From Cyanobium sp. M30B3 (GTDB taxonomy: Bacteria; Cyanobacteriota; Cyanobacteriia; PCC-6307; Cyanobiaceae): DNA of 64,000 nt. Of the stretch, positions 1 to 64,000 are shown in pieces (within the stretch, counting starts at the first letter, position 1; each line of letters begins with the position of its first letter). A program made the translations under genes and the position numbers. The notes beneath the pieces were generated by a model. The model ran no database searches, was not told the DNA's origin, and was given only the letters and a program-made list of their open reading frames with translations. The stretch covers positions 744,001-808,000 of the forward strand of contig CP073761.1 of assembly GCA_018399015.1 (NCBI GenBank), written 5' to 3'.

Positions 1-634
1 TGCGCTGGTCGCGGAACCAGGGGCCACCCAGGGTCCAGTGCAGCAGGGCGGAGCCGGGGGCGAGGGCGGGATCCTGCACGTCCACGAGGTGGTTCCAGCG
101 CTCCAGGGGCAGGGCGCCGATGGCGCTGACGTCGTTGAGCCAGTGGAAGCGATGCAGCTCCAGGCCGGTGGCGGTGTTCACATACTCCGGGGTGAGGGCC
201 TGGCAGCGCTGCGCGTTGAAGAGCATCAGGGAGCTCCAGTTCTTCTTCTCGTAGGAGCTCTGCACTTCCCCCAGGAACTTCACCGCCTCGTTGGGAACAT
301 GCTGGTGCTGCACGCACATCACGGCATAGCGCTCGTCCCGTAGCGACCAGAGCTCGGCGATATCACTGCGGCAGAGCATGTCGCAGTCCATGAAGATGGC
401 CCAGCCGTCATAGTTCATCAGCCTGGGCACCAGAAAGCGGCTGAAGGAGAACGCCGTGCTCTGGCGCGGATCCCGCTCCCGCCAGTAGAGGCCCTGGGCT
501 TCCAGCTGGGGCGTCACCAGCGGGGTGATCGCCAGCGGCATGCTGCTGTGCTGATACAGGCTGTCGATCAGCACATTGGTGGCGGCGCGTTCCCGGGGAT
601 CGAAGCCGATGAAGATCGGGATCGCTTGAACCAT
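1..634 (-). CDS. Glycosyltransferase, GT8-like (partial, runs off left edge)
   Basis: Reading the minus strand from an ATG at 634 gives 211 uninterrupted codons to the window edge, so the C-terminus is missing. The N-terminus (MVQAIPIFIGFDPRE) is followed by the nucleotide-sugar/metal motif FMDCDM near residues 81-86, as in GT-A fold enzymes of the GT8 type. No signal peptide or membrane segment is visible. The gene is divergent from the next glycosyltransferase, with about 50 bases between the starts, so they probably share a promoter region. Donor and acceptor cannot be told from sequence. Polysaccharide synthesis is inferred from the surrounding locus. Confidence 0.8.
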   Translation of the reverse strand, partial: MVQAIPIFIGFDPRERAATNVLIDSLYQHSSMPLAITPLVTPQLEAQGLYWRERDPRQSTAFSFSRFLVPRLMNYDGWAIFMDCDMLCRSDIAELWSLRDERYAVMCVQHQHVPNEAVKFLGEVQSSYEKKNWSSLMLFNAQRCQALTPEYVNTATGLELHRFHWLNDVSAIGALPLERWNHLVDVQDPALAPGSALLHWTLGGPWFRDQR

Positions 635-684
635 GGGGAACGGCGTGGCTGGTGCTGCCTATTCTCCAGCCTGGCCCAGTAGCC

Positions 685-3180
685 ATGCCGCACACGTCTG
701 CGCCCCAGCCCAGCCCGCTGCCCGCGCTCCAGGCCGGGGCGCGGATCCACCGGGATCTGAACCGGTGCCAGTTCGTGCGCCAGCGCTTTGCGTTGCCCGG
801 GGTGGCTGGCTATGGCTTTGTGGGCGGCTGCGACCAGGCCCAGCTGCTTAAGGCCCCCCCAGCGGCCAGCTGGTGTGCGTTCCTGGGGGAGGGGCTGATC
901 GCGCTGGATGGCGCAGCTGCCGCCGATCCCAGCTTGCTGCTGGCCCTGCCTCTGCCCTGGAGCCGGGACCTGGTGGGGCCGGCCGAGGCGCCTTCCCTCC
1001 AGGCCCTGCTGGAGGCCGGTGCCGCTCCCATCACCCTTGAGGCCTGGCCAGGGGCTGTGCCGGCTGCGCCCGCTGAACCAGCCCCACCGGCCCCGGCCTC
1101 CGCCCTGGCGGCCCTGCTGGCCCCCTACCGCGCCCTGCTGACGGCCAGCGAACCCCTCGAGCCGGCCTCCGCCCTGCAGCTGCTGCAGCTGGAGCGCCAG
1201 CTGCGTTGCCAGCTCGCCCCGGCCTGCTGGCCGGCCCCACAGGCCCTCGGCCGCCCCCTGCCCCTGGCGCGCTGGCTGGCCGAGCTGCCCGCCGAAGCCT
1301 CCGCCCTGCAGCGCCTGGCCGACCAGCTGGTGGCCTTGCTGCACCTGCTGCCGGCGGCGGAGCAACCTTCCTTTGCCGAGGCGCTCGAGCCCCTGCTGCT
1401 GGCGGGGTTGGAGCAGGCCGATCCGCTGCCCTGGCTGCGGCTGCTGGAGGCGCTGGTGGGCGGCATGAACAGCCGCCAACCCCAGCTGGTGGCCGTGGCT
1501 GAGCGCCTGCGCCGGGCGGGCCTGGCGCTGGGGGCTGCCCTGGCGGATCCCGGCGCGCGGGCCCTGGCGCTGATGCGCCTGCTGCAGGCGCCGCTGGCCC
1601 AGGAACAGCCGGACTGGCTGGCCGGCCTGGCGCGTGCCATCGATGCTCTGGTGGCCGCGATCGGTGCTGCGGCAGACGCTGGCGACAAGGAGCAGAAGCG
1701 GGCCTTGCAGCGCCAGCTGGAGGCTACCGTGCTCGCCGGTGCCACCAACCTGCCGCTGCTGCAGGCCCTGCTGCCGGCCCTGGCGCCGGAGAGCGGCTAC
1801 CGCCTGCCCAGCCTGCTGCCCCCCTCGGCCTGCCTGGTGCTGGTGAAGGGGGTGCTGCTGCTGGGCGACCCGGCGATCGGCCGGCTGGATCGGCCCTGGC
1901 GGCGGGGCCTGCTGGCGCTGCTGGAGCGGGGGCTGCCGCGGATCTGGTGGCAGGCGGATCTGCTGCAGAAGCTGCTGCACGATCTGCGCCGCTTCCCGCT
2001 GCACACCGCCTGGCTGCAGGCCGACAATGCCGAGCTGCTGCCGGCCCTGGTGTGCCTGCACAGCCGCGGCGTGGCGCCGCCAGCGCCGGATCACGGCCCG
2101 GAACCGCTGCAGCTGCGCCCCCTGGCGCCGGAGGAGCTGCCCGGCGAACCGGAGGACCCGCGCCGGCTGCTGCGCCTGCAGCTCACCCTGCTGCTGCGGC
2201 TGGTGCGCGGCGAGGAGGAGCGCGGCGCCCTGCTGCGCCTGGCCGGCGCGGCGGGCAAGACGCCCCTGCTGCGCCTGCTCGACGGCGACGACGAGGAGGC
2301 CCTGGCCCTGGCCGTGGCTGCGGGACTGCCGAGCCGGGCGGTGGGCCTGGCGCGGTTGGCGGCGGAGCGGGCCGGCGTGCCGGAGCTGCTGCCCCTGTTG
2401 CTGCCCACCAGCGGTGACGTGCAGGCCGTGTTTGCCGCCTGCCTGGCCCTCTGGCGCCAGCAGCTGCAGCCGCCGGAGCAACGGCCCACCCTGCCGATCA
2501 CGGTGCTGTTCACCTGCAACCGGCCCCGGCTGGCGCTGCTGCGCCATGCCCTGGAATCGCTGGCCCTGCAGAGCGTGGCGGTGGCGGAGGTGCTGGTGGT
2601 GGACGACGGCACGCCGGAACCCGAGGCGGCCGCGCTGGCGGAATTGTTGGAACAGGTTGCCAGCGAGCTGGGGCTGCCGCTGCGGCTGCTGCGCCAGGAG
2701 CGCAACCAGGGCCAGTACGCCTGCCGCAACCTGGCGATCGAGCAGATGGCGGGCGAGGTGCTGGCGATTCACGACGACGACGACCTCTCCCATCCCCTGC
2801 GCCTGGAGTTGCAGTGGCAGGCGCTGCAGCAGGGGGCGGCGGCGGTGTACGGACGGCATGTGCGCCTGGATGAGGCCAGCGGCGCCCCCCAGGCCGACGG
2901 CGATGGCGGCGGTTTCTTCGGCGACGGCATCACCACCCTGCTGCTGCGGCGCAGCACGGCGCTGGAGCTGGGCGGCTTCTACCCGGTGCGCTCCCGCGGC
3001 GACGTGGATTTCCGGCGCCGGCTGGAGCAGTGCTACGGGGCGGCCCGGGTGGTGCGCCTGGAGGAGCCGCTCTATCTGATGCGCGGCTCGGCGGCCACGG
3101 TGTCGTCGGCCTACGAATACGGCTGCAGCCTGGGCCTGTCCAGCTGGCGGCGGCTGATGCGGCAAGGGCTGTTGCCTTGA
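685..3180 (+). CDS. Large protein with C-terminal GT2 glycosyltransferase domain
   Basis: 831 residues from the ATG at 685; a start at 652 would add 11 residues and sit closer to the divergent gene. Residues about 1-590 are an Ala/Leu/Pro-rich, probably alpha-helical region in which I recognise no family. Residues about 600-830 are a GT-A family 2 domain: PITVLFTCNRP at the start, VLVVDDGTPE, an acidic metal-binding run HDDDDLSHP near residue 695, and a conserved-looking DVDFRRRLEQ near the end. It is probably a cytoplasmic sugar transferase with a helical repeat or scaffold N-terminus. The stop is followed 14 bases later by the start of the next glycosyltransferase, so the two are likely cotranscribed. 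Confidence 0.8.
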   Translation: MPHTSAPQPSPLPALQAGARIHRDLNRCQFVRQRFALPGVAGYGFVGGCDQAQLLKAPPAASWCAFLGEGLIALDGAAAADPSLLLALPLPWSRDLVGPAEAPSLQALLEAGAAPITLEAWPGAVPAAPAEPAPPAPASALAALLAPYRALLTASEPLEPASALQLLQLERQLRCQLAPACWPAPQALGRPLPLARWLAELPAEASALQRLADQLVALLHLLPAAEQPSFAEALEPLLLAGLEQADPLPWLRLLEALVGGMNSRQPQLVAVAERLRRAGLALGAALADPGARALALMRLLQAPLAQEQPDWLAGLARAIDALVAAIGAAADAGDKEQKRALQRQLEATVLAGATNLPLLQALLPALAPESGYRLPSLLPPSACLVLVKGVLLLGDPAIGRLDRPWRRGLLALLERGLPRIWWQADLLQKLLHDLRRFPLHTAWLQADNAELLPALVCLHSRGVAPPAPDHGPEPLQLRPLAPEELPGEPEDPRRLLRLQLTLLLRLVRGEEERGALLRLAGAAGKTPLLRLLDGDDEEALALAVAAGLPSRAVGLARLAAERAGVPELLPLLLPTSGDVQAVFAACLALWRQQLQPPEQRPTLPITVLFTCNRPRLALLRHALESLALQSVAVAEVLVVDDGTPEPEAAALAELLEQVASELGLPLRLLRQERNQGQYACRNLAIEQMAGEVLAIHDDDDLSHPLRLELQWQALQQGAAAVYGRHVRLDEASGAPQADGDGGGFFGDGITTLLLRRSTALELGGFYPVRSRGDVDFRRRLEQCYGAARVVRLEEPLYLMRGSAATVSSAYEYGCSLGLSSWRRLMRQGLLP

Positions 3181-3194
3181 GCCAGCCTGTTGCC

Positions 3195-4082
3195 ATGGCC
3201 AAGCCGGCGCCGGTGTTCATTGGCCTCACCTCGATCCGCGGCCGCGAGGGTGCCCTCAAGCGCACGCTGGATTCCCTGCTGGCCCAGCAGCTGCCCCCGG
3301 GTGGCCGGCCGGTGGAGCTGCACCTGTTCCTCTCGCGGGAGCCCTACCTGCTCGATCGGGGCTTTGCGGCGCTGCCGGGCTTCCTGCGTCGGCGCATCTG
3401 GCGCTCGCGGCTGAGCCCGGGCCTGCGCCTGCAGGTGCACTGGACGGCGAACTGGGGCCCCTACCGCAAACTGCTGCCGCTGCTGGAGCGGCTCACGCCG
3501 GAGCAGCAGGCGCTCGATCCCCTGCTGATCACAGCCGACGACGACACCCTGTACCCGCGCGACTGGCTGCGGCGGCTGGTGGCCGCCCAGGAGCGCTGGG
3601 GCTGCGTGGTGGCCTTCCGCGGGCGCCAGATGGTGCTGGAGGAGGGGGAGGTGGTGCCCTATCGGGATTGGCGGGTGAACGACGAGCGGCTGCTGCAGCC
3701 CAGCCTGCTCACCGTGCCCACGGGCAAGGACGGCATCTGCTACCGGCTCAGCCAGCTCGACTGGCGGGTGCGCGACGTGGAGCGGGCCCTGGCGATCGCC
3801 GGCCACGCCGACGACCTCTGGTTCAAGACCCACACCCTGCTCACCGCCACGCCAAGCGTGCTGCTGCACCACAACATGAGCCAGCAGTTCGTGGAGCTGA
3901 GCAGCCAGGGCGTGGCCCTCAGGCGCGGCGTGCCCGGCCAGCCGATCGGCCAGACGCTCTTCCTCTCAATCAACAAGCGCGGCGGCAACGATGCAGTGCT
4001 GGCCGATTGCCTGGGCTATCTGCAGGAGCAGATGGGCGGGGAGGTGGTGCTCATGGCAAGGTCTGCTCCAGGCAAGCAATGA
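3195..4082 (+). CDS. Glycosyltransferase-like protein with DDD motif
   Basis: 295 residues from the ATG at 3195. The frame stays open further upstream, but only inside the previous gene. The N-terminus (VFIGLTSIRGREGALKRTL) looks like the first strand and helix of a GT2-type fold, and ITADDDTLYPRDW near residues 111-123 supplies the acidic metal/nucleotide-sugar motif. The later DDLWFKTHTLL segment is typical of cyanobacterial capsule-locus transferases. There are no membrane segments. It lies directly downstream of the 831-residue glycosyltransferase. Its 3' end overlaps an antisense antitoxin remnant by 32 bases. The specific sugar is unknown. Confidence 0.75.
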   Translation: MAKPAPVFIGLTSIRGREGALKRTLDSLLAQQLPPGGRPVELHLFLSREPYLLDRGFAALPGFLRRRIWRSRLSPGLRLQVHWTANWGPYRKLLPLLERLTPEQQALDPLLITADDDTLYPRDWLRRLVAAQERWGCVVAFRGRQMVLEEGEVVPYRDWRVNDERLLQPSLLTVPTGKDGICYRLSQLDWRVRDVERALAIAGHADDLWFKTHTLLTATPSVLLHHNMSQQFVELSSQGVALRRGVPGQPIGQTLFLSINKRGGNDAVLADCLGYLQEQMGGEVVLMARSAPGKQ

Positions 4083-4251
4083 CCTCCTCCGGCAACGGTT
4101 CGCGCAGAACCGTCGGCGGCGGCGGCCTGATCCGGCCTGCCAGCACACCTGGCCGGCGCCGGGGACCTGTCGGCTCAAGCGGCACAAGCCGCGCGGAGCG
4201 CTTGCCGTCGTTGACCACCACGATCGTTGATCTTCCATGCAGGATCTGCAT
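4051..4251 (-). pseudogene. Phd/YefM-type antitoxin remnant, toxin absent
   Basis: The 66 codons from an internal ATG at 4251 read STIVVVNDGKRSARLVPLEP, then RRPGVLAGRI and EPLPEEVIACLE. This matches the usual plan of prevent-host-death (Phd/YefM/VapB) antitoxins: a 'VVxxxGRPVARLVP' strand, then a 'GxLAGxI...PLPEEVL' tail that wraps the toxin. The expected DNA-binding N-terminus is not in this frame. A neighbouring minus-strand frame (about 4384-4250) has MVDPGEATERAN...NHFSAIP, resembling the missing part, so a frameshift is likely. No PIN or other toxin follows; the space downstream is the 3' end of the convergent glycosyltransferase. I call it a decayed orphan antitoxin. Confidence 0.5.
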
Positions 4252-4742
4252 AGTCCTTCCCGTGTAGTCCAGACTGGTCTGTCTCCACACCAACGGGGAT
4301 AGCGGAGAAATGGTTGAATGGGAAGTAGGAGTTGGCTCTCTCCGTTGCCTCACCCGGATCGACCATACGCAACAAGGAGTTCATGGATGCCGGTCACTCT
4401 GTGTGGGGGTACGCGCACCAGTTTTTGGCGGCTGGCGGGGGTAGGAGGGCAGACTCAGCGGGCGCTGTCGGCGCCGCCGCGCATCTGCCGGAAGGCCCAC
4501 GGTCTGTATTATTCTCCAGAAGCAGTGGGCTGCGTGGCCGAGGCGATCCGCCAGATCAGCGAGGTGCCGACAGCCATCCTTCAGGAGCAGATCGGTCGCA
4601 TCCGACCCGGCCTTGAAGCTGGCGGCTCTGAAGTTGACGGACAAGGAGGAGGATTACCTGCTGTAGCTGCTGGCGGCCCCAGAGGCCGGCATCCTTGTGA
4701 CTTGATGAACCCCACTGCCCCTATCAGTGCGAAGGTGGTCCC
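4252..4742. other. Non-coding or decayed interval
   Basis: About 490 bases with no convincing gene. It holds the probable frameshifted 5' half of the antitoxin remnant on the minus strand. On the plus strand, near 4520-4620, a short coding-like stretch reads EAVGCVAEAIRQISEVP, faintly like the C-terminus of a TatD-type hydrolase but far too short to call. The downstream gene starts at 4743 with GAAGGTGG just upstream as a possible ribosome site. Confidence 0.5.
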
Positions 4743-5699
4743 ATGAGCAAGACAGCACTGATTGCCGGCGTCACTGGCCAGGATGGCGCCTATCTGGCCC
4801 ACCACCTACTGGCTCTGGGCTATCGAGTGGTGGGCACCAGCCGTGATGCCCAGATGTGCGACACTTCAAGACTGCAGAGGTTGGGAGTGGTTGATGACAT
4901 TGAGATTATCTCTCTGGCACCAAATGACTTTCGAAGTGTGCTGAAGGTGGTATCAGGAACAGAGCCTGACGAAATCTATAACTTGGCTGGTCAAACCAGC
5001 GTGGGTCTTTCGTTCGAGCAGCCGGTGGAATGCATGGAGTCAATCTCGGTGGCCACGCTCAATCTTCTAGAAGTGATTCGTTATCTTGGTGAAGGCATTC
5101 GTTTCTTCAGTGCGGGCAGCTCAGAATGCTTTGGTGATAGCGGGGAAAAGCCTGCAACTGAAGATACTCCTCTGCATCCCCGCAGCCCCTATGCCGTAGC
5201 AAAAGCAGCATCATTCTGGCAAGTTTCGACCTATCGTGAAGCCTATGGGATGTTTGCTTGCACAGGTATCCTTGCCAATCACGAGTCGCCGCTTCGTCCT
5301 AAGCGCTTTGTGACGCAGAAAGTGATTGAAGGGGTCAAGTCAATCAAGGCAGGCTTGCTTGAGAAACTCAGGCTAGGTAACCTTGAAGTGTGGCGTGACT
5401 GGGGATGGGCGCCTGATTACGTCAAGGCGATGCATCTGATGCTCCAGGCTGAGAGGCCAAGGGATTATCTCATCGCATCTGGGGCGACGACATCATTGCG
5501 AGACTTCGTGCAGAGCGCCTTCGATGTGGCCGGACTTGAGATTGACAATTATTTGGAGTCTGATGACTTTTTCAAGCGGCCGGCTGATTTAAGTTACTCC
5601 GCCGTGGATCCAAGCAGTATTAAGCGAGACCTTGGCTGGTCCTCAAGTCGTTCTACCCAAGAGATCGTGGTAAAGATGTATCGAGGCGAGTTGTTCTAG
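4743..5699 (+). CDS. GDP-mannose 4,6-dehydratase-like short-chain dehydrogenase
   Basis: 318 residues, an extended SDR enzyme. The N-terminal NAD(P) loop is AGVTGQDGAYLA, the TGQDG signature of the GMD subfamily. The catalytic region has GSSECFG (Ser in place of the usual Thr, Glu retained) and YAVAK (Tyr and Lys). It is about 50 residues shorter than classical GMD and clearly divergent from the gmd copy next door. It could be a second dehydratase, or it could take the product of the neighbouring Gmd onward, although a pure reductase (Rmd type) usually lacks the catalytic Glu. Its base composition is more AT-rich than that of the following gmd, suggesting a different history. Confidence 0.8.
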   Translation: MSKTALIAGVTGQDGAYLAHHLLALGYRVVGTSRDAQMCDTSRLQRLGVVDDIEIISLAPNDFRSVLKVVSGTEPDEIYNLAGQTSVGLSFEQPVECMESISVATLNLLEVIRYLGEGIRFFSAGSSECFGDSGEKPATEDTPLHPRSPYAVAKAASFWQVSTYREAYGMFACTGILANHESPLRPKRFVTQKVIEGVKSIKAGLLEKLRLGNLEVWRDWGWAPDYVKAMHLMLQAERPRDYLIASGATTSLRDFVQSAFDVAGLEIDNYLESDDFFKRPADLSYSAVDPSSIKRDLGWSSSRSTQEIVVKMYRGELF

Positions 5700-5750
5700 G
5701 CATGGTAACATAAATTGACTTTATTGTGTACTGCAGGTGAGAAATTGTCG

Positions 5751-6875
5751 ATGACCAAAACAGCCCTGATCACCGGCATCACCGGCCAAGATGGTTCCTA
5801 CCTAGCTGAACTGCTGCTGGACAAGGGCTATGCGGTGCATGGCATCAAGCGCCGTGCCAGCAGCTTCAACACCACGCGGATCGATCACCTGTATCAGGAC
5901 CCCCACGAGCAGGACCAGCGGCTGACGCTGCACTACGGCGATTTAACGGACAGCACCAACCTGATCCGGATCATCCAGCAGGTGCAGCCGGATGAGATTT
6001 ACAACCTGGGCGCCCAGAGCCACGTGGCGGTGAGCTTCGAGGCGCCGGAGTACACGGCCAACAGCGACGCGCTGGGCACGCTGAGGATCCTGGAGGCGGT
6101 GCGGATGCTGGGGCTCACCAGCCAAACGCGGATCTACCAGGCCTCCACCTCCGAGCTCTACGGACTCGTCCAGGAGATCCCCCAGAAGGAGAGCACGCCT
6201 TTCTATCCCCGCAGCCCCTACGGCGTGGCCAAGCTCTATGCCTACTGGATCACGGTGAACTACCGCGAGGCCTACGGCATGTATGCCTGCAACGGCATTC
6301 TGTTCAACCACGAATCACCGCGGCGGGGCGAGACCTTCGTGACGCGCAAGATCACCCGCGGCCTGGCGCGGATCGATGCAGGCCTGGACGAGTGCCTGTA
6401 CATGGGCAACCTCGATTCCCTGCGCGACTGGGGCCACGCCCGGGATTACGTGGAGATGCAGTGGCGGATGCTGCAGCAGGAGGGGCCACCAGAGGATTTC
6501 GTGATCGCCACCGGCCGGCAGGAGAGCGTGCGCCGCTTCATCGAGCTCACCGCCCTGGAGCTGGGCTGGGGTGCGATCCAGTGGGAGGGCGTGGGGGTGA
6601 ACGAGACGGGCCGCCGCAGCACCGGCGAAGTGGTGGTGCGCATCGATCCCCGCTACTTCCGCCCGGCCGAGGTGGAAACCCTGTTGGGGGATCCGAGCAA
6701 GGCCCACGCCAGACTGGGCTGGCAGCCCACCACCACCCTGGAGCAGCTGGTGGCGGAGATGGTGGAACACGACAAGGAGGAAGCCCGCAAGGAAGCACTG
6801 CTGCGCCTTAAGGGCTTCAAGGTGGTGGGCTCGATGGAGAACCCACCATCTCACTCAACCTCTAAACAGCCATGA
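5751..6875 (+). CDS. gmd: GDP-mannose 4,6-dehydratase
   Basis: 374 residues from the ATG at 5751 (upstream in-frame residues lack family similarity). It converts GDP-D-mannose to GDP-4-keto-6-deoxy-D-mannose, the branch point to GDP-L-fucose, GDP-D-rhamnose and GDP-perosamine. Visible features are the Rossmann loop [15 protein letters not shown] (residues 9-23), [23 protein letters not shown], the catalytic ASTSELYG (Thr/Glu near 132-135) and YGVAK (Tyr/Lys near 157-161), and [16 protein letters not shown]. The length matches the family. It follows the GMD-like paralogue by 51 bases, and the two probably form an operon feeding 6-deoxyhexose into the polysaccharide. Confidence 0.95.
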
Positions 6876-6933
6876 CTTATCCCGCATGCAAGTTTATTTC
6901 TAACCTGCTCAGGCTTTAGCGGGGGACAGAATC

Positions 6934-9579
6934 GTGACAATGAATCGGCAATCGGAGAGGGCGAAATCGACTTTTACAAGAGAAATCAATCACTGTATTC
7001 AGCTTGGTTGTTTCTCAAGGTCATTGGAGCTTCTAGAGAGGAGTAAAGCGTCTATACCCTTGATGCTCTACGAGCAAAAGCTTAAAGAAATCAAGGAGCT
7101 TCTACGTGGCTCAGGTCAGCCTGATTCATATGTAGATGTCTATGTATACGTCCAGCATACCGCAAGCTATCCTTCAAACTCAGGAATTCAAAGGGTTGTA
7201 AGGCAGCTTATTAAGCATTTGCTGCTGATTCCCACTCTACGAGTGCAATGTATAGCTCTTGACTTCTCAAATCTTTCAATTAGGGATATTTCGCGTCAAG
7301 AAGCGTTTAACTTGTCTGAGTGGAATGGTCCTCACTTGCAAGACCTTCAGCTTAGGCCTCATTCATTCAGGCCCAGTATCGTAATCATACCGGAACTTGT
7401 TTATACGAGCTTCTACCCGGTTGACTCCAGCATGGCTGTTTTGGACATATTCAGAGCGAACAAGTTAAAGATTGCCTCTATTTTCTATGATAATATTCCC
7501 TTTGTGATTCCCAGTTACAACGAAGTCTCCGTTATTCATGCTGACTACGTCGACGCGGTATTGACATCTGATTGTATTGTTCCAATATCTAACTGGGTTG
7601 CTCGTGACCTGCTTGACTATTCCGTGCACGTTCGATCACTTCCCGAGATCGCAACTAGACGAAGAATTCATCCGCTTTTGTTGGGCTATACGCGTATGCA
7701 TCCTGATAGTAGAGGTGAAGACATTAGGAAGAATGGCTTATCTCCTAATGGCTTTATCTTGTCAGTAGGTACCATCGCTCCCCATAAGAATCAACTCCAG
7801 TTGATCACGGCCTTTCAATTGTTTCGTTGTCAAAATCCCAATAGTAGGCTTAAGCTCGTGTTAGCAGGCAATATCGCTTCAGGCTTAAACGACTTTATGC
7901 TTTCTCAGCAAAGCAACGATATTATGTTTGTAAGAATGCCTAGCGATGAGTTTTTGCATGACCTTTATAGTAATTGCAAGATGGTATGTTTTCCTTCAGG
8001 AGAGGAAGGTTACGGATTGCCAATCATTGAAGCTATTGGTTATGGAAAGCCAGTCATAGCTGCAAATTTTGGGGCAATGGTTGAAGTATCAGAGTCGATT
8101 GGGATTGGATGTCTTTCTGTAAATACTCTAAACACAGTTGAGTTGGCTCAAGCCATTGCAAAGCTGGAGAATGACAATACAGCTTTAGGAACTGAGCATG
8201 AAATACAGACTAAATCATGCATGGTTAGCTGGAGTCAATATGCTAATCAATTTTCGCTGATTATCAGGAAGCTTTTCGATCAGCAGCAGACAAAGAAGAT
8301 TCTTTTTAACGCATCTTGCTTGATCGATCAACGCACTGCCCACAGTGATTGCTCAGCAATTCACCTTGGGATTCTCAAGGGATTGTTTGATCTAGGCCAC
8401 GCTAGCAGCATCGTTTTGGTTAAGAACTGCAAGGATCAACCTTCTCTCATTCAGTTGGCTCCCCACGAATTAGCATCGATTAGCTTCATTATTGGTTCCC
8501 ATATTCAATTAGCCGACTTTTCATTCAATCAGCTTGAGAGTTATCAAGGCTCAGTCTATATAAACCCTTCAAGTATTGATTCTCTCGATCATAACTGGTC
8601 CCTTGAGAAGGCGGCAAGCATAGTTTCTTCCTTGAAAGGATCTAGAATTCGTTCTTGTGCCATTTTCTTCCAGCAATCGCCATCTTGGAGCCAAAAGACA
8701 AAACTGTCAATGAATTTGAAATATCTTGATTATCTCAAGCTACTCTCCTTGCATGATTATGTCTTTCCTGAATCGCATGAAGCAGAGAAGGATCTCCGTG
8801 AAGGCTGGGATTTATGTTCTATTGGCAGCGGCGCTGCGAATGCTTCGGTCAAAACAGTCTATGCAGCCACCGAGAGCCTTGACAAGCGTGCAGGATCTTC
8901 GATTAAGTGTCCTAATAGTGATCAAGACATTATTAAATTCAAATCTGTAGATAAGCTGCTGCGCCACAAGCTGGTTTTCTGTTACTTGACCAGTGCTGAG
9001 AATGATTCGGCAATGATGAATGTTGTCCAAGCTTTTGACTCACTTCCTTCCCGTTTAAGGGTTCAAGCGGCGCTTTTATTGGTAGGACGTCAGCTTGAAG
9101 CTAATTGCTCAAAGATAATTGGCGATTCGGTGGATAATAAGTCAATATTCTTCGTTGATAATGATGACAATGCTGCTGTTCAATGGGTCTTCAATCGTTC
9201 GTCAGTAAGTATTCTTGCATCTACTATAAGCGACTGTGGGATATCGGTCTCGACATGTCTCGGGCGCAATATTCCTGTATTAATGCCATATCGCTACGCC
9301 ATGAAGCAGGCTTGGCGGCATGGTAGTGGTTTTTATTTGATAGCTGGTGACAATGTCCGAGATTTTAAAGATGCAATGGCTTTGATGATTGACAATCCTG
9401 CTGTTGTTGATCGCCTCATAGCTCAAACGAAGAACTATAAAGAGATTAAGTGGCATGAATATGTTGATACACTGCTGGCCGAGATGGGTGTAGACGCGTC
9501 TTCTTCTGCCTATTCATTCTCTCAGGAAGTGCGAGACATTGATTCCTTCAGATGTAGAAACATAAACCTAGCCTTTTGA
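6934..9579 (+). CDS. Double GT-B glycosyltransferase (GT4), second domain degenerate
   Basis: 881 residues. The GTG at 6934 is preferred because GGGGGA lies about 8 bases upstream; an ATG two codons later is possible. Residues about 60-440 form a GT4 enzyme: the donor-binding entry VGTIAPHKNQLQLI and the E-x7-E region GEEGYGLPIIEAIGYGKPVI are clear, and the N-terminal NSGIQRVVRQL motif is typical of such transferases. Residues about 450-860 look like a second GT-B domain in which the E-x7-E segment has become SDCGISVSTCLGRNIPVL, losing both glutamates, so it is probably non-catalytic. The gene is much more AT-rich than the flanking loci, a sign of horizontal acquisition. Confidence 0.85.
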   Translation: MTMNRQSERAKSTFTREINHCIQLGCFSRSLELLERSKASIPLMLYEQKLKEIKELLRGSGQPDSYVDVYVYVQHTASYPSNSGIQRVVRQLIKHLLLIPTLRVQCIALDFSNLSIRDISRQEAFNLSEWNGPHLQDLQLRPHSFRPSIVIIPELVYTSFYPVDSSMAVLDIFRANKLKIASIFYDNIPFVIPSYNEVSVIHADYVDAVLTSDCIVPISNWVARDLLDYSVHVRSLPEIATRRRIHPLLLGYTRMHPDSRGEDIRKNGLSPNGFILSVGTIAPHKNQLQLITAFQLFRCQNPNSRLKLVLAGNIASGLNDFMLSQQSNDIMFVRMPSDEFLHDLYSNCKMVCFPSGEEGYGLPIIEAIGYGKPVIAANFGAMVEVSESIGIGCLSVNTLNTVELAQAIAKLENDNTALGTEHEIQTKSCMVSWSQYANQFSLIIRKLFDQQQTKKILFNASCLIDQRTAHSDCSAIHLGILKGLFDLGHASSIVLVKNCKDQPSLIQLAPHELASISFIIGSHIQLADFSFNQLESYQGSVYINPSSIDSLDHNWSLEKAASIVSSLKGSRIRSCAIFFQQSPSWSQKTKLSMNLKYLDYLKLLSLHDYVFPESHEAEKDLREGWDLCSIGSGAANASVKTVYAATESLDKRAGSSIKCPNSDQDIIKFKSVDKLLRHKLVFCYLTSAENDSAMMNVVQAFDSLPSRLRVQAALLLVGRQLEANCSKIIGDSVDNKSIFFVDNDDNAAVQWVFNRSSVSILASTISDCGISVSTCLGRNIPVLMPYRYAMKQAWRHGSGFYLIAGDNVRDFKDAMALMIDNPAVVDRLIAQTKNYKEIKWHEYVDTLLAEMGVDASSSAYSFSQEVRDIDSFRCRNINLAF

Positions 9580-10269
9580 CTTGCCGCAGCTCTCCTTATT
9601 AAGTTGATGCGAGTAATGTACTGCTAGAATGATAGCATAATTCGCTGCCATGGGCTGCTTTTGTAATAAAAACTCCTCGTTAAAGAAAATCAATCCTTCT
9701 CGCCATCCCTGCATCAATTGAGGCATCGCTGTGGGTACTGCATCTGCTCACTTGTGAGAGCACCGCTTCCTATGGATCTTTGGCTTAAGCAGATCGTTGA
9801 GTTCCCTATCAGGAAAATATTGAGCTAAGTTGAATGATTGGACCAAGCATAATGGCCTACCATTGCCCTATTGTTCTGATCATAGCCTTGACTACTGATA
9901 GGAACCATGCCGGCAAGCAAATTGCCCCGAATCGCATGTGAATCATGAGCATATACCCAGTAGAAGAACCACAAGCGCCTGACCCGATGGGTTCGCGATT
10001 CGCAGACTCATTGGGTGTCACTAGGTCTGTTTCTAGGTATTCGTGATCTGCCTTGCGGGAATAGCGAGGATATTGGTCTAGCCAAGCGATGAGTGGATTG
10101 GCATCACTTTAGTCTAAGTGAGGAGGCAGGTTTGCACGGCTTCATTCTACAATCTTAAGACTCCCATTATGGCATCTTCGGGGCTCTCAGCTCCTAAGAT
10201 TTGTGGCAGCATTCCCATTGAGTGCTAATATCGATAAGGAAAAGCCGCTACTGCAGAGTTCAATCCACT
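9580..10269. other. AT-rich intergenic interval with a possible gene fragment
   Basis: About 690 bases without an intact gene. On the minus strand 10108 to 9857 is open for 83 codons without a usable start (NPLIAWLDQYPRYSRKADHEY near its beginning), which looks coding-like but matches no family I can name. It may be the tail of a lost gene. The rest shows no recognisable repeat, terminator or RNA. This is unusually sparse for a picocyanobacterium. Confidence 0.4.
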
Positions 10270-11121
10270 ATGGAACGGCATCATTTCTTCGACTTCATTG
10301 AAGCCGGTTTGCGAATTGAAACCTCGCATAATCAACGGCCATTCAGCTCTAGTCTTTGTCGATTTGAAGATATGATAACTAATGAGTACAGGGATATCTG
10401 TAGCTTCATCGGACAAAAGCCCGTATTGCATCGTAAGCAATGGGAGTACGCGTATATTGTTTGGAAACTTGACTCTTTGGGTAAACTTGGGATGGGTAGC
10501 AAGGGGATTGGATTTGGTGTTGGCCAAGAGCCTCTGCCTGCTGCTTTTAGTTCTAAGCAGTGCACTATCCTCGCAACTGATGCTCCTAAGGATAACAATG
10601 ATCAAGGCTGGGAGCTAACTCGCCAGTTCGCAACGTCCATTCAACAGCTTAGCAAGCCTGATATTCTGCCTGATTCAGAGCTGCAGAAATACTGTCACTT
10701 TAGAGAGCTTGATATGAATGATTATGAATCTATCCCGTCAGGGTGGGACTTTCACTGGAGTTCTTGTGTCATTGAGCATTTAGGAGGCATCCAGAGTGCC
10801 ATTGACTTTGTTGTTAACAGTGCACGCAAGTTGGCTCCTGGCGGAGTGGCTGTTCATACGACTGAGTTTAATCTAAGTTCCAATGAGGACACTCTTGATA
10901 TGCCAGGAACTTGTATACTGCGAAGGCGAGATCTTGATATGCTCAGAGTTCGATTGGCTGAAATAGGTCTACATATGGAAGATCTTGTTCTTGATCCCGG
11001 TAGTCATGTGTATAACTATCATGTAGACTGCCCTCCGTATCAATCGTATGGTCATTTGAGGCTTGAGTTGGATAAGTATGTGAGTACCAGTGTTGGGATG
11101 GTGATTGTCAACCCTGATTAG
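10270..11121 (+). CDS. Class I SAM-dependent methyltransferase-like protein
   Basis: 283 residues from the ATG at 10270; a GTG at 10222 would add 16 residues with no family-like content. The segment SGWDFHWSSCVIEHLGG (about residues 157-173) fits the post-II region of class I methyltransferases, and ARKLAPGGVAVHTTEFN fits the 'LKPGG' strand. The SAM-binding glycine loop is weak: LGMGSKGIGFGVGQEPLP may replace it. It is probably a sugar or glycan methyltransferase, given the neighbouring glycosyltransferase and FkbM gene. The low GC and the long empty upstream region suggest it entered with the AT-rich block. The substrate is unknown. Confidence 0.7.
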   Translation: MERHHFFDFIEAGLRIETSHNQRPFSSSLCRFEDMITNEYRDICSFIGQKPVLHRKQWEYAYIVWKLDSLGKLGMGSKGIGFGVGQEPLPAAFSSKQCTILATDAPKDNNDQGWELTRQFATSIQQLSKPDILPDSELQKYCHFRELDMNDYESIPSGWDFHWSSCVIEHLGGIQSAIDFVVNSARKLAPGGVAVHTTEFNLSSNEDTLDMPGTCILRRRDLDMLRVRLAEIGLHMEDLVLDPGSHVYNYHVDCPPYQSYGHLRLELDKYVSTSVGMVIVNPD

Positions 11122-11180
11122 CGACGTCTATTTTGATAATCATAGCAAGACTGTATTGGCTAGCCGAGATCTTTCGAGCG

Positions 11181-12419
11181 CTAAGGCGTTCTAGCTGGCG
11201 ATCTATAACTTTCCAGCCTATAGTTGCTGCGAATTGAAATAGCCAGAAGCTTGCCCATGCGGTTAATAAGTCTTATGAGATGATCTTTGTGGTGATTACT
11301 CTGTCTAACCATGGTTTGCAACTCAGTCACTAGATGAGCGCAAGCTTCTAGTTCCTCCTGAACTTGGTGGAGCTGAGATTGAAAGATATCTCGTTGCTCG
11401 TTGCTATGGTTTAAGGCCTGAATTGCTTTGTCTTTTTCCTCATTGATTGAAAAGTAAAGTCTCTCCATCTCTTCCTTGTTTTGCCTCGAAGTGACTTTCT
11501 CCAAATCCAATGCATGTTGAAGTTCTTGTGCTTCTAGCATTAGTTCTTTTATGCTATCTCCTTCGGTGGCTAGTTCTTTGCGAAGATTCTCGTTGGCCTC
11601 TAATTGGTCGGCCAGCTGTGATTGAAGAGAATCGATGCTTGCATCCTTGGCGACGGAGCTATCAAGCTTGTTGAAGATCAAAGATGAACCGACGGGTACT
11701 ACATCAAAAATATTGGGCGGGAGCATTAATTGGATAAGGCTACTGTGCAGATGGCTTCTGCAGTAATAGTCGTTAAGTCCATCAAAGTATAAGAAAGTGT
11801 AGCCATTGGCTTCAAGGTGTTGCCTGCAGCTGCTTCGATGTGGTGCGGCTAATCGCGAAACGGGCAGGGTTGCTTCTAATAGGATGACCTCGGGTTTGAG
11901 TTCGTCATCGAGTGTTGCCAAGGAGAGTCCCTTTATCGCCTTGTATTCGGCGCCTTCAATATCTAACTTAAGAAAGTTGATATGCCTTGGACGAGCATAT
12001 CGTTCAATGACTTCACGTAATGTGGTGGCGGCGACTCGTCGTGCGCGAGAAGTGTTATGCCGAGATGTAGTTCTTGTGTCGTCTGCCGTAGCTGTATCTA
12101 GTAAATGGTGCAGTCCATTCTCGCTTGGACAATCTCCAAGTACTGCCAGGTCAACAAAGCCAACTGAAGGCTCATCGACCACGGCAAAACATAAATTAAT
12201 GTCATCGGGTCGCTTGCTCTGAAGAGTCTCAAAGCATTCTTGCAAAGGTTCAAGATTGATCCCGCGCCAACCATTTTCGTAAAATATCTTTGTAACACTA
12301 TCGATGTCTGGGCTCCATGCGCCTGCATCTATGTAGAATCCGTGCTCTATATTGCAAAACAGTCTGTACAGATACAGATCTTCAAAGTTCTGTGAATAAA
12401 GTCTGCGTGGCTTCCACAT
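11181..12419 (-). CDS. FkbM-family methyltransferase with long C-terminal coiled coil
   Basis: 412 residues from the ATG at 12419 (a TTG 6 codons upstream is possible). Residues about 1-245 are an FkbM SAM methyltransferase: SQNFEDLYLYRLF, GFYIDAGAWSPDIDSVT (SAM loop), NGWRGINLEP and INFLKLDIEGAEYKAIKG are all family hallmarks. Residues about 262-379 are a continuous coiled coil rich in Glu, Gln and Leu, ending in a short basic amphipathic tail (RLINRMGKLLAISIRS). The arrangement resembles chain-terminating methyltransferases whose coiled coil sets polysaccharide length (WbdD type), but that role is inference. It is convergent with the methyltransferase at 10270-11121 and lies in the AT-rich block. 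Confidence 0.85.
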   Translation of the reverse strand: MWKPRRLYSQNFEDLYLYRLFCNIEHGFYIDAGAWSPDIDSVTKIFYENGWRGINLEPLQECFETLQSKRPDDINLCFAVVDEPSVGFVDLAVLGDCPSENGLHHLLDTATADDTRTTSRHNTSRARRVAATTLREVIERYARPRHINFLKLDIEGAEYKAIKGLSLATLDDELKPEVILLEATLPVSRLAAPHRSSCRQHLEANGYTFLYFDGLNDYYCRSHLHSSLIQLMLPPNIFDVVPVGSSLIFNKLDSSVAKDASIDSLQSQLADQLEANENLRKELATEGDSIKELMLEAQELQHALDLEKVTSRQNKEEMERLYFSINEEKDKAIQALNHSNEQRDIFQSQLHQVQEELEACAHLVTELQTMVRQSNHHKDHLIRLINRMGKLLAISIRSNYRLESYRSPARTP

Positions 12420-12910
12420 CGTTGTCCTTGCTGTCAAGCTGATTGTCTCACAGATCGTGGCCAGGGTCGTCTCCCGTGGTCCAAGCCTGAGCTAGATCCT
12501 CCATCATTCTAGTGGCCAATGTCACCTTTGCCATTAATGGAGCCGCTGGCTCTTGGAGCTGGCCAATCGATTTCTGTGCTAAGCCACTGTCTTGCTGATT
12601 AGGCTGTCATACTGTAGTCATCACTTTGTCCTTGGCATCACTGCTTCCGTTTCCGGCGAACATATATTCTGTTGTCGAAGTATGATCTGTTGAATCTTTC
12701 AACCTTCTTGTCTTTTGATACTCCAGGGCTCTTGGCGCAGCAACTGAGAGGAAAGATGGAGTACTGGTAGAGCTTGTCGGTTGGGATGGCTTGACTGTCT
12801 AGTATTGGGCTTTTCCAAGTTTGGTCCTCTCGTCTGCACTTATCCCACGGGCTCTGTCAACCTCATCTGACTATTGTCATGAGTGGGAATGCCTGTCGAT
12901 GTTTGTTGTT
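12420..12910. other. AT-rich intergenic interval, nothing recognised
   Basis: About 490 bases with stops in all frames and no family-like stretch, inverted repeat or RNA that I can identify. It presumably contains the promoter of the FkbM gene and the 3' region of the small minus-strand gene at 12911-13213. Confidence 0.4.
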
Positions 12911-13213
12911 CTAGATAGTTAAGGGTCTGTGGTCAGTAGCCCGGATGTTGACATAAGAAATCGGATCATCAGGATACCGCTTTCCATCTACGCGGCCTTC
13001 GTGATTCTTTTGGCTTTCGGGCAGTGGGGGATCCTGCCCTAGCGCTTTTCCTGATCCACTGAGCCAGCAGCGTGCCTTTAGTGCGGGAGTCCACTCTGAG
13101 GGGCAGCCAGCATCAAGATAGTCTTTGCTAGACTGATCAAGTTGATGTTGCAATCCTCTCGCGATGAAGCGCTGCCAGCCCTTCCAAAAGTGATCGGTGG
13201 ATGAGGAAGTCAT
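12911..13213 (-). CDS. Hypothetical protein, 100 residues
   Basis: Open from an ATG at 13213 that shares its CATG with the oppositely oriented ATG at 13212. The residue mix is balanced and protein-like (WKGWQRFIARGL, WTPALKARCWLSGSGKALGQ, RYPDDPISYVNIRATDHRP), unlike the repetitive composition of antisense shadows here. There are no membrane segments, signal peptide or motif I can name. It could be a small independent gene, the tail of a decayed one, or chance. The gap on its 3' side is empty. Confidence 0.35.
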   Translation of the reverse strand: MTSSSTDHFWKGWQRFIARGLQHQLDQSSKDYLDAGCPSEWTPALKARCWLSGSGKALGQDPPLPESQKNHEGRVDGKRYPDDPISYVNIRATDHRPLTI

Positions 13214-14039
13214 GGCCGTGAGGATCCAAATCTGGGCGCCCCGGCTCAAGGTCTCCTCCCTCGTGGAAGGCCTTCGTCGCGCCCGGCTCAGCCCGTCCCT
13301 CCTTGCTGAGTCCAGTGCTCTGCAACCGGATTTGCCGCTGTTGCTCGTCTACGCAGATCCTTTGGCCTGGATCCAGGCGTCTGAGCCGACCGATCCCGCT
13401 GGCGGTGCCTCCGAATTGATCAGGGCACTACCGGAGATCTTGGCGGTACAGCGGTCCTGCCGATTGGTGAACCTCAGCTGTGTTCTGATTCCTGCTCTGG
13501 TCTCATGGTGTGTTGACCCCATATGTCTGCCCCAACTGGAAGCCCAGCCACGGTTCTGCCGACCTGATCCCTTTGAGGCCTTGTTGGCGATCGAATGGCT
13601 ACGTGAGCACACTGAATACCTGCAGGTCTACCAGGACTTGGAAGCCCATCCCCTGGCCGCAGCAGTCGACCGGCGTCCTCCAGACTTGACTTGCCTCGAT
13701 CGCTATCGCCAGTCTGCGACCTTAGACGCATTGCAGCAGGCCTGCCATGAGCGGGCCGCCCTCGAAGCTGATCTTCGGCAGCTGGTTGCTCAGCCGCCGC
13801 AGAGTGAGCAGGGTCTGGAAGTCATTGCTCTGAGTGAGCAGCTTGCAGGCCTTCAAAGCCGTCTGCAGCAACGTGAGGTTCTCTATGCTCGCTGTGTTGA
13901 ATTACAACTCAGCCTTCAGGCCAGCCAGCATGATGTAGAGCAGCTTACTAGCAGGCTGATTTTGCTTGAGGAGTTGGTGGCCTCTGGCAGTAAGGCTAGC
14001 CGACGGATACTGGGACGCCTGGCCCAGGCCCTGGCATGA
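13212..14039 (+). CDS. Unknown protein with C-terminal coiled coil, coupled to a GT4
   Basis: 275 residues from the ATG at 13212. The first half is globular (LPLLLVYADPLAWIQASEP, LPEILAVQRSCRLVNLSCVLIP) and faintly resembles the 'family A' half of Synechococcus sulfotransferase-like proteins, but no catalytic motif is visible. Residues about 180-260 are coiled coil (ALEADLRQLV, LSEQLAGLQSRLQQRE), ending in a short amphipathic helix (SRRILGRLAQALA). Its stop overlaps the start of the next glycosyltransferase by 4 bases (ATGA), implying translational coupling and probably physical partnership. The pair at 24083-24802 and 23127-24086 repeats the same plan. Confidence 0.65.
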   Translation: MAVRIQIWAPRLKVSSLVEGLRRARLSPSLLAESSALQPDLPLLLVYADPLAWIQASEPTDPAGGASELIRALPEILAVQRSCRLVNLSCVLIPALVSWCVDPICLPQLEAQPRFCRPDPFEALLAIEWLREHTEYLQVYQDLEAHPLAAAVDRRPPDLTCLDRYRQSATLDALQQACHERAALEADLRQLVAQPPQSEQGLEVIALSEQLAGLQSRLQQREVLYARCVELQLSLQASQHDVEQLTSRLILLEELVASGSKASRRILGRLAQALA

Positions 14040-15103
14040 GCTTCCGGATTGGTGTTCTTGCCAATGCCCCAGGCGGGCCGCTGACCAGCTCGGCCTGGAT
14101 TCGACTGCTTTTGCCCTTGCAGCGGCTGGAGAAAAGGGGAGAGTGCTCCCTGCGATTGCTTGAGATTCCCGATTTTGGCCAATCCGGGGCCCACGGCATT
14201 GCAGACCTTGATTGCCTGATTGTGCAGCGGGTCGCATGTCCAACCGAGGCTGTTGCTGAGGAGTTGGTGTGCACGTGTCGCCGCCAGGGATTGCCGCTGA
14301 TCCTTGACCTTGACGACGCTCTTTTTGCCCTTCCTGCTAGCCATCCTGAATGTGAGCGCTATGCTCCCACACTTCCTGCCCTCGACCACCTGCTTGTCTC
14401 CGCTGACCTCCGGGTGTACTCCACCCAACAATTGGCCGAGCAGTGCCGCCAGCGGCTTCATGCCCACGGCCAAGTTCCCCGTCCTGATTCTGTTCTCATC
14501 AATGGCCTTGATGCAGCTACCTGGGGTGGTCCGGCTGGCTTTCCACGGGCCGCTGCCGTTGGCCCCATCAGGCTGCTTTATATGGGCAGTCGTACCCACG
14601 ACGCCGACTTGGCGCTGATCATTCCCGAGCTCGATGCGCTGGCGGCCCGAGATCCCCAGGCTTTTCGTCTCACCCTGGTGGGCGGCAGCAGTCATCCGCT
14701 ACACCGACCCTGGCTTGAGGTGGTGGACGTACCCATGGAGGTTCGTCGCTACCCGCGCTTTGTGCGCTGGCTGCGCCGACTGCCTCGCCACGATCTTGGG
14801 CTTACACCATTGGTGGCCAACGCCTTCAACGCCGCAAAAAGCGACGTGAAAGTGCTCGATTACGCTGCTATTGGTCTGCCAAGCCTCTGTTCGCCAGGGC
14901 CTGCCTACGAGTTCTTTCTTACTGCAGGTCTTGCCCTTGGGGCCGAGCAAGGGTGCTGGGCAAAGAGAATCACGTGGGCAATTCGCCATCGCCGTGGTTT
15001 GCGCCGCTTGGCCAAGGCCGTCAATGTCTATTTATGGGAACAACGCAGTGCTGACGTTGTCGGCTCAAACTGGCTCGAATTGTTTGAGTCGTTGGTGACC
15101 TAG
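14036..15103 (+). CDS. GT4-like glycosyltransferase
   Basis: 355 residues, a GT-B fold. The N-terminal half has LILDLDDALFALP followed by ALDHLLVSADLRVYST, common in cyanobacterial family 4 transferases. The C-terminal half has IRLLYMGSRTHDADLALI (donor-domain entry) and KSDVKVLDYAAIGLPSLCS, which takes the place of the E-x7-E region. It is translationally coupled (4-base overlap) to the upstream coiled-coil protein. Downstream at 15109-15126 a small CCCTTG/CAAGGG hairpin separates it from the convergent gene at 15191. The sugar specificity is unknown. Confidence 0.85.
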   Translation: MSFRIGVLANAPGGPLTSSAWIRLLLPLQRLEKRGECSLRLLEIPDFGQSGAHGIADLDCLIVQRVACPTEAVAEELVCTCRRQGLPLILDLDDALFALPASHPECERYAPTLPALDHLLVSADLRVYSTQQLAEQCRQRLHAHGQVPRPDSVLINGLDAATWGGPAGFPRAAAVGPIRLLYMGSRTHDADLALIIPELDALAARDPQAFRLTLVGGSSHPLHRPWLEVVDVPMEVRRYPRFVRWLRRLPRHDLGLTPLVANAFNAAKSDVKVLDYAAIGLPSLCSPGPAYEFFLTAGLALGAEQGCWAKRITWAIRHRRGLRRLAKAVNVYLWEQRSADVVGSNWLELFESLVT

Positions 15104-15190
15104 TTCACCCCTTGAAAAAACAAGGGCCTCTGCCGAGTCTCGGGGTCCATTGGTGCAGACTCCTTTGAGTTGGACAACACTTGTTTTCGC

Positions 15191-17722
15191 TTAAGCTTGC
15201 TTTGGTCGATTCATCGCATGTCGAACAAGTGCATCTTTGTAGCGCTTGCCACATGCTTCGTGTGAGAGATGTGATAAATTAAATTCTTGCGTGCTTGATT
15301 GTGGTGATTTGCAATTAGTGTTCAAAGCGCTTCGAAGCAGCACAGCTGCTTCATTTAGATTCGGCTCGCCCCAATAATGTCCTAATGCATTTGGGTATGC
15401 GTCGGCTGAGATCATCCTGGCTGAGCAGTTGACGAGGTAAAAGTTTGGACCCTTGCAGAAGTCCGTGTTTCCTCCAAAGGCGCTAGCTACAACTGGTACG
15501 CCCAGGATTCCGGCTTCGGCAATTCCTCTCCCAAAGCCCTCGCTGCGGTGCAGAGAAAGGAACGCATCACAGCAGCCAATCAGTTCTAACAGTTCCTGCC
15601 GGCTCAGATTCGATTCGATTATCTTAAGTCGAGGGTCTCTTGCTGCCTCCTCTTGGAGTCTCTCCCATTCGATGTTCTTTCTTTGCTGCCCCAGTACCTT
15701 GATCACCAGTTGGGCCTGCTCAGAAGCCTCTAAAGGGAAAGCTTGTTGAAAGACTCTGACGGCCCCCCAAGGATTTTTGCGCTCCAATGACGACTTAAGA
15801 TCAAAAATAAAAAGAATAAGCTTTGCGTCCTGTTCCAGTTTCCATCGCTTACGTGTCTGTTCACGGCAGGCAGGATTCTGATATAGCTCAGCGTTGTCGA
15901 TGTGTACAGTCATGGGCATCACCTTCAGCGGCCGCTGGACTGGATCGCTGAACGGTTCCAGCGCTTTAGCTGTGAATGTGCTCGCAGGCCAGAACATATC
16001 GGCCAGTGGAATCATGCATTTCCATTCCTCTGGCCATGTCTGTGTTTCCCAGGGCCAGGTCACGATTGTGGTGCGTCCGCTCTGCTGACCCAGACCCTCC
16101 CGTGCGATCCAGCTCCCATGGCTCAAAGCGGTAAGGCAAACTAGATTGAACTGATACGGACCCAGCTCCCCTGGGGATAGGGTCTTGGCCTCTAGGCTGC
16201 GTTCGCCACAGTAAGCGCCGTTATTTGCCGGAACATTCACAACACAGAACGGAATCTCTGCACTGGTTAACGCCAGGGATGCCATGCGCACGTCTTCGCC
16301 CACACCGAAGACTTCAAAAGCATGGCCGATCAGGTTCACGCCAAATGGCCGCTCCCGCGGCGGCCGTGGGTTGTCTTCTTCGTAAGGCTCTGTCTCCATC
16401 CGGCCGCCTGCACCAAAGCGGATATGGCTGAGCTCATCCTGGGCGTGGTCGCCCCACCATCGGCCATAGAGGTGGAGTGCCTCCGGCAGGGGAAACCGCT
16501 CTTGCAGCAAGGGCTGTTCCAGCCACTGCAGCACTCCGATCAGTGGCAATCCCCGCACCGACTGATTGAGCACCTCCAGGAGCTCAGCGTCCTGTCGCAA
16601 CAGGCGGTACTGCCCCCATAACTCGGGGCTGACAAGCCGCACGGCCAGTCGCAGGTTCGGGCCCCATGGAGAGCCCAGGTGCAGGGCTCCGAGTTCGGGA
16701 TGCAGGAGGTTGCGCAGCAGCGTCACACACCACAGGTCCTCCAGTCCGGACGCTGCCAGGTGGGTTTCTAGAAGCTCCTGCCAGGGCTGCACCTCTGGAT
16801 CCAGGCCCCAGGCCTGCCGCAGCCGCAGCAGGGTGGGTGCGCTGAGGAGCGATTCGGCCGTGGTGACGGCATTGTCAAGTTCTTCCAGCCAGGTGCGTTC
16901 GGGCTGGGGCAGGGCCTCCCCACGCTGGAGCTGCAGCCCATAGCTATGCAACATGTCGCCGGGTGAATCGCCGAGCTGGTCGGCTAAGCATTGGGTGAGT
17001 GCCATCGCCTGGCCCCTGCACCGTCCCGGTCTCTGCCAATCGCTGGCGCTGCGGGTGCGCACCCAGAGCTCGGGAACTGCCAAGCAGCGCGGGCTGTGCG
17101 CTGCCAGGGTTTCCATCAGACTGAGCTGCAGGTGGGCTGGACCGTGCTCTTCTCGCAGCGCCGTGGAGAGGGCCAGCAGGCTCCGTCGCCACACGACCGC
17201 CCCTGGGCAGTAGAGCCCCTGGATCGTGAGTTGCGGCACCCACGTGCTGGTGGGTCGTGCGCGATGCCGCCTGAGAGCCTGGCCATCCCAGGCCAGATGC
17301 TCTCCTTCACCGGCGACCAACAGCAGTTGCGGTTCCTGATTGACGATGTTGAACCAGTCCACCAGTGCTGCTGGCATGAGCTGGTCGCCGGCCTCCAGCC
17401 ACCAGATCCATGATCCCCGAGCCTGGCGCCAGGCCTGCTGGAGGGCGGCCGGTTCACTGGAAGCGTTGTGCTCCAGCCATACCAGCCGCGTATGGCTGGC
17501 AAGGGCAGCGGAGGCGCGTTCCATTCCGCAGGGCGAAAGCTGCCAAGGCACCAGCAGGATCTCGAGCCAGAGATCATCAGCCATGGCGGCAACGGCGATG
17601 CTGCTCAAGGTGTGCTCCAACTGGTCTGCATCTCCACGGCAGAGCAGCGGCATGGAGAGGCTGGCTGGCTGGCTGATGTTCAAGGCTCCTGGCCCATGCA
17701 ACGCTGTCGGGCTTGCCAACAA
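15191..17722 (-). CDS. Bifunctional GT2-like and GT4 glycosyltransferase
   Basis: 843 residues if it starts at the TTG at 17722; an ATG at 17653 would cut into the first strand of the N-terminal domain, so the upstream start is favoured but uncertain. Residues about 20-250 look like a GT2 fold (DADQLEHTLSSI, SWIWWLEAGDQLMP), with a weak acidic motif. Residues about 450-830 are a GT4 domain: FGVNLIGHAFEVFGVGEDVR, WPWETQTWPEEW, LILFIFDLKSSLERKNPWGA and the E-x7-E region RSEGFGRGIAEAGILGVPVV. It probably transfers two sugars in one polymer repeat. It is convergent with the GT4 gene at 14036-15103. Confidence 0.85.
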   Translation of the reverse strand: MLASPTALHGPGALNISQPASLSMPLLCRGDADQLEHTLSSIAVAAMADDLWLEILLVPWQLSPCGMERASAALASHTRLVWLEHNASSEPAALQQAWRQARGSWIWWLEAGDQLMPAALVDWFNIVNQEPQLLLVAGEGEHLAWDGQALRRHRARPTSTWVPQLTIQGLYCPGAVVWRRSLLALSTALREEHGPAHLQLSLMETLAAHSPRCLAVPELWVRTRSASDWQRPGRCRGQAMALTQCLADQLGDSPGDMLHSYGLQLQRGEALPQPERTWLEELDNAVTTAESLLSAPTLLRLRQAWGLDPEVQPWQELLETHLAASGLEDLWCVTLLRNLLHPELGALHLGSPWGPNLRLAVRLVSPELWGQYRLLRQDAELLEVLNQSVRGLPLIGVLQWLEQPLLQERFPLPEALHLYGRWWGDHAQDELSHIRFGAGGRMETEPYEEDNPRPPRERPFGVNLIGHAFEVFGVGEDVRMASLALTSAEIPFCVVNVPANNGAYCGERSLEAKTLSPGELGPYQFNLVCLTALSHGSWIAREGLGQQSGRTTIVTWPWETQTWPEEWKCMIPLADMFWPASTFTAKALEPFSDPVQRPLKVMPMTVHIDNAELYQNPACREQTRKRWKLEQDAKLILFIFDLKSSLERKNPWGAVRVFQQAFPLEASEQAQLVIKVLGQQRKNIEWERLQEEAARDPRLKIIESNLSRQELLELIGCCDAFLSLHRSEGFGRGIAEAGILGVPVVASAFGGNTDFCKGPNFYLVNCSARMISADAYPNALGHYWGEPNLNEAAVLLRSALNTNCKSPQSSTQEFNLSHLSHEACGKRYKDALVRHAMNRPKQA

Positions 17723-17970
17723 ACCTTATCCTCGGTTTGGCGCTTTTCGCCATGTTCGCGCAACAGCGGGCCACCCTGGACTCTCGTATTGGGATTGGCC
17801 TTTACGAAAGCTGTGGGGTTTTCCCCTCCATAAGGTGGAAATCTGTTAAGGCTGGCTGACGAGATTAACATCGGCATATTGATTGTAATTCATGGGATGG
17901 GGTTGCTGCCGCTAGCGAGAGGTTTTGGAGCAGGCTTGTGTCTCGATAACTCAGTTGATCCATCCAGGTA

Positions 17971-19431
17971 TCAGGCGTCCACATGCTGTGGAACGATCAG
18001 GCGGCAGGGTTTCTGCTCAGGAGTGATTGGAATTTGAGCTAGGACGTCAATCAACTCATTGTAGAGAGCTTGCCAAGGGATGCTGTAATTCACGTAGCCA
18101 GTGGGTGTGCTCGCTTCGCCTACGTCGCGTACGACCATGGGATCCGGTTCACTTGTTCTGTAGTGGATGTGCTGGTGCTTTGACGCCATCATCCGGCGGC
18201 CCATGTGCCCCACTCCTGGCTTTCCACAGATCCGTGCAATAACAAGGGAGCCGCTAGTGTAATTGGCTAGAAATGCGTCTGCTTCCAAGCCTATCCTGAT
18301 CTTGTCTTGAAAGGGAAGGCCGGCGACGATGAATATGTTCTTGCGAGTCTTAAAGTTTAGGCGGCGGATGATCCTATGAATTATCTTGTTGTCGGCACTT
18401 ATCTCTTTGCGGTGATAGTCTGAATTGGTTAGTGGAGGTGTCCAGCCATCAAAGATGATGCCTAGCCTCGGGTAGAATTGATGCAGGGTGTTCAGCAGTT
18501 CTGCAGTGCCATTCACTTGTTCAATCCAGCAGCGCTTCTGGCCTGTTATTCCTATCCAGAGCAGGGGCTGATAGTGCTTCAGTGCCTCAATAGCACCGGT
18601 TTCATTGATGATTGAATGCTGGATTGCTGCTTGCCGCATTGGCTGATCCACTGCTGCGACCAGTTGCCTGAGCACTTGATCTTGTGCGCGAGTATTGAAC
18701 CAAAATCCGAGTTGTAATAGGTAGACATGATGAGCAGAGCAGTACTGATTGAGCCCATCTCGGTCAAGCCGCTGATGCTCCTGCTCCAAAGCCAGGCAGC
18801 TACTTAAATCAACGAAGGCCTCATCGCATTTGGAGAAAATGAGATCTTGGCTGGAGAGCTGGCCTTCCTGCCTGATGCATTCCAGTGCCGGCAGCCCATC
18901 ATAAAAACAGTGGTAGGGCCTGGAATGGCCAACCAAGAAGCCGCCAAATCGGGGTTTAAACGAAGGCCTGAAGAAGTCTGGTGTTCGACTCAGTGTGGCT
19001 ACACAGGCTGCCACACGCTGGAAGTCAATATGGCAAACAATCAGCAGGCTTTTCAGTCCTGGAATCAGAACTGCATCGCAGCTGGTTACGCCTTGGTAGA
19101 CGAGTAATAGTTGATTTTCCTCTCGAATCAGCAGCACATTCCAGTTCAGAACCAGGCGACTAGCAAGAATCTCCCCCGGCTGGTTTGCCAAGATTGGAGG
19201 GAAAAGGCCGTGAGTGCGTAATCTGGCTGCCGCGATCACTAGGTCTTGACAGCTTGCGCGTGTGTAGAAATGACGCAGAGGCTCTGGCGCTGAGCTGGGG
19301 TTGACGATCTGAATCCGTCTGAGAGCGATTTGGCTGATGGCCTCCAGATTGTCCTGGGGGAGATCTGCGGATGGTTGGGAGAAAAAGGCAAGCCAGGCGT
19401 CAGCCAGAAGCTCCATCGATTTGTTTGCCAT
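17971..19431 (-). CDS. Hypothetical protein of the polysaccharide locus
   Basis: 486 residues from the ATG at 19431 (a TTG one codon upstream also exists). I do not recognise a named domain. The middle has GGFLVGHSRPYHCFYDGLPAL, and the C-terminal third has RIGLEADAFLANYTSGSLVIARICGKPGVGHMGRRM, which has the look of the donor half of a GT-B or GT61-like transferase (Gly/Ser loop followed by 'GKPGV'). No membrane segment or signal peptide is visible. The position, between glycosyltransferases and divergent from a methyltransferase, supports a glycan role, but that is inference only. Confidence 0.6.
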   Translation of the reverse strand: MANKSMELLADAWLAFFSQPSADLPQDNLEAISQIALRRIQIVNPSSAPEPLRHFYTRASCQDLVIAAARLRTHGLFPPILANQPGEILASRLVLNWNVLLIREENQLLLVYQGVTSCDAVLIPGLKSLLIVCHIDFQRVAACVATLSRTPDFFRPSFKPRFGGFLVGHSRPYHCFYDGLPALECIRQEGQLSSQDLIFSKCDEAFVDLSSCLALEQEHQRLDRDGLNQYCSAHHVYLLQLGFWFNTRAQDQVLRQLVAAVDQPMRQAAIQHSIINETGAIEALKHYQPLLWIGITGQKRCWIEQVNGTAELLNTLHQFYPRLGIIFDGWTPPLTNSDYHRKEISADNKIIHRIIRRLNFKTRKNIFIVAGLPFQDKIRIGLEADAFLANYTSGSLVIARICGKPGVGHMGRRMMASKHQHIHYRTSEPDPMVVRDVGEASTPTGYVNYSIPWQALYNELIDVLAQIPITPEQKPCRLIVPQHVDA

Positions 19432-19576
19432 CAATGAACTCTACAGTATTTGATGTTCCTGTGCTGTTTGCTTTGTCGGTGCTTATTCAATATACATAGT
19501 CGAGCTCAGCTGCGCCATTCCTGCCTGGCCCTGGGGATGGCAGTCGGTTATACTGTCTTCAGTCCTTGATGCTTGC

Positions 19577-20476
19577 GTGCTTCTCCTTCCGCCAGCGTTC
19601 GATCCCTGGAGTTATAGGGAGCGTTATTCGAAACTGCGGGGACTGCGCCGCTCTGAGCTGAGACTGCATTGGCAACAGCAGGGTCGACGCGATGGAGATA
19701 ACGCTTCTTCAGTTGCCACGTGGGCGAATCTGCTGCAGTGCCTGAAGCCCTGCCGCTCTGTGTTGGAAATTGGGCCGTTCGATCGTCCAGCCGTGGAGTT
19801 TCTTCGTGGCCCCGGAGTTGTCATTGACTACGCCGATTATCTGGATACAGCTGAGCTGATGGCAAGGGCCAGAACCATCCCAGAGCGTAATCCCGATACT
19901 GTTCCGCTGATCCGCTATGTCCTCTCTAATGGGGGCTATGGGCAGATTAAGACCCAATATGATGCTGTTGTGTCTCAGCATTGCCTAGAGCACCAGCCCG
20001 ACCTCGTGGCCCATCTCCAGCAGGTAGCACGGTTGCTTCATCCCCACGGCATCTATCTGTGTTCGATCCCAGATCGACGCCGATGTTTCGATCGCCACCT
20101 TGCTCCCACTGGTCTTGTGAATGTTCTTGCAGCCCATCTCGAGGGTCGTACAAAACCATCCCTTGAATCCATTCTTGAGCATCGATGCTTCACGGTGTCG
20201 GATTGGCAGAATGCTCCAGACCCGGCGGTTGCATTGCCCGTGAATCTTCGTGATCGCCTAGAGCAGGCCTGCTCTGAATACAGATCCAATCCCTATGTTG
20301 ATGTTCATTGTTGGAAGTTCACCAGTGAAAGCCTCAGGCGTTTAATCAAATCCTTGGTGGCACTTGGGTATCTGCCTGCCACTACCTCGGTTCGGTTCTA
20401 TAATCTAGGTAATGAGTTCGCTATGGCGCTGGCATTCTCCCCGGAGGCTCGCCCGGCTTTCACGGGAGGGAAATAG
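19577..20476 (+). CDS. SAM-dependent methyltransferase-like protein
   Basis: 299 residues from a GTG at 19577; no in-frame ATG lies near. The N-terminus (FDPWSYRERYSKLRGLRRSELRLHW) is the short helical motif often found in cyanobacterial capsule-locus proteins. SVLEIGPFDRPAV (about residues 61-73) is the SAM-binding loop, YDAVVSQHCLEHQPDLVAHL the post-II region, and ARLLHPHGIYLCSIPD the late strand. It probably methylates a sugar or lipid-linked glycan. It is divergent from the gene ending at 19431 and is followed 28 bases later by a Nif11-like small gene. Confidence 0.8.
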   Translation: MLLLPPAFDPWSYRERYSKLRGLRRSELRLHWQQQGRRDGDNASSVATWANLLQCLKPCRSVLEIGPFDRPAVEFLRGPGVVIDYADYLDTAELMARARTIPERNPDTVPLIRYVLSNGGYGQIKTQYDAVVSQHCLEHQPDLVAHLQQVARLLHPHGIYLCSIPDRRRCFDRHLAPTGLVNVLAAHLEGRTKPSLESILEHRCFTVSDWQNAPDPAVALPVNLRDRLEQACSEYRSNPYVDVHCWKFTSESLRRLIKSLVALGYLPATTSVRFYNLGNEFAMALAFSPEARPAFTGGK

Positions 20477-20504
20477 TGCCCATCACCCTGGATTTGTATT
20501 GGCA

Positions 20505-20696
20505 ATGAATCAGCCTTCCAAGGAGTATCGCGACTTCCGTTTTCGGTTACGCCACGACCGATTGTTGCGTCTTCGCCTGCGCCATGCTCGCTACCGTGCG
20601 GAGGTTGAGCTTGCCAGGGAGCTGGGCTATGCAATCACGATGGACGACTTGCGCGGTCCGAAGACCGCAAGGCATTCGATTGACGAAACTGGTTGA
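20505..20696 (+). CDS. Nif11-like small protein
   Basis: 63 residues from the ATG at 20505. Residues 8-50 follow the Nif11 domain plan: a Phe/Leu-rich first helix (YRDFRFRLRHDRLLRLRL), then AEVELARELGYAITMDDL, which matches the 'VxxLAxxxGFxFTxxDL' second half closely. Nif11 domains occur as nitrogen-fixation-associated proteins and as leader regions of ribosomal peptide precursors. Here the tail (RGPKTARHSIDETG) has no Gly-Gly cleavage site or Cys/Ser/Thr-rich core, so a peptide natural product is unlikely. It is unusually Arg-rich. It lies 28 bases after the methyltransferase and probably shares its transcript. The role is unknown. Confidence 0.65.
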   Translation: MNQPSKEYRDFRFRLRHDRLLRLRLRHARYRAEVELARELGYAITMDDLRGPKTARHSIDETG

Positions 20697-20754
20697 CTGC
20701 TCCGGCTTGCGATGACCGATCTGGCTGACCATCGGTTCAGCTACCTGGTTGGTC

Positions 20755-23130
20755 TCAGGTGGCTGGATCCCAGTCCACACCAGGTTCCCCCCAGCGATTC
20801 TGGGCCAGGCGCAGGCCGAGGGCTGCGAGATCGATCTGCGAATCCAGGCGAGGTGGCGTCGCAATTTGATCTTGGCCCCGCCAGGGGGCGAGTCGGTGAT
20901 AGATCCTCTCCAGCTCATCTCCATGGCTGATGCTGCTCTGTAGTGGAACAGCCGCAGCAGCACCTGATAAGCGGGCGTGCAGATCCCGGTCGCCTTGAAG
21001 AAGTAGAAGGGCCTGAATCACCTCCAATGGGTTATTGGCACTCACCAGAATTCCCGTCTCCCCATTCACCACTCTGTCACGGTGTGCACCCAGGTCAGTT
21101 GCTACCGGCACCACTCCCAGCCGCATCGCCTCGCCCAGGCAGATGTTGTAGGTCTCCGGCCAGGTGGAGAGGAACAGCGCTGCATCCAGCTGCATCAGTA
21201 GGCCGATCAGCTCAGAGCGACCGTAACTGCCCTGGCAACTCATGATCGGAGGCTCGCTTGCGGTCAGTCCTGACTCCTGGAGGGCCCCATGCAGTTCCGG
21301 CGTCGCCCCCAGGATGTGAAGCTCGATCGGCAGGCCCCGGCTTGCCTTGATCACCCGCACCAGGGTGGTAAGCCCCTTGTGGGGCATCGCATTACCGATC
21401 ACACCCACCTGAAGGGGGCCTGGATGATGGGTTCTGCAGCGCTTCCGGCGGGCGCGGTTCAACCCATCCAGCTCGGGAGTGAGCATCTCGAGCACCTGGA
21501 TACGATTGGCAACCTCGGGATAAACGGCTGCCACAATTTCGGCACTGGTGGTTGTATTGGCTAAAATGACATCGGCGGCGCCGATGCTGCGGCGTGTGAG
21601 TGCCATTCTGCGCTGACGCTCGTCGCCCTGCATGCCGCTGGCCTGCAGGCACAGGCGGCAGCTGATACTGGGATCGTCCTGCTGATCAATGTGGCAGAAC
21701 TGCCCGTCCGGGGTGAGCAGAGTGTAGCGATGGCACACCATGTGGTAATCGTGGATGGTCAGCACCACCCGGCAACCCAGCGCCTTGGCCACGAGGGGCA
21801 GGCTCAGGGGCAGGCCGATCAGATGATGCACGTGCACCAAGCCGATGCCCTGGCTGCTGATCACCTGGGCTAAGGCTTGCTCATACATCTGATTGCTGCC
21901 GGAAAGCCGACTCACCCGTCCCAGCCGGATTGTCTCCAGCACCTGGGCCCGATCCGGTCCGTAGTCCAGCAGCGCCAGCCGGATCGCATCCTTTGGAGCC
22001 AGGGCCAGGACCCGGCGGTTGGGCCTGTTCCGCCGCTGCTGCAGGGCAATCTCCTGCACGTACCTCTCAGTGCCTCCGGCCCGCCGCAGCCCCAGGCCCA
22101 CCAGGTTGTGGGCCAGGTGCAGCACGGCCGGCTCGCGGCTGGGATGGGCGATCCCTGGCTGGAGCTGGCTTGCGGCCAGGGTTCTGAACCTGTCCAGCAC
22201 GGCGGTGAGCCGGTGGCGATAGGTGTGGTGTGCCAGGGTGTGCGCCTGATGCTCCGCGGCCCGGGCGATCCGCTGGTCGGGGTCTGCCAGGTGGGCCAGT
22301 ACCCAGGCGGCAGCCTCGGCTTCGTCGGCCGCGATGGGAATGTGCTTGCCGTAGGCCGCTGCCACGTCCATCCCCGCTCCGGCCAGGGCCACCTGAAACC
22401 CTCCGGCCATCGCTGTTTCGTAGACACGGGGTGGCGGTGAGCTCCCCCGCGCCTGCGCCCCAGCTGATCCGCCAGCGGTGAACTCCCTGCCGATCGTCAG
22501 CACCACCCGCGAGCGGTTCCAGATGTCACAGAGATCGCCCATGCTCAGGCGCAGTTGGGGAAGCACGCCGATGCCGGGCAGCTTGGGCTCGGGGATATGG
22601 CGGTTCCAGGGCAGGCAGAGATGGAGCCGCAGACCGGCCGGCAGCTGCTGGAGCAGGCGGTTGAGACTGCGGACCCGATTGGGCCAGGCGGTGCCGACGA
22701 AGGTGAGGTCGTAGACGTAGTCGCTGTCATGGGTCCGCAGGGGCCGATGGTGCAGCGAGGGTTCGGCGGCCAGGGGCAGGTAGGTGGTGCGCGGACTCGC
22801 CCCATCACAGAGCAGTTCATTGCTGAACACATGGTGGAAAGCCGGTTCCACCCGTTCCAGCAGGCGCCGTTCGTAGGGGTCCTCTGTGGTCCAGAGAATG
22901 CGCAGGATCGGGGTCTCCATCAGGGCCGTGATCAGATGGTGATCAGCGCCTGCCCCACCGATGGCCAGCAGGCCATCCCACGCCCCGGATGCCGCCAGCC
23001 CCACCACGGTGGCGTGGTCACACAGCCGCACATCGCCTGGGCCCAGCAGCCCCTCCGCCGCTGTGGCAATCGCCCGTGGCAGGTAGCCGTTGGCCGAGCG
23101 CATCTCCGTGTCGTAGATGAGGAGCCTCAT
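20755..23130 (-). CDS. CgeB-like and GT4 two-domain glycosyltransferase
   Basis: 791 residues. Residues about 1-330 are CgeB/'glycosyl transferases group 1_2'-like: LLIYDTEMRSANGYLPRAI, LWTTEDPYERRLLE, YDLTFVGTAWPNRVRSL and the late RVYETAMAGGFQVAL. Residues about 345-760 are GT4: LVGLGLRRAGGTERYVQEIA (the acceptor-side Gly loop), VLTIHDYHMVCHR, PLQVGVIGNAMPHKGLTTLV, then WPETYNICLGEAMRLGVVPVA for the E-x7-E region. A 'CxxC'-like stretch (SCRLCLQ) sits between. Its start overlaps the upstream CgeB-like gene by 4 bases, so it is the last gene of a three-gene coupled operon (24802 to 20755). Confidence 0.88.
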   Translation of the reverse strand: MRLLIYDTEMRSANGYLPRAIATAAEGLLGPGDVRLCDHATVVGLAASGAWDGLLAIGGAGADHHLITALMETPILRILWTTEDPYERRLLERVEPAFHHVFSNELLCDGASPRTTYLPLAAEPSLHHRPLRTHDSDYVYDLTFVGTAWPNRVRSLNRLLQQLPAGLRLHLCLPWNRHIPEPKLPGIGVLPQLRLSMGDLCDIWNRSRVVLTIGREFTAGGSAGAQARGSSPPPRVYETAMAGGFQVALAGAGMDVAAAYGKHIPIAADEAEAAAWVLAHLADPDQRIARAAEHQAHTLAHHTYRHRLTAVLDRFRTLAASQLQPGIAHPSREPAVLHLAHNLVGLGLRRAGGTERYVQEIALQQRRNRPNRRVLALAPKDAIRLALLDYGPDRAQVLETIRLGRVSRLSGSNQMYEQALAQVISSQGIGLVHVHHLIGLPLSLPLVAKALGCRVVLTIHDYHMVCHRYTLLTPDGQFCHIDQQDDPSISCRLCLQASGMQGDERQRRMALTRRSIGAADVILANTTTSAEIVAAVYPEVANRIQVLEMLTPELDGLNRARRKRCRTHHPGPLQVGVIGNAMPHKGLTTLVRVIKASRGLPIELHILGATPELHGALQESGLTASEPPIMSCQGSYGRSELIGLLMQLDAALFLSTWPETYNICLGEAMRLGVVPVATDLGAHRDRVVNGETGILVSANNPLEVIQALLLLQGDRDLHARLSGAAAAVPLQSSISHGDELERIYHRLAPWRGQDQIATPPRLDSQIDLAALGLRLAQNRWGEPGVDWDPAT

Positions 23131-24086
23131 GCCGGTTCACCGTCGCCATGCAGCGCGGCCAGCAGATCGTGACAGCGGTGCCGATAGAGATGCCGGCGCC
23201 GGGTGTGCTGTGCCGCGCTGCTGCCGAGTTGCCGGTGCCACTCGGGTTCCTGCCTGGCCCGCTCCAGCAGTGTTCCCACCTCTTCCACGCTTCCTGCAGG
23301 GATCACGCCTTGCTCTGGGGAGTAGTACTTCTCAATTCTTGGGCTTTGGCCGATATAGAGCTGCACAGCTCCATTCAGGGCGGCTTCAAACGTGCGTGGC
23401 CCGGGCATGGAGGCGGCGATCTGATGGCGTCGGTTGGCGATGGCCAGCTCCCGGCCCAGATTCACCACGAACAGGCAGCGGCGATAGAGCAGCCGCAGTC
23501 CGGCGGGACCAAGCCGCAGGTTCACCGTTCCATCGAGATCGTCCGGCCAGCCCTCTCCCCAGCAGGCCAGGCTGAATCCTGCGGCCCTCAGCTGTCTCAG
23601 TGTGGCAACACGCTGGGGGAAGGCGACCCCACAGAAGGCCAGGTCCACCTCCGGTGCAGTGCGCTCCGAAGCCACTGCCAGATCATCCAGGGTGGAGGCA
23701 GCCAGGGCCAGAGGCCGGGCTCGACAGCTGGGCGGGTAATCGGGCAGACAATTCGGCTCATTGGTGAACACCGGACAGCCCAGATCTGCAAGTCGCCAGT
23801 GCAGGTCGAACTCATAGGGATCGTCGTGGAGCCAGAAGGCCACGTGGCAGTGGTGCTGGCGCGCGCGACGCACAAGCCAATCCAGATCAACGGCTGGATC
23901 GGCAATCGAGCCCGTGATCAGCAGCAGGTCGAAGGATGCCCTGCTCACCACGCCCGGGACCTGCTCGATTGCACATGGAAGGCTCGTCAGCCCCAGTTCC
24001 TGGAAACCATGGCTGATCCGCTGCCTGAGCCGGTGGTTGGTGTTACGCGAGTCGGTCGTGCCGCTGCTGACGACGATCCGTCTCAC
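23127..24086 (-). CDS. CgeB-like glycosyltransferase
   Basis: 319 residues from a GTG at 24086 that overlaps the upstream stop (GTGA). It is homologous in plan to the N-terminal half of the downstream 791-residue protein: VAFWLHDDPYEFDLHW parallels its TTEDPYERR, VDLAFCGVAFPQRVATL parallels YDLTFVGTAWPNRV, and PRTFEAALNGAVQLYIG parallels the late Glu-containing motif. The C-terminal half is the donor domain of a GT-B fold. It is probably a soluble sugar transferase. Tandem related domains across the two coupled genes suggest duplication. Confidence 0.82.
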   Translation of the reverse strand: MRRIVVSSGTTDSRNTNHRLRQRISHGFQELGLTSLPCAIEQVPGVVSRASFDLLLITGSIADPAVDLDWLVRRARQHHCHVAFWLHDDPYEFDLHWRLADLGCPVFTNEPNCLPDYPPSCRARPLALAASTLDDLAVASERTAPEVDLAFCGVAFPQRVATLRQLRAAGFSLACWGEGWPDDLDGTVNLRLGPAGLRLLYRRCLFVVNLGRELAIANRRHQIAASMPGPRTFEAALNGAVQLYIGQSPRIEKYYSPEQGVIPAGSVEEVGTLLERARQEPEWHRQLGSSAAQHTRRRHLYRHRCHDLLAALHGDGEPA

Positions 24087-24802
24087 AGCAGGCGGCCCTG
24101 GAGCAGGAAGAGCCGCTGCAGCAGGTTGCCGTAACGTTGTAATTGAACGACGGTGTTCTGGCTCACCTGGCGATGCCAGCTGAGCTTGCGCTCGGCTTCA
24201 CGGCAGCTGAGGAACTGACGTTCACATTCCGTCTCCAGATCCAAGAGCTGTTGTTTCAACAGGTGCAGATCAAGTTCAGCCTGGCTCCGTTCCAGCTGCT
24301 GGTTCCACTGCTGCACGAGTTCGCCTGGGTTGTGGCAGCCCATTCGTGCGCTGTAGTGCAGTTCGGCTGCCGCCCCACCCCGCTCTGAGCGGGCGTCGAG
24401 TGCTTGGTAGGCCTCCGCCAGCTGGGGATCCGCTGTCAGGAGAGCTGCGGTCAGGGCGGCCGCCAGTCCCTGCGGGGACTCAAGGGTGCAGGGTTTTGGC
24501 AGGGGATGGTGGGGTTGCCAGTTGGCCAGTTCCTCGGCGCTGAGGCAGAGCAGCCGCTCCCCATTGATCAGTAGCGGTGGTTCTGTGGTGTCCGGTTCGT
24601 TCCCTGTGCTCTCCAGCATGCTGTAGCTGGCGACCATGGCGCCGTGGGGCAGCCTGCCCGTGGAGAGCAGAAGATGGGGGGGGAGAAAGAGGAGCACGTC
24701 GTTGCTCCGGCGCTCAAACCAATCACTGCGCAGCGCACCAGCCCGCTCAAGCAGCTCTTCCAGGCGCACAGGGATCGGTTGTGGTGAAGCCCAGCCGAAC
24801 AT
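24083..24802 (-). CDS. Unknown protein with C-terminal coiled coil, coupled to CgeB-like gene
   Basis: 239 residues from the ATG at 24802. The first 140 residues are globular with no motif I recognise (SNDVLLFLPPHLLLSTGRLPHG resembles a pocket-lining strand). Residues about 155-225 form a coiled coil (LVQQWNQQLERSQAELDLHLLKQQLLDLETECERQ, abbreviated), and the end is a short hydrophobic-basic helix (NLLQRLFLLQGRLL). It is first in a three-gene minus-strand operon, coupled by a 4-base overlap to the CgeB-like enzyme. It matches the plan of the 13212-14039 protein: globular half, coiled coil, amphipathic tail, glycosyltransferase next. Confidence 0.65.
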   Translation of the reverse strand: MFGWASPQPIPVRLEELLERAGALRSDWFERRSNDVLLFLPPHLLLSTGRLPHGAMVASYSMLESTGNEPDTTEPPLLINGERLLCLSAEELANWQPHHPLPKPCTLESPQGLAAALTAALLTADPQLAEAYQALDARSERGGAAAELHYSARMGCHNPGELVQQWNQQLERSQAELDLHLLKQQLLDLETECERQFLSCREAERKLSWHRQVSQNTVVQLQRYGNLLQRLFLLQGRLL

Positions 24803-24842
24803 GGATAATCACAAGTGAGGTCAGCCTAAGTGGCGCTGTTGA

Positions 24843-27800
24843 ATGGGCCTGTTGCTCGCGGGCCGCAGCATGGATTCCCTAGCCCTACTCGCTCGGCTCA
24901 GGCAGGCCCTCGCCGCTGGGCATCCCACCGCAGCCATGGCTTTGCTGGCCCAGTTGCGCGAGCAGGACTATCCGGCGGCCCTGTTGCGCCCCGTTCTCGG
25001 CCTGTGCCATCCGGGCTTGGATTCGGAGTGTCTCGATCTGGAGTTGGTGCCTCCATCGATCCTGCTCGCCCCTCGTTTTCCCGAGCTCCTGGGCGAGTGC
25101 TGTCTCGATCCCCTTCTGGTGGAGCTGGCCCACGGGTGTGATCTCCGCTCGTTTGTGGACGGGCCCCTCAATCGGGTGTTGCGCGGAGAACGTCCCCTCT
25201 ACAAAGGCCTGCCGGCCCTGCCGATCGTTGGTTATCGGGAGCTTCAGCGCTCCAGCCGCTCCGGCCGTCGCCTGTTGCGAGCAACCTCTGCACTCACCTG
25301 CCTGGCGCGGGAGGCTGGCCTGGTGGCCAGGGCGCAGGCTGCCCCCTCCCGCTTCCCCAACCGCCTGCCTGGCTCGGCCCTGACGCGCTGGGCCCCCAGT
25401 CATCTGGATGCCCTGCTTGAGAGCCCCTGGATATGGATCGACGGGCCTGGCCAGAGGGATGGAGCGTGCACCGCCCAGAATCTGGAGCTGGATGGGCACA
25501 TGGCTGTCAGCGAACGCAACGCTGCCGCCCAACTGGTGTTGGACGCCAGCCGTCTGGTCCTGGAGGGAGGTGCCTGGTATCTGATCTGGAATCGGGTTGA
25601 GCCCCCACCTGCCGGCTGGGCGGCGCTGATCCGGGGGTTGGTAAGGCTGCGGAACCGTCCCCTCGTTCAGTTGGGACTGACCAGTGACGGGCTGCGCGAG
25701 ATCCTGCCGCCTCGGCCCAGTACCGCCCCTGCCCTGCTGGCGATGTCCGCCCATTGGTTGGCACGTCGCCAACCTGCCCAGATCGAGACATTTCTGAGCC
25801 ACTGGTTGGTCGGGCCAGCAGGTTCACACAAGCCAAGGTTGGATCCGGATCTGCTGCCTCATCGGGATCAACCGCTCAGGCCCACGCCCATGGGGGGAGT
25901 GCTGGTGCTGGCGGCGACGGCTGAGCAAGTGGCAGAGCTCGGTGAGGAGTGGTTGCGGCAGCGTGCACTCCATCTGGCATGCGAGGGGGGATTTCCCCGG
26001 GCTGGGGTGTTGCAGCTCTCAGGCGGTGAAGCAGGTGATCCGCTGCAACAGCTCCTCTGTGTCGCAGGCAAGGATGGAGTGAAGGGCGTGGGTGAGACCG
26101 GGCTTGCCTTCATCGGCCCCCACGACCAGCTCGCCCCCGGGGCCTGGCGGCACTTGGCGGCCGTGCTGGCCTGGCGCCCGGATCTCCTGCTCTGCAGCGA
26201 TGAGGAGCTGCTCTGGTGCTCCGAGCCCCATCGGATCGGCCAGCGCCAGTTCGCCGCGGCGCCCACCCCCTTCCGCCTGCTCAGCCGCGGCCACCTGCCC
26301 GGCCTGGTCGCCCTGCCGGCCAGGCGCGTGGCCTCCCTCGATCTCCAGCCCAGTTACGGCTCCCTGCACGCCCTGTTGCGCGATCTGGGCCTGCAGTGGC
26401 TGGAGCAGGGCGGCGCCATCGAGGCGCTGCCCCAGGCCCTGCTGCGCCGCGAGCCCCACACCAACCCCACCCTGCTGGCGATCAGCACCCCCGCCCAGCG
26501 TCAGCTGTTCAGCGCCGACCAGCTCCTGGAACTCGAGCAGCTGAGCCTGCGCCGGGCGCCGGCCTGGCTGGCCCCCGGCGGCCGGCTGCAGCCAGGTCCT
26601 CGCCAGGGCAGTGTGCTGCTCCGTTACGAGCCACCTGCGGAGACCCGGGTCTCGGTGATCATTCCCTTCCGGGATCAGCCCCTGCTCACCCGCCAGTGTG
26701 TGCTCAGCCTGCTGGAGCAGGCCGGCCCCACCCCCCTGGAGCTGGTGCTGGTCGACAACGGCAGCACCGAGCCTGAGGCCATCGCCCTGGCGGACGAGCT
26801 CGCCCCCCGGGCGGCGGCCTGCGGAATCCCCCTGATCGGACTCCGCGACGACAGCCCCTTCAATTTCGCCGCCCTCAACAACAGGGCCCGGGCCTCCTGC
26901 ACGGGCAGCTTCCTGCTCTTCCTCAACAACGACATCCGCTTCGCCTCACCCAGGCCGATCGAGGCCCTGCTCGATCCCTTCGCCCTGGCCAGCACGGGGG
27001 CTGTGAGTGCCCGCCTGCTGTTTGAAGACGGCACCATCCAGCATCACGGCCTGGCCGCGGCCCCCCGCCAGCCCCACGACATCCTCTCCCCGGGCAAGGG
27101 GCTGCGGCCGGGGGTGGACACGGATCCCTTCGCGGCGCTTGAGCTGCCGGAGCAGTGGTCCGCCGCCACGGCCGCCTGCCTGCTGATGCGAACGGCCGAC
27201 TTTGATCGCCTGGGCGGCTTCGATGAATCCTTTGTTGTTGCCTACAACGACGTGGATCTCTGCTGGCGGCTCACCGCCGAGGGGCGCGCGGTGATCGTGA
27301 CCCCCGAGCCGCGGATCATCCATGCCGAATCGAAGAGCCGCGGCGATGACATCGCCGGCGAGAAGCGCAACCGCCTGGCCCGGGAATCCGGGGCCCTGCG
27401 CCGCCGCTACCCGTTGCGCTTTCAGCAGGGTGATCCCCTTTACCACCGCTTTCTCGGCCCCGCCTCCCATCGCTTCGAGCCCCTGGCGCTGCCCCCTAGG
27501 CCCCTGGCGCTTTCCCGGGAGCGGATCCTTTACAGCTGGGTTCATCCGCAGTGGCGCAAGCCCGGCGAGCGCCCGCTACTGATCTATGTGCACTGGGATG
27601 GGGGAGGGCAAGTGCGCCCGGATGTGCTGGAGCAGCTGCGCGCCTACCGGCCCCATGCCGATCTGGTGTTCGTGTCGGCGGCACCGGCCCTGCTGGAGCA
27701 GACAGCCGCCATGGCCCAGTTGCGGGACCTCTGTGCGGTGGTGCTGGTGCGCCACAACGAGGGCTACGACTTCGGAAGCTGGCAGACCGGCCTGGCCTTC

Positions 27801-28325
27801 TGCCGCCGCTGGATCGACCGCGCGCCCTTGCTGATCCTCACCAATGACAGTTGTTATGGGCCACTCCACAGTTTGGCTGGCTTGTTTGAGCGGCTGGCTG
27901 CCAGCCAGGCCGATGTGGTGGGCCTCACCGAGAGCACGGCGATCCGCTCCCACCTGCAGAGTTACTTCATGGCCTATCGGCCCCGGGTCTTCCGCACCAC
28001 CCTGTTCTGGGCCTTCTGGGAGCAGATCCGTGTATGGCCCTCGAAGATCGATCTCGTGCGGGCCTGCGAAGTGGGCTGGAGCGAGATTCTCAGCAACGCG
28101 GGGTTCCGTCTGGAGGCGCTCTACCTCGCCGGAGAGCACGGCAATGTCACCCACACCCACTGGCGAGAGCTCCTCGAGAAGCTGCGCTTTCCCTTTCTCA
28201 AGACCGAGCTGCTGAGGCTGAATCCCATTCGTCAGGATATCGACGCTTGGTATCCGGTTGCCAGGGCCTGCAACCCGCAGGTGGCTGCCATGATCCGCCA
28301 TCATTTGGATTCGGATCATAGCTGA
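24843..28325 (+). CDS. Giant glycosyltransferase: GT2 plus rhamnan-synthesis RgpF domain
   Basis: 1160 residues from the ATG at 24843. Residues about 1-590 are unassigned, with one GT2-like stretch (GPHDQLAPGAWRHL, RPDLLLCSDEELLW near 420-455) that may be a degenerate transferase. Residues about 602-870 are a canonical GT2: TRVSVIIPFRDQPLLTRQC, LVLVDNGSTEPEA, LLFLNNDIRFAS, NDVDLCWRLTAEG. Residues about 905-1160 are an RgpF (rhamnan synthesis F) domain: PLLIYVHWDGGGQVRPDVL, VRHNEGYDFGSWQTGL, LLILTNDSCYGPL and SYFMAYRPRVF. RgpF domains polymerise rhamnose, which fits the upstream Gmd genes. It is divergent from the operon at 24802. Confidence 0.92.
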   Translation: MGLLLAGRSMDSLALLARLRQALAAGHPTAAMALLAQLREQDYPAALLRPVLGLCHPGLDSECLDLELVPPSILLAPRFPELLGECCLDPLLVELAHGCDLRSFVDGPLNRVLRGERPLYKGLPALPIVGYRELQRSSRSGRRLLRATSALTCLAREAGLVARAQAAPSRFPNRLPGSALTRWAPSHLDALLESPWIWIDGPGQRDGACTAQNLELDGHMAVSERNAAAQLVLDASRLVLEGGAWYLIWNRVEPPPAGWAALIRGLVRLRNRPLVQLGLTSDGLREILPPRPSTAPALLAMSAHWLARRQPAQIETFLSHWLVGPAGSHKPRLDPDLLPHRDQPLRPTPMGGVLVLAATAEQVAELGEEWLRQRALHLACEGGFPRAGVLQLSGGEAGDPLQQLLCVAGKDGVKGVGETGLAFIGPHDQLAPGAWRHLAAVLAWRPDLLLCSDEELLWCSEPHRIGQRQFAAAPTPFRLLSRGHLPGLVALPARRVASLDLQPSYGSLHALLRDLGLQWLEQGGAIEALPQALLRREPHTNPTLLAISTPAQRQLFSADQLLELEQLSLRRAPAWLAPGGRLQPGPRQGSVLLRYEPPAETRVSVIIPFRDQPLLTRQCVLSLLEQAGPTPLELVLVDNGSTEPEAIALADELAPRAAACGIPLIGLRDDSPFNFAALNNRARASCTGSFLLFLNNDIRFASPRPIEALLDPFALASTGAVSARLLFEDGTIQHHGLAAAPRQPHDILSPGKGLRPGVDTDPFAALELPEQWSAATAACLLMRTADFDRLGGFDESFVVAYNDVDLCWRLTAEGRAVIVTPEPRIIHAESKSRGDDIAGEKRNRLARESGALRRRYPLRFQQGDPLYHRFLGPASHRFEPLALPPRPLALSRERILYSWVHPQWRKPGERPLLIYVHWDGGGQVRPDVLEQLRAYRPHADLVFVSAAPALLEQTAAMAQLRDLCAVVLVRHNEGYDFGSWQTGLAFCRRWIDRAPLLILTNDSCYGPLHSLAGLFERLAASQADVVGLTESTAIRSHLQSYFMAYRPRVFRTTLFWAFWEQIRVWPSKIDLVRACEVGWSEILSNAGFRLEALYLAGEHGNVTHTHWRELLEKLRFPFLKTELLRLNPIRQDIDAWYPVARACNPQVAAMIRHHLDSDHS

Positions 28326-28517
28326 AGAGATTGAAAGATTGCAGTCTTTGCCTCTTCTTGTTGGGAGACTTCAGGCCTGGTCTGGATTGTCCTTTGTACG
28401 GGATCGGGATCCGAATGAATGTCGGCACCCAGTGCTGATGTCGGCTTGTTTGTGCATGGCAGGCTGGTCGAAACTTGTGGCAATCTGCGTAGAACCTAAG
28501 CCGGCATTGCGTAGAGC
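28326..28517. other. Convergent intergenic gap
   Basis: About 190 bases between two convergent genes. It contains one copy of a 22-base tandem duplication (see the repeat entry). No clear terminator is visible. Confidence 0.4.
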
Positions 28518-28530
28518 CTAAGCCGGCATT
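28487..28530. repeat. 22-bp tandem duplication across a stop codon
   Basis: Two head-to-tail copies of GCGTAGAACCTAAGCCGGCA(TT) at 28487-28508 and 28509-28530, differing at a single base. The right copy contains the last codons and stop of the minus-strand glycosyltransferase ending at 28518; the left copy duplicates them outside the gene. It is a recent-looking slippage product. Confidence 0.9.
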
Positions 28531-29531
28531 GGATTCGTCTGGAGATCAACTCCAAGGGCCTGGGCGAACTCGCGCAGCTTCAGGCGCCGCTGAGGCAGTG
28601 TGGCGATCAAGGCCTCGCGCTCTCTGCGGCTGCGGCAGCGCGGCAATTGATGGTGGTGAAGTGCCTCCTGAAACGTGGTCGCGTTCATCAGTGTCCATGC
28701 CGACTCTGTTCTCTCGTAGTAGGCAAGGGCCAGGATATTGGCTAGTTCGATATGGTGCCGTGCCAGCTGGATTCGCCAGAGGCTTGATGGTTTCATCGTT
28801 GCATAAACTAGATTCGGATTGTCTTCGGCTTGGTTGTAACGCCAGCGCAGGGCTCGGTGTTTGGTCTGTCGCTGGATCGTGGCCAGCAGGATGTTGCGGA
28901 AGTTGCTGAAAAATGGTTGGCTGGCCAGCCTCTTGGGGTCGCTGAGCAGTTCACTATCCAGCAATGGCGCCTCGGAGTTCTTGCCGGCCATCGTCTGGCG
29001 TTGTTCAGAGAAGCTCTCAGGCTTGAAGATCAGTGGCTTGAGCTTCTGTTTTTTCAGTCGTCGGTAGACGTCCAAATCGTCTGCTCCCCAGCCCGACATG
29101 TGATCGTGATAACCGCCAGCGGCCCGCATCCACCGGCGCGGGGCCAAGCAGAGGCCGGACGATGTGCCCAGCTTGCTGAAACCTTTGAAAAAAATAGTGG
29201 GATGATCTGCCATCTGGTCCACATAGGGCCTGATATCCACGAGTGCCACATCGGCATCCATCTTCAGCACCAATTCAGCATCGGTCAGCCTCAGGCCAAC
29301 GTTCTGTGCCCGGCCCTGGCGCCAGAGCGGCTCATCCTCCACCCGTACCACTGTGACCCGCTCGTCGATCAGGTCGTTGAGTTCATTGATCACCGGCGTG
29401 GTGGAGTTGAAGTCCACCACGATGATCCTCTGCAGTTGGGGGCAGGCGAGCCACGAGGGCAGGCTGGAACGCAGATACTTCGCCCTATTCCGGCAGGGTG
29501 TGATCAGGTTGATGCTGGGCAGTGGGCTCAT
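28518..29531 (-). CDS. GT2-family glycosyltransferase
   Basis: 337 residues from the ATG at 29531. It opens with INLITPCRNRAKYLRSSL, then IIVVDFNSTTPV and ELVLKMDADVALVD (metal-binding DAD near residues 92-94), and has SGWGADDLDVYRRLKKQ near 165-180, the 'ED/DD' catalytic-base region of GT2 and GalNAc-transferase-like enzymes. There are no membrane segments. It stands alone on the minus strand, convergent with the giant RgpF protein. About 290 bases separate its start from the next minus-strand gene. The final codons lie in a 22-bp tandem duplication. Confidence 0.85.
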   Translation of the reverse strand: MSPLPSINLITPCRNRAKYLRSSLPSWLACPQLQRIIVVDFNSTTPVINELNDLIDERVTVVRVEDEPLWRQGRAQNVGLRLTDAELVLKMDADVALVDIRPYVDQMADHPTIFFKGFSKLGTSSGLCLAPRRWMRAAGGYHDHMSGWGADDLDVYRRLKKQKLKPLIFKPESFSEQRQTMAGKNSEAPLLDSELLSDPKRLASQPFFSNFRNILLATIQRQTKHRALRWRYNQAEDNPNLVYATMKPSSLWRIQLARHHIELANILALAYYERTESAWTLMNATTFQEALHHHQLPRCRSRREREALIATLPQRRLKLREFAQALGVDLQTNPMPA

Positions 29532-29825
29532 GGGAAAGCGTGGATAAGCATTGGGTGCGTGCTTGGAGCCATCGATTGCTACTGCCTGGCTCCTTGTTTA
29601 CCCCATCGTGAATAACCATGATTGCTAGATTTTAGGGGATTTGCCTGGGCTGGTCTTTAAAAGGCTTAGCCAACCTGCGGGAGCGGTCGTTTGCCCGATG
29701 CAGTGTGGCGAGCATGCCGGTGACAGCCAAGGTTCAGGCGGTAACACTGACTGTGTGGGCGAGAGGCACTGAGTTGTTGTTGTATGGCCCAAGGGGGGTG
29801 CCTTGAGGGGAATGTATTGGTTTGT
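29532..29825. other. Intergenic gap, nothing firm
   Basis: About 290 bases between two minus-strand genes. A CAAGG/CCTTG hairpin near 29788-29805 is present but without the T-run expected of a terminator downstream of the sulfotransferase. The remainder presumably holds the promoter for the gene starting at 29531. Confidence 0.35.
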
Positions 29826-30656
29826 TTATAATTCCCAGGTGCCGGTGGGCTTGCCCATGTACCGCAGCATCTGGTGAGCGTCGGGGCGCACCACCTCCAG
29901 CACCTGATCCTGCACTCTGTCGCTCCAGGCAGGCGCTGCCACCAGCCGCCTTCCCTTGTCGCCGGCCTCGTTCACGCGGGGGAGGCGGCCCTCATCCAGA
30001 AGCAGCTCCAGCTGGGCAGGCGCGGTGGAGGCCCCAAGGAAGCTGAGCAGGGTGTGGAGGGTGCCCCTGGGTTCAGCGATCAGGTCCTCAAAGGTGAGGC
30101 AGTGAATCTGCTGGTCGGGGTAGTAGGTGCGAAAGCTCTGCAGTCGCTCGTGATAGAGGGAGCAGCCCACCACAAGCTTGCGCAGGTGGCGCGAACGCAT
30201 CAGGGCGGAGAGGTCTTGCGTGCTTTGTTTCCGGCCCTTGCGATGACGCCATTGCGACACGATCCGATCCAGCGGGTGACGCACCACATAGATCAGTTTG
30301 AGGTCCGGCAGATAGCGGTGCATCAGCGCAGGGGCCTGGGCAAAGCTGTTGAGGGCGCTGGCATACATCGTGCTGCCTTCGCCTCGCAGCTTGCAGGAGC
30401 GCCCGGCCTTGAACAGCCGGCCATACCAGGCCCAGCCCTTGTCGTACCGGCGGCCAAAGAACTTCGGTTCCTTTGGCCGGCTGATGAAGAAGTCGGGATG
30501 CCGTGGCAGAATGGTGGTGAGGGTGGTGGTTGCCGATTTGGCGGCACCGATGATGATGAAGTTGGGGAGACGTCTACCCAGGGCGTCAACCTCCTGCTGG
30601 TGCTCCCCGCGCAGGCCTGCCTCAATGACCGAACGAAGGCGGCGATTGAGGCCCAA
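29826..30656 (-). CDS. Sulfotransferase (PAPS-dependent)
   Basis: 276 residues from a TTG at 30656; no ATG is available upstream before an in-frame stop. It transfers sulfate from PAPS to a glycan. FIIIGAAKSATTTLTTIL (about residues 33-50) is the 5'-phosphosulfate loop and LIYVVRHPLDRIVSQW (about 121-136) the 3'-phosphate-binding segment; EPKFFGRRY and the late FEDLIAEPRGTL also fit the family. The length is typical. It is the last gene of the minus-strand operon running from 38.5 kb, 61 bases after a second, different sulfotransferase. Confidence 0.9.
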   Translation of the reverse strand: MGLNRRLRSVIEAGLRGEHQQEVDALGRRLPNFIIIGAAKSATTTLTTILPRHPDFFISRPKEPKFFGRRYDKGWAWYGRLFKAGRSCKLRGEGSTMYASALNSFAQAPALMHRYLPDLKLIYVVRHPLDRIVSQWRHRKGRKQSTQDLSALMRSRHLRKLVVGCSLYHERLQSFRTYYPDQQIHCLTFEDLIAEPRGTLHTLLSFLGASTAPAQLELLLDEGRLPRVNEAGDKGRRLVAAPAWSDRVQDQVLEVVRPDAHQMLRYMGKPTGTWEL

Positions 30657-30717
30657 GGTGATCTCCCGCAGCGACTCGATTCGTTGGTGATGAATGCTAC
30701 GTCAGCGGCCAGGAGAT

Positions 30718-31461
30718 TTACACGGGCAGCGGCGGGCTCCAGCGTTCCAGCGGGCTGGGCGTGGCGCTGAGCTGTCCGCGCGCCAGTTGCTCCAGCTCGT
30801 TCGCTCCATAGAACACCTCCACGTCCTGGCGGTAACGGTCCCGCGCCAGGGCGATCAGGCTGTCGTCACTGAAGTACTGGCTGAGGTCGCTGCCGTCGGT
30901 GCGCCGCACGTTCTTGCTGGGCAGCTTGCCCAGGGCGGGCAGACCCGCCTGGCGCATCCGCTGGCGCAGCAGCTGCCAGTGCTCGGCCATCGCCTCCATC
31001 TGGCCGATGAACCCCGGCACGGGCACCCCGTCCACACAGAGGATGCTGCTCTGGGGCAGCAGGTGCACGTCGAGATCGGCGTCGGCGGTGGCGGCCACCA
31101 CCTCCAGAAAGCGGCGGAAGGGCATCAGCCGCTCCAGCCCCATCCGCTGCATGGCCGTGGAGAGGCTGTCGTTCTCGATCAGCTTGTTGTTGTACGCCGA
31201 CACCAGCCGGTCAAAGGGGTTGCGCACGAAGCTGAAGATGAAGTGGCTGCTGCGCCGCAGCAGGGCCTGCTCGGCGCTGATCATGGTGGTTTCCCCGTGG
31301 GTGCCCTTGCGCCAGAAGCCGTCGGCCGTGGTGCGGTAGCCCTCCTCCGGCGGCTGGGCCAGCAGACGGGTGAGGGCTGCCTTCACCGAGGAATTGGCCA
31401 CCTTCGGCACCCGTCCGTAGATCAGAGGCAGGTTCCGCAACAGGATGAAGTGCTCGCTCAC
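30718..31461 (-). CDS. Sulfotransferase family 2-like protein
   Basis: 247 residues from a GTG at 31461. It is of the Sulfotransfer_2 type found in carbohydrate sulfotransferases: IYGRVPKVANSSVKAAL (about residues 14-30) takes the place of the PAPS 5' loop, and FIFSFVRNPFDRLVSAYNNK (about 73-92) is the 3' segment. It follows the NeuB-fusion gene by only 10 bases, so it is cotranscribed with nonulosonic-acid genes. Two sulfotransferases of different subfamilies side by side suggest that two positions or two sugars are sulfated. Confidence 0.88.
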   Translation of the reverse strand: MSEHFILLRNLPLIYGRVPKVANSSVKAALTRLLAQPPEEGYRTTADGFWRKGTHGETTMISAEQALLRRSSHFIFSFVRNPFDRLVSAYNNKLIENDSLSTAMQRMGLERLMPFRRFLEVVAATADADLDVHLLPQSSILCVDGVPVPGFIGQMEAMAEHWQLLRQRMRQAGLPALGKLPSKNVRRTDGSDLSQYFSDDSLIALARDRYRQDVEVFYGANELEQLARGQLSATPSPLERWSPPLPV

Positions 31462-31471
31462 GGGATGGCCC

Positions 31472-33757
31472 TCACGCCGCGACCAGGGACGGACCTACGG
31501 CCAGCTGGTGGCGCTCCAGGCGCTCCAGGGCCAGCCAGGCCCCCTCGCCGTTGTTCTTGTGCCCCTGCCAGATCTCCGGGATGAAGGAGGCGCCGGGAGC
31601 CAGCCGAGTCAGCTGGCTGAGCAGCTGGGGCCAGTCGACGTCGCCCTCGTCGATCTGCAGCCCCTCGCCGTCCACACCCGCCGCATCGGCCAGGTGCAGG
31701 TGGGCGGTGAAGGGCAGGATGCGCTCCAGAAAACGGGAGAACGGTTCGCGCAGGTGGTTGCAGGCCAGCTTGGAGTGCGACACGTCGAGACACACCCGCA
31801 GACCCTGCTGCCGGCAGAAGCGCTCGATGCAGTCGGCGTCGACGAACAGGTTGTGATAACGCTGGCCGCCGAAGTGCCAGGGGAAGGGCGGCATGGTCTG
31901 GGGAATGATCTCCACCCCGTCGCAGCGCAGCTCCGCCAGGCTGATGGCCAGTCGCTCCAGCAGCGGTTCCCGCTCCGGCTGGCTGAGGTGGCGGTTGGCG
32001 GAGAAGCCCCCCACATTCGTCACCAGCAGCACCGGGGCCGGGCAGTGGAAACGGGTGCGCAGGCGGGCGGAGAGGTCGAGCACGCGCTGGAGTTCAGCCA
32101 CCGAGTGGCGCCGGTAGTCCGCCTCCTCGCTGCAGAGGTCGAGGGTGTGGTCGCCGGCGAACAGCTCCGGGGCATGCACCACCAGGCCCATCGGCACCCG
32201 CTCCGGCAGCACCGCGTCGATGTCCACCTCCACGTCCTTGTAGCTGAGGTGGATCTCCACCAGATCGAGGTTGCTCACCCCGCGGAACTGCTCGAGGTCG
32301 TGGTAGCGCACCGGCACGCCGAAGGGATTGGCGAAGCGGTAGGGGCGCGGTCGGGCGGCTGGACGATTCAGGTCGGATTCAAAGAAGAAGTCGCCCTCGG
32401 CCTTGTCGCTGGCCAGGCTGCGGCCGAGCAGGTCGTCGAGCCGGTAGGGCTGCAGGCCCTGGCCGGGGCTCTGGATGCGCACCATCTCCCGGCTGATCAC
32501 CGTGCCGGCGGGGATCGGGCAGGCGGCCACCAGGCTCTTGGCCAGCACCTCCCGGTTCATCAGCTCCCCCTGGCTGAGGCTGCGGGCCGCCTCGCTGCCC
32601 ATCGACTCCTCCACCGCCCGGATGCCCGCCACCATGGCCGTGAACTCCTCCGGCAGCAGGCTCACCTTGTGGTCGTTGCCCTCCATCCCCCGGTCGAGGG
32701 TGATGTGCTTCTCGATCACTGCGGCCCCGAGGGCCACGGCCGCGACCGGCACCGCGTAGCCCCGCTCGTGGCCCGAGTAGCCCACCGGCGCCTCGGCCAG
32801 CTCCGCCAGCCGGCGCAGGTAGCGCAGGTTCACGTCCTTGAACGGGGTGGGATAGGTGGAGTTGCAGTGCAGCAGGGCAAAGGAGGCGCTCTGCTCGCGC
32901 AGGTGGCGGATGCCGGCGCTGATTTCCAGCTCGGTGGCCATGCCGGTGGAGGCGATCAGGGGCTTGCCGGTGGCGGCGATGGCACTGAGCAGATCGTGGT
33001 TGGTGAAGTCGGCCGAGGCCACCTTGTAGCCGGCCATCCCCCAGCGCTCCAGCTTGGCCAGGCTGGTGGTGTCCCAGGGGGTGCAGAGGGGGATCAGGCC
33101 CCGGTCCACCGTGTGGTCGAAACAGCGGAACAGCTCGTCGTCGCTCAGCTGGAAGCGCTCCAGCAGGTCGAGCGTGTACTGGGTGCCCAGATCCGACGCC
33201 ATGTCGTTGCTGTCGCCCGCGTTCACGTACAGCTGCCCCATGTCGCGCATCTGGAACTTGGCGCAGTCGGCGCCGGCGGCCGCGGCCGCATCGATCAGCT
33301 GCAGGGCCAGCTCCAGGGAGCCGTTGTGGTTGTTGCCGATCTCGGCGATCAGGAAGGCCGGGGCGCCTTCGCCGATCGCCCGCCCATCGAGCAGGAGCTG
33401 GCGCTGGCCTCCCCTGGCCACGGCCACCACCCGGCCGTGGTCGTCGAGCAGGGGGATCACCTGGATCTTCTGGGAGAACAGGCCCGCCAGGTCGGTGGCC
33501 CCGCTGTCTTCAGGGGCCGTGACGCAGTCGGGATTCATGGCGGCCGTCACCGGCCGGCCCAGGTCGATCACATCGGTGGCGGCGATCCAGCGGCGGAAAT
33601 CGCCGTCGCTGAGCACGCCCTGGAGGATTCCCCCCTCCGACACCACGAAGATCAGCCGGCACTGGTTGGCCGTGATCTTGTTGAGGGCGGTGAGAATCGC
33701 GTCTTCCGCGAAGACCACGAACTGGGTGAAGTTCCGCTCGATCTGCACCGCTTGCAC
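31472..33757 (-). CDS. CBS - sialic-acid synthase (NeuB) - SAF - TIM-barrel fusion
   Basis: 761 residues from a GTG at 33757. Residues about 1-120 are a CBS pair (NQCRLIFVVSEGGILQGVLSDGDFRRW, abbreviated; IQVIPLLDDHGRVV). Residues about 130-380 are NeuB: PAFLIAEIGNNHNGSLELA, CAKFQMRDM, CTPWDTTSL, KVASADFTNHDLL, LIASTGMAT, LLHCNSTYPTP, GYSGHERG and IEKHITLDR. Residues about 385-455 are the SAF (antifreeze-like) lid. Residues about 470-755 are a xylose-isomerase-like/sugar-phosphate-isomerase TIM barrel (HAPELFAGDHTLDLCS, RVCLDVSHSKLACN, HLHLADAAGVDGEG). NeuB condenses phosphoenolpyruvate with a hexosamine to a nonulosonic acid; the appended barrel could supply or edit the hexose. CBS domains bind nucleotides and may regulate it. 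Confidence 0.9.
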   Translation of the reverse strand: MQAVQIERNFTQFVVFAEDAILTALNKITANQCRLIFVVSEGGILQGVLSDGDFRRWIAATDVIDLGRPVTAAMNPDCVTAPEDSGATDLAGLFSQKIQVIPLLDDHGRVVAVARGGQRQLLLDGRAIGEGAPAFLIAEIGNNHNGSLELALQLIDAAAAAGADCAKFQMRDMGQLYVNAGDSNDMASDLGTQYTLDLLERFQLSDDELFRCFDHTVDRGLIPLCTPWDTTSLAKLERWGMAGYKVASADFTNHDLLSAIAATGKPLIASTGMATELEISAGIRHLREQSASFALLHCNSTYPTPFKDVNLRYLRRLAELAEAPVGYSGHERGYAVPVAAVALGAAVIEKHITLDRGMEGNDHKVSLLPEEFTAMVAGIRAVEESMGSEAARSLSQGELMNREVLAKSLVAACPIPAGTVISREMVRIQSPGQGLQPYRLDDLLGRSLASDKAEGDFFFESDLNRPAARPRPYRFANPFGVPVRYHDLEQFRGVSNLDLVEIHLSYKDVEVDIDAVLPERVPMGLVVHAPELFAGDHTLDLCSEEADYRRHSVAELQRVLDLSARLRTRFHCPAPVLLVTNVGGFSANRHLSQPEREPLLERLAISLAELRCDGVEIIPQTMPPFPWHFGGQRYHNLFVDADCIERFCRQQGLRVCLDVSHSKLACNHLREPFSRFLERILPFTAHLHLADAAGVDGEGLQIDEGDVDWPQLLSQLTRLAPGASFIPEIWQGHKNNGEGAWLALERLERHQLAVGPSLVAA

Positions 33758-33790
33758 GTATTGCTCACCCGCCGTTTCTGGTGCCCGACT

Positions 33791-35098
33791 CTAGAGCCGG
33801 AAGCGGGGGGCCACCAGCAGGGCCAGGCGGCGCAGCCAGGCGGGCCTCAGACGCAGGGCCGCCAGGCGCCTGCTGATGTTGCGGTTGTCCGGCCGCTGCA
33901 GCTGGGCCATCTCCAGCAGGCGGGTGGCCTCCTCGAGATCGCCGCAGCGGATGGCGGTCTCAGCTCCCCGGCGCAGCTGGTTGGTGGAGAGGTCGGCCGC
34001 GTTCACCACGTAGCCCGGCTGGCTGAGCTGCAGCGGCGGCAGGGGATTCGCCTGCAGCTCTCGCAGGGCCTCCAGCAGGTTGGCGGGCGAGAACTGGGGG
34101 TGATAGCCCACCCAGTGCAGCCAGGCCGGATCCGGATCCGCGCCGGTCGCCAGGCCGTCGAGATCATCGGCCGTGGCCAGGGAACGCAGCAGGCCGGAGC
34201 CGGCGAAGAAGGGGGTGCCCAGGTCGGGGCGCAGGCCGAAGTCGTCCATCACCACGGCCCGGCAGCCCAGGTCGAGGGCGTCGAACAGCGCCGTCGATGA
34301 CACGGTGGTGAGCAGCCGGCTCCGGGCGAGCAGCTCGGGCAGGGGGGCGTAGCTCAGCTGCAGGTTGGCCGGCGGGCTGCCCAGTGTGTCGCGCAGGGTG
34401 TGGCTGATGTGGGTGTCCACCGCGTGAAAGGTGGATTCATGGGGGGCCACCCGCGGCTTGATCAGCAGCTCCCACTCCGGCGAACGCCGGGCCAGGCGCG
34501 CCAGGATCCGCACCAGCCGCCGCCGTTCCTCCAGGGCCGCCGGCATCACCACCTGTTCGGCGAACACCATCCGCCGCGGCCGCTCGGTCGTGCCCGCCAG
34601 CTGCCGCTGGCGGCCCAGGCCGGTGAGCACCGTGCGCTGCCCGCTGAAGGGGGTGTGGCGCAGCAGGAGCTCCAGGCGGGCCTGGTCGCGGGGGCCGTTC
34701 AGACAGATCAGGTCGTAGCCCAGCCGCCAGGCGATCGCCTCCTCGAAGCGCTCCAGCACCACGCCGTTGAAGCCGCAGAACAGGGGGCGCCGCGGCCGCT
34801 GCCGCTGTTCGCGGCTGAGCTGATACACGCTGCGGAATTCCGCCAGCTTGCTGCCGGTGAGATACACGCCGATGGCGGCGAAGCCGTCCAGCCGGCTGTC
34901 GGCGAGCAGCTGCTGGGGGGTGAAGCGCCAGAGGGGGCCACGGCGCTCCAGGGCCTGCAGCACGCTCTCCGGCGTGCCCTCCCTTGGGATGGCATTCACC
35001 GTGAAGCGCACATCCCGGCCCTGGCCCAGCCGCGCCAGGGCCTGGCAGGCGAGCAGCTGGCTGTCGCTGTCGGCCACCAGCAGCAGCTCCAGCGTCAT
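33791..35098 (-). CDS. DUF6716-like putative glycosyltransferase (copy 3)
   Basis: 435 residues from the ATG at 35098, which overlaps the upstream stop by 4 bases. GT-B/polysialyltransferase-like features are the middle LLIKPRVAPHESTFHA and, further on, LLTTVSSTALFDALDLGCRAVVMDDFG, a Ser-Ser-Thr donor-site signature. The N-terminus (LELLLVADSDSQLLACQALARL) is a Rossmann-like start. It is homologous in layout to the two genes upstream. About 33 bases separate it from the NeuB fusion. It probably polymerises or transfers a CMP-activated nonulosonic acid; this is inferred from neighbours. Confidence 0.78.
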   Translation of the reverse strand: MTLELLLVADSDSQLLACQALARLGQGRDVRFTVNAIPREGTPESVLQALERRGPLWRFTPQQLLADSRLDGFAAIGVYLTGSKLAEFRSVYQLSREQRQRPRRPLFCGFNGVVLERFEEAIAWRLGYDLICLNGPRDQARLELLLRHTPFSGQRTVLTGLGRQRQLAGTTERPRRMVFAEQVVMPAALEERRRLVRILARLARRSPEWELLIKPRVAPHESTFHAVDTHISHTLRDTLGSPPANLQLSYAPLPELLARSRLLTTVSSTALFDALDLGCRAVVMDDFGLRPDLGTPFFAGSGLLRSLATADDLDGLATGADPDPAWLHWVGYHPQFSPANLLEALRELQANPLPPLQLSQPGYVVNAADLSTNQLRRGAETAIRCGDLEEATRLLEMAQLQRPDNRNISRRLAALRLRPAWLRRLALLVAPRFRL

Positions 35099-36141
35099 CG
35101 CCGCCACCCCTCCAGCCTGCGCAGCAGCCGGGCCGGGCCATCGGCGATGCCCCAGCCCCTCGCCGCCAGCCACGCGGCGTTCACGGCGGGTGGCTCCCGC
35201 AGGCGCTCCAGGGGCAGGCAGTCGGCCAGCCGCTGCATGCAGCCGCTGCCGAAGAACAGGGGGCCGTTGAACTCGGTGCGGATGCCGTAGTCGCCCAGCA
35301 CCACCGTGGGTTTGCCCCACAGCATCGCCGTGAACAGCCAGCTGGAGGCGATGCCCAGGCAGGCGCTGGCCTGCATCAGCGCCTGCGGCAGATCCTCTCC
35401 GTCCCCCAGCTGCAGGTTGGCCGGCCGCCGCTGATCCTGCAGCCCGTGCCAGAGCAGGGAGGTGTCGGGCCACTCGGCCGGATTGGCCGGCAGGGGCCCA
35501 TCCGGCTGCAGGCGCACCTGCCAGCTGGGGCTTTCCAGGGCGATCGCGCGCAGCCGCTGGTAGAGCACGCCGTTGGCGAACGGCGACGGCGGCACCTGGG
35601 GCTGGTCGAGCACCAGCAGCACCGGCTCCTGGCTGGGCCCATGGCCGATCGGCTCGCTCACCAGGCACCAGAGCCCGAGCAGCTCGCTGGCCTGCTCGCT
35701 CCGCCCGCAGCTGCGCAGCAGCCAGCCCAGCTCCTCCTGCTGGGCCTCCCCCTGCACGCAGATCAGGTCGTAGCCGAGCCGCGGCAGCAGGTCGGCCATC
35801 AGGGCATCGCCGCACAGGGGGCGGATCGGGCCGGTGAACAGGCCGCAGGGCCGCACGCCCCGCAACCGTGCCGCCTGCCGATGGGCCTGCCGGAACGGAG
35901 TCAGCGCCGGACCTTCGAGAAACACCCCCAGGGCATCGAGCTCCAGCACCAGCTCGCTGGTGGCGGCGGCCAGCGGTGCCAGGGGCAGCCAGGGCAGGCC
36001 CTCCCCGGCATCGCAGACGGCCGGCAGCGAGGGATCGGCGCCGATCAGGGTCACCTGCGCTCCCAGGTGCTGAAGCTCCAAGCCCAGGCGCTGACAGGCC
36101 CCCAGCCCCGGCTGTCCCTCGCAGATCAGCCCCAGCCTCAT
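35095..36141 (-). CDS. DUF6716-like putative glycosyltransferase (copy 2)
   Basis: 348 residues from the ATG at 36141. The N-terminus LGLICEGQPGLGACQRLGLEL is the family's Rossmann entry. The donor-site segment reads CLGIASSWLFTAMLWGKPTVVLGDYG, parallel to the Ser-Ser-Thr segments of its two sister genes but with Trp-Leu after the Ser pair. It lacks the 'KPR' motif of the other copies, so it may be a weaker or non-catalytic member. It is coupled at both ends by 4-base stop/start overlaps. It is probably a cytoplasmic partner in making the polymer. Confidence 0.72.
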   Translation of the reverse strand: MRLGLICEGQPGLGACQRLGLELQHLGAQVTLIGADPSLPAVCDAGEGLPWLPLAPLAAATSELVLELDALGVFLEGPALTPFRQAHRQAARLRGVRPCGLFTGPIRPLCGDALMADLLPRLGYDLICVQGEAQQEELGWLLRSCGRSEQASELLGLWCLVSEPIGHGPSQEPVLLVLDQPQVPPSPFANGVLYQRLRAIALESPSWQVRLQPDGPLPANPAEWPDTSLLWHGLQDQRRPANLQLGDGEDLPQALMQASACLGIASSWLFTAMLWGKPTVVLGDYGIRTEFNGPLFFGSGCMQRLADCLPLERLREPPAVNAAWLAARGWGIADGPARLLRRLEGWRR

Positions 36142-37430
36142 CGCCCCTTGAACAGCCGCTCCAGCAGCCAGAGCCCCACCAGGTTCTGGCGGATCCGCCG
36201 CAGCAGGTCGCGTCCCCTGTGGCTGGCCCCCTGGCGCGAGCGGGCTCCCGCCGAACTGAGCATCCGGCGTCCGCCCTTGGCCAGGGCATAGGTCTGCCAG
36301 CCCGTGCTCCCCCAGCCGGCGGGCCCTGGGCGGGCCAGGGTCTCGCCGCAGGGCGGCGCGCTGAGGCGTTGGGCCAGGGCGTTCACGAAACGTTGGGCTC
36401 CGTCGGCGCGGTAGCCCTGGCGTTCCAGCCAGTGCGGGTCATGCACCGGAGTGAAGGGGTCGCGCACGATCGCCTCAAAGCTGGCCAGGGCGCCCGACTC
36501 CACGAAGTAGTGGTTGCCCAGGCTCTCGTTGACGCCAAGATCGGCCACGATGCGTGTGCTGATCCCCATGGCCATCGCCTCCATCGCCGCTGTCGATGAC
36601 ACGGTGATGGCGCAGCCGCAGCGCTTGAGCAGGCTGAGGCTCGGCTTGTAGCTGATTTCCAGATTGGTGATCCGGCGGCTGAGCTTCTCCACGCGGCTGC
36701 CCATCCCGCCGTGATGGCGGTGCAGGGTGGCCTCCACGGGCGAGGTGCGGGGCTTGAAGATCACCGGATGCTGGGGCCAGGCCTTGGCCAGGTTCGCCAG
36801 GCCCCGGCAGATGTATTTCCGCTGGATCGGGTTGTCCGGCACCGACGGCTGCTCGAAGAACACGATCGCCGCCCCATCCGGCACCTGCAGCCGCGCTTCC
36901 AGCGGCCAGAGAATCGGCAGTCCGGTGATTTCCGCATTGCTGCCGTCGATGCCCAGGGCGGCGCAGGCCCGGCGGTAGAGCTCGGCGTCGCTCTCGGAAT
37001 TGAGGCAGAGCAGATCCACCCCCGAGCGATCCATCATTCCCTCCAGCTGGTGGCGGAAGAGGATCCCCGGGTAGGCACTCACCAGCACCGGCCTGCGCTC
37101 CTGGCCGACCCAGGCCGACTGCAGCAGCAGCTGGCTCTCGCGGGTGCGCCGGCCATCGAGTCCGAGCACCAGGGCATCAAGGCGAACCAGTTCGGCGCGC
37201 AGCTCGCGCAGCTTGGGCCATGGCCGCTGACGGATGCGGGTGCGTGGGTCGATGCGGCGGATCTCCAGAACCTGCCGTCGTGACAGTTTCCGGCCGGGCA
37301 GCTCGAGCAGGTAGAGCTGGGTCTCAGCCCCTTCCCGCCGCGCCACCCGCAGCAGGTTCATGGCCGTCTTGCCGAAGGAGTCGAAACAGGCCAGCGCGGC
37401 CACCTGGCGCCCCTGCAAGCTGCCTGTCAT
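36138..37430 (-). CDS. DUF6716-like putative glycosyltransferase (copy 1)
   Basis: 430 residues from the ATG at 37430. It is the clearest family member: VAALACFDSFGKTAMNLLRVA at the start, PVIFKPRTSPVEATLHRHH near residues 225-245, SLSLLKRCGCAITVSSTAAMEAMAMGI near 280-305, then DLGVNESLGNHYFVESGAL. The His-containing KPR region and SSTAAMEAM resemble the donor site of bacterial polysialyl- and sialyltransferases. It overlaps the cytidylyltransferase stop by 4 bases. I infer that it uses the CMP-sugar made by that enzyme. Confidence 0.8.
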   Translation of the reverse strand: MTGSLQGRQVAALACFDSFGKTAMNLLRVARREGAETQLYLLELPGRKLSRRQVLEIRRIDPRTRIRQRPWPKLRELRAELVRLDALVLGLDGRRTRESQLLLQSAWVGQERRPVLVSAYPGILFRHQLEGMMDRSGVDLLCLNSESDAELYRRACAALGIDGSNAEITGLPILWPLEARLQVPDGAAIVFFEQPSVPDNPIQRKYICRGLANLAKAWPQHPVIFKPRTSPVEATLHRHHGGMGSRVEKLSRRITNLEISYKPSLSLLKRCGCAITVSSTAAMEAMAMGISTRIVADLGVNESLGNHYFVESGALASFEAIVRDPFTPVHDPHWLERQGYRADGAQRFVNALAQRLSAPPCGETLARPGPAGWGSTGWQTYALAKGGRRMLSSAGARSRQGASHRGRDLLRRIRQNLVGLWLLERLFKGR

Positions 37431-38194
37431 CGGACGGCCCCGGCCTGGGCATCCGAGCGGCCCTCTCCCGCGCCATCCAGCAGGGGAGCCAGTCGCTCGC
37501 AGACGGAGAGGTCGTGCGGGCTGTCGATCTCCGGGGCCAGGGCTTCAATCGCCACGGGCAGGGCGGGCAGCACAAAGCGGTTGCCCTGCTCCAGGAAGGG
37601 CAGGGTGCGGATGGCGTAGATGGCGCCGGTCTCCAGGTAGGTGGGCTCAAGGTCCTGGCGCCGCTGGCGCGGCAGGCGGGCGTCGTGATTCACCCCCACG
37701 CCGTGGCCCTGGGCGTCCTGGCGCCAGAGAAAGCCATGCCAGGGCACCACACTGAAGGCCATGTTGGCGGTGCTTCCCTCCAGCGCATGCACCACCGCAT
37801 CGATCTGGGTGGCGGTGGTGAACGGAGACGTGCACTGCAGAAATACGAACGTACCGGGTAGCGGGCCGGCCTGGGCCAGGGTGCCCAGGGCGTGCAGCAG
37901 GGCCGACTCCGAGGAGGCCTGGTCGCCGGCGATGGCGGCTGGGCGCCGCAGCCAGCCGGCCCCCTCCCGCTCCGCCAGGGCGCCGATGGCCCCGTCGTCG
38001 CTGCTCACCCACACCGCACCCAGGGCCCTGGCGCTGCGGGCGGCGCGCACGCTGCGGGCCAGCAGGGGCACTCCGCCCACCGGCCGGAGGTTTTTGCCGG
38101 GGATGCCCTTGGAGCCACCGCGGGCCGGGATCACGGCCAGCGGCGGCAGCAGGGGATCGATGGGGATTCGTGGCTCACCCTGCACGCTCGTCAT
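37427..38194 (-). CDS. neuA: CMP-sugar cytidylyltransferase (NeuA-like)
   Basis: 255 residues. It activates a nonulosonic acid to its CMP form with CTP. AVIPARGGSKGIPGKNLRPVGG (about residues 19-40) is the CTP-binding signature, followed by VWVSSDDGAIGALAE, LQCTSPFTTATQID and YLETGAIYAIR, all typical of CMP-N-acylneuraminate synthetases. The length fits. It sits next to DUF6716-like transferases and shares the operon with the NeuB fusion, so sialic-acid-like sugar rather than Kdo is the likely substrate, though KdsB-type specificity cannot be fully excluded. It overlaps both neighbours by 4 bases. Confidence 0.88.
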   Translation of the reverse strand: MTSVQGEPRIPIDPLLPPLAVIPARGGSKGIPGKNLRPVGGVPLLARSVRAARSARALGAVWVSSDDGAIGALAEREGAGWLRRPAAIAGDQASSESALLHALGTLAQAGPLPGTFVFLQCTSPFTTATQIDAVVHALEGSTANMAFSVVPWHGFLWRQDAQGHGVGVNHDARLPRQRRQDLEPTYLETGAIYAIRTLPFLEQGNRFVLPALPVAIEALAPEIDSPHDLSVCERLAPLLDGAGEGRSDAQAGAVR

Positions 38195-38517
38195 GCCGTC
38201 GCGGCGCTGGCGGGGTGGCGCAGGCGACCGTTGGCCCCCAGGGGGTAGAAGCGCAGTCGCCCGGCCGGCGAGTCGGGCACGGTCGCGTCCGGGCGGCGGG
38301 GGGGCTGACCGGAGCTGCTCGCTGTGCCCAGGCCGGGATCCTGCTGATGCTGTTGCGCCGCCTGGATCACCTTGCGCACCCGTCCCTCAGGAATCCCGGT
38401 GTCTGCGGAGACCGCCGCACAGAGCGCTGCCATCGCCTCTGCCGGCACCTGGATCCTCACGACTGGCACCTGAACCTGCACGGGTGAAACCTCAACACAG
38501 CCCAGGATCCCGAACAA
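38191..38517 (-). CDS. Small hypothetical protein heading the nonulosonate operon
   Basis: 108 residues if it starts at the TTG at 38517; several in-frame GTG codons just inside could be the true start. The core VPAEAMAALCAAVSADTGIPEGRVRKVIQAA is a plausible small helical domain, followed by a Gln/Pro/Ser-rich disordered tail ending in RLRFYPLGANGRL. I recognise no family. Its stop overlaps the cytidylyltransferase start by 4 bases, the same coupling seen in the next three junctions, which argues that it is real. It may regulate or assist the operon. Confidence 0.45.
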   Translation of the reverse strand: MFGILGCVEVSPVQVQVPVVRIQVPAEAMAALCAAVSADTGIPEGRVRKVIQAAQQHQQDPGLGTASSSGQPPRRPDATVPDSPAGRLRFYPLGANGRLRHPASAATA

Positions 38518-38663
38518 TCCTGCGGTGGCAACGGGGGTGGCTGAGAACGTAGCAGTGATGGGCGCGGCAATGGCTCTGGGTAGCTTGGACCCCCGCCGCC
38601 GGCGCGTTCTCTCCCTTGGCCCTCCCCCCCGCCGCCGCGCGCCTGGGTCTGCCCGAGACGGGC

Positions 38664-40634
38664 ATGCTCCGCCATGCCACGCTTCCGGCCCTGCTGGGGT
38701 CCTACCGCCTGGTGCGGGGTTCCGGCCGCTGCCGGCATGCTCCGCTCGATGGCCTGCTGGCGTGGGGGCGCAAGCCCAGTGCCCGCCCCGCCGAGCGCAT
38801 CGGCGCCGCCCGGGGTCTCCCCCTCTGGCGTTGTGAGGACGCCTTTCTGCGCTCCCTGGGCCTGGGGCCCGACAGCCCGCCCCTGGGGCTGCTGCTCGAC
38901 GACCTGGGGGTGTACTACGACGTCACGGCCCCCAGCCGCATGGAGCAGGCGATCGCCCGGCCCCACAGCACGGCCGAGCTGGAGCGGGCCGCGGCCCTGC
39001 GGCAGCTCTGGTGCCAAGCCCGTGTCAGCAAGTACAACGGCGCCCCGGATGCCCCCGCCCCCGCCGGCCCCTTCGTCCTGGTGGTCGACCAGACCGCCGG
39101 CGACCTCTCCATTGCCCTCGGGGCGGCCAGCGCTGCCAGCTTCACCGCCATGCTCGAGGCCGCCCTGGCGGCCCACCCCGGCGCCACGGTGGTGGTGAAG
39201 ACCCACCCGGATGTGGCGGCGGGCCGCAAGCGCGGCCATTTCAGCCCCCGCCAGCTGGCCGGTTCCCGCATCGTGCTCGAGGCCAGCGGCGGCCACCCCG
39301 CCGCCCTGCTGGAGCGGGCCGAGGCCGTGTATGTGGTGACCTCCCAGCTGGGCTTCGAGGCCCTGCTGCACGGCAGGCCGGTGCACTGCTTCGGCCTGCC
39401 CTTCTACGCGGGCTGGGGCCTCACCCACGACCAGCTCCCCGCCCCGTCCCGGCGCCGGGCGGCCGGGCGCCGCCGGCTGGCGGACCTGGTGCATGGGGCC
39501 CTGATCGAGGGGGCGCTCTACATCGATCCCCACCAGCACCGGCCCTGCAGCGTGGAGGAGCTGGTGGCCGCCATCGGCCTGCAGCGGCGCCTGCGCGGGG
39601 CCCTGCCCGAGCCGATCGAGGCCTTCGGCTTCACCCCCTGGAAGCAGCGGGTGCTGCGCCGCTTCCTGCCGGTGCGGCGGCTGCGCTTCCGCTTCCCCTG
39701 GCAGCGCCCGGGCCGCTCAGCCGCCCTGGTGGCGATCTGGGGCCGCCGCGCCCAGCCCGGCCTGCTGGGGGCGGTGGAGCGCCGCCGGCTGCCCCTGCTG
39801 CACGTGGAGGATGGCTTCCTGCGCTCGGTGGGCCTCGGGGCCGACCTGATCGATCCGATCTCCTGGGTGCTGGATCGCCGCGGCATCTACTACGACGCCA
39901 GCGCCCCCAGCGACCTGGAGCACCAGCTGGCCCACGGCCAGTGGAGCCAAGCCCAGCTGGAGCGGGCCGCCCGCCTGCGCCAGCGGCTGGTGGAGGGGGC
40001 CATCACCAAGTACAACCTCAGCGCCCCGGCCTGGCGGCGTCCCGAGGGCGCCCGGCGGGTGGTGCTGGTGGTGGGCCAGGTGGAGTCGGATGCCTCGATC
40101 CGCCTCGGCGCGCCGGGCCTGCGCGGCAACCTGGCCCTGCTGGAGGCGGTGCGCCGGGCCGAGCACGGGGCCTATCTGGTGTACAAACCGCACCCCGACG
40201 TGGTGGCCGGTCTCTGCCGCGAGGGGGAGGGGGAGGCCAGGGCCGCCCAGTGCTGCGATGAGGTGCTGGTGGAGGCCTCGATCCAGCAGCTGTTCACCCA
40301 GATCGATGCCCTGCACGTGCTCACCTCGATCGCCGGCTTCGAGGCGCTGCTGCGCGGGCTGGAGGTGCACACCTGGGGCCTGCCCTTCTACGCCGGCTGG
40401 GGGCTCAGCCACGACCGCTGCCGCAGCGAGCGGCGTGGGCGCCAGCTCGGGGTTGATGCCCTCGTGCATGGGGCCCTGATCGACTATCCCCGCTACGTGA
40501 GCCGCCACAGCGGCCTGTTCATCGAGCCGGAGCAGGCCATCGACGAACTGCTGGCCTGGCGCGCCGCCCCGCCCCAGCCCCTCAGCCTGCGCCAGCGGAT
40601 CTTCCGCCACTGGGGCCGCCTGCGGCGGCGCTGA
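38664..40634 (+). CDS. kpsC: Capsule polysaccharide synthase KpsC, two tandem domains
   Basis: 656 residues from the ATG at 38664 (GAGACGGG lies upstream; a TTG at 38616 would add 16 residues). KpsC adds beta-Kdo residues alternately to build the poly-Kdo linker that anchors group 2-type capsules to lipid. Both halves show the family pattern: AWGRKPSARPAERI then CEDAFLRSLGLG, and AIWGRRAQPGLL then VEDGFLRSVGLG; each has a YYD...P segment, VVKTHPDV or VYKPHPDV, and a late TSQLGFEALLHGRPVHCFGLPFYAGWG-type motif (abbreviated). Full-length KpsC is double-domain, so this is complete. The next gene begins 1 base after the stop. Confidence 0.93.
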   Translation: MLRHATLPALLGSYRLVRGSGRCRHAPLDGLLAWGRKPSARPAERIGAARGLPLWRCEDAFLRSLGLGPDSPPLGLLLDDLGVYYDVTAPSRMEQAIARPHSTAELERAAALRQLWCQARVSKYNGAPDAPAPAGPFVLVVDQTAGDLSIALGAASAASFTAMLEAALAAHPGATVVVKTHPDVAAGRKRGHFSPRQLAGSRIVLEASGGHPAALLERAEAVYVVTSQLGFEALLHGRPVHCFGLPFYAGWGLTHDQLPAPSRRRAAGRRRLADLVHGALIEGALYIDPHQHRPCSVEELVAAIGLQRRLRGALPEPIEAFGFTPWKQRVLRRFLPVRRLRFRFPWQRPGRSAALVAIWGRRAQPGLLGAVERRRLPLLHVEDGFLRSVGLGADLIDPISWVLDRRGIYYDASAPSDLEHQLAHGQWSQAQLERAARLRQRLVEGAITKYNLSAPAWRRPEGARRVVLVVGQVESDASIRLGAPGLRGNLALLEAVRRAEHGAYLVYKPHPDVVAGLCREGEGEARAAQCCDEVLVEASIQQLFTQIDALHVLTSIAGFEALLRGLEVHTWGLPFYAGWGLSHDRCRSERRGRQLGVDALVHGALIDYPRYVSRHSGLFIEPEQAIDELLAWRAAPPQPLSLRQRIFRHWGRLRRR

Positions 40635-40635
40635 G

Positions 40636-42726
40636 GTGCGTGGCAAAGTTGCCCCCAGGATCAGCAATCAGGACAACGCGTTGACCTCAGAACGGGCCCC
40701 CGCCCTCGTGCAGGTGCAGATCGATGGCCCTGTTCTGCTGCTCATGGGTCCGATCGGTCTGTTCTTCGCCCGCTTCTGCAACTACCTGCGGGGCTGTGGG
40801 ATTCCGGTCACCAAGGTGTCCTTCCCCCTGCACGAGTACGGCTTTCCCCGTGATGTGCGGGTGCCCTTCAGCGGCCCGATGGAGGAGTGGCGCCCGTTCC
40901 TGCGCCAGCTGCTGGCGGAACGGGGCATTCGCCACGTCTTCATGTATGGCGATTTCATCATTCCCCACCGCATCGCCATCGAGGAGGCCCAGCGGGCGGG
41001 GATTGGGGCCTGGGTGTTTGAACTGGGCTATATCCGCCCCAATTACGTGAGTCTGGAGCGGGATCGGGTCAATGCCCGCTCCAATCTCAACAAGCCCGTG
41101 GAGTTCTACCAGGCGCTGCCGCCTGTGAACAGGCTGCCCGGCGGAACCCTGGATCCCGGTTGGCGCTGGCGCAAGATCTGGAAGGCTCCCACTTTCATTC
41201 AGCATGCCTTCACCGAATACCCGATCATTGAAGGCGAGCACAAGCTGCAGCCTTCGCCCCGTTTTCTGTGGTGTCAGCTGCGTGGTAGCTGGCGCTTCTG
41301 GCTGTATCGCCTGCAGGAACGTCCGATCAAGCAGCGACTGCTGGAGCATCTCTCCTTCTTTCTCGTGGTGTTGCAGGTCTCCAGTGACTCCCAGATCCAG
41401 CTGGGGTCGCCCTATCGGGGCATGCATGAATTCATCGAGGATGTGATTCGCTCGTTTGCGGCCCATGCCCACGCCTCTGATCACCTGGCCTTCAAGCATC
41501 ACCCGCGCGATCGGGGCTACAACCATTACGGGCGTCTGATCCAGCTGTTGGCTCTGCGCTATGGCGTGGCTGGTCGTATTCATTATTTCCATGATGGCGC
41601 CCTGAGCCGCTTTCTCCGCACCTGTCGGGGTGTGGTAACGGTGAACAGTACGGTTGGATTGCAGGCGCTTTATCATGCTGTTCCCACCAAGGTGATGGGC
41701 AACACTTTCTACAACCTGCCGGGTCTCACCGATCAGAAGCCCCTCGATCAGTTCTGGCAGGAGCCCACCACCAGCGACCGCCCGCTCTTCTACCGCTTCT
41801 ATGCCCACCTGGTGACCACCACCCAGGTGAATGGCAACTTCGATGGCGATTTCCCGTTCCGGCTCACCTTCCCGATCGGGCCGGAGGCCAGGCGGCTGGC
41901 GCCGGCGCCCCGGCTGCCGGATGCCCCCCGCAGCCCCGCAGCCGGGGGCTGGGACGTGCCCTGGCGGGTGTTCCGGCGCGCCTGCTGGGGCGTGTCCTAC
42001 TTCCTCGTCTACGGGGTCCAGCTGCTCGCCCTGGCCCTGGGGCGACGCCGGCTGGCCGCCAACCTGCTGGTGGTCACGGCCCAGGTGGGCCTGCGGGCGC
42101 TGGGGGTGAGCGTGGTGGTGGATGACAGCCAGCCGGCCGAACCGGCGGGCAGGCCCGTGGTGCATCTCTGGAACCATGAAAGTCCCGTGGATGTGCTGGT
42201 GGTGCAAGGGGTGCTCCGGCTGCCCAGCATCACCACCGCCAGCCTGCATCTCAGCCGGATCATGCCCTGGTTCTCGGCCTCCGCCGCCAATGCCGGGCAC
42301 GGCCTGATGGATCATCGCGATGGGCGATCGCGCACCTCCGCCCTCTACCGCGCCTCGGCCACCCTGGCTGCCCGGGGGCAGGTGATGCTGGCCCCCAACG
42401 GCTCCCTGGTGACGCCGATCAGCCAGCGGGTGTCGGCCAGTGCCCTGTTGCTGGCCCGCAGGCATGGCGCCCTGATCGTGCCCTGGACGTTCAGCTACTA
42501 CGGCCTCTCCACCTCGGCTGAGGCGCTGTACCGCCCGTTGAAGCTGCTGGTCTCCCGTCTCCAGGCGCCCCTGGCCACCATTCACTGCCGCAGAGGCAGG
42601 GCGGAGGACCTCGGTCTGCCGGAGCGGGGCTGTGATCGCGACACCTTTGTGAGAGCGGTGCAGGCGTACTACGCCCGGACCAGCACCGGCAGCTCGTCCG
42701 TGGTCACGCCGCCAGAATCCAGCTGA
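40636..42726 (+). CDS. kpsS: KpsS-like capsule synthase fused to a PlsC-like acyltransferase
   Basis: 696 residues from a GTG at 40636. Residues about 30-420 are KpsS-like: VLLLMGPIGLFFARF, HVFMYGDFIIPHR, WVFELGYIRPNYVSLE, LAFKHHPRDRGYNHYG and VTVNSTVGLQALYH. KpsS puts the first Kdo on lysophosphatidylglycerol. Residues about 430-690 are a lysophospholipid-acyltransferase-like domain with a membrane-type segment (YFLVYGVQLLALALG) and an intact H-x4-D motif in LWNHESPVDVLVV (about residue 515). The usual EGTR block is replaced by APNGSLVTP, so acyl-acceptor binding may differ. It follows kpsC after 1 base. The 3' end overlaps the convergent fabF-like gene by 23 bases. Confidence 0.85.
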   Translation: MRGKVAPRISNQDNALTSERAPALVQVQIDGPVLLLMGPIGLFFARFCNYLRGCGIPVTKVSFPLHEYGFPRDVRVPFSGPMEEWRPFLRQLLAERGIRHVFMYGDFIIPHRIAIEEAQRAGIGAWVFELGYIRPNYVSLERDRVNARSNLNKPVEFYQALPPVNRLPGGTLDPGWRWRKIWKAPTFIQHAFTEYPIIEGEHKLQPSPRFLWCQLRGSWRFWLYRLQERPIKQRLLEHLSFFLVVLQVSSDSQIQLGSPYRGMHEFIEDVIRSFAAHAHASDHLAFKHHPRDRGYNHYGRLIQLLALRYGVAGRIHYFHDGALSRFLRTCRGVVTVNSTVGLQALYHAVPTKVMGNTFYNLPGLTDQKPLDQFWQEPTTSDRPLFYRFYAHLVTTTQVNGNFDGDFPFRLTFPIGPEARRLAPAPRLPDAPRSPAAGGWDVPWRVFRRACWGVSYFLVYGVQLLALALGRRRLAANLLVVTAQVGLRALGVSVVVDDSQPAEPAGRPVVHLWNHESPVDVLVVQGVLRLPSITTASLHLSRIMPWFSASAANAGHGLMDHRDGRSRTSALYRASATLAARGQVMLAPNGSLVTPISQRVSASALLLARRHGALIVPWTFSYYGLSTSAEALYRPLKLLVSRLQAPLATIHCRRGRAEDLGLPERGCDRDTFVRAVQAYYARTSTGSSSVVTPPESS

Positions 42727-43954
42727 TGTTGTGCCCCCCGAAGCCGAAGGCGTTCTTGAGGGCGTAGCGCTCCCGCCCGCCGCCACCGAGCGGGTGGGCG
42801 CGGTCCTGGACCACAGCCAGGCCAATCGCCGGATCCACGGGGGTGCAATTGATGCTGCGGGGCACCATGCCGTGGCGCAGGGCCTGCAACGCCAGGATCG
42901 TTTCCACGGCCCCTGCGGCCCCCAGCAGATGGCCGAGCTGACCCTTGGGAGCGGTGACCGGCAGGGAGTCCACCGCAGAGCCGAGGCCGCGACGCAGGGC
43001 CCTGGCCTCCGCCAGGTCACCCACGGATGTGCCGGTGGCATGGGCCTGGACGAACGACAGATCGGCCGCCTCCAGGCCGGCCCGCCGCAGGGCATCGGTG
43101 ATCGCCTGGCTGGCCTGCAGGCCTTCGGGTTCCGGGGCCACGATGTGGTGGCCGTCACTGCTGCTGCCGCAGGCCTGCAGCCATCCATGGACAGGCGGCC
43201 CTTCGCTGGCCAGATCGCCGGCCCGTTGCAGCACCAGCACACCCGCCCCCTCTGAGAGCACAAAGCCATCCCGGTCCTGGGCGTAGGGGCGGGAGGCCAG
43301 CTCCGGTGCGTCGTTGCGGCAGGAGAGGGCTCGCATGGCGGCAAATCCCACCAGCCCGAGACGGTTCACCGGGGCCTCACTGCCACCGGCCAGCACCACA
43401 TCGGCCCGGTCGTCATGCAGCAGCAGCTGGGCCAGAAGCAGGGCTTCGGCGCCGGCCGCACAGGCTGAAACCGGCGTGTGGGCCCCGGCATGCAGGCCCA
43501 GGTCGATGGCGATCTGGCCCGCCGCCGCGTTGGGGATCAGCATCGGCACCGTGAGCGGATTCACCCGCCCCGGCCCGGCCTGTAGCAGGTTGGTGTGCTG
43601 GCGCTCCAGGGTGGCCAGGCCGCCGATGCCGGTGCCGATCACCACCGCAACCCGGCGGGGGTCCACCCCCTGGCAATGGGGGGCTGCGTGGGCCCAGGCC
43701 TGACGGGCCGCCAGCAGGGCCAGCTGGGCGCAGCGGTCGAGGCGCCGCTGCTGCAGGGGCTCGAGGCCGGCGCTGAGATCCGCTTGCACCCGGCCGGCAA
43801 TCCTGGCCGGCAGGTCGGCCGCCCAGCTCTCCGTGACCGCCGAGATGCCTGTGCGGCCGGCCAGGGTGGCCTCCCATGTGGCATCCACACTGGCGCCGAG
43901 GGGGGTGATGCACCCCCAGCCGGTGACGGCCAGGCGTTCAGTGGGCCTGACCAT
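42704..43954 (-). CDS. FabF-like beta-ketoacyl-ACP synthase (paralogue)
   Basis: 416 residues. It condenses acyl chains with malonyl-ACP. The KAS II triad is complete: Cys165 in PVSACAAGAE, His305 in VQAHATGTSVGD and His342 in KGQLGHLLGAAG. The N-terminal VTGWGCITPLG and C-terminal NAFGFGGHNISW also match. It differs from housekeeping FabF in details (GQLGH for the usual SMTGH) and lies outside a fatty-acid gene cluster, so it is probably a dedicated paralogue. It overlaps the ACP gene upstream by 17 bases and the convergent kpsS gene by 23 bases, forming a minus-strand cassette GNAT - ACP - synthase. Confidence 0.88.
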   Translation of the reverse strand: MVRPTERLAVTGWGCITPLGASVDATWEATLAGRTGISAVTESWAADLPARIAGRVQADLSAGLEPLQQRRLDRCAQLALLAARQAWAHAAPHCQGVDPRRVAVVIGTGIGGLATLERQHTNLLQAGPGRVNPLTVPMLIPNAAAGQIAIDLGLHAGAHTPVSACAAGAEALLLAQLLLHDDRADVVLAGGSEAPVNRLGLVGFAAMRALSCRNDAPELASRPYAQDRDGFVLSEGAGVLVLQRAGDLASEGPPVHGWLQACGSSSDGHHIVAPEPEGLQASQAITDALRRAGLEAADLSFVQAHATGTSVGDLAEARALRRGLGSAVDSLPVTAPKGQLGHLLGAAGAVETILALQALRHGMVPRSINCTPVDPAIGLAVVQDRAHPLGGGGRERYALKNAFGFGGHNISWILAA

Positions 43955-44294
43955 CAGGGGACTCCAGGGTGCGCAGGTGATTCTGAATATCGCCCACGGT
44001 TCGGAACTGGAGCAGATCCTCCTCGCGGATCTTGATGCCCAGGCACTCGTCGGCCTCGATCAGGATCTCGTAGAACCCCAGGGAGTCGATGCCGATGTCC
44101 TCGATCAGCCTGGCGTCCGGGGTGATCTGCCGGGGATCGGCCCCGGAGATCCGCTGCAGGATCTCCTCAAGGCGCAGCTGGAGATCTGCGGAGTTCAGCG
44201 GGGGATGGGGAGCTGGGGCCCGATCGATGATCCCAGCCTCAGACCTGGAGGGCTGAGGTGTTGCGGAGCTCTCATTCTCGGGCCCCCCTGCCAT
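43938..44294 (-). CDS. Acyl carrier protein (accessory)
   Basis: 118 residues from the ATG at 44294. Residues 1-35 are a Pro/Ser-rich flexible extension not seen in housekeeping AcpP. The carrier domain has DARLIEDIGIDSLGFYEIL, with the phosphopantetheine-bearing Ser near residue 71 in the DSL motif, and the following acidic helix 2 (EADECLGIKIREEDLL). The gene overlaps the ketosynthase start by 17 bases, so the two proteins are surely made together. It lies 58 bases downstream of the acyltransferase. It probably carries the acyl chain that the ketosynthase elongates and the acyltransferase uses. Confidence 0.88.
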   Translation of the reverse strand: MAGGPENESSATPQPSRSEAGIIDRAPAPHPPLNSADLQLRLEEILQRISGADPRQITPDARLIEDIGIDSLGFYEILIEADECLGIKIREEDLLQFRTVGDIQNHLRTLESPDGQAH

Positions 44295-44352
44295 CAAAAC
44301 CCCACACCCCGGCTGCAGATCTATGGAAACGTACCAGTCCAGAGGGATCAGG

Positions 44353-45324
44353 TCAGCCGCCGCGGTACCAGCTGAAGCGCCGGTAGACCGGTTCGTGCGC
44401 GAAGTCGATGAAATGGCTGAGGCGGCGGCTGGGGATCTGCCGGAGGTCGGCGGCCATCAGGATCTCGGTGATCTGGTTGAAGTCGCGGGCCAGGGAGAGG
44501 TTGCGAACCCTGGCCTCCATCAGGTTGATGTACTGGCGCAGCAGTACGGGCAGGCGGAAGCCGGGGGCCAGCTCGCTGCGGATCTGCTGCTCCAGCTCCT
44601 GAATGGTGTGGGCCGGGCCTGGATGGTCGCCAGGTGCGATGCCTGCCAGCGGGTGGCGGGGCTGGGGACAGGGGTGCCGGCTGTCCAGAAACGGAGGCCG
44701 CATCAGGCTGCTGAGGAACCGCTTGTTCACCGCATCGGCATAGGCGAAGTGGTTGTAGGACACCAGGCCATGAATCGTCTGGTATCCCGAGCTGACCGCC
44801 ACCTGCAGGCCGCCGCGGAACAGGCACATCAAGGTGTGGGGCAGGCGCTGGAACCGGGGGGCCAGGGCGACGCGCCCGATCTCCAGGTGGTTGCCGTCCC
44901 GGGCGAGTTCGGCCTTGATGCCGGGGTAGACATGCTCCAGATAGGACTGCTGCCCCTGGGGCAATGGCGCTGGGGTGTCCCCTGGGGCGCACTGCGGCAC
45001 GAACTGCAGCCGCGCTGCGCCGGCCAGCTCGCCGCTGCTCCTTTCCACCAACAGGAAGTGGTCGTAATGGGGATCCCTGCTGTCCAGGTCGCGGCTGCGC
45101 CCGGAACCGGACAGCTGCTGGCGGTAGGTCAGCTCCCGGAGGATTCCCACGGGGTCGGCGTAGGGGCCGAAGCGGTCTCCGGGCAGGAGATAGAGATCCA
45201 GACCTGCGGAGGAGTACAGGCGCAGGCCGGAGAGGTCGCGTTCAACCAGCTGGAGCGGAAGGGCAACCGGGCCAGGAGGGGTGGGCATGGCTCCGCTGGC
45301 TGGATTCCCTTCCGTCGCCTTCAC
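44353..45324 (-). CDS. GNAT-fold N-acyltransferase-like protein (OlsB/hemolysin type)
   Basis: 323 residues from a GTG at 45324; an ATG at 45288 is an alternative. The layout matches acyl-ACP-using GNAT acyltransferases: LRELTYRQQ near residues 63-71, YDHFLLVERSSGELAGAARLQFVP, then NHLEIGRVALAPRFQRLPHTL (the acceptor strand and pyrophosphate-binding turn) and FRGGLQVAVSSGYQTIHGLVSY. It probably transfers an acyl chain from the adjacent ACP to an amine or lysolipid. It starts only 40 bases from the divergent export gene, so its promoter region is shared. The exact acceptor is unknown. Confidence 0.72.
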   Translation of the reverse strand: MKATEGNPASGAMPTPPGPVALPLQLVERDLSGLRLYSSAGLDLYLLPGDRFGPYADPVGILRELTYRQQLSGSGRSRDLDSRDPHYDHFLLVERSSGELAGAARLQFVPQCAPGDTPAPLPQGQQSYLEHVYPGIKAELARDGNHLEIGRVALAPRFQRLPHTLMCLFRGGLQVAVSSGYQTIHGLVSYNHFAYADAVNKRFLSSLMRPPFLDSRHPCPQPRHPLAGIAPGDHPGPAHTIQELEQQIRSELAPGFRLPVLLRQYINLMEARVRNLSLARDFNQITEILMAADLRQIPSRRLSHFIDFAHEPVYRRFSWYRGG

Positions 45325-45364
45325 GATGGGTTGCGATGTGCGGGAAGATTACCCCCACAGGCCC

Positions 45365-46645
45365 ATGCGACAGTCCAGACGTAGAGCCCCCGTCCCTGCC
45401 CTTCGCCCCATCACCTTGCCTCCTGCCTTCCTCCCTCGAACCAGCCTGCGCGGATCTGTGGCGGGATGGCTGTCCGTCCTGAGTGCGGTTGCGCCCCTGC
45501 TGCCCTCGGCAGCCCTGGCCCAGCGTCAGGCCTTCCCACTCCCGGACGGCCCGGCGGGCCAGCCCCAGCCCAGCCGGCCTGCCCCCACGGTTCCGTCGCA
45601 ACAGCCGGTTCCATCTCCACAGGTCGCCGTGGCGGCATCGGTCGACCCAGGCCGTGGCTTCCGCTACCGGCTTGGTCCCGGGGACCGGCTGCGCATGTCG
45701 GTGTTCATGGTGGAGGGCTACGCCGCAGAGGTGGAGGTGCTGAGCGATGGCACCATCAACCTGCCCAGGCTGGGTTCCGTGCCGGTGTGGGGGCTCACCA
45801 TCGATGAGGCCCGCCGCCGCATCACGGCGGGCTACGACCGCTACCTGCGGCGTCCCCTGGTTTACCTCGATCTGATCTCTCCCCGCCCGGTGCGGGTGAC
45901 CCTGGTGGGCGAGGTGCAGAAGCCGGGTTTCTACAGCCTCACCCAGGACTCGCGAAGCGCCAATCTCCAGGTGGCCGGGCCCGCTGCCAGTGGTACCCAG
46001 ATCCAGAGCGCCGGTTGGCCCACCCTGGTGGATGCCGTGCAACGGGCCGGGGGCATCACGGCCGTGGCCGATCTCTCCAATGTGGTGCTGCTGCGCCCCA
46101 GTGCCACGCCAGGCGGGGCACCGGTGGAATACCGCTTCGATTACCTGAGCGTCATCATGGAGGGCGTCAGCACCGTCAATCCTCTGCTGGTGGACGGCGA
46201 CATGATCCGCGTCCCCCTGGCCCCGGGCGCTCAGGCCAATGAGGTGCTGATCAGGACCGCCGCCTCCAACTTTGCGCCCGACACGATCGCCGTCACCGTG
46301 GTGGGTGAAGTGAACAGCCCGGGCCTGAAGCAGCTGCGCTCGAACAGCCCCCTGGTGGAAGCGGTGATGGCCTCCGGGGATCTCAATCAGCTGCGGGCCG
46401 ATGCCAACTTCATCCGCCTGCTGCGGATGGAGCCCAATGGCACCATTTCCTCCAGCCGGCTGCGCTTTGAGCCTGCAGCACCGCTGGGATCGGCCAACAA
46501 TCCAGCCCTACGGAATGGCGACATGATTGTGGTCGCCCGCAATGGCTGGACCAGCTTCTCCCAGAGGCTCGGACAGGCGGTGGAGCCGATTGGCCCCCTG
46601 TTGAATGCGGCCTCGCTCTTCAACATCATCCGTCGAGGGCCCTGA
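45365..46645 (+). CDS. Polysaccharide export outer-membrane protein (Wza/KpsD-like, SLBB)
   Basis: 426 residues from the ATG at 45365; in-frame ATGs at 45281 and 45326 would overlap the divergent acyltransferase gene. A signal peptide is evident (a basic start, then WLSVLSAVAPLLPSAALAQ). Residues about 95-180 are the poly-export domain (FRYRLGPGDRLRMSVF, INLPRLGSVPVWGLTIDEAR), followed by SLBB beta-grasp segments VRVTLVGEVQKPGFYSL and IAVTVVGEVNSPGLKQL. It forms a ring in the outer membrane for capsule exit. It is the last capsule gene; the inner-membrane ABC components are not in the window. Confidence 0.9.
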   Translation: MRQSRRRAPVPALRPITLPPAFLPRTSLRGSVAGWLSVLSAVAPLLPSAALAQRQAFPLPDGPAGQPQPSRPAPTVPSQQPVPSPQVAVAASVDPGRGFRYRLGPGDRLRMSVFMVEGYAAEVEVLSDGTINLPRLGSVPVWGLTIDEARRRITAGYDRYLRRPLVYLDLISPRPVRVTLVGEVQKPGFYSLTQDSRSANLQVAGPAASGTQIQSAGWPTLVDAVQRAGGITAVADLSNVVLLRPSATPGGAPVEYRFDYLSVIMEGVSTVNPLLVDGDMIRVPLAPGAQANEVLIRTAASNFAPDTIAVTVVGEVNSPGLKQLRSNSPLVEAVMASGDLNQLRADANFIRLLRMEPNGTISSSRLRFEPAAPLGSANNPALRNGDMIVVARNGWTSFSQRLGQAVEPIGPLLNAASLFNIIRRGP

Positions 46646-46714
46646 AGCCGGAGGTCCTGAAGCCGGGGGCCCTAAAGCAAGTGGCTAGGGGGTTCTTGTC
46701 TGACTGACGTGGCA

Positions 46715-48010
46715 TCAGATCCCCAGCCGCTGCCAGATCGCATCCAGGTTGGCCTGATGCAGGTCGGTTGAGAAACACGCGGCGAGCTGGTCGGGGTTGA
46801 GGCGGGCGGTCACGTCGCCGTCGGCCTCGAGGTTGGCGCGGAAATCGCCGCCATTGGTGTTCCAGGCCGAGTGGGCGTTGCGCTGCACAATGCGGTAGGC
46901 GTCCTCGCGGCTGATGCCGCTCTCCACCAGGGCCAGCAGCACCCGCTGGCTGAACACCACGCCGCCGTACACATTCATGTTGCGGGCCATGTTCTCGGGA
47001 TACACGCCCAGCCCCTTCACCACCTCGGTCATCTCCCGCAGCATGAAGTGCAGCGTCACCGAGCAGTCGGGCAGCATCATCCGCTCCACCGAGCTGTGGC
47101 TGATGTCGCGCTCGTGCCAGAGGGCGCAGTTCTCCAGCGCCGCCACCACATAGCTGCGCAGCACCCGCGCCAGGCCGCTGATGCGCTCGGAGCGAATCGG
47201 GTTGCGCTTGTGGGGCATGGCCGAGCTGCCCTTCTGGCCCTTGGCGAAGTTCTCCTCCACCTCGAGCACGTCGGTGCGCTGCAGGTTGCGGATCTCGGTG
47301 GAGAAGCGCTCCAGCGCCGCGCCCACCAGGGCCAGGGTCTGGATGTATTCGGCGTGGCGATCGCGGGCGATCACCTGGGTGCTGGCGGTGTCGGGCACCA
47401 GGCCCAGCCTGGCGCAGGCGAGTTCCTCCACGCGCGGATCGGTGTTGGCGTAGGTGCCCATGGCGCCGGAGATCTGGCCCACGCTCACGGCGGTTTCCAG
47501 CCGTTCGAGGCGCTCCTGATTGCGCACCACCTCCGCCAGCCAGCCGGCCACCTTGAAGCCGAAGGTGATCGGCTCGCCGTGGATGGCGTGGCTGCGGCCG
47601 ATCATCACGGTGCCCTTGTGGGCGCGGGCCAGCTCGCGCAGGGCATCGGCGAGCTTGTCGAGTTCGGCGCGCAGCAGCTGCACCGAGGCCTTCATCTGCA
47701 GGGCCACACCGGTGTCGAGCACGTCGGAGCTGGTCATGCCCACGTGGATGTAGCGGCCCGCATCGCCGACGTGCTCGTTCACGTTGGTGAGGAAGGCGAT
47801 CACGTCGTGGCGCACCTCCGCCTCGATCTCGAGGATGCGCTCCACGCTGAAGGAGGCCTTCTCCTTGATCGTGGCCACGGCCTCGGCAGGCACCCGCCCC
47901 AGCTCGCAATTGGCTTCGGTGGCGGCGATCTCCACATCCAGCCAGCTCTGGAATTTGGCCTCTTCGCTCCAGATGGCGCCCATCTCGGGCAGGGTGTAAC
48001 GCTCGATCAA
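46715..48010 (-). CDS. purB: Adenylosuccinate lyase
   Basis: 431 residues from a TTG at 48010 (the N-terminus MIERYTLPEMGAIWSEEAKF fits the family, so TTG is likely the true start). It acts twice in purine synthesis, splitting SAICAR and adenylosuccinate to release fumarate. The fumarase/ASL signature GSSAMPHKRNPIRSERI is present around residue 262, together with HVGMTSSDVLDTG and GRSHAIHGEPITFG, which carry the catalytic His residues. The length is typical. It marks the return to core genome after the capsule locus; the upstream small gene on the same strand may be cotranscribed. Confidence 0.96.
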   Translation of the reverse strand: MIERYTLPEMGAIWSEEAKFQSWLDVEIAATEANCELGRVPAEAVATIKEKASFSVERILEIEAEVRHDVIAFLTNVNEHVGDAGRYIHVGMTSSDVLDTGVALQMKASVQLLRAELDKLADALRELARAHKGTVMIGRSHAIHGEPITFGFKVAGWLAEVVRNQERLERLETAVSVGQISGAMGTYANTDPRVEELACARLGLVPDTASTQVIARDRHAEYIQTLALVGAALERFSTEIRNLQRTDVLEVEENFAKGQKGSSAMPHKRNPIRSERISGLARVLRSYVVAALENCALWHERDISHSSVERMMLPDCSVTLHFMLREMTEVVKGLGVYPENMARNMNVYGGVVFSQRVLLALVESGISREDAYRIVQRNAHSAWNTNGGDFRANLEADGDVTARLNPDQLAACFSTDLHQANLDAIWQRLGI

Positions 48011-48112
48011 GGCCGCCGGGGGCTCACATCCAGACCAATGTATGGGTCGCCGGCACCACCGCAGCGGGGCGCGGGGTGGGCGGGGGAGAGAGAGGGGATG
48101 CAGGCCGGGGGG

Positions 48113-48340
48113 TCAGGCTGCGGCGCTGGTGAGGTGCTGGTGGGCCACTTCCCATTGCACCAGGCTTCCCCAGGCCTGCTGGCGCACCCAGCAGCGGCCG
48201 CCGCGGCACTGGATCAGCTGGAAGGGGGGCAGGTCGGCCGGCTGATTGCGCAGGCGCACGAAACTGCCGGGCCGCAGCAACTCCACCACGGTGCCCTGGC
48301 CCGGTGCGGGGAAGGCATAGCGGGAATCGGGCAGGGCCAT
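48113..48340 (-). CDS. Small hypothetical protein (75 residues)
   Basis: From the ATG at 48340. The sequence ([38 protein letters not shown]) suggests a small beta-barrel, SH3-like or NAD(P)H-complex-type fold with one Cys pair (QCRGGRCW), but I cannot assign a family. It is the only open frame in the interval between purB and tlyA. The 5' end lies 113 bases from the tlyA start on the other strand. I judge it real because the composition is balanced and the spacing fits, not by homology. Confidence 0.55.
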
Positions 48341-48453
48341 GGCAGCGGGAGGGCGTGAACCGGAGTCCGGTGCAGCAATCTTCCGGTGGTTGCGAAACGG
48401 CCCCGCCCTTCCCTTGGACTTTGTTCCGATTGCTGTATGGAATGATCACACCC

Positions 48454-49386
48454 ATGGCCCGCAAGCAACGCCTCGACCTGGTGCTGGTGGAGCGGGGGCT
48501 GGCCGTCAGCCGCCAGCAGGCCCAGCAGCTGATCCGTGCCGGCCGGGTTCGCAGTGGCGACCGGGTGCTGGACAAGCCCGGACTGGACGTGTTGCCCGAC
48601 CTGGATCTGGAGGTGCAGCAACCCCAGCGCTACGTGTCCCGCGGAGGGGAGAAGCTGGAGGCCGCGCTGGAGGCCTTCCCGATTGCCATCGCCGGCCGGG
48701 TCTGTGTGGATGGGGGGATCTCCACCGGCGGCTTCACCGATTGCCTGCTGCAGCGGGGCGCCGCCCGCGTCTACGGCGTTGATGTGGGCTATGGCCAGAC
48801 GGCCTGGAGCCTGCGCAGCGACGCGAGGGTGACGTTGCGGGAGCGCACCAACCTGCGCCACCTCACGGCCGCTGAGCTGTACGGCCCGGACGATCCGGTG
48901 GCCGACCTGGCGGTGGCGGATGTGTCCTTCATCTCCCTGGTCCTGGTGCTGCCGGCCTTGCTCGGTTTGTTGCGCTCCCCGCAGCAGGGTGCCCAGCTCG
49001 ATCTGGTGGTGCTGGTCAAGCCCCAGTTCGAGGTGGGCAAGGCCCGGGTGGGCAAGGGGGGCGTGGTGCGCGATCCAGCGGCCCACCGCGATGCCATCAG
49101 GGGCGTGCTGGCTGCTGCCCAGGGCCTGGGGCTGCGGGCGGCCGGACTGGTGGCCTCCCCGATCACCGGTCCCGCCGGCAATCACGAATATCTGCTCTGG
49201 CTCCAGGCCGGTGGGGATGGAGGGGGGACTGGGATGGACCCCAACCCAACCATGGGGTCACCTGTTGGTTCAGGGGCTGTTGGTTCAGGGGGTGGTGGTT
49301 CAGGGGCTGGTGGCGCAGCTGGCTCCCCGGTCACCGAGCGGGAGATCGAGGAGCGGGTGGCCGCCACCCTCTGCGGCCACCCCTGA
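48454..49386 (+). CDS. tlyA: TlyA-family rRNA (cytidine-2'-O)-methyltransferase / hemolysin A
   Basis: 310 residues from the ATG at 48454 ([15 protein letters not shown]; an ATG 4 codons upstream is an alternative). An S4 RNA-binding domain covers residues 4-65 ([25 protein letters not shown]), then comes a FtsJ/RrmJ-like methyltransferase with [36 protein letters not shown] (SAM loop), VADVSFISL and [11 protein letters not shown]. In mycobacteria TlyA methylates 16S and 23S rRNA. Unusually, a Gly/Ser-rich stretch of about 35 residues (49220-49330) is inserted before the C-terminal [11 protein letters not shown] helix. It is divergent from the small gene at 48340 and convergent with glnB. Confidence 0.9.
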
Positions 49387-49396
49387 TCGGCCGGCT

Positions 49397-50361
<965 letters not shown>

Positions 50362-50378
50362 ATGGGCCCAGCCAGGCC

Positions 50379-51791
50379 TCAGGCCTGCTGCGCCAGTCCC
50401 GCCAGCAGGTGGGGCAGTTCCCGTGCCAGAGCGGTGAGGTTGCGGTTGCACAGGCCGGCCAGATGGAGGCGACCCGGCTCGGCGATCGCCCAGAGCTGGC
50501 GGGTGGCCAGCAGGCTCAGACCGCCGCCCACCAGGGCAATGGCGAAGCCCGCGTACACCAGCGGTACGCCGGGATCCCGCTTCAGCAGGATGCCGCTGGC
50601 GGGAAGCACACTGTCCACGCGGATCGGCAGCTCGTTCACCTCCTGCGGGGGGCCGCCGACGGCCAGGGATGTCACCAGGGAGCCATCCGGCCCGTAGACG
50701 TCCACCGGTCCCTGCTCACTGCCCAGGCTCAGCAACACCGGTTGGCTGCCATCTGGCCGGGTGGGCAGCACCAGGCCCCACACCTGCTCGCCCAGCTGGG
50801 GGAAGCTCTGCAGGGGCAACTGCAGCACCGGGCTGCGGCCCAGCTGCACGGAGATCGCCGCCAGCCCCCAGTCAGCCTGGTAGAAGGTCACCCCCCGGAA
50901 GCGCAGGGGATGGTTCACGCTGATCTCGGCCTGGCGCAGCAGCTGCCCGCCTGGGCCGGTGGTGCTCTCAGGGCTGCTCTCCGGGCTCCTCTCAGGGCTA
51001 CCGTCCCCCGGGCTGGCCCCGCTGCCCTCCAGGATGCGCAGGGAGGAGCGGAACTGTTCGGGGCGACCGGCGGGATCACGCTCCACGGCGAAGTTGTCGA
51101 GGGCGAGGGTGAGTTCGCTGCGCCCGCGGCTGTCCATCAACTCCAGGGTGCGCCCGGGGGCCAGAAACTGCTCGGCCCGCCGGCCCCCCAGGGCCCCCCA
51201 GGCGGCGCCCAGCATCAGCACCACCAGGCCGGCGTGCACCAACAGCGGACCCACCCGCCCCGGAACCCCCTTGCGGGCCGCCAGCCGTTGCTCCTGGCGG
51301 CGGATCTGCCAGCCCTGCTGCCGCAGGCGCTGCTCCAGGTTGTCCAGGCTGGCTGCCGCGTCATCGCTGCTCACCGTTTCAGCGAGGCTCAACTTGCTCA
51401 GCTGGCGCGGGGAGCGGTAGTCGATCCAGCGCAGGGCCGCCCGCAGGGCGGGCCACTGGCGTCGCCAGCTGCAGAGCAGCAGCGACAGGGCCAGCCAGGC
51501 CAGCAGGCCCAGGAACCAGCCGCTGGAGTACACGTGGTCGAGCTGCAGGTTGAGCACCGCATCGCCCCGCAGCACGCCCAGCCACGGGGTCTCGTCGTAG
51601 AGCCGGTGGTACAGACCCTCCGTTTCCCGCTGGGGAATGGCCGTGCCGATGCCGCTGGCGATCGCGATCACCAGCAACAGGGCGATGGCCAGCTTCAGAT
51701 CCGAGATCCAGGCTGCCAGGCGGTTGAGGATCCTGCCGGCGGAGACAGTGCCGCTGGTGCGAGCTGAGGGGGTGTTGGAGGTGGGGGGCAT
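50379..51791 (-). CDS. ccs1: Cytochrome c biogenesis protein Ccs1/ResB
   Basis: 470 residues from the ATG at 51791. It is a component of the system II heme lyase that delivers reduced apocytochrome and heme across the thylakoid membrane. Membrane segments are visible near residues 33-50 ([16 protein letters not shown]), 93-110 ([16 protein letters not shown]), 185-203 ([17 protein letters not shown]) and 420-440 ([20 protein letters not shown]). [14 protein letters not shown] and [17 protein letters not shown] are family hallmarks. A low-complexity Ser/Pro/Glu stretch ([13 protein letters not shown]) interrupts the lumenal loop. It follows ccdA by 26 bases. Confidence 0.94.
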
Positions 51792-51817
51792 CGGGGGCAG
51801 AGCGGGCGGCGCAGGGC

Positions 51818-52564
51818 TCAGGTCCAGTTGGCCAGCAGGGTGAGCAGGCCGGTGGTCACCAGCACCACGCCGCTGATCGGTGGCACCCACTGGCCGAAGC
51901 GGCGCAGGTTCAGCAGGCTTGGCAGGCTGGCCGCCGCCGTACCGGCCAGCAACAGGGGCACCACCTGCCCGGCTCCGAAGCTGGTGAGCAGCAGCATCCC
52001 CGCCAGCGGTCTGCCGGTCTGGGCCATCCAGCCCAGCAGCACGGCCAGGATCGGGGTGGTACACGGCGTCGCCGCCAAGCCAAAGGCCAGGCCGGCTGCC
52101 AGGGGGGCCAGGGGCGCCGGTACCCGCTGCCGCCAGCGTTCCGGGTCGGGGCCGCTGGGCATCGGCAGGTTCAGCAGGCCCAGCAGGTTGAGCCCCATCA
52201 GCAGGGCCAGCAGGGCCACCAGGGTGGGGATCAGCCCTGGAATCTGGCCGTAGATCCTGCCCAGCAGGCCACTCAGCAGGCCCAGCAGCACCAGGGAGGC
52301 GACGATCCCGGCCGCAAAACTGATGCTCCTCTGCCAGGGACTCGCTCCCCGTTCCGAACCAAATCCAGCCAGATAGGCGAGGGTGACCGGCAGCAGGGAG
52401 AGGGAGCAGGGCCCCAGGCTGGTGAGCAGCCCGCCCAGGAACACCACCGCCAGGGTGGTGGGTCCTGGCTGGGAGAGGGAGTGCTGCAGCAGGCCCTCGC
52501 TGGCATGGGCGAGATCACTGAGCGCCAGTGTCCAGTTGGCCGCAATGGCCCCGAAGCCGGTCAT
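51818..52564 (-). CDS. ccdA: Cytochrome c biogenesis transmembrane protein CcdA
   Basis: 248 residues from the ATG at 52564 (a GTG one codon upstream is possible). CcdA carries reducing power across the membrane to keep apocytochrome thiols reduced. Six membrane helices are visible, and the redox cysteines sit in [13 protein letters not shown] (about Cys53) and [14 protein letters not shown] (about Cys168), as in the family. It is upstream of ccs1 on the same strand, 26 bases apart, so the two system II components are cotranscribed, with ftsW upstream at a 40-base gap. Confidence 0.95.
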
Positions 52565-52604
52565 CACACGAGGCTATCGGGCGATGCCATCGGCGGTGGT
52601 GCGA

Positions 52605-53834
52605 TCAGCTGGCCCTGGACGGGTTGAATGGCCGCCGGCGCCTGGCCGGCGATCCGCCGGCCAGCGGGCCGCTGGACTCCAGTGAGCAGCGAATCAGCAG
52701 CCCACACACCAGCAGGCTGGCCATCAGGGAGTTGCCCCCATAGCTGATCAGGGGCAGGGGCAAGCCGGTGGTGGGCATGGCACCGCTGGCCACGGCGATG
52801 TTCAGGATGGACTGCCCGACCAGCAGGGTGGTGCAACCCATGGCGATCAGCCGCTGCTGATTGCTGCGGCAGGTGAGGGCAACCCGCAATCCCACAAAGC
52901 CGAACAGCAGCAGGAAGCCCAGCAACACCACCGAGCCGACGAAGCCGAACTCCTCGGCGAACACGGCGAAGATGAAATCCGTGCTCTGAATCGGTAGATA
53001 TTGCAGCTTCTGGGTGGACAGCCCGAACCCCTCGCCGAAGATCCCCCCGGATCCGATCGCCAGCAGGCTCTGCACCAGCTGGTAGCCGTCCCCCTGGGCA
53101 TCGCGCCAGGGATCGAGGAACGACACCACCCGCAGCCGCTGATACTCGTTGATGGCAATGCTGGCGGCACCCAGCAGCCCTCCCGCACCAGCTGCACCGA
53201 GCAACAGGGGCAGGCCCACGCCGGCCGCCAGCGCCATGAGCCACAACAGCAGGCCGGAGAGGGCTGCCGTGCTCAGGTTCGGCTGTCTGAGGATCAGCAG
53301 AATCAGCAGGCCGAACACCCCGAGCCAGAGCAGTTTTTGATCCATCCCGATTCGCCGCCAGTGGGCGAACAGCGCTGCACCCTGCAGCACGAGGAAGGGT
53401 TTCACCAGCTCCGAGGGCTGGAGCTGCACCGGCCCCAGCACCAGCCAGCGGCTGGCCCCGTTCACCGTGGTGCCCAGCACCAGGGTGGCGGCCACCAGCA
53501 GGCAACCCACCAGCACGCCCAGGGGTGCCAGATGCAGCCACCGGCGCAGGCTGGTGCGAACCCCCAGCACCAGCAACCCCCAGCTCGCCACCATCCATAT
53601 CAACTGGCGCTTGAGATAGAAGGCCCCATCCCCCATTTCCCGCACGGCCACCCACCAGCTCGCTGAAGCGAGTACCAGCAGGCCCATCACGCTCCAGATC
53701 GCCACCAGGCCCAGCAGCAGGCGGGCTTCCGCTGGCCAGGCTTGCCATGGCCATACCCATCCGCTGTTGGAGCGTTCAGGCCCCGCCACCGCGATCGAAC
53801 GACTCAAGGGCGTGAGGAGCAACAACAGACCCAT
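52605..53834 (-). CDS. ftsW: Cell-division protein FtsW (SEDS family)
   Basis: 409 residues from the ATG at 53834. It is a peptidoglycan glycosyltransferase of the septum with about ten membrane helices. Family marks are RQLIWMVASWGLLVL, GPVQLQPSELVKPFLVL, PNLSTAA, GDGYQLVQSLLAIGSGGIFGEG (abbreviated), STDFIFAVFAEEFG and the C-terminal TTGLPLPLISYGGNSLMAS. RodA is the alternative, but the position and motifs favour FtsW. It precedes ccdA on the minus strand and lies after the apcABC terminator. Confidence 0.92.
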   Translation of the reverse strand: MGLLLLLTPLSRSIAVAGPERSNSGWVWPWQAWPAEARLLLGLVAIWSVMGLLVLASASWWVAVREMGDGAFYLKRQLIWMVASWGLLVLGVRTSLRRWLHLAPLGVLVGCLLVAATLVLGTTVNGASRWLVLGPVQLQPSELVKPFLVLQGAALFAHWRRIGMDQKLLWLGVFGLLILLILRQPNLSTAALSGLLLWLMALAAGVGLPLLLGAAGAGGLLGAASIAINEYQRLRVVSFLDPWRDAQGDGYQLVQSLLAIGSGGIFGEGFGLSTQKLQYLPIQSTDFIFAVFAEEFGFVGSVVLLGFLLLFGFVGLRVALTCRSNQQRLIAMGCTTLLVGQSILNIAVASGAMPTTGLPLPLISYGGNSLMASLLVCGLLIRCSLESSGPLAGGSPARRRRPFNPSRAS

Positions 53835-53913
53835 TGAGCCGTGTCAGCCCCCTGCTTGTCGAGCTTTTGCTGAAACAGGGACGGCTGGTCTTGCGGGCAT
53901 GGTGCTGGGCCAT

Positions 53914-53940
53914 GAAAAAACCCGGCCCAGTGGCCGGGTA
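53914..53940 (-). terminator. Rho-independent terminator of apcABC
   Basis: On the minus strand TACCCGGCCACTGGGCCGGG is followed by TTTTTT: a GC-rich stem with an ACT loop and a run of six T. It lies about 58 bases after the apcC stop. Confidence 0.9.
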
Positions 53941-53997
53941 TGGGTGGATCACCGGATCAATGACGATCGGTTGGCCGCGACGATCGGTTGGCCGTAA

Positions 53998-54198
53998 TCA
54001 GTTGCCCACGTTCACCTGGGGACGGCCGGTGGCCAGTTCCACCTTCAGGATCTTGCCGCCCTGCTTCATGATCCGCTGCTGCTCCGCGAACCAGCTCTCA
54101 TAGGGCACCCACTTGGTGAAGTAGGTGTTCTGGAGCTCGCGCTGGGAGCGGCTCTTCTCCGGACAGGGAATGCAGGCTGTGATTTTGAACAGACGCAT
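53998..54198 (-). CDS. apcC: Phycobilisome small core linker (LC 7.8)
   Basis: 66 residues. It caps and stabilises allophycocyanin discs in the phycobilisome core. The N-terminus MRLFKITACIPCPEK and the following ELQNTYFTKWVPYESWF are diagnostic of the CpcD/ApcC-type linker. It is the last gene of apcABC, 33 bases after apcB, and is followed by a strong terminator. Confidence 0.97.
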   Translation of the reverse strand: MRLFKITACIPCPEKSRSQRELQNTYFTKWVPYESWFAEQQRIMKQGGKILKVELATGRPQVNVGN

Positions 54199-54231
54199 GG
54201 AAAGGATCCGCGAAGTGGGCGACTGGTCGGA

Positions 54232-54720
54232 TCAGTTACCCAGACCGGAGCAGATGTAGTCGAAGTACACAGCCATTTCACGGCCGGCATCAGGGCCCAC
54301 CAGCGAAGCGGTCACTTCCTTCATGGCCTGGATCGACTGCACGGTGGCTCCGATGGGCACGCCCAGGGAGTTGTAGGTCTCCTTGAGGCCATTGAGCACC
54401 CGCTCATCAAGGATCGAGGTGTCGCCGGCCAGCATGGCGTAGGTGGCGTAGCGGAGGTAGTAGTCAAGGTCGCGGATGCAGGCTGCATAGCGACGGGTGG
54501 TGTACATGTTGCCGCCCGGACGGGTGATGTCCGAATAGAGCAGCGACTTGGCCACGGCTTCCTTGATGATCGCGGAAGCATTGGCACTGATGGTGGCGGC
54601 GGCGCGAACGCGCAGTTCACCACTGGCGAAATACTGCTCAAGGCGGCCCATGGCGGAACCGTCGAGATAGAGGCCCTGAACGTCAGCTTGGTTGATGACG
54701 TTGGTGATCGCGTCTTGCAT
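54232..54720 (-). CDS. apcB: Allophycocyanin beta subunit
   Basis: 162 residues, the normal length. It pairs with ApcA in the core trimer. The phycocyanobilin attachment Cys is in [16 protein letters not shown] (about Cys81), and the conserved Asn is in [14 protein letters not shown] (about residue 71, methylated in the family). The 3' end DYICSGLGN is typical. It lies 42 bases downstream of apcA on the minus strand, in the standard apcABC operon. Confidence 0.98.
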
Positions 54721-54762
54721 GAATCCGGCTGGAATGGGCGGTGGGAACGGGAGAGGAGGGCC

Positions 54763-55248
54763 TCAGGAGAGGGCGCCGACGACGTAGTCGAAGTAGAAGC
54801 CGGCCTCTTCAGCGTCAGAGCCGGTGAGCATGCTCAGGGAGGCGTTCTTCATCTCGCGCACAGCTTCCGCCATGGCTTCGAGGGGAGTGCCGAGGGAGCG
54901 ATACATCTCCTTGGCGCCGATGATGCCGATTTCCTCGATCGGCGTCACGTCACCGGCAATGATGCCGTAGGTGACGAGGCGCAGGTAGTAGTCCATGTCG
55001 CGCAGACAGGAGGCGGTCATTTCCTCGCCGTAAGCGTTGCCGCCGGGGGAGATGACGTCGGGACGCTTCTGGAACAGGGCGGCGCCGGCCGTCTTGATGA
55101 TGCGCTCTCGACCCTCGCTCAGCACTTGGGCCACGCGCACTCGGCGCTGGCCCGCAGCCACAAAGGATTTGATCTGGTCGAGTTCGCCAGGGCTGAGGTA
55201 GCGGGCTTCGGCGTCCGCGTTGATGATCGAGTTGGAGACGATGCTCAT
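54763..55248 (-). CDS. apcA: Allophycocyanin alpha subunit
   Basis: 161 residues from the ATG at 55248; the frame is open upstream but the N-terminus [22 protein letters not shown] is the family's own. The bilin Cys is in [14 protein letters not shown] (about Cys80). It is the first gene of apcABC. The 315 bases between it and the apcE terminator form its leader and promoter region, as expected for this highly expressed operon. Confidence 0.98.
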
Positions 55249-55562
55249 GCAGTTCTGCCTCGAAACAAGCGGTCGCCTTAACGGAGACCGTATCCGGTGG
55301 GTAAGGGGAAGACCGACTTGCGCCGATCGCCCAAGCATTCTGCGGCAGAGCCTGCGGCGCCCCGGAGCAGCGGTCACAGTTCTTCATGCGGGTTTTGTTG
55401 GCGAAAAGCCCTGTGCCGCAAGGGTTCTGCCTGGCGTTGCTGATAGTTACCCGTCGCAGCAATTGTTCATCATGTTGTGCTGCTGATTGGCTGCTCCCGC
55501 CTTTCCCGGAGCTGCGAATGTCCGCAGGCCATTGATCCAAACCTCGACGTTCTTCATGCCAG
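55249..55562 (-). promoter_or_regulatory. Leader and promoter region of apcABC
   Basis: About 315 bases with no gene, between the apcE terminator and apcA. A long leader is usual for apcA. A TAACTAT (near 55447-55453, minus strand) could be a minus-10 element, but I cannot place a matching minus-35, so the start site is not assigned. Confidence 0.5.
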
Positions 55563-55594
55563 AAAACCCCCGATGGAATCCATCCTCCGGGGGG
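55563..55594 (-). terminator. Rho-independent terminator of apcE
   Basis: On the minus strand CCCCC-GGAG-GATGG, loop ATT, CCATC-GGGGG then TTTTC: a bulged GC-rich hairpin followed by a short T-run, about 52 bases beyond the apcE stop. Confidence 0.7.
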
Positions 55595-55645
55595 CTGTGG
55601 GCTGGGTGGCTTGTGGGTCAGTCGGCCATAGCCGCAGGCCGCGGC

Positions 55646-58600
55646 TCAGATGGCGCCGCTGGGCGGAGGGGTGAGGCCGGCATTGCCGCTGTAGAGGGAT
55701 GCGGTGCGGTTCACCGTGGTGAGCGGCTGGCCGTCACGGGTCTGCATGCCGCGCAGGTAGGGAACGGTGTCCTGGCCGAAGGCCTGGGCATATTCGTCGC
55801 TGGCCAGCAGTTCATCGATGGCGCTCTGCAGACCCTCACTGGTTCGACGGGCCAGAAAACGGCTGGTCTCCTGGGGCTGGGCCGCGCGACCAAGAATGGC
55901 CAGGTAGGCAGCTGCTGCAGTGCGCAGCGGTGCCAGGCGGTTCAGGCGTTGCTGGAACAGCTCGCTGCCGGCCACAACCCCCACGAATTCAGCCACGGTG
56001 AGCTGGCCGTTGCGGAACTGGGACTCCGCATCCACCAGGCGCTCCGCCTCCAGGGCCGGGCGGTTGAGCAACTGGCGGTACACGGCGGCGGCGGCTTCGC
56101 GCACCTGCTGCTCACTGGCGGTGCGCCCGAGTTTCAGGGGCTCGGCCAGGCTCTGCCGGCGGTTGAAGCCCTGGGGCCGGCTCGGTTGCAGGGCCTTGGC
56201 CATGGCGGCTCCCGGCTGCAGGGCCGTAGTGGCAGCCAGATTGCCGCTTTCCTGCTTGGTCCAGCCCCCCGCTGGCGCTGCCGACGGCCTGGGCTGGCTG
56301 AAGCCCGCCCCACCGGGGGTCACCCAGGCGCCCACACCGGGAGAGCTGCGCCAGCGGCGGCTGGGCTCAGGGTTGCTGCGGACGCTGCCGGGGCCTGGGG
56401 CCGCAGCTGGCGCTGGTGCCATCACCTGGCCGCCGGTCAGCTTGGCGCTCCAGACGCCACGAACAACCGTGCGCCGCTCCGGCAGGTTGCGCGGCGTGAG
56501 ATCTCCGGTGGTGCGCAGGGCGCTGCCAGCGGGCACCTCAGGCCGCGGGCGGGCATTGAGGTCTGCGTAGGCCGCGGCGTTGAACGGCCGGTTCAGCCCA
56601 GGTACAGCGCGGGCATTGCGATCGGCCGGGGTGATGAAGCGCTCGTAGGGGACCGTGTCCTCGCCGAAGCAGTCGTTGTATTCGCGGCTGGCGAGCATCT
56701 GGTCGACCACGCCGTAGAAACCCTTGCGGGCGGCGGTGTCGAAGTAGGAATCAATCTCCCAGCGCCCGAAGGTGGGCCGGCCCAGCAGGCGGCGGTGCAT
56801 CACCTCGATGGCCTTGGTGATGTAGAGCCCGCTCCAGTAGCGGCGGCGGAAGGCCTCGCTGCGGGCCACCTGGCGCACGAATTCCCGCAGGCTGATGTCG
56901 CCGTTCTCGAGCTTGATCTCCTCCACCTTGTTGCGCTCGCCGGCATAGCCGGCGTTGCCGAGCACCTGCACATACACCGCATTGATCACGGCCTGGGTGC
57001 TGCTCTCGGTGCCCCGGATGCTGGGCTGGCCGCCCCGGCGGGGCACGGAGTTGCCGCCGGTGGCGATCTGCTGCAGGCGCACCACCCGCGGGCCGACGCG
57101 GCGGGGTTTGGCCTGGCGGAAGCCTGGGCTGTCCATCTGGCCGGGCTGGGCCATGCCGTTGCCGATCAGGATGCGGCGGCTGTCGTAGCTGTACGGGGCG
57201 GGGCGGGTGGCCACCTTGGCCGTGCCTGAGGGGAAGATGGCGCCGTAGGTGAGGCCGAGGGGATCGTTGCCGCCGCCATAGGGGTGCTGGTCGGCCAGGG
57301 GCTGGCGGTAGGCGGCGTAGAGGGTCACGTACTGGGGTGCCCCCTCAAACGGAGCGCTGAAGCGGAACAGCTTGCGGTTGCTGCCCCAGCCGGCGCTCTC
57401 CTGGGCCTCTTCGCCGAGATCGCGCAGGAAGGGCACGGTCTCCTCGCCGAAGACCCGGGCGTACTCCATCGAGTTCACCAGGCAGTCGACCAGGCCAGGC
57501 AGGCCCTGCTCGCTCACGATGTCGAAGTACGTGGTGAATTCCTCCCGGGAGCTGATGCCCCGGCCGAGGAAATGGCGGAAGGCCAGCTCCACGGCCCTGC
57601 TGTTGGAGAAGCGGCCATAGAACTGCTTCTGATATTCCTTGCTGCGGCCCAGGGCGCGGATGAACTCGCGCATCGAGATCTGACCCTGGCGCACCTGGGT
57701 TGCCTCCACCGGGCACACCACCTGGCTGTAGCCCTTGACGATGTCGCGCTCGAACACCTGGCGATAGGCGGCCCGCACCACCTCGGCCTTCTGGGCGCCG
57801 GTCATGGCCGGCTTCATCACGAAGCGCTGGGCCTTGCCCTGGGCGGCCAGGGCGTAGGTGGCGGGCAGTTGCAGGCCCTGGTTCAACGGGCTGCCCAGCC
57901 GTTGGCGGGTCGATGGCGTGGGCACCTCCAGCTCGCTGATCAGCACGTTGAAGGTCTGGATCACCAGCTCGCGGATCTCCGGCTGGTCGGTGAACAGGCC
58001 GGCGGCGGCGGCACGCATCTCCTGCAGGGCCACGTTGGTGGCGGCCAGCGAGCAGGCCTTCTCGAGCACATCCCGCAGGCCGCGGGTGTTCACCGTGAGG
58101 ATGCTGGGATCACCGGCCACCAGGGCGTAGCCCACATAGCGCAGGAACCAGGCCAGGTCGCGGATCGACTTCTTCATCCGCGCCGTGCCGTAGCGGCCCA
58201 CGGCGATCGGACTGAAACCTCCGGGCAGCACCACCCGCACGTCGGCGTCCCCGCCAGCGCCTTCCAGCAGCCGGCTGAACAGGTTGCCCTTGCGCTCAGC
58301 CGCGCCGGCAAAGGTCTGCACCGAGCGCTGGAAGGCGGCCTGATCGGCTGCCAGGGGGGTGCCATCGGCCGCAGCGGCGGGCCGCAGGGGCGCATCGAGA
58401 TAGGAGAGCGGCGTGCCGCCGGTGAAGATCCGGTTGGCGGCCTTGGCCACAATGAATTCGGCGTTCTCGGAGATGCGCCGGGCGGCTTCGACGCGGCGCT
58501 GACCGCTCTCAAAGAACGTGACCAGGCTGCTGAGCTCGCCTCCATCGGGGAAGCGATCCTCTTGCTCGGCCTGACGGACGCTGGAGAGCGGCAAGGTGTC

Positions 58601-58651
58601 GTAGCGCTGGGGCGCCACCCTGGTGCTGCCGCTGCTGGCGGTCACGGTCAT
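55646..58651 (-). CDS. apcE: Phycobilisome core-membrane linker (LCM)
   Basis: 1001 residues from the ATG at 58651. It organises the core, anchors it to the thylakoid and is the terminal energy emitter. Residues about 18-235 are an allophycocyanin-like domain split by a loop (about 76-145); the likely bilin Cys is Cys200 in DVLEKACSLAATN. Three linker (Pfam 00427-like) repeats follow at about 280-410, 555-680 and 855-980, each with a 'REF/AEF ... GxET/DTVPY' pattern. Three repeats indicate a tricylindrical core. It is transcribed alone, upstream of apcABC, and divergent from a methyltransferase. Confidence 0.97.
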   Translation of the reverse strand: MTVTASSGSTRVAPQRYDTLPLSSVRQAEQEDRFPDGGELSSLVTFFESGQRRVEAARRISENAEFIVAKAANRIFTGGTPLSYLDAPLRPAAAADGTPLAADQAAFQRSVQTFAGAAERKGNLFSRLLEGAGGDADVRVVLPGGFSPIAVGRYGTARMKKSIRDLAWFLRYVGYALVAGDPSILTVNTRGLRDVLEKACSLAATNVALQEMRAAAAGLFTDQPEIRELVIQTFNVLISELEVPTPSTRQRLGSPLNQGLQLPATYALAAQGKAQRFVMKPAMTGAQKAEVVRAAYRQVFERDIVKGYSQVVCPVEATQVRQGQISMREFIRALGRSKEYQKQFYGRFSNSRAVELAFRHFLGRGISSREEFTTYFDIVSEQGLPGLVDCLVNSMEYARVFGEETVPFLRDLGEEAQESAGWGSNRKLFRFSAPFEGAPQYVTLYAAYRQPLADQHPYGGGNDPLGLTYGAIFPSGTAKVATRPAPYSYDSRRILIGNGMAQPGQMDSPGFRQAKPRRVGPRVVRLQQIATGGNSVPRRGGQPSIRGTESSTQAVINAVYVQVLGNAGYAGERNKVEEIKLENGDISLREFVRQVARSEAFRRRYWSGLYITKAIEVMHRRLLGRPTFGRWEIDSYFDTAARKGFYGVVDQMLASREYNDCFGEDTVPYERFITPADRNARAVPGLNRPFNAAAYADLNARPRPEVPAGSALRTTGDLTPRNLPERRTVVRGVWSAKLTGGQVMAPAPAAAPGPGSVRSNPEPSRRWRSSPGVGAWVTPGGAGFSQPRPSAAPAGGWTKQESGNLAATTALQPGAAMAKALQPSRPQGFNRRQSLAEPLKLGRTASEQQVREAAAAVYRQLLNRPALEAERLVDAESQFRNGQLTVAEFVGVVAGSELFQQRLNRLAPLRTAAAAYLAILGRAAQPQETSRFLARRTSEGLQSAIDELLASDEYAQAFGQDTVPYLRGMQTRDGQPLTTVNRTASLYSGNAGLTPPPSGAI

Positions 58652-58776
58652 GGACGAGAGCGAACCGGGCTGGGCCAACTTACGGCTGGCCCCCTGAACC
58701 GCCCGGGAGCCATGAACAAATGTTTGCAGCGTGGGGAGCGGTGCCGTGAAATGCTCGCCCCAGCCGCCCCGCAGCC

Positions 58777-59976
58777 GTGTCTGCCCGTGATGCCGCCACC
58801 CCGGTGGTGAGTGCCTTCTACGACCGCTTCCCCTACCCGGGGGATCCCCTGCAGGATGGACCGCCGCCCGGATACAACTGGCGCTGGTGCGTGGACAGCG
58901 CCCGGGCTTTTGCCGCCGGGGTGTTGCCTCCGGCCGCTGGCGCGCAGCCGCGCCCCTGGCGGATCCTCGACGCCGGCTGCGGCACGGGGGTGAGCACCGA
59001 CTACCTCTGCCATCTCAACCCCGGCGCCTCGGTGCTGGCCGTGGACATCAGTGCCGGCGCCCTGGCGGTGGCCCGGGAGCGCACCCGGCGCTCCGGTGCG
59101 GCTGCCCGGGTACGGGACCTGCGCATCGAACAGCGCAGCCTGCTGGACCTGGCCGGGGAGGGGCCGTTTGACTACATCAACTCGGTGGGGGTGCTCCACC
59201 ATCTGCGTGAGCCTGAACTGGGCCTGCGGGCGCTGGCCGATCTGCTCTGCCCGGGAGGGCTGCTGCATCTTTTTCTGTATGCCGAGGGCGGCCGCTGGGA
59301 GATCCATCGCACCCAGCGCAGCCTCACCCGTCTTGGGGTGGGCAGCGGCCCCGAGGCGATTCAGCTCGGACGCGAGCTGTTCAACGTGCTTCCCACCAGC
59401 AACCGGCTGCGGCGTCACCACGAGCAGCGCTGGGCCCTCGACACCCAGGCGGACGTGAACTTCGCGGATATGTACCTGCACCCGCAGGAGACCAGCTACA
59501 ACCTCCAGACCCTGATGGCCTTCGTGGCCCAGGCGGAGCTGGAGTTCGTCGGTTTCTCCAACCCGGAGGTCTGGGATCCGGCCCGCTTGCTCAGCGGCGG
59601 CTTGCTGGATCGGGCCCGATCCCTGCCCCAGGAGGAGCGCTGGGCCCTGATCGAGGACCTTGACCCCGACATCAGCCACTTCGAGTTGTTCCTCAGCAAG
59701 GGGCCGCTGCAGCGCGCCGACTGGGGGGACGACAGCGTGCTGCTGGCCGCCAGCGGTCAGCGCAACCGCTGCCTGTGGGGCTGGCCCTCCACGGATCTGC
59801 TGGGGCCCGATCTGCTGCCCCTGGCGATCGAGCCGGATGACCTGGCGCTGATGCAGGCGGTGGAGGCCGCTCCCGGAGTGCCGCTGGCGGACTTGCCGCT
59901 GCCCTTCCCGGCGGAGGAGCGCTGCATGCGGGCGCGCCGTCTTCAGGCGCAGCAGGTGCTGCAACTGGTTGCTTAA
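58777..59976 (+). CDS. Class I SAM-dependent methyltransferase
   Basis: 399 residues from a GTG at 58777. VVSAFYDRFPYPGDPLQDG is the N-terminal motif of a widespread cyanobacterial methyltransferase, ILDAGCGTGVSTDYL the SAM loop (about residues 63-77), VLAVDISAGALAVAR the acidic ribose-binding strand, and DYINSVGVLHHLREPELGL the post-II segment. The C-terminal 170 residues are an extra domain of unknown role. It lies divergent from apcE and only 6 bases before the nominal atp1 start, so it may read through into the ATP synthase operon. The substrate is unknown. Confidence 0.85.
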   Translation: MSARDAATPVVSAFYDRFPYPGDPLQDGPPPGYNWRWCVDSARAFAAGVLPPAAGAQPRPWRILDAGCGTGVSTDYLCHLNPGASVLAVDISAGALAVARERTRRSGAAARVRDLRIEQRSLLDLAGEGPFDYINSVGVLHHLREPELGLRALADLLCPGGLLHLFLYAEGGRWEIHRTQRSLTRLGVGSGPEAIQLGRELFNVLPTSNRLRRHHEQRWALDTQADVNFADMYLHPQETSYNLQTLMAFVAQAELEFVGFSNPEVWDPARLLSGGLLDRARSLPQEERWALIEDLDPDISHFELFLSKGPLQRADWGDDSVLLAASGQRNRCLWGWPSTDLLGPDLLPLAIEPDDLALMQAVEAAPGVPLADLPLPFPAEERCMRARRLQAQQVLQLVA

Positions 59977-59982
59977 CGCAGC

Positions 59983-60459
59983 GTGATAAGTTGCCCGGGC
60001 TTTAACGCCCTCCAGCACTTGCAGGTCAGTCTCGCAGCGGATGCCGGGTCCACCGGTACGCCATCTGCGGATGGGGAAGCGGTGCTGGCGTCAGCGGATC
60101 AGCGTCCCGCCGATCCGACAGTCGCCGATCCCTTTCTTCGCCTGCAACGCCGACTGTTGCTGGCCACCCTGCTGCTCACCCTCGTGGTGAGCTGCATCAC
60201 CTGGCCCCTGTTCGGTGCCAGCGCGGCTCGCAGCCTGCTGTTGGGCGGTTGCTGCGGCCTGCTCTACCTGCGCCTGCTGGCCCGCAGCGTGGCCCGGATC
60301 GGACCTGAGTCCCGCTCCCTGGGCCGCTTCCAGATTGTTGTACCGGCCCTGCTGATCGTGGCCGCAGCCCGCGTCCCAGCCCTGGAGTTGTTGCCGGCCC
60401 TGCTCGGCTTCCTCCTCTACAAGCCGGCCCTGCTGCTGCAGGCCGTCCTCGCCCCCTGA
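59983..60459 (+). CDS. atp1: ATP synthase subunit I (assembly protein)
   Basis: 158 residues if it starts at the GTG at 59983; a GTG at 60082 gives 125 residues, closer to the family norm, and would leave room for an atp promoter. The four membrane helices (LLLATLLLTLVVSCITWPLFG and onward) and the position directly before atpB identify it. It helps assemble the c-ring and is not part of the final enzyme. Confidence 0.85.
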   Translation: MISCPGFNALQHLQVSLAADAGSTGTPSADGEAVLASADQRPADPTVADPFLRLQRRLLLATLLLTLVVSCITWPLFGASAARSLLLGGCCGLLYLRLLARSVARIGPESRSLGRFQIVVPALLIVAAARVPALELLPALLGFLLYKPALLLQAVLAP

Positions 60460-60474
60460 ACCACCCGTCACCCC

Positions 60475-61600
<1,126 letters not shown>

Positions 61601-61688
61601 TCACTCACGGAGGGGGGCGCCGGTCGCCCTGTGCTGACCCCGTCCCCTGCGTGACTGTTCCCCCGTCCACCCCGGCGATCCCTTCCCA

Positions 61689-62183
61689 ATGACCAGCTGG
61701 CTCCTGCTTGCCACCGCTGACGCCGTCACCGGCGTTGCGTCCGGCGCCCCGGAGGGAGGTCTGTTCGACCTTGATGCCACCCTGCCGCTGATGGCGGTGC
61801 AGGTGGTGCTCCTCACCTTCATTCTCAATGCCCTGTTCTTCCGTCCGGTCGGCCGCACCGTGGAAGAGCGCGAGGGTTTCGTCACCACCAGTCGCGCTGA
61901 GGCCAAGCAGCAGCTGGCCCAGGCCCAGCGGCTGGAAGCTGATCTCACCGAACAGCTCAAGGAAGCCAGGCAGGACGCTCAGAAGCTGATCGTCGAGGCT
62001 GAGCAGGAGTCCGACAAGCTGTATCGCGAGGCCCTGGCCACGGCCCAGGCCGAGGCCAATGCCTTGCGTGAGAAGGCTCGCCGGGAGATCGAGGCCGAGA
62101 AGGAACAGGCGCTCGCCTCCCTGCGCTCCGAAGCCGATCAGCTCGGTGCCCTCATTGTTGACCGTCTGCTGGCCGCCCGATGA
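61689..62183 (+). CDS. atpG: ATP synthase F0 subunit b'
   Basis: 164 residues. One membrane anchor ([20 protein letters not shown], about residues 33-52) is followed by a long charged helix ([19 protein letters not shown] and onward). It forms the peripheral stalk with subunit b; a separate b' is typical of cyanobacteria and chloroplasts. It overlaps atpF by 4 bases (ATGA). Confidence 0.95.
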
Positions 62184-62709
62184 TCTTCCACTCCCCGGCC
62201 ACCGTGCTGTTCGCCCACCACGGGGGCTTTGGTCTCAACCTCAATCTTTTTGAGACCAACCTGATCAACCTGGTCATTGTGATCGGGGTGCTCACCTGGT
62301 TCCTGCGCGGCTTTCTCGGCGGCATGCTCGACCGCCGTCGCCAGGCCATCCTGGCCGACCTGAGTGACGCCGAATCCCGGCTGAAGACGGCCACCGCCGC
62401 CGTGTCCAAGGCCCAGCAGGACCTTCAGGCTGCCCAACAGAAAGCCCAGCAGATCCGTGACGATGGCCTGGCCAGGGCCCAGTCCGTGCGTGAGGAGAGC
62501 GAACGCCGCACGATCGAAGAGATGGCCCGGCTCAGGGAAGATGCCTCCGCTGACCTCAATGCTGAAGCCGCTCGCGTCTCGGATCTCCTCCGCCGGGAAG
62601 CGGCCCGCCAGGCGATTGAGAAGGCCCTTGCAACCCTGCCCGGCAAACTTGACGAGGGCACCCAGGCGCGCCTGATCGACCAGTCCATCAACACTCTGGG
62701 GAACGCCTG

Positions 62710-62710
<1 letters not shown>
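62180..62710 (+). CDS. atpF: ATP synthase F0 subunit b
   Basis: 176 residues. It is the peripheral stalk partner of b'. The membrane segment is [21 protein letters not shown] (about residues 28-48), followed by the coiled stalk [19 protein letters not shown]. The start overlaps atpG by 4 bases and the stop overlaps atpH by 1 base, the usual tight coupling for stoichiometric subunits. Confidence 0.97.

Positions 62711-64000
<1,290 letters not shown>

Follow-up and report, generated by a model that had tools for sequence, protein, structure and literature searches.

Background

The locus described here raises the question of what is made by an enzyme in which a CBS pair, a PEP-condensing NeuB barrel, a SAF lid and a second, sugar isomerase-like barrel are joined in one reading frame, and from where such an enzyme would obtain the sugar that it condenses. 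The gene lies in Cyanobium sp. M30B3, within a stretch of 64,000 nucleotides (contig CP073761.1, positions 744,001 to 808,000) that was analysed whole and is called the window below. Neither the CBS-NeuB-SAF-barrel fusion nor DUF6716 nor Art22, whose structure neighbours that of the fused barrel, was the subject of any paper found in a literature search by title and abstract opening.

Methods

Alignment A1 was built without rows L059, L081 and L082 and contained 78 aligned full-length members; alignment A2 comprised all 80 barrels and the window barrel. The seeds of the phylum samples were G321, G322 and G323. The profile-profile set consisted of 16 proteins (12 + 4) out of 29 loci, with L120, L124, L132, L133, L136, L138, L141-L145, L147 and L148 left out; the frame of L132 was not recovered.

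Results and discussion

Architecture and distribution of the fusion

The gene and the parts of its product are as follows.

31472..33757, minus strand: CBS-NeuB-SAF-barrel fused ulosonic acid synthase, 761 aa, GTG start
33401..33757, minus strand: CBS pair, residues 1-119
32573..33400, minus strand: NeuB (PEP-condensing) barrel, residues 120-395
32354..32572, minus strand: SAF (antifreeze-like) lid, residues 396-468
31475..32353, minus strand: xylose-isomerase-like barrel, residues 469-761

Pfam found these parts in the order CBS, NeuB, SAF and AP_endonuc_2 from the N- to the C-terminus, each above its curated cut-off. CBS (PF00571) was matched over two stretches, making a CBS pair (4e-8, 33.9 bits against a cut-off of 24), NeuB (PF03102) at residues 154-389 (1.4e-77, 260.8 against 22.1 bits), SAF (PF08666) after it at residues 407-463 (3.5e-9, 37.5 against 21 bits) and AP_endonuc_2 (PF01261) at residues 523-739 (6.7e-18, 65.7 against 31.1 bits); the barrel also has the fold of this last family, with structural matches of Z up to 25.0. 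The proposal of an earlier note that a CBS pair, a NeuB domain, a SAF domain and a sugar isomerase-like barrel share one frame was thereby confirmed, and the same order is kept in relatives. The structure model of the window protein had a pTM of 0.72, the relative placement of the domains being uncertain.

All four parts were present within one open reading frame in 77 of 80 loci, a tally tilted to close relatives because these loci were the best 80 of 292; of the three exceptions, L059 is frameshifted, with its parts spread over different frames, and contig ends truncate both L081 and L082. An architecture so widely shared is not due to chance, and an artefact of frame, assembly or fusion was ruled out. 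The four-part fusion family is widespread among bacteria. In the 292-genome sample 24 genomes matched, 21 of them strongly in frames of 749-892 aa, one (G273) in a 617-aa frame and two weakly; the four parts were found in all 15 loci read, and the remaining strong ones were judged by length. The first 398-genome sample gave 17 matches, 5 of them strong (two with frames between 763 and 778 aa, the other three between 646 and 652 aa), the second gave 33, among which the seed was the only strong one, and the 395-genome sample gave 8, with 3 strong (753, 670 and 637 aa). The weak barrel matches of the phylum samples stayed at or below about 40 bits and, with few exceptions, were confined to the strand 6-7 region; no stand-alone close barrel was found among the strong matches of the four samples (292, 398, 398 and 395 genomes). 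A fifth, N-terminal domain was considered for L058, L062, L024 and L063 and was unsupported, the extensions being those of stop-to-stop frames; that of L062 had no match in Pfam or NCBIfam. The L058 frame has the same length and scores as that of L062.

Conserved sites of the fused domains

In the NeuB part, E139, K167, Q169, T226, K245, S248, H330, H351 and D362 are identical in all 78 aligned members and D250 is also invariant; among them are the residues that bind PEP and metal. The window protein has these residues, the SAF lid and a cytidylyltransferase neighbour in common with NeuB, LegI and PseI (PF03102), and differs from them in its added CBS pair and C-terminal barrel and in its scores below both NCBIfam equivalog cut-offs, at 303.9 against 399.65 bits for N-acetylneuraminate synthase (TIGR03569, NeuB_NnaB) and 229.5 against 340.25 bits for pseudaminic acid synthase (TIGR03586, PseI). 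The description of this part as a full sialic-acid synthase holds for fold and family, with scores that fall short of both of these specific models. The predicted structure superimposed on NmNeuB with Z 39.0 (rmsd 3.1, 341 residues), and the fusion has Asp at the position of Glu134 in NmNeuB numbering and Ala at the C2-specificity position. For the latter, section 7 of PMC7371886 gives Gly in Neu/Leg and Phe in Pse synthases; the family has Ala in 76/78 members and Pro in 2/78, and thus lacks the Phe required for PseI. Among the domains, mean identity is highest in NeuB, at 0.649, and stands at 0.594 in the barrel; the counts of invariant columns in the family alignment are 47/276 and 46/287, respectively.

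The invariant residues of the C-terminal barrel include H503, H528, Q620, D658, H661, H686 and E728. Most members read E-I-I-P-Q-T-M-P-P-x-P-W-x-F-G-G-Q around Q620, and much of the loop after this residue falls among the 46 invariant columns. The nearest folds to the predicted barrel were the epimerase-like MJ1311 (PDB 3wqo; Z 25.0, 2.6 A over 249 residues) and a Thermotoga ketose 3-epimerase (Z 23.7-23.9), with further matches to tagatose 3-epimerase of Pseudomonas cichorii (Z 22.6 at best) and endonuclease IV (Z 21.9-22.5). In the 3wqo alignment the H-x-P on strand 3 and the Asp and His on strands 6 and 7 match the fused barrel, and the Glu after strand 8 of 3wqo and the ketose 3-epimerases (PF01261) is also present, at a position outside that alignment. 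Unlike these proteins, the fused barrel has an invariant Gln for the strand-5 Glu, an equivalence resting mainly on the 3wqo alignment and the strand ends; it also has the loop P-Q-T-M-P-P-x-P-W-x-F-G-G-Q, and, of the strong matches read, only the frameshifted L059 lacks its fusion to NeuB. When profiles of the barrel and of other AP_endonuc_2 groups were compared, the probabilities reached no more than 6.3 and 2.8, the second over a region without strand 5.

The strand-5 Glu of ketose epimerases is both a metal ligand and a base. Of the set Glu-Asp-His-Glu, the metal site of ketose 3-epimerases, the fused barrel keeps Asp658, His686 and Glu728 without exception, whereas the first Glu is Gln620 in 78/78 members. 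The metal ligands by which the earlier note would have judged the barrel are thus retained in part, and the usual two-Glu mechanism cannot run unchanged. The invariant Gln also argues against an ordinary member of the xylose isomerase, IolE or hexulose-phosphate isomerase families; an NCBIfam scan of the barrel returned no isomerase model, these three included, up to E = 1, a result still compatible with distant kinship. Judged by its conserved residues, the barrel is probably active, with a non-standard isomerase site.

A motif (T/S)50-D51-G52-D53 is conserved in CBS1, with no such motif in CBS2, and (T/S)50 and D53 are kept in 78/78 aligned members; a T-x-x-D-type site is a feature of CBS nucleotide sensors. 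The best solved match of the pair was that of arabinose-5-phosphate isomerase (4o9k, 4.3e-9), an entry which presumably contains CMP-Kdo. By analogy, the nucleotide switch proposed earlier is plausible, and the expected ligand would be a CMP-sugar of the pathway rather than an adenylate. CBS domains occur on enzymes of ulosonic-acid pathways in the KDO and legionaminate routes. The subtype (T/S)-D-G-D-x-R-R is shared with KpsF/KdsD arabinose-5-phosphate isomerase (4o9k) and with PtmE-like CBS-bearing sugar nucleotidyltransferases, but in the window protein it sits on the synthase itself. The SIS and CBS domains of KdsD are treated in PMC10448790. In L055 the same subtype is joined to a sugar nucleotidyltransferase, and so lies, as in the window protein, on an enzyme of the ulosonic-acid pathway; in all five loci of a sister clade (L203-L207) it is joined to an HddA-like GHMP kinase encoded upstream of the synthase and not to the synthase. 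From these sequences the CBS module appears to be mobile among synthase, kinase and nucleotidyltransferase.

Genomic context and relatives lacking the CBS pair

The fusion lies in a run of genes on the same strand.

37427..38194, minus strand: PseF-like CMP-ulosonate synthetase (cytidylyltransferase, PF02348; below the PseF cut-off; Pfam/NCBIfam)
36138..37430, minus strand: DUF6716 putative glycosyltransferase, copy 1 (Pfam)
35095..36141, minus strand: DUF6716 putative glycosyltransferase, copy 2 (Pfam)
33791..35098, minus strand: DUF6716 putative glycosyltransferase, copy 3 (start placed by the overlap with the upstream stop; 33791-34870 scanned)
30718..31461, minus strand: sulfotransferase family 2, encoded directly after the fusion in like orientation (Pfam)
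29826..30656, minus strand: sulfotransferase family 1/3 (Pfam)

A cytidylyltransferase (CMP-sugar synthetase) was nearby in 62/80 loci, and no other neighbour family was as constant; it was not found in the other 18, some of which lie on short contigs.

Enzymes that release the usual acceptors were sought in 18 of the 19 picocyanobacterial genomes having a four-part-sized frame (G001, 87% complete, was left out). In 13 of these 18 the architecture was read directly, and in the other 5 it was deduced from a frame length of 760-774 aa. NeuC (TIGR03568) was missing above its cut-off in 17/18 of these fusion-bearing genomes, PseG (TIGR03590) likewise in 17/18, and both, by these two models, in 16/18. 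The exceptions were G257, with NeuC, and G016, with PseG near a second, ordinary NeuB; G011 had a weak PseG match of 29 bits. LegG would presumably match the same TIGR03568 model as NeuC. In the window genome the best match to TIGR03568 scored 85.9 against 235.9 bits. That genome also has a second, ordinary NeuB, with neither NeuC nor PseG above cut-off, and absence alone therefore does not show that the barrel supplies the acceptor.

L118, L203-L207 and the viral-type L208 and L211 share the NeuB-SAF-barrel core and its motifs with the window protein but are without the CBS pair, and hence CBS control is not essential. The tree, a quick and midpoint-rooted one in which the branch to L118 was very long and a long-branch meeting was flagged at the CBS-less clade, does not separate gains of CBS from losses. 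Neighbours in the sister clade were an HddA-like heptose kinase (5/5 loci), an HddC-like gene (3/5) and a GmhA-like gene (2/5); in L206, the locus scored in full, all were below the NCBIfam cut-offs (HddA 257.5/600, GmhA 185.9/276, HddC 128.8/300). Among the 80 four-domain loci HddA- and GmhA-like genes were found in none and weak HddC-like matches in 4, and a heptose pathway was rejected as their general context.

In the two viral-type contigs the CBS-less synthase is near a gene of GT29, a sialyltransferase family. GT29 as a general partner was unsupported, having no match in L001-L207 and being present only in these contigs. PHROG matches were obtained for 5/5 tested proteins in L213 (the L211 contig) and 0/5 in L212 (the L208 contig), which supports a phage nature for the L211 contig alone. 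A Gp23 capsid search of four contigs gave no match and was uninformative, as the control gave none either.

Possible functions of the fused enzyme

Our preferred reading, held tentatively at a probability of roughly 0.4, is a self-contained synthase of a 3-deoxy-ulosonic acid of the sialic-acid type, in which the barrel would make the acceptor, the NeuB-SAF part would condense it and the CBS pair would sense the CMP-sugar. It builds on the observed domains, the conserved NeuB active site, the conservation and fold of the barrel, the neighbouring cytidylyltransferase and the absence of NeuC and PseG above cut-off from most hosts. The C-terminal metal barrel would convert a common sugar to a manno-type aldose, by C2 epimerisation or ketose-to-aldose isomerisation, and the NeuB-SAF part would join this aldose to PEP to give the predicted ulosonic acid. 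The PseF-like enzyme encoded nearby in this gene run would then activate the product with CMP, the DUF6716 glycosyltransferases may transfer it to a surface glycan, and the N-terminal CBS pair may tune the flux by binding a nucleotide sugar of the pathway, most likely the CMP-ulosonate. Xylose-isomerase-like folds act on the carbon adjacent to a carbonyl, whereas C3 of the NeuB product is a CH2, and for this reason a role on the acceptor side is suggested. The idea that acceptor preparation is coupled to PEP condensation is favoured by the conserved fusion, by a barrel about as conserved as NeuB and by the lack of NeuC and PseG above cut-off in 16/18 genomes, and is weakened by the strand-5 Gln. 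The correlation of barrel and NeuB distances (0.915) is not a special sign of coupling, since CBS (0.899) and SAF (0.864) behave similarly, as in any old fusion.

The acceptor could also be a free sugar, such as mannose, for which no dedicated enzyme is required. A predicted product such as Kdn or a close non-amino ulosonate formed from mannose, with or without the barrel making mannose from fructose, would be a special case of the preferred reading or, without barrel input, an alternative to it. It agrees with the lack of NeuC and PseG above cut-off in 16/18 genomes and with the GT29 genes of the viral-type contigs, but we regard it as unlikely; at the C2 position the acceptor pocket differs from the Neu, Leg and Pse classes, which were the ones compared. 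It is rather improbable that the barrel acts after NeuB, as a hydrolase or phosphatase-like trimmer of a phosphorylated product or in remodelling the ulosonate before CMP activation. Endonuclease IV belongs to the superfamily and scores about level with the P. cichorii enzyme, and kinase-type sugar-phosphate pathway genes accompany the CBS-less clade; its tri-zinc ligand set, which includes a D-x-H element, is however not kept, the fused barrel having N581, Q620 and, after strand 7, D-G-E-G (window) in place of D-x-H, and the two best structural neighbours are of the epimerase type, more than 1 Z unit above it. Were the acceptor a sugar phosphate, its phosphate would have to come off, as in the NANS/NANP route to KDN (PMC13214540).

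An ordinary Neu/Leg/Pse-type synthase, with the barrel as an accessory or regulatory domain having no reaction of its own, would fit the higher identity of NeuB, the loss of the canonical metal Glu and the ordinary NeuB of the window genome, likewise without NeuC or PseG. Such an enzyme is quite unlikely given the missed NeuB_NnaB and PseI cut-offs, an Ala that is neither the Gly of Neu/Leg nor the Phe of Pse, and a barrel whose 46 invariant columns take in D658, H661, H686, E728 and much of the post-Q620 loop. Very improbable is a product of unusual chain length, such as the ten-carbon ulosonic acid that a heptose acceptor would give: the heptose-type genes beside the sister clade point to it, but they fall short of their cut-offs in L206, are absent or weak around the four-domain loci, and are set against GT29 beside the synthase in the viral-type contigs.

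Conclusions

The preferred reading of a self-contained synthase can be carried further, to a compact pathway that needs no outside enzyme for its acceptor and leads to an ulosonic acid that is new or unexpected. In it a Gln-modified metal barrel makes the acceptor, the same protein condenses it with PEP and a mobile CBS sensor moves among synthase, kinase and nucleotidyltransferase, while a cassette of synthase, CMP-synthetase and sialyltransferase is also carried by phage and could decorate the host surface or the virion; in this extended form it is doubtful. If the self-contained synthase is real, many environmental bacteria, including the picocyanobacterial group of the window, could make a sialic-acid-type sugar, an unusual acidic component of the cell surface, without the usual helper enzymes, and gene-based predictions of nonulosonic acids that rely on NeuC, LegG or PseG would miss such a route. 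A barrel enzyme whose active site is unusual would be a further gain, as would an example of a CBS feedback module exchanged between enzymes that activate sugars and enzymes that make ulosonates.

The fused synthase and its gene run

The window encodes, in a single ORF, a protein in which a CBS pair is followed by NeuB, SAF and AP_endonuc_2 (xylose-isomerase-like barrel, PF01261) domains, every one over its curated Pfam cut-off; the four-part CBS - NeuB - SAF - TIM-barrel enzyme described in the earlier note was thus correctly recognised. The gene belongs to a closely spaced minus-strand run, and further glycan genes lie close to it.

31472-33757, minus strand: fused CBS-NeuB-SAF-barrel protein, 761 residues, single ORF
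Residues 154-389 of this protein, minus strand: NeuB domain (Pfam, 1.4e-77)
Residues 407-463, minus strand: SAF domain (Pfam)
Residues 523-739, minus strand: AP_endonuc_2 barrel (Pfam, 6.7e-18)
33791-37430, minus strand: three tandem DUF6716 putative glycosyltransferases, upstream of the fused gene
37427-38194, minus strand: PseF-like cytidylyltransferase (Pfam and NCBIfam), upstream of the fused gene
38457-39539, minus strand: 360-aa ORF without Pfam or NCBIfam match, upstream of the cytidylyltransferase
Downstream of the fused gene, same run, minus strand: two sulfotransferases
Downstream of the fused gene, same run, minus strand: family 2 glycosyltransferase

Across 81 regions (the 80 loci plus the window), the DUF6716 family cluster comprised 57 ORFs and occurred in 19 regions, and no paper naming the domain was found in the open literature. 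The window genome is one contig of 3.18 Mb; a phycobilisome linker protein is encoded in the window too. Together with Cyanobium as the genus of its closest genus-named relatives, this marks the host as a picocyanobacterium.

Distribution of the fusion

A barrel scan found relatives in 292 genome stretches. Among the best 80 of these 292, all four parts were in a single ORF in 77, the other three being frameshifted (L059) or cut by contig ends (L081, L082). In L059 (4546-6852), from the Arsukibacterium MAG M30B15, the gene is spread across separate frames by a frameshift or sequencing error. Host phyla include Cyanobacteriota, Pseudomonadota, Bacillota, Bacteroidota, Thermodesulfobacteriota and Campylobacterota, among others. 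The synthase of the L058/L062 pair is identical in a MAG labelled Actinomycetota and in Sphingomonas corticis, and the MAG stretch is probably a mis-binned contig. Twelve further genomes of the window's genus were compared: 10 carry the fusion, and the two without it are 77-78% complete. Since a quick tree placed the 19 picocyanobacterial rows (with the window) apart from the 20 other cyanobacterial rows and grouped them with proteobacteria, separate acquisitions are suggested. No paper describing the fusion was found in the open literature, where most subscription journals are missing.

The NeuB part and the barrel

NeuB residues were mapped to Neisseria and Campylobacter synthases via HMMER alignments, with the residue numbering of the Neisseria synthase. 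E139, K167, Q169, T226, K245, S248, Y302, H330, H351 and D362 are identical to the Neisseria enzyme and invariant in the 78 aligned full-length members. Three positions are informative for substrate class: position 184 is Ser in 78/78, as in the Pse class, and the position of Neisseria Glu134 is Asp in 78/78. The C2 position, given in PMC7371886 as Gly in Neu/Leg synthases and Phe in Pse synthases, is instead Ala (76/78) or Pro (2/78). Because of these residues, and because the protein falls under the NCBIfam cut-offs for N-acetylneuraminate synthase and pseudaminate synthase alike, its acceptor is not assignable to Neu, Leg or Pse by sequence.

The AlphaFold2 model of the barrel alone had a pLDDT of 90.9 and a pTM of 0.90; for the whole chain these were 90.0 and 0.72, domain placement being less certain. 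The nearest solved fold was 3wqo (MJ1311, D-tagatose-3-epimerase-like; Z 25.0, 2.6 A, 249 residues), also ranked first by Foldseek, followed by Thermotoga ketose 3-epimerase (Z 23.7-23.9), other epimerases and endonuclease IV equally (Z ~22-22.6), and xylose isomerase (Z ~21.5). At the modelled strand ends lie H503, H528, N581, Q620, D658, H686 and E728, all invariant in the 78 sequences except N581 (76/78). In a profile alignment with 3wqo that stops short of strand 8, D658, H661 and H686/H688 pair with Asp and His residues of 3wqo, and Q620 pairs with the Glu in the L-E-N sequence at one of its strand ends. The sugar isomerase-like barrel of the earlier note thus retains three of the four ligand positions usual for its metal site, and an invariant Gln stands in place of the first Glu. 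CBS-less members keep this Gln too; in L208 and L211 it was read from the translations. The barrel is probably a working domain, as its invariant columns (46/287) are comparable to those of NeuB (47/276). NeuB and barrel distances correlate at 0.915 (0/500 permutations); since CBS (0.899) and SAF (0.864) correlate with NeuB as well, this reads as shared descent, not coupling.

A mobile CBS module

The CBS part is the least conserved domain (4/119 columns invariant); among solved structures it matches best the CBS pair found in arabinose-5-phosphate isomerase (4o9k, 4.3e-9). A (T/S)-D-G-D motif stands in the first repeat, with (T/S)50 and D53 in 78/78; the second repeat has no motif of this type. 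In the CBS-less clade L203-L207 (synthase ~630-670 aa), the same CBS subtype shares one ORF with an HddA-like GHMP kinase upstream of the synthase in 5/5 loci, directly so in four and ~0.9 kb away in L205.

L206:11297-12679 and L207:11210-12595, minus strand: CBS pair fused to HddA-like GHMP kinase
L118:5570-7411, minus strand: very divergent CBS-less NeuB-barrel, 613 aa, from a small-genome picocyanobacterium

Between the CBS parts of synthase and kinase, compared four sequences against five, the main matches show 27-39% identity with E from 2e-10 to 4e-20, and in L055 the same type sits on a sugar nucleotidyltransferase. As the module moves among sugar-activation and ulosonate-synthesis enzymes, the favoured reading is that it would sense a metabolite common to the pathway. 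End-product control of this kind of route has a precedent in animals, where GNE is inhibited by CMP-Neu5Ac (PMC13214540).

GmhA-like and HddC-like genes accompany the CBS-kinase and CBS-less NeuB-barrel in L206/L207, possibly a heptose-to-ulosonate cluster. The L118 gene adjoins a GDP-mannose-dehydratase-like gene and a putative carbamoyltransferase-like gene.

Relatives on viral-type contigs

Four IMG/VR contigs encode a barrel relative, three of them (L208, L209, L210) near-copies (12819/12825 bases). The L208 and L211 ORFs encode CBS-less NeuB-SAF-barrel proteins of 617 and 629 aa, with 52-55% identity to their best-matching cellular members.

L208:4361-6843 and L211:3748-6870: GT29 and NeuB-SAF-barrel genes close together, with a CMP-synthetase gene within ~6 kb

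The GT29 sialyltransferase-family gene (3.1e-19 in L208, 6.5e-20 in L211) lies upstream of the synthase in both, immediately so in L208 and with one gene between them in L211; the cytidylyltransferase gene is ~5 kb downstream in L208 and adjoins the synthase in L211. In L208 a DHDPS-family gene is directly downstream. The L211 contig is phage-like, because 5/5 proteins tested on a 19-kb stretch of it match phage proteins (PhoH-, UvsX-, DnaB-, primase- and exonuclease-like); for L208, 0/5 tested did. Only three of 50,697 deposited phage records matched, essentially in the NeuB-SAF part. GT29 in these contigs points to a sialic-acid-type product; it was not found near cellular members, and so is no proof for the window protein.

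Supply of the acceptor

The sole constant neighbour of the fusion is a cytidylyltransferase (62 of the best 80 of 292 loci, truncated contigs scored as misses), and no hydrolysing epimerase family was among the scanned neighbour proteins. NeuC (TIGR03568, which we presume includes LegG) and PseG (TIGR03590) were sought in 18 of the 19 picocyanobacterial genomes with the fusion. Above cut-off, NeuC was found only in G257 and PseG only in G016, where its gene and that of a second, ordinary NeuB are ~2 kb apart; weaker TIGR03568 matches (71-92 bits), in all 18, are probably the housekeeping UDP-GlcNAc 2-epimerase. Because 16/18 genomes have neither above cut-off, the simplest reading is that the acceptor would be made by the fused barrel from an ordinary sugar, or would itself be ordinary, e.g. 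mannose. Ketose-epimerase chemistry works beside a carbonyl, which suits an acceptor of the aldose type but does not suit the 3-deoxy product. The argument from absence is weakened by a gene of the window genome:

G000:C1:3045615-3046307 (locus L002), plus strand: second, ordinary NeuB, 361-aa frame, S-G-D motif, distant from the fused gene

This genome has an ordinary NeuB yet neither NeuC nor PseG above cut-off, so there must be other possible ways to supply an acceptor. Overall, with the steps past NeuB chemistry being inferred, the widespread fusion reads as an ulosonic-acid synthase joined to a sugar barrel that is non-standard but probably active and to a CBS sensor that can be swapped between enzymes.
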